Virus record (IMG/VR): IMGVR_UViG_3300032238_000645
Span: 1-21,302 of that record
From: a virus
Direction: 5' to 3' (one strand)
DNA length: 21,302 nt
Each line of letters opens with the position of its first letter. The stretch's first letter is position 1. The position numbers were made by a program, and so were the translations under genes. Below, in pieces: positions 1 to 21,302 of the stretch. The notes under the pieces are model-generated. The model saw only the letters and a list, made by a program, of their open reading frames with translations. It did not search any database and was not told the DNA's origin.

Positions 1-78
1 ATCGGTTACAACCAGTATGGCAACACTGCCTGTATTCCCACTCCTGAAGACGCCTCCAGCGCCTTTTTCAATTATTAA
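1..78 (+). CDS. Possible 3' end of an upstream gene (partial)
   Basis: Frame 1 is open from the window edge to a TAA at 76-78 and gives 25 residues ending SSAFFNY. It carries a plausible aromatic and proline composition (GYNQYGNTACIPTPE). It would overlap the tail-lysozyme gene by about 60 bases, which is long for this phage, where overlaps are mostly 1-26 bases. Either this is the true end of a structural gene and the lysozyme starts inside it, or the frame is open by chance. No function can be assigned from 25 residues. Confidence 0.4.
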   Translation: MGYNQYGNTACIPTPEDASSAFFNY

Positions 79-592
79 GGAGTTTGATACGACAGCGACC
101 AAAGAGGTTGCTCCCGAAAAGCCAAAAGAGAAAAGGCTAATTTGTAAAGGGTGTAATGAAAATGAAAATGTTGCCCTGAATTATTTTCAGGACATTGGAA
201 TTAAAGACAAAAACGCCCTTGCTACCATCTTGGGTAATATTAAGCAAGAATCTATGTTCGTGCCTAATGTTTGTGAAGGTGGTAGTAGGACCAGTTATCG
301 TGGCTGCTACGGCGGTTATGGACTGATCCAATGGACATCTGCTAATCGTTATTATGGATTGGGTGATTTTGCTAGAAAGTATGGTGGTTCTCCATCATCA
401 CTTCAAACACAACTTCGTTATCTAACAAATGAAGTTCAGTGGAAAAAAATTGAAGACCATATGAAAAAAAATGGTAGATCAATTTATTCCTACATGAATG
501 CTGCTTATGATTGGATTGGTTGGGGCTATCATGGCGCCCGAACCTCATATGCCTATGATTATGCATCCCGACTGATTCAAGTAGAGGTCTGA
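17..592 (+). CDS. Phage tail lysozyme-domain protein
   Basis: This 191-aa protein has a proline/lysine-rich N-terminal linker (about residues 1-45) followed by a domain resembling the phage tail lysozyme family (Phage_lysozyme2). The family pattern is visible in ALATILGNIKQESMF, where the Glu of KQES is the likely catalytic acid, then GGYGLIQWT and a helical C-terminus with aromatic repeats. Such domains cleave peptidoglycan during infection when part of the virion. The frame is open upstream of ATG 17 to the window edge and no ribosome binding site is visible, so the protein could begin further upstream. A late-type motif (591-598) and a G/C-rich hairpin follow the stop codon. The domain call is fairly sure; the start is not. 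Confidence 0.75.
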   Translation: MATLPVFPLLKTPPAPFSIIKEFDTTATKEVAPEKPKEKRLICKGCNENENVALNYFQDIGIKDKNALATILGNIKQESMFVPNVCEGGSRTSYRGCYGGYGLIQWTSANRYYGLGDFARKYGGSPSSLQTQLRYLTNEVQWKKIEDHMKKNGRSIYSYMNAAYDWIGWGYHGARTSYAYDYASRLIQVEV

Positions 593-598
593 TAAATA
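591..598 (+). promoter_or_regulatory. T4-type late promoter motif GATAAATA
   Basis: GATAAATA overlaps the lysozyme stop codon, 29 bases before the 55-aa ORF. T4-like cyanophages use ATAAATA-type late promoters. It is an 8-base AT-rich match, so chance occurrence is possible. Confidence 0.35.
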
Positions 599-626
599 GG
601 GGGGAGAGAGTTCTTCCCCCTTTCTT
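599..626 (+). terminator. Possible rho-independent terminator
   Basis: Positions 600-605 (GGGGGA) pair with 615-620 (TCCCCC), with one further G-T pair, and TTTCTT follows. The hairpin lies between the lysozyme stop and the next ATG at 627. The tract after the stem is interrupted by C, so termination may be weak, and the G-rich arm could also act as a ribosome binding region. Confidence 0.45.
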
Positions 627-794
627 ATGTCAATCGCAGCACAAGTAGTTTCAGAATTGCTAGATTGGTCTAGTGATAATCAACTCAAATATAAATGTAA
701 AATGGTTCTAAATTCATATTTGTATGAGGAACCAAATTTAACAATAGAAGAATTAAAAAAAAGTTTGAGAATATTTCTTCAAGGTCTTGAATGA
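627..794 (+). CDS. Small hypothetical protein, 55 aa
   Basis: ATG 627 opens a 55-residue frame (MSIAAQVVSELLDWSS... ending IFLQGLE). It is predicted to be largely helical and carries no recognisable motif. The stop TGA at 792-794 overlaps the next start in an ATGA tetramer, the same coupling seen throughout this window, which supports a real gene. There is no clear Shine-Dalgarno sequence; the pyrimidine-rich arm of the preceding hairpin is directly upstream. No signal peptide or membrane segment is seen. Function unknown. Confidence 0.6.
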   Translation: MSIAAQVVSELLDWSSDNQLKYKCKMVLNSYLYEEPNLTIEELKKSLRIFLQGLE

Positions 795-1189
795 ACTTTA
801 ATTTTAACTTTGGAAAGAAGAAACCAGATATCAAACAATATGCAATCATAGGAATTATATTGAGTTCTATTATTGCAACACTTTCACAATGCACTGGAAT
901 ATCTCAGAATAATATTTGGGATTTACTTGACGAAGTTCAAAGAAAATATTTTCCTCAAACAATTCTCAACGATTTTATTATCAAAGATCCAGAGAAACTT
1001 GACCGAAGAATACATCGTGATGTTGATAGAGCAATTGACGATTACTGGGCACAATCTGGATTATCAAAAGCAGAAGTATCAAAACCACGATACTCAGAGA
1101 AACCACCAGACGGATCTTATGCTCAATCAGTTCTTGGTGGTGAAATGAGATTGTGTGCTCCATGGGTTGACGACTGCCCCAAGGAGTAG
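791..1189 (+). CDS. Hypothetical membrane-anchored protein, 132 aa
   Basis: The N-terminus is basic (GKKKPDIK), followed by one hydrophobic segment at about residues 17-33 (YAIIGIILSSIIATLSQ) and a hydrophilic, charged C-terminal part rich in Asp, Arg and Pro. This topology suggests an inner-membrane anchored protein or a minor virion component. A Cys follows the hydrophobic stretch (LSQC), but the residues before it do not make a good lipobox. Translation is coupled to the 55-aa gene through ATGA. The stop codon lies inside the spacer of the tRNA promoter. I recognise no family; position next to a lysozyme-domain gene hints at a virion or lysis role only. Confidence 0.7.
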   Translation: MNFNFNFGKKKPDIKQYAIIGIILSSIIATLSQCTGISQNNIWDLLDEVQRKYFPQTILNDFIIKDPEKLDRRIHRDVDRAIDDYWAQSGLSKAEVSKPRYSEKPPDGSYAQSVLGGEMRLCAPWVDDCPKE

Positions 1190-1195
1190 TATAAT
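1167..1195 (+). promoter_or_regulatory. Sigma70-type promoter for tRNA-Arg
   Basis: TTGACG (1167-1172), a 17-bp spacer and TATAAT (1190-1195) lie nine bases before tRNA-Arg. The promoter is embedded in the end of the 132-aa gene, whose stop codon occupies the last three spacer bases. Confidence 0.8.
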
Positions 1196-1203
1196 ACTCT
1201 CAT

Positions 1204-1276
1204 GGGCATATAGTGAAGTGGACTATCACACGGCTCTTCTAAAGCCTTATCCTTGGTTCGAATCCAAGTATGCCTG
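1204..1276 (+). tRNA. tRNA-Arg (TCT)
   Basis: The acceptor GGGCATA pairs with TATGCCT (one G-T pair) and the discriminator is G1276. The anticodon loop CTTCTAA gives TCT, reading AGA. The T arm CTTGG-TTCGAAT-CCAAG is perfect. The 3' CCA is not encoded. The last base pair of the acceptor abuts the -35 box of the next promoter. Confidence 0.93.
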
Positions 1277-1305
1277 TTGACAATGAAACTTAAATAGTTT
1301 ATAAT
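1277..1305 (+). promoter_or_regulatory. Consensus sigma70-type promoter for tRNA-Gly cluster
   Basis: Perfect TTGACA (1277-1282), 17-bp spacer and perfect TATAAT (1300-1305). The -35 box begins directly after the tRNA-Arg discriminator base. tRNA-Gly starts nine bases after the -10 box, so the transcript would begin at or just before the tRNA 5' end. Confidence 0.85.
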
Positions 1306-1313
1306 TGTCTCAT

Positions 1314-1384
1314 GCGAAATTGGTGTAGTGGAAACATCCCATCCTTCCAAGTTGGTGTCACGGGTTCGAATCCCGTATTTCGCT
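1314..1384 (+). tRNA. tRNA-Gly (TCC)
   Basis: The acceptor GCGAAAT pairs perfectly with ATTTCGC; discriminator T1384. The loop CTTCCAA gives anticodon TCC (GGA codon). The anticodon stem contains one T-T mismatch (1342/1352). The T arm CGGG-TTCGAAT-CCCG is intact. Confidence 0.9.
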
Positions 1385-1399
1385 CTTGGAGTAGTCCCT

Positions 1400-1424
1400 A
1401 GCGATTAACTGGGTAGACGCTCCA
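1400..1424 (+). repeat. Degenerate partial copy of tRNA-Val 5' half
   Basis: GCGATTAACT at 1401-1410 is identical to 1507-1516 inside tRNA-Val. Both copies continue with GGTAGA-like sequence and CTCC, with a short deletion in this copy. There is no T arm and no matching acceptor, so this looks like a tRNA remnant left by duplication or deletion in the cluster. Confidence 0.5.
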
Positions 1425-1428
1425 TCAT

Positions 1429-1500
1429 TCCACAATAGCTCAGCGGTAGAGCTATCGACTGTTAATCGATTGGTCCCTGGTTCGAATCCAGGTTGTGGAG
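1429..1500 (+). tRNA. tRNA-Asn (GTT)
   Basis: The acceptor TCCACAA pairs with TTGTGGA, discriminator G1500. The anticodon stem ATCGA/TCGAT is perfect and the loop CTGTTAA gives GTT (AAC/AAT). The T arm CCTGG-TTCGAAT-CCAGG is perfect. No encoded CCA. Confidence 0.94.
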
Positions 1501-1503
1501 CCT

Positions 1504-1575
1504 GGGCGATTAACTCAGCGGTAGAGTGCCTCCTTTACACGGAGTAGGTCGGCGGTTCGAATCCGTCATCGCCCA
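1504..1575 (+). tRNA. tRNA-Val (TAC)
   Basis: The acceptor GGGCGAT pairs with ATCGCCC, discriminator A1575. The loop TTTACAC gives anticodon TAC (GTA). The anticodon stem has four good pairs plus an outer C-T mismatch. Three bases separate it from tRNA-Asn, so the two are probably co-transcribed. Confidence 0.92.
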
Positions 1576-1577
1576 CT

Positions 1578-1585
1578 TATAAATA
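1578..1585 (+). promoter_or_regulatory. T4-type late promoter motif TATAAATA
   Basis: TATAAATA starts three bases after tRNA-Val and ends 13 bases before the Dps start codon. It matches the T4-like late promoter element. If used, it would give a very short leader. Confidence 0.5.
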
Positions 1586-1598
1586 CTTCAAAAAGATA

Positions 1599-2036
1599 AT
1601 GGACGAACTATACGAATTACTTCATAAAGCACAAACAAGTCTTTTTTGTCTTTTTCAAAAAACTTGGATTTATCATTGGAATGTGATTGGGCAAGATTTT
1701 TATCAACTTCATACGGTCTTTGGTGGTCAGTATGAAACAATGTTTGAAGAAATCGACAAACTTTCTGAACACATGCGTTACCTTCGCATGAAAATTATTG
1801 GCCCAATTAGTAGAGTTGCAGATACTTCAATTCTACCAGAAGCAGCAAGTAATCCAACTGCGGAAGCAATGATTAGTCAGTTACTTGCTGACAATAAAAA
1901 ATTGATTGAACTTCTAACTAAAGTATCGGAAGAAGCAGATGATCAAAGACAATATGCAACTTCCAATTTAGTTCAAGAAATTATGGAGTCTCACGGTAAA
2001 TTCGTTTGGATGTTAAGATCGTTTTTAAAGGAATGA
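1599..2036 (+). CDS. dps: Dps-family ferritin-like DNA-protection protein
   Basis: This 145-aa protein has the four-helix Dps layout. The ferroxidase signature is complete: His26 in YHWNV, His38 in YQLH, Asp53 and Glu57 in EEIDKLSEH, with spacings of 12, 15 and 4 residues as in canonical Dps (H31/H43/D58/E62). Dps proteins form dodecamers that oxidise Fe(II) with peroxide, store iron and often bind DNA; here the protein would act in the host cytoplasm on phage or host DNA or against oxidative stress. The N-terminus is short, without the Lys-rich tail that some Dps use for DNA binding, so iron and peroxide handling may be its main role. A late-type motif precedes the gene. Confidence 0.85.
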   Translation: MDELYELLHKAQTSLFCLFQKTWIYHWNVIGQDFYQLHTVFGGQYETMFEEIDKLSEHMRYLRMKIIGPISRVADTSILPEAASNPTAEAMISQLLADNKKLIELLTKVSEEADDQRQYATSNLVQEIMESHGKFVWMLRSFLKE

Positions 2037-2039
2037 GCA

Positions 2040-2291
2040 ATGTTAACTATAAGATGCAAAGATTGCAACAAAGAATTAACTTCGCATCCAACTCAAACTA
2101 AATGTTGTGGATGCGGCAATATGGCAACGGTCAAAGGCGATAAAATTTCAGCCCTTGACTTATCTCATGTTGTTATAGTAAAATCAGACAAAGAAACTCG
2201 TAAATCAAACGTGTTATCTTCACAAGATCTTGCCTATCAAGAGGCAAGAAGACAGCGCAAAGTTCGTAAATTGGACTTTGAAGTCCGTTAA
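2040..2291 (+). CDS. Zinc-ribbon protein, 83 aa
   Basis: Two cysteine pairs, CKDC (residues 6-9) and CCGC (22-25), frame a short loop and form a likely N-terminal zinc ribbon. They are followed by a mixed domain with DLSHVVIVKS and a strongly basic C-terminus (ARRQRKVRKL). The gene starts three bases after the Dps stop and is probably co-transcribed with it. Zinc ribbon plus basic tail suggests nucleic-acid or protein binding, but nothing identifies a partner. The ORF ends ten bases before tRNA-Ser. Confidence 0.75.
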   Translation: MLTIRCKDCNKELTSHPTQTKCCGCGNMATVKGDKISALDLSHVVIVKSDKETRKSNVLSSQDLAYQEARRQRKVRKLDFEVR

Positions 2292-2301
2292 ATACTTTTA
2301 T

Positions 2302-2384
2302 GGAAAGAGTCCGGTTGGTCGAGGACACCGCCTTGAAAGCGGCTGGGTGTAAAAACTTCGCAGGTTCGATTCCTGTTCTTTCCG
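2302..2384 (+). tRNA. tRNA-Ser (TGA)
   Basis: Acceptor GGAAAGA pairs with TCTTTCC, discriminator G2384. The loop CTTGAAA gives anticodon TGA (TCA codon). A long variable arm typical of class II tRNAs (about 2341-2359) precedes a normal T arm. The 83-nt length fits tRNA-Ser. Confidence 0.93.
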
Positions 2385-2421
2385 TTGTAATCGATACAAA
2401 AAGTGTCGCAGTGTTACATAA

Positions 2422-2437
2422 TCAACACATATGTTGA
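2422..2437 (+). repeat. Short inverted repeat before the 51-aa ORF
   Basis: TCAACA (2422-2427) and TGTTGA (2432-2437) flank CATA, and the right arm overlaps a TTGACT box. A TATAAT lies at 2461-2466, but the 21-bp spacing is too long for a normal promoter. It could be a weak operator or processing signal. Confidence 0.3.
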
Positions 2438-2487
2438 CTTCTTGGTATTGGAGACTAGTATATAATAGTATCCCTTTTAAAAATCAG

Positions 2488-2643
2488 ATGGATCAACATA
2501 CCTATAATAATTGGGTGAAGATTAAAGAGACGTTTGAGAAATCTGATAATACAAATAATATGTTTTATTCAAGAGCATGTGAAATTGTAAAAACAAAAAG
2601 GGATCCTCTTGAAAAATTTTTAGGTGGAAAAAATGAGCCCTGA
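2488..2643 (+). CDS. Small hypothetical protein, 51 aa
   Basis: The frame is open from ATG 2431, but that codon sits among promoter-like sequence (TTGACT at 2434, TATAAT at 2461), so ATG 2488 (MDQHTYNNWVKIKETF...) is preferred. The product is hydrophilic, with many Asn and Lys, and no motif or membrane segment. Its last 11 bases overlap the following 52-aa gene. Neither start has a convincing ribosome binding site. Function unknown. Confidence 0.5.
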   Translation: MDQHTYNNWVKIKETFEKSDNTNNMFYSRACEIVKTKRDPLEKFLGGKNEP

Positions 2644-2791
2644 AGAAGTCCAAGCAATGATTGATCAATCAGTTGCAAAAGCAATTGACAATCACAATAA
2701 AACTGCTACAATTATAAGTGCCTGTATTGGTTCAGTCCTTCTCTTCTTTTATGCCCACGGAGTCCTGGCAGTGGTTGACAAGGTAAAGTAG
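2633..2791 (+). CDS. Small single-pass membrane protein, 52 aa
   Basis: ATG 2633 is preceded by AGGTGG at 2622-2627, a fair Shine-Dalgarno sequence inside the upstream gene. The product has an acidic, helical N-terminus (MSPEEVQAMIDQSVAKAID), one hydrophobic segment at about residues 26-41 (ATIISACIGSVLLFFY) and a short tail (VVDKVK). The gene end carries the -35 box and part of the spacer of the tRNA-Pro promoter. It overlaps the 51-aa gene by 11 bases. The family is not recognised; the topology suggests a phage membrane peptide. Confidence 0.65.
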   Translation: MSPEEVQAMIDQSVAKAIDNHNKTATIISACIGSVLLFFYAHGVLAVVDKVK

Positions 2792-2803
2792 GACTGGTAT
2801 AAT
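2775..2803 (+). promoter_or_regulatory. Consensus sigma70-type promoter for tRNA-Pro
   Basis: Perfect TTGACA (2775-2780), 17-bp spacer and perfect TATAAT (2798-2803), starting inside the 52-aa gene and ending 11 bases before tRNA-Pro. Transcription would continue into the Phd-like antitoxin gene. Confidence 0.85.
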
Positions 2804-2814
2804 ACATAGAACAA

Positions 2815-2886
2815 CGGAGCATAGTTCAGCGGTAGAATGCTGGTTTTGGGAACCAGAGGTCGCAGGTTCAATCCCTGCTGCTCCGA
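2815..2886 (+). tRNA. tRNA-Pro (TGG)
   Basis: Acceptor CGGAGCA pairs with TGCTCCG, discriminator A2886. The anticodon stem CTGGT/ACCAG is perfect and the loop TTTGGGA gives TGG (CCA codon). The T loop is TTCAATC. No encoded CCA. Confidence 0.93.
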
Positions 2887-2901
2887 CTCATAAAATACTT
2901 T

Positions 2902-3117
2902 ATGGCAATGCAAAAATTTACAATAGAAGAATTCCAAGCAGATTTTGATAACCTTCTTGAACGTGTAGAAGGTGGAGAGACATTTATCATTACATATGAA
3001 GGAAAGGAAGTAATGATAATGCCTGCAAAAGAATATAATTGCATAGTAGAAACAGTTGATAGCGTGGTGGATGAGGAAATCATACGCATCCACACTGATC
3101 ATGAAGAGGGATCATAA
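2902..3117 (+). CDS. Orphan Phd/YefM-family antitoxin
   Basis: This 71-aa protein matches the prevent-host-death fold: a short N-terminal strand and helix (MQKFTIEEFQADFDNLLERV), the turn GGETFIITYEGKEVMIMP typical of the Phd/YefM DNA-binding dimer, and an acidic C-terminal tail (about residues 50-71) of the kind that wraps a toxin. Family members repress their operon and neutralise a partner toxin such as Doc or YoeB. No toxin gene is adjacent: tRNA-Pro lies upstream and tRNA-Ile starts one base after the stop codon. It may neutralise a host toxin or act as a repressor. ATG 2908 is an alternative start. The strong upstream promoter suggests early expression with tRNA-Pro. Confidence 0.78.
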   Translation: MAMQKFTIEEFQADFDNLLERVEGGETFIITYEGKEVMIMPAKEYNCIVETVDSVVDEEIIRIHTDHEEGS

Positions 3118-3118
3118 T

Positions 3119-3190
3119 GGGAGCATAGCTTAATGGTTAGAGCGGCCTGCTTATAACGGGTTAGTCTGGGTTCAACTCCCAGTGTTCCTA
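3119..3190 (+). tRNA. tRNA-Ile (TAT)
   Basis: Acceptor GGGAGCA pairs with TGTTCCT (two G-T pairs), discriminator A3190. The anticodon stem GCCTG/CGGGT is G-T rich and the loop CTTATAA gives anticodon TAT, reading ATA directly. The T arm CTGGG-TTCAACT-CCCAG is perfect; the variable loop has four bases. Most bacteria read ATA with a lysidine-modified CAT anticodon instead. Confidence 0.88.
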
Positions 3191-3191
3191 C

Positions 3192-3220
3192 TTGACTTTC
3201 AACCTCATTCATCCTATAAT
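3192..3220 (+). promoter_or_regulatory. Sigma70-type promoter for the 3243-3836 genes
   Basis: TTGACT (3192-3197), 17-bp spacer and perfect TATAAT (3215-3220) start one base after tRNA-Ile. The first start codon is 23 bases after the -10 box. Confidence 0.85.
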
Positions 3221-3242
3221 ACCCAAGTCAACAAACAAACCA

Positions 3243-3458
3243 ATGTCGATCACTGTTAAATTTAAAAAGGACATCAGCACTCTTCGTTCTGCTGCTAATG
3301 GCGACTTTTATCTTGATGTAAAGAATCCGAAACTTTATAAAAAAGTTCGTCGTTATTATGAAAATGAAGGTGTAGTATTCTCTGAAGATCCTCTTGATAA
3401 TTATGACATTCTAATTGAATGTATCGCTCAAGATCTTGAAACTGCTGAGGTTGTATGA
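3243..3458 (+). CDS. Hypothetical protein, 71 aa
   Basis: The frame extends back to a TTG at 3192, but that codon is the -35 box of the promoter, so ATG 3243 (MSITVKFKKDISTLRS) is the likely start. The product is small and soluble, with a basic middle (LYKKVRRYYENEG) and an acidic C-terminus (ECIAQDLETAEVV). No signal peptide, membrane segment or catalytic motif is visible. Its stop overlaps the start of the next 44-aa gene. It heads a three-gene unit directly behind a strong promoter, which suggests early expression. Function unknown. Confidence 0.7.
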   Translation: MSITVKFKKDISTLRSAANGDFYLDVKNPKLYKKVRRYYENEGVVFSEDPLDNYDILIECIAQDLETAEVV

Positions 3459-3589
3459 TGGAAAAACTAATTAAAGTAAAATATCAGTTCAAAGAACATC
3501 AAAATGCTGTTCTGTGCAAGTTCTTTAAAACCAAAGAACAAGTTAATTTATTTAAAGAACAACATCCAAATTATATCTACTTGAATTGA
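3455..3589 (+). CDS. Small hypothetical protein, 44 aa
   Basis: ATG 3455 overlaps the preceding stop (ATGA) and an in-frame ATG follows immediately at 3458. The product is Lys, Gln and Phe rich (LIKVKYQFKEHQNAVLCKFF) and ends in EQHPNYIYLN. The regular overlap and the one-base gap to the next ATG support a real gene. No motif is recognised and function is unknown. Confidence 0.6.
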   Translation: MMEKLIKVKYQFKEHQNAVLCKFFKTKEQVNLFKEQHPNYIYLN

Positions 3590-3590
3590 T

Positions 3591-3836
3591 ATGGAAACCA
3601 AAGTTCTTTTAGAACGTGAAGGATTTCGCTTTATAGAAAGAGGTATCATTGAACTCAATGGTAAACCTGATTTTCGATTACAAACACAAGATTATTATTC
3701 TAAAAGGTGGCATGACGTTTATTTGTTCGATAATTCTATGCAATGTTCTCTTGCAATGGAAGATATTGAGTATGCGAAATGGTTGACCGATCAACCATGT
3801 TATATGGATCCAGATGATATTCTTGATTGGGATTGA
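3591..3836 (+). CDS. Hypothetical protein, 81 aa
   Basis: This soluble acidic protein starts one base after the previous stop. It begins with mixed strand-like sequence (METKVLLEREGFRFIERG) and ends in an Asp-rich tail (MDPDDILDWD). No known domain is recognised. It is the last gene before the gene-free stretch at 3837-4101 and is probably transcribed from the promoter at 3192-3220. Function unknown. Confidence 0.68.
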   Translation: METKVLLEREGFRFIERGIIELNGKPDFRLQTQDYYSKRWHDVYLFDNSMQCSLAMEDIEYAKWLTDQPCYMDPDDILDWD

Positions 3837-4041
3837 CCGTCTCGGTATGACGTAAAACTAGCCCTGGTCGGTGATGAAATTCCCCTGAGACCTGAAATGT
3901 CTTAAAACTTACTCTGGTGGAGTCAATATGACCCTGTTATGAGTTTACAATCTCTCTAAAGGATTGTTGGTGCGGATGGGATACTCTCCCGCCTGGTTTC
4001 TTATTTCCAGTCAAAGAATAAGTGGCGAGCCTGAATGACCC
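3837..4041 (+). ncRNA. Candidate structured RNA upstream of the epimerase gene
   Basis: No ORF is supported here, but many local stems are visible: GTCTC (3839-3843) with GAGAC (3887-3891), ACTC/GAGT (3911-3923), GTCA/TGAC (3922-3932), ACAATC/GATTGT (3947-3967), GGGA/TCCC (3978-3990) and CTTATT/AATAAG (4000-4022) inside GCC/GGC (3991-4026). Some of these are alternatives. An imperfect 50-base repeat links 3841-3870 with 3891-3920, sharing TAAAACT and CTGGT. A strong terminator follows. The published wcaG RNA motif occurs in cyanophages upstream of exopolysaccharide and hli genes, and this stretch precedes a wcaG-like epimerase, so it is a candidate. I cannot verify the consensus from memory; it could instead be a 3' UTR or a separate small RNA. 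Confidence 0.45.
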
Positions 4042-4069
4042 AGGAGGTTGACAACAACCTCCTTTTTTT
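4042..4069 (+). terminator. Rho-independent terminator with -35 box in its stem-loop
   Basis: AGGAGGTTG (4042-4050) and CAACCTCCT (4055-4063) form a perfect 9-bp stem around ACAA, followed by a run of T. TTGACA (4048-4053), the -35 box of the operon promoter, spans the top of the stem and the loop. Confidence 0.9.
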
Positions 4070-4076
4070 GTATACT
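4048..4076 (+). promoter_or_regulatory. Promoter of the carbohydrate operon
   Basis: Perfect TTGACA (4048-4053), 17-bp spacer and TATACT (4071-4076), 25 bases before the epimerase ATG. The spacer is the 3' half and T-tract of the terminator. An 8-bp inverted repeat (4067-4085) is centred on the -10 box. No other good promoter was found before 15765. Confidence 0.85.
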
Positions 4077-4085
4077 ATATACAAA
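4067..4085 (+). promoter_or_regulatory. Operator-like inverted repeat over the -10 box
   Basis: TTTGTATA and TATACAAA are perfect inverted arms around CTA. The repeat covers the -10 box and the expected transcription start, the position typical of a repressor site. No repressor is assigned. Confidence 0.45.
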
Positions 4086-4101
4086 GAGAATTGATTAATT
4101 T

Positions 4102-5172
4102 ATGAGTCAATATGTAAAAAAAGCACTTGTATTAGGTGCTGGTGGTTTCATTGGAAGTCACATGGTAAAAAGACTACGTTCCGAAGGATATTGGGTACGT
4201 GGTGTGGATCTTAAATTTCCAGAGTTCTCTGAACATCAAGCGAATGAGTTTGTAATTGGAGATCTTAGAGATGTTACCTTTGTAGAAAGAGTGATTCAAT
4301 ACAAAGGAGATGGAGGAAACTTTTTTAAATTCGTTCCATCGAGATATCTTCAAGGATTTGATGAGATCTATCAGTTTGCTGCTGACATGGGCGGCGCAGG
4401 ATTTGTTTTCACTGGCGAAAACGATGCAGATATTATGCACAATTCAGTTACAATCAATCTGAATGTATTGGAATCTCTTCGTAAGTTTAATGATTTTCTT
4501 GGCAAGAACACAACCAAGATCTTCTATTCTGGATCGGCATGTATGTATCCAGAGCACAATCAATTAGATCCTGATAATCCAGATTGCCGTGAAGATTCCG
4601 CATATCCAGCAGACCCAGATAGTGAATATGGATGGGAGAAATTGTTTTCAGAACGTCTGTATTTTGCTTATCATCGCAATTATGGTATTCCTGTACGTGT
4701 TTCTAGATACCACAATATTTTTGGACCAGAAGGAACTTGGACTGGTGGTAGGGAAAAAGCACCTGCAGCTATCTGCCGTAAAGTTGCAGAACTTCCTCAA
4801 GTAGGAGGAACGATTGAAGTATGGGGAGATGGTGAACAAACCCGCTCATTCCTTTATATTGATGAATGCATTGAAGCAACTCGTCGCATGATGAATTCTG
4901 ATTTCATTGGACCAGTTAATATTGGTTCTGAAGAAATGGTAAGAATCAATGAACTTGTTGATATCACTGCTAAAGTGGCTGGCATTCCTGTAAAACGTCA
5001 GCATAAAATGGATGCTCCTTTAGGTGTCCGTGGTCGCAACAGTAACAATGATTTAGTTAGAAGTAAGTTAGGATGGGATTACTCTATGACATTGGAAGAG
5101 GGTATTGCCAAAACCTATGCATGGATTAAAGAACAAGTAAACAACAAAACAATTGATCATCATCCCGTTTGA
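4102..5172 (+). CDS. GDP-mannose 3,5-epimerase
   Basis: This 356-aa NAD-dependent short-chain epimerase converts GDP-D-mannose to GDP-L-galactose (and GDP-L-gulose) in the cytoplasm. The Rossmann motif is G12-A-G-G15-F-I-G18. The family blocks AADMGG (93-98), SACMY (145-149), EYGWEK (175-180), HNIFGP, TWTGGREKAPAA and WGDGEQTRSF are all present. Residues C147, Y176, K180 and K219 correspond, each offset by two, to C145, Y174, K178 and K217 of plant GDP-mannose epimerase, where C145/K217 are the epimerisation acid/base pair. That makes this call more specific than a generic epimerase. Extra residues at about 68-85 look like an insertion. It is the first gene of the operon and would feed the GT11-type transferases. 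Confidence 0.9.
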   Translation: MSQYVKKALVLGAGGFIGSHMVKRLRSEGYWVRGVDLKFPEFSEHQANEFVIGDLRDVTFVERVIQYKGDGGNFFKFVPSRYLQGFDEIYQFAADMGGAGFVFTGENDADIMHNSVTINLNVLESLRKFNDFLGKNTTKIFYSGSACMYPEHNQLDPDNPDCREDSAYPADPDSEYGWEKLFSERLYFAYHRNYGIPVRVSRYHNIFGPEGTWTGGREKAPAAICRKVAELPQVGGTIEVWGDGEQTRSFLYIDECIEATRRMMNSDFIGPVNIGSEEMVRINELVDITAKVAGIPVKRQHKMDAPLGVRGRNSNNDLVRSKLGWDYSMTLEEGIAKTYAWIKEQVNNKTIDHHPV

Positions 5173-5175
5173 ATT

Positions 5176-5949
5176 ATGAACCGTATTACAGATTACTGCG
5201 AACTTGAAAGTCGCATTGTTGGTTGGTTGGGCGACTATGTAGTTGCCAACAACATTAAAGCATTTGTAGTTGGAGTTTCTGGTGGAATTGATTCTGCCGT
5301 TTCTTCAACTCTTGCAGCTAAAACTGGTCTTCCCACCTATGCACTGGGAATGCCCATTCATCAGAAAGAAGAACAAGAAACTCTTTCTGATGCACATCTT
5401 GCTTGGTTGAAAGAAAACTTCAGCAATGTTACTACTCTTAAGTATGACTTGACTGGAGTATTTGATACCTTCAAACAAACCATGAATGGGTATGGTGAGA
5501 ATACTCATGCCCTCGCAAACTCACGTTCTCGCTTGAGAATGGTTACTTTGTATCAAGTAGCAACAACCGTTGGTGGTATTGTAGTTGGTACTGGCAACAA
5601 GGTTGAGGATTATGGTGTAGGTTTCTATACCAAGTATGGTGATGGTGGAATTGATATTGCACCCATTGCCGACCTCTACAAGACTGAGGTGTGGGCACTA
5701 GGAGAGCATCTAGGTGTTGATCCTCGTATCGTTGCAGCATCCCCTACAGACGGTCTCTGGGACGATGGCCGTACTGATGAAGATCAGATTGGTACTTCAT
5801 ATGAGATGCTTGAGTGGGCAATGGAATATGGAGTCCGTACTCCTCCAGAACAATTGAGTGAAAAAGAGAATGCTGCAATGGCAATTCTCACAAAATTCAA
5901 TACTCAAAACAAACATAAAATGATTTCTATTCCTACATTTCAACTATGA
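5176..5949 (+). CDS. nadE: NH3-dependent NAD synthase
   Basis: This 257-aa protein is the ATP-pyrophosphatase type enzyme that amidates nicotinic acid adenine dinucleotide to NAD. The P-loop SGGIDSA (35-41), NSRSRLRM (115-122), the stretch from GTGNKVEDYG (138-147) to the Asp and Pro residues near 161-163, and GLWDDGRTDEDQIG (193-206) match NadE. There is no glutaminase domain, so ammonia is the expected donor, and length is close to bacterial NadE (about 275 aa). It starts three bases after the epimerase stop and overlaps the methyltransferase by ATGA. It may supply NAD for the epimerase and dehydrogenase in this operon or restore NAD during infection. A sugar-modifying amidotransferase of the same superfamily is a less likely alternative. 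Confidence 0.85.
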   Translation: MNRITDYCELESRIVGWLGDYVVANNIKAFVVGVSGGIDSAVSSTLAAKTGLPTYALGMPIHQKEEQETLSDAHLAWLKENFSNVTTLKYDLTGVFDTFKQTMNGYGENTHALANSRSRLRMVTLYQVATTVGGIVVGTGNKVEDYGVGFYTKYGDGGIDIAPIADLYKTEVWALGEHLGVDPRIVAASPTDGLWDDGRTDEDQIGTSYEMLEWAMEYGVRTPPEQLSEKENAAMAILTKFNTQNKHKMISIPTFQL

Positions 5950-6722
5950 CAGCAACTATTAACGAAGTAAAAAAATTCTGGAATGATCGTCCTTGTAATG
6001 TTCGACATTCCAGTAAAGAGATTGGTACAGAAGACTACTTTAATGAAGTAGAAAGAAAAAAATTTTTTGTAGAACCTCATATTCTTGGTTTCACTAATTT
6101 TGAAGAATGGAAAGGGAAAAAGGTTTTAGAAATTGGTTGTGGACTTGCAACTGCTGGAATTAACTTTGCTTTTTCTGGTGCAGATTACACTGGTGTAGAA
6201 CTTTCTGAATCAAGTCTTGAACTTGCTAAAAAAAGATTTGAAGTCTTTGGACAAACTGGTAAATTTTATTCTGGTAATGCAGAGGAACTTTCTTCCTTTG
6301 TTCCTGTTGAAACCTATGATTTGATCTATTCTTTCGGAGTAATTCATCACAGCCCTTATCCAGAAAAGATTATTTCTGAGATCAAAAAGTATATGAATGA
6401 GAATAGTGTTCTCAAAATTATGCTTTATGCAAAAGACTCTTGGAAAAATTATATGATTGAATCTGGTTTTGATCAACCAGAAGCACAGTATGGTTGTCCG
6501 ATTGCAAAGACATATACGAAGCAAGATGTGGTAGAATTGTTAGATGGATATGAAGTTCTTTCAATTGAACAAGATCATATCTTTCCTTATCAAGTAGAAC
6601 CTTATAAAAAAGGTGAATACATAAAACAACCTTGGTTTGAATCTATGCCACCTGAAATGTTCAGGACGCTTGAAAAAAATCTTGGTTGGCATCTGTTGAT
6701 TACTGCTAAATTAAAAAAATGA
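5946..6722 (+). CDS. SAM-dependent class I methyltransferase
   Basis: This 258-aa protein carries the class I SAM-binding signature: motif I VLEIGCGLATAG (about residues 60-71), an acidic residue after the second strand (GVELSES), then a central strand with YDLIYSFGVIHHSPYP resembling the type 11/12 methyltransferases. The C-terminal third is aromatic-rich and probably sets substrate choice. It couples to its neighbours by ATGA at both ends. The operon context suggests O- or N-methylation of a sugar nucleotide or a glycan. The exact acceptor cannot be read from sequence. Confidence 0.82.
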   Translation: MTATINEVKKFWNDRPCNVRHSSKEIGTEDYFNEVERKKFFVEPHILGFTNFEEWKGKKVLEIGCGLATAGINFAFSGADYTGVELSESSLELAKKRFEVFGQTGKFYSGNAEELSSFVPVETYDLIYSFGVIHHSPYPEKIISEIKKYMNENSVLKIMLYAKDSWKNYMIESGFDQPEAQYGCPIAKTYTKQDVVELLDGYEVLSIEQDHIFPYQVEPYKKGEYIKQPWFESMPPEMFRTLEKNLGWHLLITAKLKK

Positions 6723-7861
6723 AAGTAGGAGTTATTGGAGCAGGCAGACTTGGCATCTGCTTTGCTCTTCTTTTAGAACAAGCTGGTTATGAAGTAATTG
6801 CTTCAGACATTCGTGAAGACTATGTAAAGAGTCTTGCAGAAAAAAAGATTACTACGAATGAACCTGGAGTACAAGAACTTCTTTCTAAAGCAAAAAATAT
6901 CACGTTCAAAACTGGTAATGAAGATGTTATCCGAGAATGTGATATTCTTTATACTCTAGTAGCAACACCATCACTTCCAGATGGTAGTTATGATGTGAGT
7001 GCTGTATGGAGAGTTGTGAATGATGTTCAGAATGCAAATTTTTCTGTAAAAGGAAAAACCCTTGTTGTTGGATGTACAACAAATCCTGGAGATTGTGATA
7101 ATTTCCAAAGTCAACTTGCTGATTATGGTGTAGATGTATTCTACAATCCAGAATTTATTGCACAAGGATCGATCATTAGAGATCTACAACGGGCAGATAT
7201 GGTTCTGATTGGTGGCCATAATTGTGATACATACGGCAGTCTCTGTCAAATGTATCATAAGATTCAAATTACAGAACCAAAAATTAACTTCATGTCTCCT
7301 AAGGCTGCAGAAATTGTTAAACTTGCAGTCAATTGTTATCTAACGACCAAGATCAGTTATGCAAATATGGTTGGCGAAGTTCTAACTCTTTCTGGATTAG
7401 AAGATGAAATTGGAAAAGTTCTGAATGCGATTGGTGAGGACAGTAGAGTTGGTAGTAGATTTTTAAATTATGGTTTTGGTTTTGGCGGCCCTTGCCTGCC
7501 AAGAGACAATCGTTCTCTAGGTGCATATGCTAAGAAACTTGGACTTGAATATAATCTTGGATTGACCACTGATAATTTTAATAATGAACATGCTTCTTTC
7601 CTGAAGAATTATTTCATCAAAAAGAATGAAAGAAATCTTCCTTTCTGGTTCCAATATATTTCATATAAGCAAGGAACAGATATACTTACTGAAAGTCAAC
7701 AGTATCGTCTTTGCATTGACCTTCTTGATGCAGGATATAAAGTATATGTGGATGACAATCGTGCAATTCTTGATCAAGTGGAAGACTATCTAAAATCTAC
7801 TTATGGTGATAGAATTGAATTTGGAATTCCTTGCGAAGAAGTATTTTTGATAGAATTATGA
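6719..7861 (+). CDS. UDP-glucose/GDP-mannose dehydrogenase family enzyme
   Basis: This 380-aa enzyme oxidises a nucleotide sugar to the uronic acid in two NAD-dependent steps; UDP-glucose to UDP-glucuronate is most likely. The N-terminal Rossmann motif is GAGRLG (7-12). The active site is complete: E145 in YNPEFI, K201 and N205 in EIVKLAVN, and nucleophile C259 in GFGGPCLPRD. The C-terminal domain starts near residue 310 with YKQGTDILTESQQ, a variant of the usual FK..T.D.R.S. It is ATGA-coupled on both sides. GDP-mannose or UDP-N-acetylmannosamine could be the substrate instead. It needs two NAD per turnover, which fits the nearby NAD synthase. Confidence 0.88.
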   Translation: MKVGVIGAGRLGICFALLLEQAGYEVIASDIREDYVKSLAEKKITTNEPGVQELLSKAKNITFKTGNEDVIRECDILYTLVATPSLPDGSYDVSAVWRVVNDVQNANFSVKGKTLVVGCTTNPGDCDNFQSQLADYGVDVFYNPEFIAQGSIIRDLQRADMVLIGGHNCDTYGSLCQMYHKIQITEPKINFMSPKAAEIVKLAVNCYLTTKISYANMVGEVLTLSGLEDEIGKVLNAIGEDSRVGSRFLNYGFGFGGPCLPRDNRSLGAYAKKLGLEYNLGLTTDNFNNEHASFLKNYFIKKNERNLPFWFQYISYKQGTDILTESQQYRLCIDLLDAGYKVYVDDNRAILDQVEDYLKSTYGDRIEFGIPCEEVFLIEL

Positions 7862-8766
7862 TAGGATATGATAGATTAGGAACAAATGGAAGATTTGGTA
7901 ATCAACTCTTCCAATATGCTGCTCTTCGTGGTATTGCAGCTAAACATAATTATGATTGGTGCATTCCACCAGATGATCATCCAACCACAGCAAATTATGC
8001 TATTCATCATCCATTTAAACTTAAGAACTTAACCGAAAAAAATATTGGGTTAATTAATAACAACACATCTTTAAGAGCAACTGAAAGTTTTGAATCTCTT
8101 CGTGCATATAATCCAGAAAAGAAAAATGTAATCGAATCTGGATTTGACTTTGATGAAAATTTATTTAATACTTGTGAGGATAATACTAATCTTGATGGAT
8201 TTTTTCAAACTGAAAAGTATTTCAAACACATTGAACAAGAAATTCGTGAAGATTTTGAATTCATTGATGGCATTTTAAATCCATGTAAAGAATTCATTGA
8301 TCAGTTTGAGAAAATTATTTTCATTCACGTTCGTCGTGGTGATGCGATTGGAAGAGAAGAGTATCATCCTGTTCCAACATTAAATTATTATGAACAGGCA
8401 CTGACTTATTTTGATGATGATGTAAATGTTTTAATTTGTTCAGATGATATTGAGTGGGTTAAGGAGCAAGAATTTTTCTCTGATGATAGATTTTTGATTT
8501 CTGAAAATCAAGAAACTTATTCTATTCCAAGAATGGAGGGTGATGGTAACTATAGAAAATCTTTAGTTCCATATACTGATCTGTGCTTAATGACTCTTTG
8601 TAATGGAGCAATTATTTCACCAAGTTCTTTGAGTTGGTGGGGTGCATGGTTGCAAAAAAATAGAACTAATCCTATAATTGCACCAAGCCCTTGGTTTGGA
8701 CCAAAACTTTCTCATAATAATACAAAGGATATACTACCTGATGATTGGATTAAACTATCTTGGTAA
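7858..8766 (+). CDS. GT11-family fucosyltransferase-like glycosyltransferase (copy A)
   Basis: This 302-aa protein has the GT11 (alpha-1,2-fucosyltransferase) motifs: N-terminal GRFGNQLFQYAA (11-22), the nucleotide-sugar motif HVRRGD (157-162) and the C-terminal SSLSWWGAWL. GT11 enzymes use GDP-fucose; here the epimerase product GDP-L-galactose, its 6-hydroxy analogue, is a plausible donor (inference). An upstream in-frame TTG at 7831 exists, but ATG 7858 overlaps the previous stop (ATGA) and puts the first beta strand right before the GNQ motif. It shares a 33-base identical stretch with copy B. No membrane segment is seen. Confidence 0.87.
   Translation: MIGYDRLGTNGRFGNQLFQYAALRGIAAKHNYDWCIPPDDHPTTANYAIHHPFKLKNLTEKNIGLINNNTSLRATESFESLRAYNPEKKNVIESGFDFDENLFNTCEDNTNLDGFFQTEKYFKHIEQEIREDFEFIDGILNPCKEFIDQFEKIIFIHVRRGDAIGREEYHPVPTLNYYEQALTYFDDDVNVLICSDDIEWVKEQEFFSDDRFLISENQETYSIPRMEGDGNYRKSLVPYTDLCLMTLCNGAIISPSSLSWWGAWLQKNRTNPIIAPSPWFGPKLSHNNTKDILPDDWIKLSW
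8203..8235 (+). repeat. 33-base exact direct repeat, copy 1 (second copy at 9038-9070)
   Basis: The same 33 bases occur at 8203-8235 and 9038-9070, 835 bases apart, encoding FQTEKYFKHIE in both GT11 genes. This is longer than protein-level conservation alone requires. Confidence 0.9.
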
Positions 8767-9550
8767 AATGGGACAACTGGGAAACCAGATGTTTCAATAT
8801 GCGGCTGTAAAAGGAGTTGCAAGACATAAAGGATATGAATTTACTGTTCCCAAAGATGCTCCTGCAATTAGGGATAATCTTGGAAACACTTTAAAGATTG
8901 AAATTTTTGATGTATTTGATCTTCAACCAGATTCAATAGCATTTCTTCAAGCAAATTCCCTTTATCAAGAAAAGGGTTTTGATTTTGATGAAGAACTTTT
9001 TAATGATTGTCCGGATGGAGTTTGTCTTATAGGATACTTTCAAACTGAAAAGTATTTCAAACACATTGAAGATGATATTCGTAAAGAGTTTACCTTCAAA
9101 AAAGATTATCTTGATGCTTGTGAAGGAATTCAATTTATGTTAGATAATCCAATTGCTCTTCATATTCGTCGCGGAGATTTCTTAATTAATTCTGCAAACC
9201 ATCATAATCTTTCTTTAAGTTATTATGAAAATGCTCTGAAAGAATTTGATTCTGAAAGGCAGGTTGTTATCTTTTCAGATGATACTAAGTGGTGTAAAGA
9301 GCAAGAACTATTTTCAGGAGATAGATTTCTTGTTTCCGAATCTGAGAATCCTTATGTTGATATGTGTTTAATGACTTTATGTTCTGATTACATCATTGCG
9401 AATTCTACATTCTCTTGGTGGGGTGCCTGGCTATCACAAAATCCAAACAAGACTGTTATCTATCCTGATAAATGGTTTGGTCCTAATAATGCAGATAAAT
9501 CTACAAAAGATTTGTTTCCTGAAGAATGGAGAATGATTAATGAAAACTGA
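8741..9550 (+). CDS. GT11-family fucosyltransferase-like glycosyltransferase (copy B)
   Basis: This 269-aa second GT11 enzyme has GQLGNQMFQYAA (11-22), HIRRGD (141-146) and STFSWWGAWL. ATG 8741 is chosen because MIGLNYLGKMGQLGNQ aligns residue for residue with the start of copy A, although it overlaps copy A by 26 bases; ATG 8768 is the alternative. Copy B lacks about 30 residues in the middle and near the SIPRMEGDGNYR region of copy A. The shared 33-base stretch points to tandem duplication and divergence. The donor may be GDP-L-galactose or GDP-fucose. It lies upstream of the galactosyltransferase-like gene with an 11-base overlap. Confidence 0.86.
   Translation: MIGLNYLGKMGQLGNQMFQYAAVKGVARHKGYEFTVPKDAPAIRDNLGNTLKIEIFDVFDLQPDSIAFLQANSLYQEKGFDFDEELFNDCPDGVCLIGYFQTEKYFKHIEDDIRKEFTFKKDYLDACEGIQFMLDNPIALHIRRGDFLINSANHHNLSLSYYENALKEFDSERQVVIFSDDTKWCKEQELFSGDRFLVSESENPYVDMCLMTLCSDYIIANSTFSWWGAWLSQNPNKTVIYPDKWFGPNNADKSTKDLFPEEWRMINEN
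9038..9070 (+). repeat. 33-base exact direct repeat, copy 2
   Basis: Identical to 8203-8235 and located at the equivalent codons of GT11 copy B. The flanking bases differ at both ends. Confidence 0.9.
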
Positions 9551-10421
9551 TTTAAAAAATACAACCTTTATTGTCCCATTACAAATTGATACTGGAGATC
9601 GTTTACGAAATGTAATCCTTTCTACTACATATCTTCTTCATCATTTTGATACAACTGTGATGATTAAAGAGGTTGACTCTGAACGTAGATTTGAAACTTA
9701 TGCACTACCGATCATTAAACGATTAGTTGACACTTCAAATCTTATTCATATTTTTGAAAAAGATACCAGAACAGATGATTCATTTCACAGAACCAAAGTT
9801 CTGAATGATATGGTGTTAGAATCTAAAACAGATATTGTTGTTAACTATGATACTGATTTGATTCTACCTCTTGATAGTTATACTCAAGCAAAAGAAATGC
9901 TTGAATCTGATTATGATGTTGTCTATCCATTTCGATATGGTGTTCATGGAGAACGAAAAGTAGAATTGGGATTTACAATTGAGACTCAAGAGGATATGGA
10001 TAATTTTGAGAATCAAGAATTTGTGTCTAGATTTATACAAAGTAATTATGATTCTGAATGTTTGAGTGAAAGATATTTTTATTATCCAAGCCAGTTCGGT
10101 GCTGGTTGGGCAGCATATGGCATGGTTCAATTCTTTAATCGACAAGTTTATATTGATGGGTATCTAGAAAACGAAGGATTTATTGCTTATGCTCCAGAGG
10201 ATGAAGAAAGGCATTACAGATGGAAAACTTTAGGTTATAATATTGGCAGAGTTGATAACTATGGATATCATTTAGAACATAAGAGAACTCAAAATTCCTG
10301 GTATCATAATCCGCATATGCAAAATAATAATAACCTTTGGGAATATTTGAAGCAACTAAACAAAGAACAACTGATTGAGTATTATGAAAATCAACAATAT
10401 GTTAAAGAGAGGCTGAAATGA
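9540..10421 (+). CDS. GT-A glycosyltransferase, galactosyltransferase-like
   Basis: This 293-aa protein looks like a GT-A fold transferase. It opens with TTFIVPLQIDTGDRLRNVI, places a DxD metal and nucleotide motif at D104-T-D106 (NYDTDL), and has the later block GFIAYAPEDEERHYRW, like the acceptor and acid region (W...ED...R) of beta-1,4-galactosyltransferase-type (GT7) enzymes. The end is Asn and Gln rich. It overlaps GT11 copy B by 11 bases and the next gene by ATGA. A sugar nucleotide such as UDP-galactose is the usual donor for the family, but specificity here is unknown. Confidence 0.72.
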   Translation: MKTDLKNTTFIVPLQIDTGDRLRNVILSTTYLLHHFDTTVMIKEVDSERRFETYALPIIKRLVDTSNLIHIFEKDTRTDDSFHRTKVLNDMVLESKTDIVVNYDTDLILPLDSYTQAKEMLESDYDVVYPFRYGVHGERKVELGFTIETQEDMDNFENQEFVSRFIQSNYDSECLSERYFYYPSQFGAGWAAYGMVQFFNRQVYIDGYLENEGFIAYAPEDEERHYRWKTLGYNIGRVDNYGYHLEHKRTQNSWYHNPHMQNNNNLWEYLKQLNKEQLIEYYENQQYVKERLK

Positions 10422-11152
10422 ACTGGTATCTCGTAAATTATGCCGATGAAAATTTTAAAAATCAACAAGAGTTTTTAAATAAAATTCACGGAGAAGATTT
10501 TAATCTGCAATCATATACTCGCAGTTGGTTAGAAACCACAGATTTTTATCAAGAAAATAAAGAAATCCTCAACGATAAAGTAGGAGCAGGATGGTGGATT
10601 TGGAAACCATATGTTATCCTTGAAACAATGAAGAATGCTCAGGAAGGAGATCTAATTGTTTATTGTGATTGTGGAGATATGTTTTCTCCTGGATTGAAGT
10701 CTTATGTTCAATCCAGTATTGGAGAAGAAGATTTGTGTCTTCTTTTAGTTGGCAATAGTAAGAATAAAGAATTTACTAAACGTGATTGTTTTGTATTGAT
10801 GGATTGTGATGAGGAAGACTATTGGAATTCTGCTCAACTTGAAGCTGGGTTTATGGTATGGAAAGTATCTGAGAAGTCCAAAGAAATTGTTTCTGAATGG
10901 TTGAGATATTGTAAGGATCCTCGTATCATCAATAATGATTCTAGTGTTCTTAAAGAAGAATTGCCTGAGTTTAAAGAACATAGAAATGATCAAAGTATTA
11001 TAACTAATCTTGCAGTTCGTGAAGGTCTTTCTGTCGGTGGACCAGAGTATAGAAATTTTGTTGAATGTGACTATGATTATTGGTATGAAAGAGGATCGAA
11101 GGGATATGGTAGAGAAATAGAACAATTTTTAATCAGTATTAAAGATGCATAG
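10418..11152 (+). CDS. Putative GT-A-like glycosyltransferase, 244 aa
   Basis: This soluble protein has a central pattern typical of small GT-A-like transferases: WWIWKPYVILETM (59-71), a short hydrophobic strand ending in YCDCGD (82-87, a DxxD variant of the metal site), then AGFMVWK and a conserved-looking FKEHRNDQSIITNLA near the C-terminus. It lacks a signal peptide or membrane segment. It couples by ATGA to the preceding transferase and overlaps the GT2 gene by eight bases. I recognise the shape but not a named family; a transferase role rests on the motif and the operon. Confidence 0.6.
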   Translation: MNWYLVNYADENFKNQQEFLNKIHGEDFNLQSYTRSWLETTDFYQENKEILNDKVGAGWWIWKPYVILETMKNAQEGDLIVYCDCGDMFSPGLKSYVQSSIGEEDLCLLLVGNSKNKEFTKRDCFVLMDCDEEDYWNSAQLEAGFMVWKVSEKSKEIVSEWLRYCKDPRIINNDSSVLKEELPEFKEHRNDQSIITNLAVREGLSVGGPEYRNFVECDYDYWYERGSKGYGREIEQFLISIKDA

Positions 11153-11960
11153 TATTATTCTTACAGTTCATAATAAAGATTGGTTGATTGATAAAGTTCT
11201 TGAAGGTATTATTACTAATACTACAGAACCTTATGAGTTGATTGTTGTTATTGATGGGTGTACTGATAACTCAGAGAAAGTCATTTGGGATACTCTTAGT
11301 GGTACACCAGTTGATCGAAAAATCATTTATGCTCCAAATGTATTTGAAACTAAAGCAAATAATCTTGGAATGAAAATTGCTTGTGGAGATAAAGTTATTA
11401 TTGTTCAAGATGATATGATTATTCGTGAAAAGGGATGGAACGTTCGAATGGAAAAACCATTCAATGCATTCTCTGATGTGTTTGCTGTTACTTCTAGAAC
11501 AGCACACAATTGGATCTTTAATCCCAACTCAAAGCATCTTGGTATGAAAGAGAATCTTGATGATTGTTGGTGTGATATTCTTGAACACGTAGATCACGCA
11601 GATAGAAAACATACATTACTTCGTAATATCTTTGCCGTTCGTTGCTCTGTAAATCGCGGCCCACTTATGATTGATCATTCGGATTTGCAGAAACTTAATT
11701 ATCTTGATGAAGCATTTGATCCTCAAGATATGGACGATCATGATCTTATGTATCGTGCCTATAAAGAACTTGGCAAGATTGTTGGTGCATATTGGATTGA
11801 TTATGTGAGTGATGATTCTTGGGGAGGGACTAGAGTAACTGGTAATCCTGCTTCTTGGTTATTAAAAGCACATCATAAGAATACAAAAATATTCTATGAA
11901 AGGCATAAAGAATTAATTCATAGTCGCAGAGTTGTTGAAAATAGAATTTTAGAAGAATGA
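11145..11960 (+). CDS. GT2-family glycosyltransferase
   Basis: This 271-aa protein begins with the GT2 Rossmann-like core: SIILTVHNK, then VIDGCTDNS (35-43, the nucleotide-binding Asp) and VQDDM (87-91, the DxD-type site). A later DPQDMDDHDLMYRA block fits the catalytic-base ED region. GT2 enzymes are inverting transferases using diverse UDP or GDP sugars. No membrane segments are present, so it is not a synthase or dolichol-phosphate type enzyme. It overlaps both neighbours by a few bases. Donor and acceptor are unknown. Confidence 0.82.
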   Translation: MHSIILTVHNKDWLIDKVLEGIITNTTEPYELIVVIDGCTDNSEKVIWDTLSGTPVDRKIIYAPNVFETKANNLGMKIACGDKVIIVQDDMIIREKGWNVRMEKPFNAFSDVFAVTSRTAHNWIFNPNSKHLGMKENLDDCWCDILEHVDHADRKHTLLRNIFAVRCSVNRGPLMIDHSDLQKLNYLDEAFDPQDMDDHDLMYRAYKELGKIVGAYWIDYVSDDSWGGTRVTGNPASWLLKAHHKNTKIFYERHKELIHSRRVVENRILEE

Positions 11961-12775
11961 AACTTATAACATTCAGTCTTTTTGGAGACAATCCACTTTA
12001 TTGTGTGGGCGCAGTAGAAAATGCAAGACTCGCAAAAGAAATATATCCAGATTGGACAGCAAGATTTTATGTTGCTGATGATGTTCCCAATGAATATATT
12101 CGTCAATTAAAAGAACATGATGCAGAAGTTTTTATTAATCCAAGAATGAGCGCATATGATGGATTGCATTGGAGATTTCGTCCATTTCAAGATACTCAAG
12201 TAACAGCATGGATAAGTAGAGATTGTGATAGTAGATTAAGTTGGAGAGAACGCAGAGCAGTTGATGAATGGTTGCAGACTGATAAGTCTTGCCATTTGAT
12301 GAGAGATTCTCATAATCATTCTTATACGATCATGGCTGGAATGTTTGGAATCAACAATACATTATTTCATCAAAGGTATGGTGGATTGAATCTTGATTTT
12401 GATTCTTCAAATTGCAGAGAAGATGATCAAACTATTCTTCACCATACTGTTTGGAATAGAATCATTAACGATCATGTTTGTCACGATCATTGGAATCATA
12501 TTCTTCCAATTGGAATGCCAACAACACAACCTGGAGATCATGTAGATCACGATAAAGCATATGGTGGAGTTGGAGTTTATAACTATGTGACTGGAGTTGT
12601 AAAACAACATCACCCATACATATATCCTCCAGGGCAAGATAATCGCCCATTTCCAGAACATGAACCTATGGAGTATGGAATTTTTGTGGGACAGATTATT
12701 AAAGAAGATGGAACTCCAAAAATGAATACTGATGTTCGTTGGGAGTATGAATTGAGAGGAATCCCTTATGAATAA
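11957..12775 (+). CDS. Putative GT-A-like glycosyltransferase, 272 aa
   Basis: The N-terminus (MKLITFSLFGDNPLYCVGAVENARLA) resembles transferases that begin with a strand and a sugar-nucleotide loop. The segment TAWISRDCDSRLSWRERRAVDEW holds a DxDSR metal motif (D89-C-D91 or nearby), followed by HLMRDSHNH and AGMFG. The middle is His-rich (HHTVWNR, DHVCHDHWNH), which may bind metal. The gene is ATGA-coupled upstream and overlaps the fusion gene by eight bases. The family is not named with confidence; the pattern is typical of unassigned transferases in polysaccharide clusters. Confidence 0.6.
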   Translation: MKLITFSLFGDNPLYCVGAVENARLAKEIYPDWTARFYVADDVPNEYIRQLKEHDAEVFINPRMSAYDGLHWRFRPFQDTQVTAWISRDCDSRLSWRERRAVDEWLQTDKSCHLMRDSHNHSYTIMAGMFGINNTLFHQRYGGLNLDFDSSNCREDDQTILHHTVWNRIINDHVCHDHWNHILPIGMPTTQPGDHVDHDKAYGGVGVYNYVTGVVKQHHPYIYPPGQDNRPFPEHEPMEYGIFVGQIIKEDGTPKMNTDVRWEYELRGIPYE

Positions 12776-14162
12776 ATTACATATTATTGGTTCTGGTGCT
12801 TGTGGATTTTTAAGAATTCATCAAATGTTTAAGGACAATATTCCTGTAAAATATAAAAATGGAGGCCCAAAATATCAAAATAGTTTCGAAAGATGGAATG
12901 AAAATGATGGGTTAATTTGGGAAGCAGAAAGTCTTTCTAAAGAAGAACGTTTAAGAAGAGTTTCCCTTCACGATACAACTACAAATATTACACATTCATA
13001 TTTGAAGTACGTTCCTGAATTTCTTGAACTTCATCCTGATATGAAATTTTTATGTCTTCGTGGAAGAAGAGAGCACTCAATTAAATCTTTAGCTACTTCT
13101 TGGGGATATAGAAATCCTTGCTATGTTAAAGATAGAAAAATTGGATTTGGGCATAATCGATATGCAGTCAGTCAATTTCCAAATTATAGTGATTCTAAAG
13201 ATGAGTTTCACGCTACTGAAAGATATTGGGATTCCTATTATAAAATTGCCAATGAATTATCAGAAAAATATTCAAACAATTTTCTGATTGTTGATACTTC
13301 ACAATTTTTTTTCAACACAGAATATCAATTGAATGTCTTTAGATTTCTGGGAATTAATACTGATTTGGATACTGGTGGAGTTAAAGCATATGAATGTCCT
13401 GTAGATTTTGATAAGCAAACAATTTCTTGCACCTTACACGGGGGATTGGGAAACAATCTATTTCAAATAGCAGAAACATTATCTTTTTGTAAAAAACATA
13501 ATCTTCCAGAACCTATATTTGGGACTTGGGATTTGTGGCAAGGTGGTAACAAGTATCCTTTAGCATACAATTCCGATAGATTTCTTGGTGGACATAGTGG
13601 AACTACCAGAGATATTATAAAAACTTTTCCTAAAATTAATTGGAGTTCTAATCTTATTGCTGATTATGACACCAAATTCATTGTTAATGATATGTTTAAA
13701 TTTTGTGATGTTGAAAATCTGGATTATGTCAGACAAAAGTTATCTATTACTGAAAAGACAGTACCAGGAACAGTTTCACTTCATTTAAGATTTTGTAATC
13801 TGCCAGCAGATGATCACGTAAAACCAACAATTCCCGATGAGTTTTATTTTAAAGTGTTTGATATTTTGCCAAAAAAATTAAATGTATTAATTTTTTCTGA
13901 TGACAATCAAAGAGCCAGACAAAAATTGAATTGGTTCAGAGAAAACTTTGATATGAATTTTGAAATTTATGCTGCGGATTCTTTTCAATCTTTGAAAAAA
14001 ATGGTAGAATGTGAATACCATATTCTTAATATTTCTACCTTTAGTTTTTGGTCTGCTTTTCTTGATATAAATCAACCAAACTCAAAAGTATTTTATCCTC
14101 AATTATTCTGCGAAAGTCATAGCGAACATATGATACCTTATTCGGAGTGGCAAAAAATATGA
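12768..14162 (+). CDS. Sulfotransferase-like / GT11-like fusion protein
   Basis: This 464-aa protein seems to join two enzymes. Residues 1-205 resemble a PAPS-dependent sulfotransferase: a loop LHIIGSGACGFLRI (4-16) where PAPS 5'-phosphate usually binds, and FLCLRGRREHSIKSLATSWG (94-113), the position of the R...S 3'-phosphate motif. Residues about 218-464 resemble GT11: LHGGLGNNLFQIAE (223-236) and a C-terminal STFSFWSAFL. The GT11 HxRRGD motif is degraded to HLRFCN (339-344), so transferase activity may be lost or donor use changed. The most economical reading is glycan assembly linked to sulfation. Overlaps place it mid-operon. The sulfotransferase half is the weaker assignment. Confidence 0.65.
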   Translation: MNKLHIIGSGACGFLRIHQMFKDNIPVKYKNGGPKYQNSFERWNENDGLIWEAESLSKEERLRRVSLHDTTTNITHSYLKYVPEFLELHPDMKFLCLRGRREHSIKSLATSWGYRNPCYVKDRKIGFGHNRYAVSQFPNYSDSKDEFHATERYWDSYYKIANELSEKYSNNFLIVDTSQFFFNTEYQLNVFRFLGINTDLDTGGVKAYECPVDFDKQTISCTLHGGLGNNLFQIAETLSFCKKHNLPEPIFGTWDLWQGGNKYPLAYNSDRFLGGHSGTTRDIIKTFPKINWSSNLIADYDTKFIVNDMFKFCDVENLDYVRQKLSITEKTVPGTVSLHLRFCNLPADDHVKPTIPDEFYFKVFDILPKKLNVLIFSDDNQRARQKLNWFRENFDMNFEIYAADSFQSLKKMVECEYHILNISTFSFWSAFLDINQPNSKVFYPQLFCESHSEHMIPYSEWQKI

Positions 14163-14947
14163 ATTGCATTCTTTATCTTGTAAGATCGTCCGATCAAGAT
14201 CTTGAAGATTTTAATAAATCACTTGCATTAGTAGAACAAAATCTTCTGCCATATACAAGTAGTACTGATGTACTCGTATTTGTAGAAGAAAGTTTTGAGG
14301 AATATAAAGCACGGGTTAAAACAAATCTAGATCTCAAATATCAAACAATTGAGTTCAAAGTTCCAAATTATTCTCAAGAAATTCTAGATCAAATTCCAGA
14401 ATTTTTTCCTCATCCTACTCATGGTAATGGGCCAATTGAATGGGGTCATCCTGGTTTTTCTATGGGATATCGCCACATGTGTAGATTTTTTTCTGGGGAA
14501 CTGTACACATATAGTGTTCTCAAGAATTATGATTATTACTTAAGATTAGATACTGATTCTTATATTCATACTCCACTCAACTATGATATCTTTGAGTGGG
14601 CTAAAAGTAATGAATGTTACTACGGATATATTTTTCCTGCAGTTCAGAAAGATAATCTTAAAGTAATTGAAGGATTGTGGGATAAGGTAAATGAAATGAT
14701 TCCAGAAAATTTCATTGAAGAAGGTATGATGTTCTATACTAATTTTGAGTTAGGAAAAGTCGATTGGTTCTTGACAAGTGAGTATATGAAGTTCTATAAT
14801 GAACTGGATCAAACTGGTGGTTTCTATACTAAGAGATGGGGAGATGCTCCTATTAAGTTTCTTGGAGTTAATTTACTAATGGAACCAAAACATATCATTC
14901 CAGTTCAAGGGTTTACTTATCAACACGGAGCAGTTTACGAAGTATAA
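14159..14947 (+). CDS. GT15-family (Kre2/Mnt1-type) alpha-mannosyltransferase
   Basis: This 262-aa protein matches GT15, the GDP-mannose alpha-1,2-mannosyltransferases known mainly from the yeast Golgi. Visible blocks are MGYRHMCRFFSG (102-113), YYLRLDTDSYI (126-136) at the metal site, TNFELGKVDWF (194-204), LDQTGGFYTKRWGDAP (216-231) and GFTYQHG (251-257), in the order of Kre2/Mnt1. It lacks the fungal signal anchor, so it would be cytoplasmic. ATG 14159 overlaps the previous stop (ATGA); the frame also opens at GTG 14147. GDP-mannose, which also feeds the epimerase, is the expected donor. Confidence 0.82.
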   Translation: MNCILYLVRSSDQDLEDFNKSLALVEQNLLPYTSSTDVLVFVEESFEEYKARVKTNLDLKYQTIEFKVPNYSQEILDQIPEFFPHPTHGNGPIEWGHPGFSMGYRHMCRFFSGELYTYSVLKNYDYYLRLDTDSYIHTPLNYDIFEWAKSNECYYGYIFPAVQKDNLKVIEGLWDKVNEMIPENFIEEGMMFYTNFELGKVDWFLTSEYMKFYNELDQTGGFYTKRWGDAPIKFLGVNLLMEPKHIIPVQGFTYQHGAVYEV

Positions 14948-15753
14948 TGGACAAAAACAAATCAGTATTCAAACTTAAAAATTTTGGGCCCATTTACTAT
15001 CTCAATCTTGATGGTGAACCCAATAGAAGAGAGTATATGGAAGACCAGTTTAAGTACTGGGAGATTGAAAATTATACTCGCATCTCTGCCTATGATGGTA
15101 GAGATGATGATCTGAGTGACATTATCAAAGGAAAGTATCCTGAGATGATGACCTCTGGTGAGATTGGATGTGTAACTTCCCATCTAAAAGCTATCAAACA
15201 TTGGATGGAAACATCCGATAGTCCTTATGCAGTGATTATGGAAGATGACTGCAACTTAGACCTTGTACGTTTTTGGAATTTTACTTGGGATGATTTCTAT
15301 TGTCGCATTCCTTATGACTGGGATGTAGTCCAAATTGCAATCATTTGTACTGGGGATTTGCATGTCAAACTTCATAAACGTTTTGTGAATGATTTTTCTA
15401 CTGCTTGTTATATTATCAATAGGCATCATGCAGAAAAACTTTTGAAGCATCATGTTCGTGGGGATAAGTATAAACTTGATAACGGTATGAAACCACGTCC
15501 AGTTGCAGATGATTTAATCTATAATTCTGGTAACACTTATAGTATTCCTCTTCTTCTTTATAAGATTGAATTGGGATCTTCTATTCATCCAGAACACATT
15601 GATGCATTCCATAAAGGAAATCATGATGGCCTCCTTAATTTCTGGAGTCAGCGTGGTGCAGAAATGAACATTGAGGGTTTAATGGATTATGATCCATACC
15701 TTGGCAGGGTTGTGGAAAACTCCTTTGCTCAACAACAAGATCCAAGTTCTTAA
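14947..15753 (+). CDS. GT25-family glycosyltransferase
   Basis: This 268-aa protein shows the GT25 (LPS beta-galactosyltransferase, LgtB/LpsA type) layout: IYYLNLDGEPNRREYM (16-31), SAYDGRD, SGEIGCVTSHLKAIKHW (70-86) and the metal-site strand VIMEDDCNL (96-104). A later block with STACYIINRHHAEKLL also fits the family. It starts on the last base of the GT15 stop codon (TAATG) and is the last gene of the operon. A promoter follows 12 bases after its stop. GT25 enzymes usually add galactose or glucose to LPS or proteins; substrate here is unknown. Confidence 0.85.
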   Translation: MDKNKSVFKLKNFGPIYYLNLDGEPNRREYMEDQFKYWEIENYTRISAYDGRDDDLSDIIKGKYPEMMTSGEIGCVTSHLKAIKHWMETSDSPYAVIMEDDCNLDLVRFWNFTWDDFYCRIPYDWDVVQIAIICTGDLHVKLHKRFVNDFSTACYIINRHHAEKLLKHHVRGDKYKLDNGMKPRPVADDLIYNSGNTYSIPLLLYKIELGSSIHPEHIDAFHKGNHDGLLNFWSQRGAEMNIEGLMDYDPYLGRVVENSFAQQQDPSS

Positions 15754-15764
15754 CCTGATCTTAA

Positions 15765-15793
15765 TTGACAAATACTAAAAAGCGTTCTATACT
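15765..15793 (+). promoter_or_regulatory. Porin promoter
   Basis: Perfect TTGACA (15765-15770), 17-bp spacer and TATACT (15788-15793). The likely start near 15800 leaves a leader of about 90 bases before the porin ATG. Confidence 0.85.
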
Positions 15794-15800
15794 AGCCTTA

Positions 15801-15857
15801 TCTTAAGATTTGCTTAAGACGCCTAAATAACGAAGATTTGCCTTGTTGTAAATCTTC
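15801..15857 (+). promoter_or_regulatory. Structured leader of the porin gene: two perfect hairpins
   Basis: TCTTAAG (15801-15807) pairs with CTTAAGA (15813-15819) around a 5-base loop. GAAGATTT (15832-15839) pairs with AAATCTTC (15850-15857) around a 10-base loop. The right arm of the second hairpin lies in an 18-base motif shared with the hli leader. The leader may control RNA stability or translation. No Shine-Dalgarno sequence precedes the ATG. Confidence 0.6.
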
Positions 15858-15860
15858 ACA
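15843..15860 (+). repeat. Leader motif shared with the hli gene (copy 1)
   Basis: TTGTTGTAAATCTTCACA matches 17424-17441 with one mismatch (G/A at the sixth base). In the porin leader it ends 30 bases before the ATG; in the hli leader it ends eight bases before it. Confidence 0.65.
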
Positions 15861-15890
15861 TTGTCGTTTAGTACAAAAAAACAAATTTTT

Positions 15891-17378
15891 ATGAAAATCA
15901 AACAACTGATGCTTGCACCTGTTGCTTTTGGTATGATTGCTCCTGCTGTTGCGAATGCAGCAGATCTCAATTTGGCAGCAGTCAATCAATACTCAACCGC
16001 AGACCAGGTTTCCAGCGTCACTCAATTGTCTGATGTTCGTCCTACGGATTGGGCATACCAGGCACTCAGCAATCTTGTTGAGAAATATGGTTGCGTTGCA
16101 GGTTATCCCAACGGAACTTTTGGTGGTAGCAAAGCAATGACTCGTTTTGAGGCAGCAGCTCTTCTGAATGCTTGTCTTGATCGTGTGACTGAAAGCACCG
16201 ATGAACTCAAAAAACTCCTTGCCGAGTTTGATACGGAACTTTCTGTTATCACTGCTCGCGTTGATGGACTTGAGAGTAAAGTTGGTAAACTCCAAGCAAC
16301 TCAATTCTCTACCACAACCAAACTCAAAGGTGAAGCAACCTTCGTTCTTGGTGGTGCTCCTGGTTATAAGACTACTGCTGGTGCTAATGCTGGTAATACT
16401 GCATTTAACTATGACCTTCGCCTGAACTTTGATACATCTTTCAATGGCAAGGATTTGCTTCGCACTCGTCTGCGTTCTGGTAATTTCTCCAGTGCTCCTT
16501 TTGGTTCTTCTTCTTCACTTCTCAAACTTGATAAAGCAGAAACTTCCCAAGGAACTGGTACTACCAGTAACATCTGGTTGGATCGTCTGTACTACACATT
16601 CCCCGCTGGTCAGAATGTAAAACTGACTGCTGGTGCCCTTGTTCGTAACACTGAACTTGCTTGGATTGCTTCGGCATATAAGTCAGACATTCTTGACTTC
16701 TTCCAACTTGGCGGTGCTTCTGGTGTCTATAACAAAGCAACTGGTGCTGGTTTCGGTGCTCAATACACTCAACCTGGAACTCAAGGTTTTGTTGCTAACC
16801 TGAACTATGTTGCTGTCACTGGTTCGGATACTTCCACTGGTGTATTTGATTCCTCTGGTGGTCTGAATCTTCTTGGACAGATTGGATATCGTGCTCCTCA
16901 ATGGGGTGTGGCAGTAGGATACCGTTATGGTACTGAAGGTTCACGAGTTCGTAACTACAATGCTCTTGGCGGTGGTTCTGGTGCTCTTGGAAATGGTCAA
17001 GATTCCAACAGCATAGCATTCAATGCTTACTGGCAACCCAAGACTTCTGGTATTGTTCCTTCCATCAGCTTCGGTTATGGATACAATGGTATCAGTGGTG
17101 CTGGTGCTGCTACTGGTGCTACCAATTCACAATCTTGGTTCACTGGACTTCAGTGGTCTGATGTGTTTGCTAAGGGCAATACCGCTGGTCTTGCTGTTGG
17201 TCAACCTTCAAACTCTGAGAATGCTAAAAAAGCAACTCTGTTTGAAGCATTCTATAAGTATCAGGTTAGTAACAACATCTCAGTTACTCCTGCTATCTTC
17301 TATGCTTCTGACAACCAAGGCACTCTGAATGCCTCCTCTGGTTGGGGTGGTGTAATTCAGACAACCTTCAAGTTCTGA
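15891..17378 (+). CDS. SLH-domain outer-membrane porin
   Basis: This 495-aa protein has the layout of cyanobacterial Som/OprB porins. Residues 1-23 are a signal peptide ending ANA before ADLN. An SLH domain lies at about 48-98 (WAYQALSNLVEKYG, NGTFGGSKAMTRFEAAALL), with a helical coiled-coil linker at about 100-136. A beta-barrel part rich in Gly, Thr and Tyr extends to the C-terminus and ends in Phe (TFKF), the BAM recognition signal. SLH domains tie such porins to peptidoglycan-linked polymers. The frame extends back to a TTG at 15861, but ATG 15891 starts the signal peptide. It is full length, so function is plausible: altered permeability or receptor masking in the infected host. Confidence 0.88.
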   Translation: MKIKQLMLAPVAFGMIAPAVANAADLNLAAVNQYSTADQVSSVTQLSDVRPTDWAYQALSNLVEKYGCVAGYPNGTFGGSKAMTRFEAAALLNACLDRVTESTDELKKLLAEFDTELSVITARVDGLESKVGKLQATQFSTTTKLKGEATFVLGGAPGYKTTAGANAGNTAFNYDLRLNFDTSFNGKDLLRTRLRSGNFSSAPFGSSSSLLKLDKAETSQGTGTTSNIWLDRLYYTFPAGQNVKLTAGALVRNTELAWIASAYKSDILDFFQLGGASGVYNKATGAGFGAQYTQPGTQGFVANLNYVAVTGSDTSTGVFDSSGGLNLLGQIGYRAPQWGVAVGYRYGTEGSRVRNYNALGGGSGALGNGQDSNSIAFNAYWQPKTSGIVPSISFGYGYNGISGAGAATGATNSQSWFTGLQWSDVFAKGNTAGLAVGQPSNSENAKKATLFEAFYKYQVSNNISVTPAIFYASDNQGTLNASSGWGGVIQTTFKF

Positions 17379-17386
17379 TAATTGCT

Positions 17387-17412
17387 GGGGGGGTTGACAA
17401 ACCCCCCTTTTT
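17387..17412 (+). terminator. Rho-independent terminator with embedded -35 box
   Basis: A G-run plus TT (17387-17395) pairs with AA plus six C (17400-17407) around GACA, followed by TTTTT. The -35 TTGACA (17394-17399) lies across the stem top and loop, the same arrangement as 4042-4069. Confidence 0.92.
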
Positions 17413-17422
17413 CATATATACT
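17394..17422 (+). promoter_or_regulatory. hli operon promoter
   Basis: Perfect TTGACA (17394-17399), 17-bp spacer and TATACT (17417-17422), 27 bases before the hli ATG. The spacer holds the 3' arm and T-tract of the porin terminator. Confidence 0.85.
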
Positions 17423-17423
17423 A

Positions 17424-17441
17424 TTGTTATAAATCTTCACA
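17424..17441 (+). repeat. Leader motif shared with the porin gene (copy 2)
   Basis: TTGTTATAAATCTTCACA differs from 15843-15860 at one base. The left arm of the porin hairpin is absent here, so the hairpin itself is not conserved. Confidence 0.65.
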
Positions 17442-17449
17442 AAACTTAA

Positions 17450-17659
17450 ATGACTGTAACTACTAATGAGTTTGGGCAACAAAACATGTTTGCTAAAGAA
17501 CCCAAAATGTATGTGTCTCAAAGTGATGCAGAGCGTTATGCTCTTCAAACTCATGCAGAACGTGCTGAACTTTTAAATGGACGCACTGCAATGCTTGGAT
17601 TTGTAGCAGCACTTATTTCTTATGCATTCACTGGACACCTCTTCTTTGGTGTAATCTGA
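17450..17659 (+). CDS. hli: High-light-inducible protein (Hli), copy 1
   Basis: This 69-aa protein has a hydrophilic N-terminus and one transmembrane helix with the chlorophyll-binding LHC motif AELLNGRTAMLGF (residues about 40-52), followed by VAALISYAFTGHLFFGVI. The E...NGR...M pattern is complete. Hli proteins bind chlorophyll and carotenoid in the thylakoid membrane and protect photosystem assembly under stress; cyanophages carry them to keep the host photosynthesising during infection. It is the first gene of a four-gene unit behind a strong promoter, and the next start overlaps its stop (TGATG). Confidence 0.92.
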   Translation: MTVTTNEFGQQNMFAKEPKMYVSQSDAERYALQTHAERAELLNGRTAMLGFVAALISYAFTGHLFFGVI

Positions 17660-17745
17660 TGGGAGAAGTAATCTTTACTGTTACCAGTATTGCTTTCTTT
17701 GTGCTTCTTGCACATTCTGTCAATCAACTTTCTGAAACTTACTAA
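17659..17745 (+). CDS. 28-aa single-pass membrane peptide
   Basis: ATG 17659 shares its A with the hli stop and opens MGEVIFTVTSIAFFVLLAHS..., ending NQLSETY. Nearly the whole peptide up to residue 18 is one hydrophobic helix. Small single-span subunits of this size are common in photosystems and the cytochrome b6f complex, but this one matches none I can name. The tight overlap with hli and the Shine-Dalgarno AAGGAGA for the next gene at its end support it as a true gene. A partner role to the Hli proteins is inference. Confidence 0.6.
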   Translation: MGEVIFTVTSIAFFVLLAHSVNQLSETY

Positions 17746-17756
17746 GGAGAAAAACA

Positions 17757-17864
17757 ATGAACGAAAGAGCTGAACGTATTAATGGTTGGTTTGCTATGAT
17801 TGGAATCGTGGCAGCAATGGGTTCTTATGCCCTAACTGGACAGGTAATTCCTGGTATTTGGTAA
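17757..17864 (+). CDS. hli: High-light-inducible protein (Hli), copy 2, minimal
   Basis: This 35-aa protein consists of little more than the Hli helix: MNERAERINGWFAMIGIVAA... ending TGQVIPGIW, the typical TGQ-IPG end. It has a clear ribosome binding site (AAGGAG at 17744-17749). The usual Arg of the NGR motif is Trp here (NGW), which may alter the Glu-Arg salt bridge of the LHC dimer, while Glu, Asn and Met are kept. Product is a thylakoid protein, probably acting as hetero-oligomer. Its stop overlaps the next ATG (TAATG). Confidence 0.88.
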   Translation: MNERAERINGWFAMIGIVAAMGSYALTGQVIPGIW

Positions 17865-18007
17865 TGAAGTGTAAAGTGCAATTGTATGTTGCAGGTAAGG
17901 TCTTCCATGAGATTGTAGAAGCAAGAGACTATAAAGATGCAAAAGAAACTGCACTTGCAAGAAATCCAACTGCAAAAGTTGTTGGTGTGACTGCTATTCT
18001 AGTTTGA
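17864..18007 (+). CDS. Hypothetical protein, 47 aa, end of hli operon
   Basis: ATG 17864 overlaps the Hli stop (TAATG). The frame is open back to 17786, but that would lie within Hli. The product MKCKVQLYVAGKVFHEIVEA... looks like a small beta-alpha-beta protein (strand VQLYVAGKVF, helix YKDAKETALAR, strand KVVGVTAILV). No catalytic motif. A strong terminator follows. Its place at the end of the hli unit suggests co-expression with photoprotection genes. Confidence 0.75.
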   Translation: MKCKVQLYVAGKVFHEIVEARDYKDAKETALARNPTAKVVGVTAILV

Positions 18008-18016
18008 ATATAATTG

Positions 18017-18039
18017 AAGCGCCTTTAGGCGCTTTTTTT
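18017..18039 (+). terminator. Rho-independent terminator of the hli operon
   Basis: AAGCGCC (18017-18023) pairs with GGCGCTT (18028-18034) around TTTA, followed by a run of T to 18039. A late-type motif begins on the last T. Confidence 0.92.
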
Positions 18040-18046
18040 ATAAATA
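18039..18046 (+). promoter_or_regulatory. T4-type late promoter motif TATAAATA
   Basis: TATAAATA lies 23 bases before the C39-like gene and immediately after the hli terminator, a reasonable place for a late lysis promoter. Confidence 0.6.
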
Positions 18047-18069
18047 CCTGAGTGCTTTAAAGAGGAATA

Positions 18070-18750
18070 ATGACTCTAGACCTTCATAACTTTTTTAAGT
18101 ATTATGATGAGAAGAATGCAGATCATGTGGCAGCAGTTCAATGGTTAGAGGATAATCTGCCTGCTGAATATATGGATGATTCTGAAACGGAGTGGGTACA
18201 AATTTTCAGAACCAAACCACCAACACCTGCGGTTCTTGCAGTTCCTTACTTTAATCAAGTAGATAATTATAGAGATGCTCACAGAACTTGCAACAGTTCT
18301 AGTTGTGCTATGTGTCTTGAATATCTTAAACCAGGCACGTTAAAAGGAGCAAAGGGCGATGATGCCTATGTTCAAAAAGTATTTGCAATCGGTGACTCAA
18401 CAGATCACGCAGTTCAGACCCGTGTTCTTGAGAGTTACGGTGTTAAGTCACACTTTAGCTACAATCTTTCTTTCGCTGATATTGATAAGAGTTTATCTGC
18501 TGGCAAACCTGTTGTTATTGGTATTCTTCACAGGGGCTCTTTATCTGCACCTACTGGTGGGCACATGGTTGTAGTCATTGGAACTACTCCAGATGGTAAA
18601 GGATATTATATCAATGATCCTTATGGGTCATTGAATGATAATTACACTGGTCCAGTAGAAAATGGTAAGAAGACCATTTATACCAAAGCAGTTCTTAAGT
18701 ATCGTTGGTGCCCAGGCGGCAACGATGGCTGGGGTCGTATCTTTCACTGA
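18070..18750 (+). CDS. C39-like cysteine peptidase with N-terminal shared domain
   Basis: This 226-aa protein has two parts. Residues 3-47 (DLHNFFKYYDEKN, VQWLEDNLP, EWVQIFR) are closely related to the start of the next gene. Residues about 56-226 show the peptidase C39-like pattern: VPYFNQVD, likely catalytic Cys74 within RTCNSSSCAM, His165 in GGHMVVVIG and Asp183 in YINDPYG. Enzymes of this fold cleave peptide bonds, so a peptidoglycan cross-link hydrolase is plausible next to a lysozyme. Ribosome binding site AGAGGA lies just before the ATG. No signal peptide, so release would need a holin or a tail role. Confidence 0.78.
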   Translation: MTLDLHNFFKYYDEKNADHVAAVQWLEDNLPAEYMDDSETEWVQIFRTKPPTPAVLAVPYFNQVDNYRDAHRTCNSSSCAMCLEYLKPGTLKGAKGDDAYVQKVFAIGDSTDHAVQTRVLESYGVKSHFSYNLSFADIDKSLSAGKPVVIGILHRGSLSAPTGGHMVVVIGTTPDGKGYYINDPYGSLNDNYTGPVENGKKTIYTKAVLKYRWCPGGNDGWGRIFH

Positions 18751-18764
18751 TAGGAGATAGTACA

Positions 18765-19424
18765 ATGGCAAAAGTAGATTTACACAACTTTTTCAAATTT
18801 TATGATGAAAAGAATCCCAATCATGTAAAGGGAGTTCAGTGGTTAGAAGATCATCTTCCTGTTAAATTCTTGGAAGATAATGTTGAATGGGCAGAGATTT
18901 ATAGAGGAAAAAAGCATAGTGCTGTAGCAGCTGCCCCTGCCGCTGCAGCATCTGGTGGTGATGATCTTCCAGCATCTGGTATTAAACTTATCAAAGAGTT
19001 TGAAGGATGCAGATTGAATGCCTATCCAGATCCTCTTTCTGGCAATCTTCCAATCACAATTGGTTGGGGAAGCACCAGAGATAAAAATGGTGGTCCATTC
19101 AGAATGGGACAAACCATCACTCAGGCAGAAGCAGATTCATTATTGGTTGATGAGTGCCGTAAGCACTTTCTTCCAGCACTTCGTAAGATTCCACACTGGA
19201 ATGAAATGTCTGATGGCAAAAGAGGTGCATTACTTTCCTTTGCTTATAATCTTGGTGCTGGTTTTTATGGTGGTGATAACTTCAATACCATTACACGCAC
19301 ACTGAAGAATAAAGAATGGGACAAAGTTCCCGATGCGCTTTACTTATACAGAAATCCTGGTTCAAATGTAGAAGCAGGCCTTGCTCGTAGAAGAAAAGCA
19401 GAAGGCGAATCTTGGAAAAAATAA
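18765..19424 (+). CDS. GH24 phage lysozyme (endolysin) with N-terminal shared domain
   Basis: This 219-aa muramidase has the shared N-terminal domain (residues 5-47: DLHNFFKFYDEKN, VQWLEDHLP, EWAEIYR), an Ala-rich linker (52-66) and a T4-lysozyme-type catalytic domain. Glu80 in EFEG and Asp89 in AYPD keep the spacing of T4 E11 and D20, and TIGWG (98-102) holds the third catalytic position. LLSFAYNLGAG and GLARRRKAEGESW match the C-terminal lobe. ATG 18765 has TAGGAG in front; an upstream in-frame start would run into the previous gene. It lacks a signal peptide, so a holin is expected. Confidence 0.9.
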   Translation: MAKVDLHNFFKFYDEKNPNHVKGVQWLEDHLPVKFLEDNVEWAEIYRGKKHSAVAAAPAAAASGGDDLPASGIKLIKEFEGCRLNAYPDPLSGNLPITIGWGSTRDKNGGPFRMGQTITQAEADSLLVDECRKHFLPALRKIPHWNEMSDGKRGALLSFAYNLGAGFYGGDNFNTITRTLKNKEWDKVPDALYLYRNPGSNVEAGLARRRKAEGESWKK

Positions 19425-19447
19425 ACCACGATTAACCCTTAGGACAA

Positions 19448-19777
19448 ATGACCGACAACAACAAAAGAGAAAAATGTATGAGCACTATCATTAGAGTTAC
19501 TGTTTTGAGTTGGAGTGCTGCATTACTTACTGCTAGTTATGCTGGTCTTCTTGCTAAGATGGATCCTACATTTATTGCAACAGTGTTCACTGCTGCAGCT
19601 GCAACTTTTGGAGTTGATACTCTGAAGAAGGGTGATAAAGATGATGAAGAAAAACCTGTGGCAAGAACCCCAGAACCAGAGTTCGTGATTGAACCAGAAC
19701 CTATTGTAGAACCAGTTGCAGCAACTGAACCTTGCCCAACTTGTGGTGATAATCCAGACTACACAACAAGAGCATAA
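19448..19777 (+). CDS. Small membrane protein, holin candidate
   Basis: This 109-aa protein has two hydrophobic segments, about residues 14-34 (IRVTVLSWSAALLTASYAGLL) and 40-58 (PTFIATVFTAAAATFGVDT), then a charged Pro/Glu-rich tail with a CPTC pair (PCPTCGDN, about 95-102). Two short helices and a charged tail directly after an endolysin fit a class II-like holin that forms membrane holes late in infection. Tail length is greater than usual. ATG 19448 follows AGGA closely; ATG 19478 is an alternative. The holin call is an inference from position and topology. Confidence 0.55.
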   Translation: MTDNNKREKCMSTIIRVTVLSWSAALLTASYAGLLAKMDPTFIATVFTAAAATFGVDTLKKGDKDDEEKPVARTPEPEFVIEPEPIVEPVAATEPCPTCGDNPDYTTRA

Positions 19778-19781
19778 AACA

Positions 19782-19895
19782 ATGGCAAAATCAGCAAACA
19801 AAGGTAAGAAAGGTTCTGCTGGAGGTAAAACTTCAAAGCAGAATCAAGGTAATGCGACTGCAAAGAAAGCAAAGAATGGTGGTAAGAAAAAATGA
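19782..19895 (+). CDS. 37-aa Lys/Gly-rich basic peptide
   Basis: ATG 19782 opens MAKSANKGKKGSAGGKTS... ending NGGKKK. About a third of residues are Lys, with Gly, Ser, Ala and Asn making up most of the rest and no hydrophobic or aromatic residue besides Met. It is certainly disordered and strongly cationic, resembling histone tails. It starts four bases after the preceding stop. It might bind DNA, RNA or anionic wall polymers; function is unknown. Confidence 0.6.
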   Translation: MAKSANKGKKGSAGGKTSKQNQGNATAKKAKNGGKKK

Positions 19896-19901
19896 GGTAT
19901 T

Positions 19902-20102
19902 ATGCCAAGAGAGTGGAATACTCCAAAACGTGAATGTTGGAATGCTCCCATTCATCAAATACTTAAAGCGATAGATAATCACACCCGTCTTCATTTAGAG
20001 ACGGGTGATTTTTGGCATGAACAGCAAGCAAATATATTGAGACAATATCTAAGAGATTTAAAAAGTTTTATTCATAAGCAAGAAGGTGGTTGGAATGAAT
20101 GA
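19902..20102 (+). CDS. Hypothetical protein, 66 aa
   Basis: The gene starts six bases after the basic peptide and encodes a soluble, His/Trp-rich product (MPREWNTPKRECWNAPIHQ..., HLETGDFWHEQQANILRQYL) likely to be mostly helical. No motif is recognised. A 9-bp hairpin followed by ATTTTT lies inside the coding sequence at 19982-20012. The following membrane protein overlaps by eight bases. Function unknown. Confidence 0.7.
   Translation: MPREWNTPKRECWNAPIHQILKAIDNHTRLHLETGDFWHEQQANILRQYLRDLKSFIHKQEGGWNE
19982..20012 (+). terminator. Intragenic terminator-like hairpin
   Basis: CACCCGTCT (19982-19990) and AGACGGGTG (19999-20007) form a perfect 9-bp stem around eight bases, followed by ATTTTT. 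It lies inside the 66-aa gene, so it may be a partial terminator masked by translating ribosomes. Confidence 0.5.
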
Positions 20103-20247
20103 ATTTCCTTGGGGCGTAATGGTAATACTTGGATCAGGTTTAGTATTCACTGCTTGGTGTATTTACTATATACTTCGGTTAGCATATTTGGAAACAAAAG
20201 ATGAAACAAATAGCACTGATTCTATCAGCAACAAGTCTTCTCATTAG
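20095..20247 (+). CDS. 50-aa single-pass membrane protein
   Basis: ATG 20095 overlaps the previous gene by eight bases. The product has one hydrophobic segment (about residues 7-30: GVMVILGSGLVFTAWCIYYILRLA) followed by a polar Ser/Thr/Asn-rich tail. Its last 47 bases overlap the next membrane-protein gene in another frame. Such overlapping small membrane genes next to lysis genes recall spanin pairs, but no lipobox is seen. Ribosome binding site AAGGTGG lies 8-14 bases upstream. Confidence 0.6.
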   Translation: MNEFPWGVMVILGSGLVFTAWCIYYILRLAYLETKDETNSTDSISNKSSH

Positions 20248-20413
20248 TGGTGCTCTTTGTGTAGGTGCCTATCTTACCTACAAGAAAGCAGAAGCAATTC
20301 TGAACAACCCAGAAGATTTTGTGGGTGCTGTTGTAGAGAAGCAAGTCAGTAAAGCATTTGAGAAACTACCGATTCCCAAGATAAATACCGGTAAGTTTCA
20401 ATTACCATTCTAA
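20201..20413 (+). CDS. 70-aa membrane-anchored protein
   Basis: An N-terminal hydrophobic segment (about residues 4-26, IALILSATSLLISGALCVGAYLT) is followed by a helical, charged region (YKKAEAILNNPEDFVGAVVEKQVSKAFEKL) and a short end (PIPKINTGKFQLPF). The hydrophobic end may be an uncleaved anchor; ALC is a poor lipobox. It overlaps the preceding gene by 47 bases and ends in the TAATG shared with the nuclease. An i-spanin-like or other envelope role is possible but unproven. Confidence 0.65.
   Translation: MKQIALILSATSLLISGALCVGAYLTYKKAEAILNNPEDFVGAVVEKQVSKAFEKLPIPKINTGKFQLPF
20380..20387 (+). promoter_or_regulatory. T4-type late promoter motif GATAAATA
   Basis: GATAAATA lies inside the 70-aa gene, 25 bases before the nuclease ATG. 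It resembles the late motif at 591-598 but may be chance. Confidence 0.35.
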
Positions 20414-20835
20414 TGGCTGATAAGGATCCGTATATCTATAGAATTAAACAAATTACAAAAGTTATTGATGGTGATACGATTGATGCTGACATTGATTTGG
20501 GTTTTGATATTTCCCTCACTAAGCGTATTAGACTCGCTGGTGTTGATACTCCTGAATCAAGAACAACAGATGCTAACGAAAAGAAATATGGACTAGAAGC
20601 AAAAGAATGGTTAAAGCATCAATTAGAAGGTGCTACTAATATTATTATTAAAACAGAACTACCTGATAGTACGGAGAAATATGGACGTATTCTTGGCCAT
20701 CTGTTTGTGGGCAGTAATCACTTACACTCTCTCAATGAGAAAATGATTGTTGAAGGTTATGCATGGAGTTATGATGGTGGAACGAAGAAGAAAAACTTTG
20801 CAGAGTTAGATGCTAAGCGTACCAGAAGTTCCTAA
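20413..20835 (+). CDS. Staphylococcal-nuclease-like (thermonuclease) domain protein
   Basis: This 140-aa protein shows the SNase fold signature: KVIDGDTIDA with Asp21, then RIRLAGVDTPES with Arg40, Asp45 and Glu48, and KYGRILG with Arg92. These correspond to D21, R35, D40, E43 and R87 of staphylococcal nuclease, so all catalytic and calcium-site residues are kept. Expected activity is Ca-dependent cleavage of DNA or RNA; there is no signal peptide. The C-terminal helices are short. The gene starts on the A of the previous stop (TAATG) and its end overlaps the next gene by 26 bases. A role in host DNA breakdown is possible; a virion role is an alternative. Confidence 0.85.
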   Translation: MADKDPYIYRIKQITKVIDGDTIDADIDLGFDISLTKRIRLAGVDTPESRTTDANEKKYGLEAKEWLKHQLEGATNIIIKTELPDSTEKYGRILGHLFVGSNHLHSLNEKMIVEGYAWSYDGGTKKKNFAELDAKRTRSS

Positions 20836-21302
20836 TATAAAAACAAATAATATAGAAACACCAAGAGTGGATGTTCCAGTCATTCGTTCATTGGAACCTC
20901 CACCTATTCTGTTACCAATTAATAGAGCACTTCCAAAACCTGTTGTTGATATTCCTGTGGATGGAATTCCTGCATATGAACCCATAGATGCTCCTACTGC
21001 AGAAGAGTTTAGGAAAATGATAACTCCTCAACAGGAACCAAAAAAAGAAGAAGAAGTTCAAGAAAAATCCAGAGCACTTCCAGATACAAAACCATTTATA
21101 CCTCCAATACCAAAAGTTACACAACAAGAAACTCAAACGATTACCCCACCACAAAGTAATCTAGGTGTCCCAGAAATCCAAGTTCCATTTGTCGGAGCAG
21201 TTCCAGTTCCTCCAAAAGAACAGGTTATACTTGCTGGCACCACTGCTACTGCTAGTGTTGCTGCGGCTCTTGTTGGGAAATCTGTGGTGGAATGGATGGT
21301 AG
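20810..21302 (+). CDS. Proline-rich structural-type protein (5' part, cut by window edge)
   Basis: ATG 20810 overlaps the nuclease by 26 bases and the frame remains open to the window end (164 codons). The product begins MLSVPEVPNIKTNN and is dominated by Pro-rich repeats (PPPILLPI, ALPKPVVDIPVDG, KPFIPPIPK, VPFVGAVPVPPKE) with a Lys/Glu-rich patch (EPKKEEEVQEK). Near the edge comes an Ala/Thr/Val-rich, membrane-like stretch (LAGTTATASVAAALVGK). This looks like a virion or tail-associated protein. No catalytic domain appears in the visible part; the window start (1-78) may be the end of a related gene. Confidence 0.75.
   Translation, partial: MLSVPEVPNIKTNNIETPRVDVPVIRSLEPPPILLPINRALPKPVVDIPVDGIPAYEPIDAPTAEEFRKMITPQQEPKKEEEVQEKSRALPDTKPFIPPIPKVTQQETQTITPPQSNLGVPEIQVPFVGAVPVPPKEQVILAGTTATASVAAALVGKSVVEWMV

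Follow-up and report, generated by a model that had tools for sequence, protein, structure and literature searches.

Terminator hairpins carrying the -35 box of a following promoter as a probable operon boundary in T4-like cyanophages

Introduction

The element at positions 4042–4076 of a cyanophage sequence is very probably a compact, one-directional operon boundary, and would represent the cyanophage form of the promoter-early stem-loop (PeSL) cassettes of T4-like phages. This reading is based on the geometry of the element, its recurrence among relatives, the covariation of its stems, the repeated independent origin of such stems, and the differing genes by which it is flanked. PeSLs are reportedly small composites, located at operon boundaries of variable regions, in which a strong early promoter of the sigma-70 type is combined with the stem-loop of an intrinsic terminator. 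They are said to have been treated by Arbiol et al. in 2010 and by Comeau et al. in 2014, to have been first described in RB49, and to have been proposed as recombination sites for gene shuffling.

The window, i.e. the whole stretch of DNA that was analysed, is a 21.3-kb record of a T4-like cyanophage, which carries sugar-nucleotide genes, tRNAs, a porin, and a high-light-inducible gene (hli). Its nearest named relatives are Synechococcus phages.

Results

The preliminary description had reported, at two sites of the window, a TTGACA within a terminator hairpin, followed after a 17-nt spacer by TATACT, and coordinates and folds agree with this geometry exactly (Table 1). Each promoter matches 11 of the 12 consensus positions. 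The element has the hairpin and U-tract of an intrinsic terminator, with stem changes that are compensated among relatives, as well as two hexamers within the 16–18 nt of a sigma-70-type promoter, which are kept in relatives (in 52/52 at hli).

Table 1. Positions in the window of the two copies and of the genes and RNA beside them.
Feature	Position	Strand	Details
Upstream ORF, 81 aa, PHROG 481	3591..3836	+	Function not assigned; last gene before the boundary
wcaG RNA, RF01761	3939..4036	+	Rfam covariance model; full-length match (model positions 1–98 of 98), 104.1 bits against a gathering threshold of 42 bits
Copy 1, terminator hairpin	4042..4063	+	Fold; AGGAGGTTGACAACAACCTCCT; 9-bp stem, -14.0 kcal/mol; shuffle z -4.3 (folded alone)
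Copy 1, -35 box TTGACA	4048..4053	+	Stem top and loop of the hairpin
Copy 1, spacer	4054..4070		17 nt between TTGACA and TATACT
Copy 1, T-tract T7	4063..4069	+	
Copy 1, -10 box TATACT	4071..4076	+	17 nt past the -35 box
NAD-dependent nucleotide-sugar epimerase	4102..5172	+	First gene of the sugar cluster after copy 1
Porin ORF, OprB and SLH domains	15861..17378	+	Putatively terminated by copy 2
Copy 2, terminator hairpin	17387..17408	+	Fold; GGGGGGGTTGACAAACCCCCCT; 9-bp stem, -17.6 kcal/mol; shuffle z -2.6 (folded alone)
Copy 2, -35 box TTGACA	17394..17399	+	Within the hairpin
Copy 2, T-tract T5	17408..17412	+	
Copy 2, -10 box TATACT	17417..17422	+	17 nt past the -35 box
High-light-inducible protein hli, PHROG 178	17450..17659	+	First gene after copy 2

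Copy 1 lies within a 265-nt non-coding stretch, which also holds the wcaG RNA; this RNA, which ends 6 nt before copy 1, is absent from the preliminary description and surfaced by an Rfam search. The sugar cluster from 4102 would be transcribed from the copy 1 promoter. Copy 2 (17387–17422) starts 8 nt past the porin stop codon and ends 28 nt short of the hli start codon, and is the predicted promoter of the hli gene.

Other features of the window were noted in the course of the analysis. The non-coding sequence 5' of wcaG (3836–3938) contains two segments that resemble each other, ATGACGTAAAACTAGCCCTGGTCGG and ATGTCTTAAAACTTACTCTGGTGGA; sequence like this is also found 5' of wcaG in several isolates, and an Rfam search of this stretch assigned no family. 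A small ORF between tRNA genes (2902–3117) matches the Phd/YefM antitoxin (Pfam PF02604). The porin is shared with the freshwater phage S-SRM01, with 73% DNA identity.

To follow the wcaG RNA in other phages, 131 non-identical copies with enough 3' sequence were collected from loci of epimerase relatives, from loci found by the wcaG core pattern irrespective of their 3' sequence, and from phage genomes. A fused terminator-promoter follows the RNA in 96 of them, which are not independent events and contain 78 distinct hairpins. The remaining copies have a terminator only (6), a promoter only (6), both unfused (2), or neither by the criteria used (21), and in many of the last group an extended RNA variant displaces the hairpin farther away. 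A readable -35 box at a spacer of 17 is present in 93 of the 96 fused units, nearly all in one register, with TTGCAT (56), TTGACA (15), TTTACA (14), and others (8) as its classes; the -10 box is TATAAT in 79 of the 93. Since TTGCAT, the commonest class, agrees with the TTGACA consensus at only three of six positions, the strength of the promoter in these units is uncertain. Syn9 carries the wcaG RNA followed by a promoter without a hairpin, and no fused element was found in this genome by the criteria used. S-CREM1 has wcaG and a promoter with only a weak hairpin. Among isolates, S-SRM01 and DSL-LC03 carry the unit.

The stems of the wcaG units covary. Among 31 distinct sequences of the TTGCAT and TTTACA classes, pairing holds in 99.6% of cells of the 8-bp stem; both sides have changed in six of its eight pairs, and covariation scores 0.553 compared with 0.084–0.217 for slid partners. 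The stem is paired in 100% of the 12 TTGACA-class sequences, with a covariation score of 0.360 compared with at most 0.129 for slid partners. Thus, pairing of the stem is retained, with the promoter boxes and their spacing staying fixed. The genes on either side of these units vary, forming 16 upstream and 13 downstream clusters in many combinations. Relatives of the PHROG 481 ORF are the commonest upstream neighbours, and the downstream genes are mostly sugar-nucleotide genes, with hli in Syn9. Together with the sugar genes next to copy 1 and the porin and hli genes next to copy 2, these varied flanks place the element at boundaries of variable regions. wcaG is single-copy in all 22 records that carry it, save for one weak second match.

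The extended wcaG variant (L421, L372, L368, L382, L307, and others) has CCGTGTGG..GTGGCG as an additional domain, and the loop of the hairpin at its end holds TTGACC or CTGACC. A tRNA gene often comes immediately after this hairpin, without a -10 box, as if the tRNA took the place of the second half of the promoter.

The family to which copy 2 belongs is found upstream of hli. A promoter with at least 10 of 12 consensus positions is present in all 52 distinct hli relatives, and in 18 of them a hairpin surrounds the -35 box, with stems unrelated to each other (e.g. GAGGCTTGACAGCCTC, CCCCCTTGACAGGGGG, GGACCTCTTGACGGAGGTCC). All 18 of these promoters follow an ORF on the same strand which ends at most 43 nt away. 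The other 34 lack a hairpin, nine of them with a separate terminator 23–35 nt upstream; therefore, fusion of terminator and promoter is optional at hli. The unrelated stems support the view that hairpins arose at the hli promoter repeatedly and independently. One scan of host genome contigs for hli relatives found none. The two copies of the window had been called independent, and they do come from separate conserved families, i.e. the wcaG units and the hli promoters.

In a neutral scan for CTTGACAG..TATATAAT promoters, with a hairpin as no condition, 108 distinct sites were obtained, and 12 of them have at least seven further stem pairs. Seven to nine extra pairs were observed at nine sites, compared with about 0.3 expected under flank swapping, which was chosen as the control since shuffling of the T-tract region destroys the terminator itself. 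Another scan, for the pattern GGTTGACA..AACC..TATA, is biased towards hairpins and was used only for its spacer distribution, in which the spacer is exactly 17 nt in 84 of 123 matches.

Promoters were then located relative to terminators, both being defined as consensus matches. Near 210 non-redundant terminators of cyanophage contigs, which were chosen by gene or RNA and not randomly, there are 53 promoters within 100 nt, 22 of them with the -35 box in the top of the hairpin, defined as a start 1–8 nt before the loop centre. Nine cyanophage genomes with 297 terminators gave 18 of 52 promoters in this position, and KVP40 gave five of nine. No promoter has its -35 box in the hairpin top at T4 terminators, nor in RB49, where 8 of 13 promoters lie at +24 to +31, wholly past the T-tract. 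The number of fused elements per cyanophage genome ranges from 0 to 9, and their stems are mostly unlike each other. In a smaller second cluster (12 of 53 promoters on the contigs and 6 of 52 in the genomes), the -10 box lies immediately 5' of the hairpin, so that the start point would fall in the 5' arm and the transcript would lack the full terminator.

An arrangement of this second kind is present in the window at 17987–18047, where the promoter GTGACT-16-TATAAT (10/12) has a -10 box that ends 2 nt 5' of a terminator hairpin (18016–18035). The T4-type late promoter core TATAAATA starts at 18039, where the T-tract of this hairpin ends. The same core is found 0–11 nt past the stem in 13 of the 210 contig and 16 of the 297 genome terminators (non-redundant), and with 26 occurrences it ranks first among 21 permuted words (median 1) at this distance. 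It seems that late promoters, too, are fused to terminators.

The preliminary description had made its proposal depend on recurrence in related phages, and the element does recur, at wcaG loci, at hli promoters, and around cyanophage terminators, in sets of loci that overlap in ancestry. The claim that a single element both closes one operon and opens the following one gains support at the level of sequence from this recurrence, the covariation, the hli stems, and the positional peak. Similarly, the compensated stem changes, the repeated independent stems at hli, and the sharpness of the positional peak argue for a selected design, as had been suggested.

Discussion

A possible mechanism of the element can be described as follows. 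Polymerase from the upstream operon would transcribe the full hairpin and the U-tract and then stop by intrinsic termination, and unmodified host sigma-70-type polymerase would start the next operon from the same DNA, which offers a -35 box at the top of the hairpin and a -10 box immediately past the T-tract. Initiation would fall downstream of the hairpin, so that the transcript of the second operon would be free of the terminator and escape its own stop. In most wcaG loci, the unit would consist of the wcaG RNA, the terminator, and the embedded promoter. Early promoters of cyanomyoviruses are believed to be served by the unmodified sigma-70-type polymerase of the host, since these phages lack the T4 specificity factors alt, modA, modB, motA, and asi (PMC2984593). 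Both termination and initiation presumably take place at the element, and selection probably favours compaction or cassette exchange.

The combination of a terminator stem-loop and a sigma-70-type promoter in one small cassette is that of a PeSL, a precedent that the preliminary description does not name, and the KVP40 elements share with the cyanophage elements the -35 box in the hairpin. However, the RB49 promoter lies 24–31 nt past the loop and wholly downstream of the T-tract, and the stems of the cyanophage elements are unrelated between copies, with many units tied to the wcaG RNA. The promoters before hli and other genes resemble the early sigma-70-type promoters of the cyanomyoviruses S-PM2 and Syn9 (TTGACA-17-TATAAT type), but here the -35 box forms part of the terminator that closes the preceding operon. 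Halovirus HGTV-1 has a repeated motif of a TATA box and an inverted repeat before many of its genes, which has been likened to PeSLs (PMC3950731); it is likewise a promoter-like repeat with an inverted repeat, but the promoter is of the archaeal type. A DNA-hairpin promoter of the N4 type and a repressor-bound stoperator were set aside on general knowledge, since the promoter has the appearance of a common double-stranded one of the sigma-70 type and repeated asymmetric operators were not observed.

It is highly improbable that only the terminator or only the promoter works and that the other half is a chance match, favoured by the AT-rich sequence past a T-tract or by GC-rich flanks. Both motifs are short, the intergenic regions of phages are crowded, and there are the six wcaG copies with a terminator only and the six with a promoter only. 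However, the -35 and -10 boxes occur at one spacing and one loop offset far more often than elsewhere, the stems covary, the swapped-flank control fails to give long stems, and hli promoters are conserved whether or not they have a hairpin. The elements may instead serve mainly as recombination sites for gene shuffling, which is unlikely. The flanking genes do differ around a constant wcaG-terminator-promoter unit, and PeSLs are said to offer a precedent; but wcaG is single-copy, with one weak second match as the exception, and the stems diverge, so that copies within a genome share little sequence. Moreover, few PeSL-like elements were found in the examined part of S-PM2, where their density was judged too low for such a role (PMC4503421).

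The place of wcaG raises a further alternative. It has been described as a cis-regulatory riboswitch candidate of marine metagenomes and T4-like cyanophages, where it is found near exopolysaccharide and high-light genes (PMC2864571). As the family description has it, a sugar-nucleotide gene lies downstream of the full-length member that copy 1 follows, but the promoter of this gene sits past the RNA, inside the next terminator. wcaG might be a riboswitch in a 5' leader with the hairpin as its expression platform, so that a ligand would set the read-through and the embedded promoter would be secondary. The terminator within a few nucleotides of wcaG and the downstream genes, mostly for sugar nucleotides and in Syn9 hli, would fit this scheme, which we regard as somewhat unlikely. 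A strong promoter (at least 10/12) was found within 400 nt 5' of wcaG in only 3 of 89 fused units, and the late promoter NATAAATA within the same distance in none of 78 units, although a promoter farther upstream is possible. Nor were mutually exclusive folds of aptamer and terminator seen, since the terminator hairpin is intact beside wcaG in 75 of 78 minimum free energy folds. Because promoters 5' of wcaG are few and the hairpin stays intact, wcaG is placed after the upstream gene and before the terminator of that gene, which suggests that it lies on the 3' side of the transcript from upstream rather than in a downstream leader. It may also control read-through from farther upstream; more likely than a leader riboswitch, the RNA forms part of the end of the upstream message or controls read-through.

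Two other arrangements for wcaG were considered and rejected. An antiterminator is one of them, since wcaG pairs with the arms of its own terminator no better than with those of others (78 units). The other is an early- or late-type promoter of its own directly 5', which is not seen in most units.

The two operons may also be coupled, such that a terminated polymerase stays and restarts at the next promoter, or blocks it. The terminator-promoter distance is about zero, so that the footprints of the terminating and the initiating polymerase would have to overlap, and bacterial polymerase often remains on the DNA after intrinsic termination and can restart nearby (PMC6978322, PMC6978380, PMC11347151). 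An effect of read-through or of arriving polymerase on initiation at the next operon is physically plausible. In one study, however, the restart after termination was usually antisense (PMC6978322), and sequence alone cannot tell coupling from mere compaction; overall, such coupling is quite unlikely. A relay, in which the terminating polymerase sits on the next promoter, catches sigma, and restarts, with wcaG setting the level of termination, is very doubtful; if it is true, wcaG would act as a control element at the 3' end instead of as a 5' riboswitch.

In the literature searched, we did not find described the measured position of the -35 box in the hairpin of cyanophages, which is absent from RB49 and present in KVP40, the repeated independent stems at one promoter, or the link to wcaG.

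For the operon boundary favoured here, the tests to be made of wcaG, an orphan RNA known since 2010, change, since in most copies the downstream promoter follows the RNA. More generally, it appears that cyanophages, as viruses of ocean and lake cyanobacteria, repeatedly form the stop signal of one operon so that it encloses the -35 box of the promoter that follows. With this design, a simple rule at the level of sequence would mark operon boundaries in viruses of a very abundant group.
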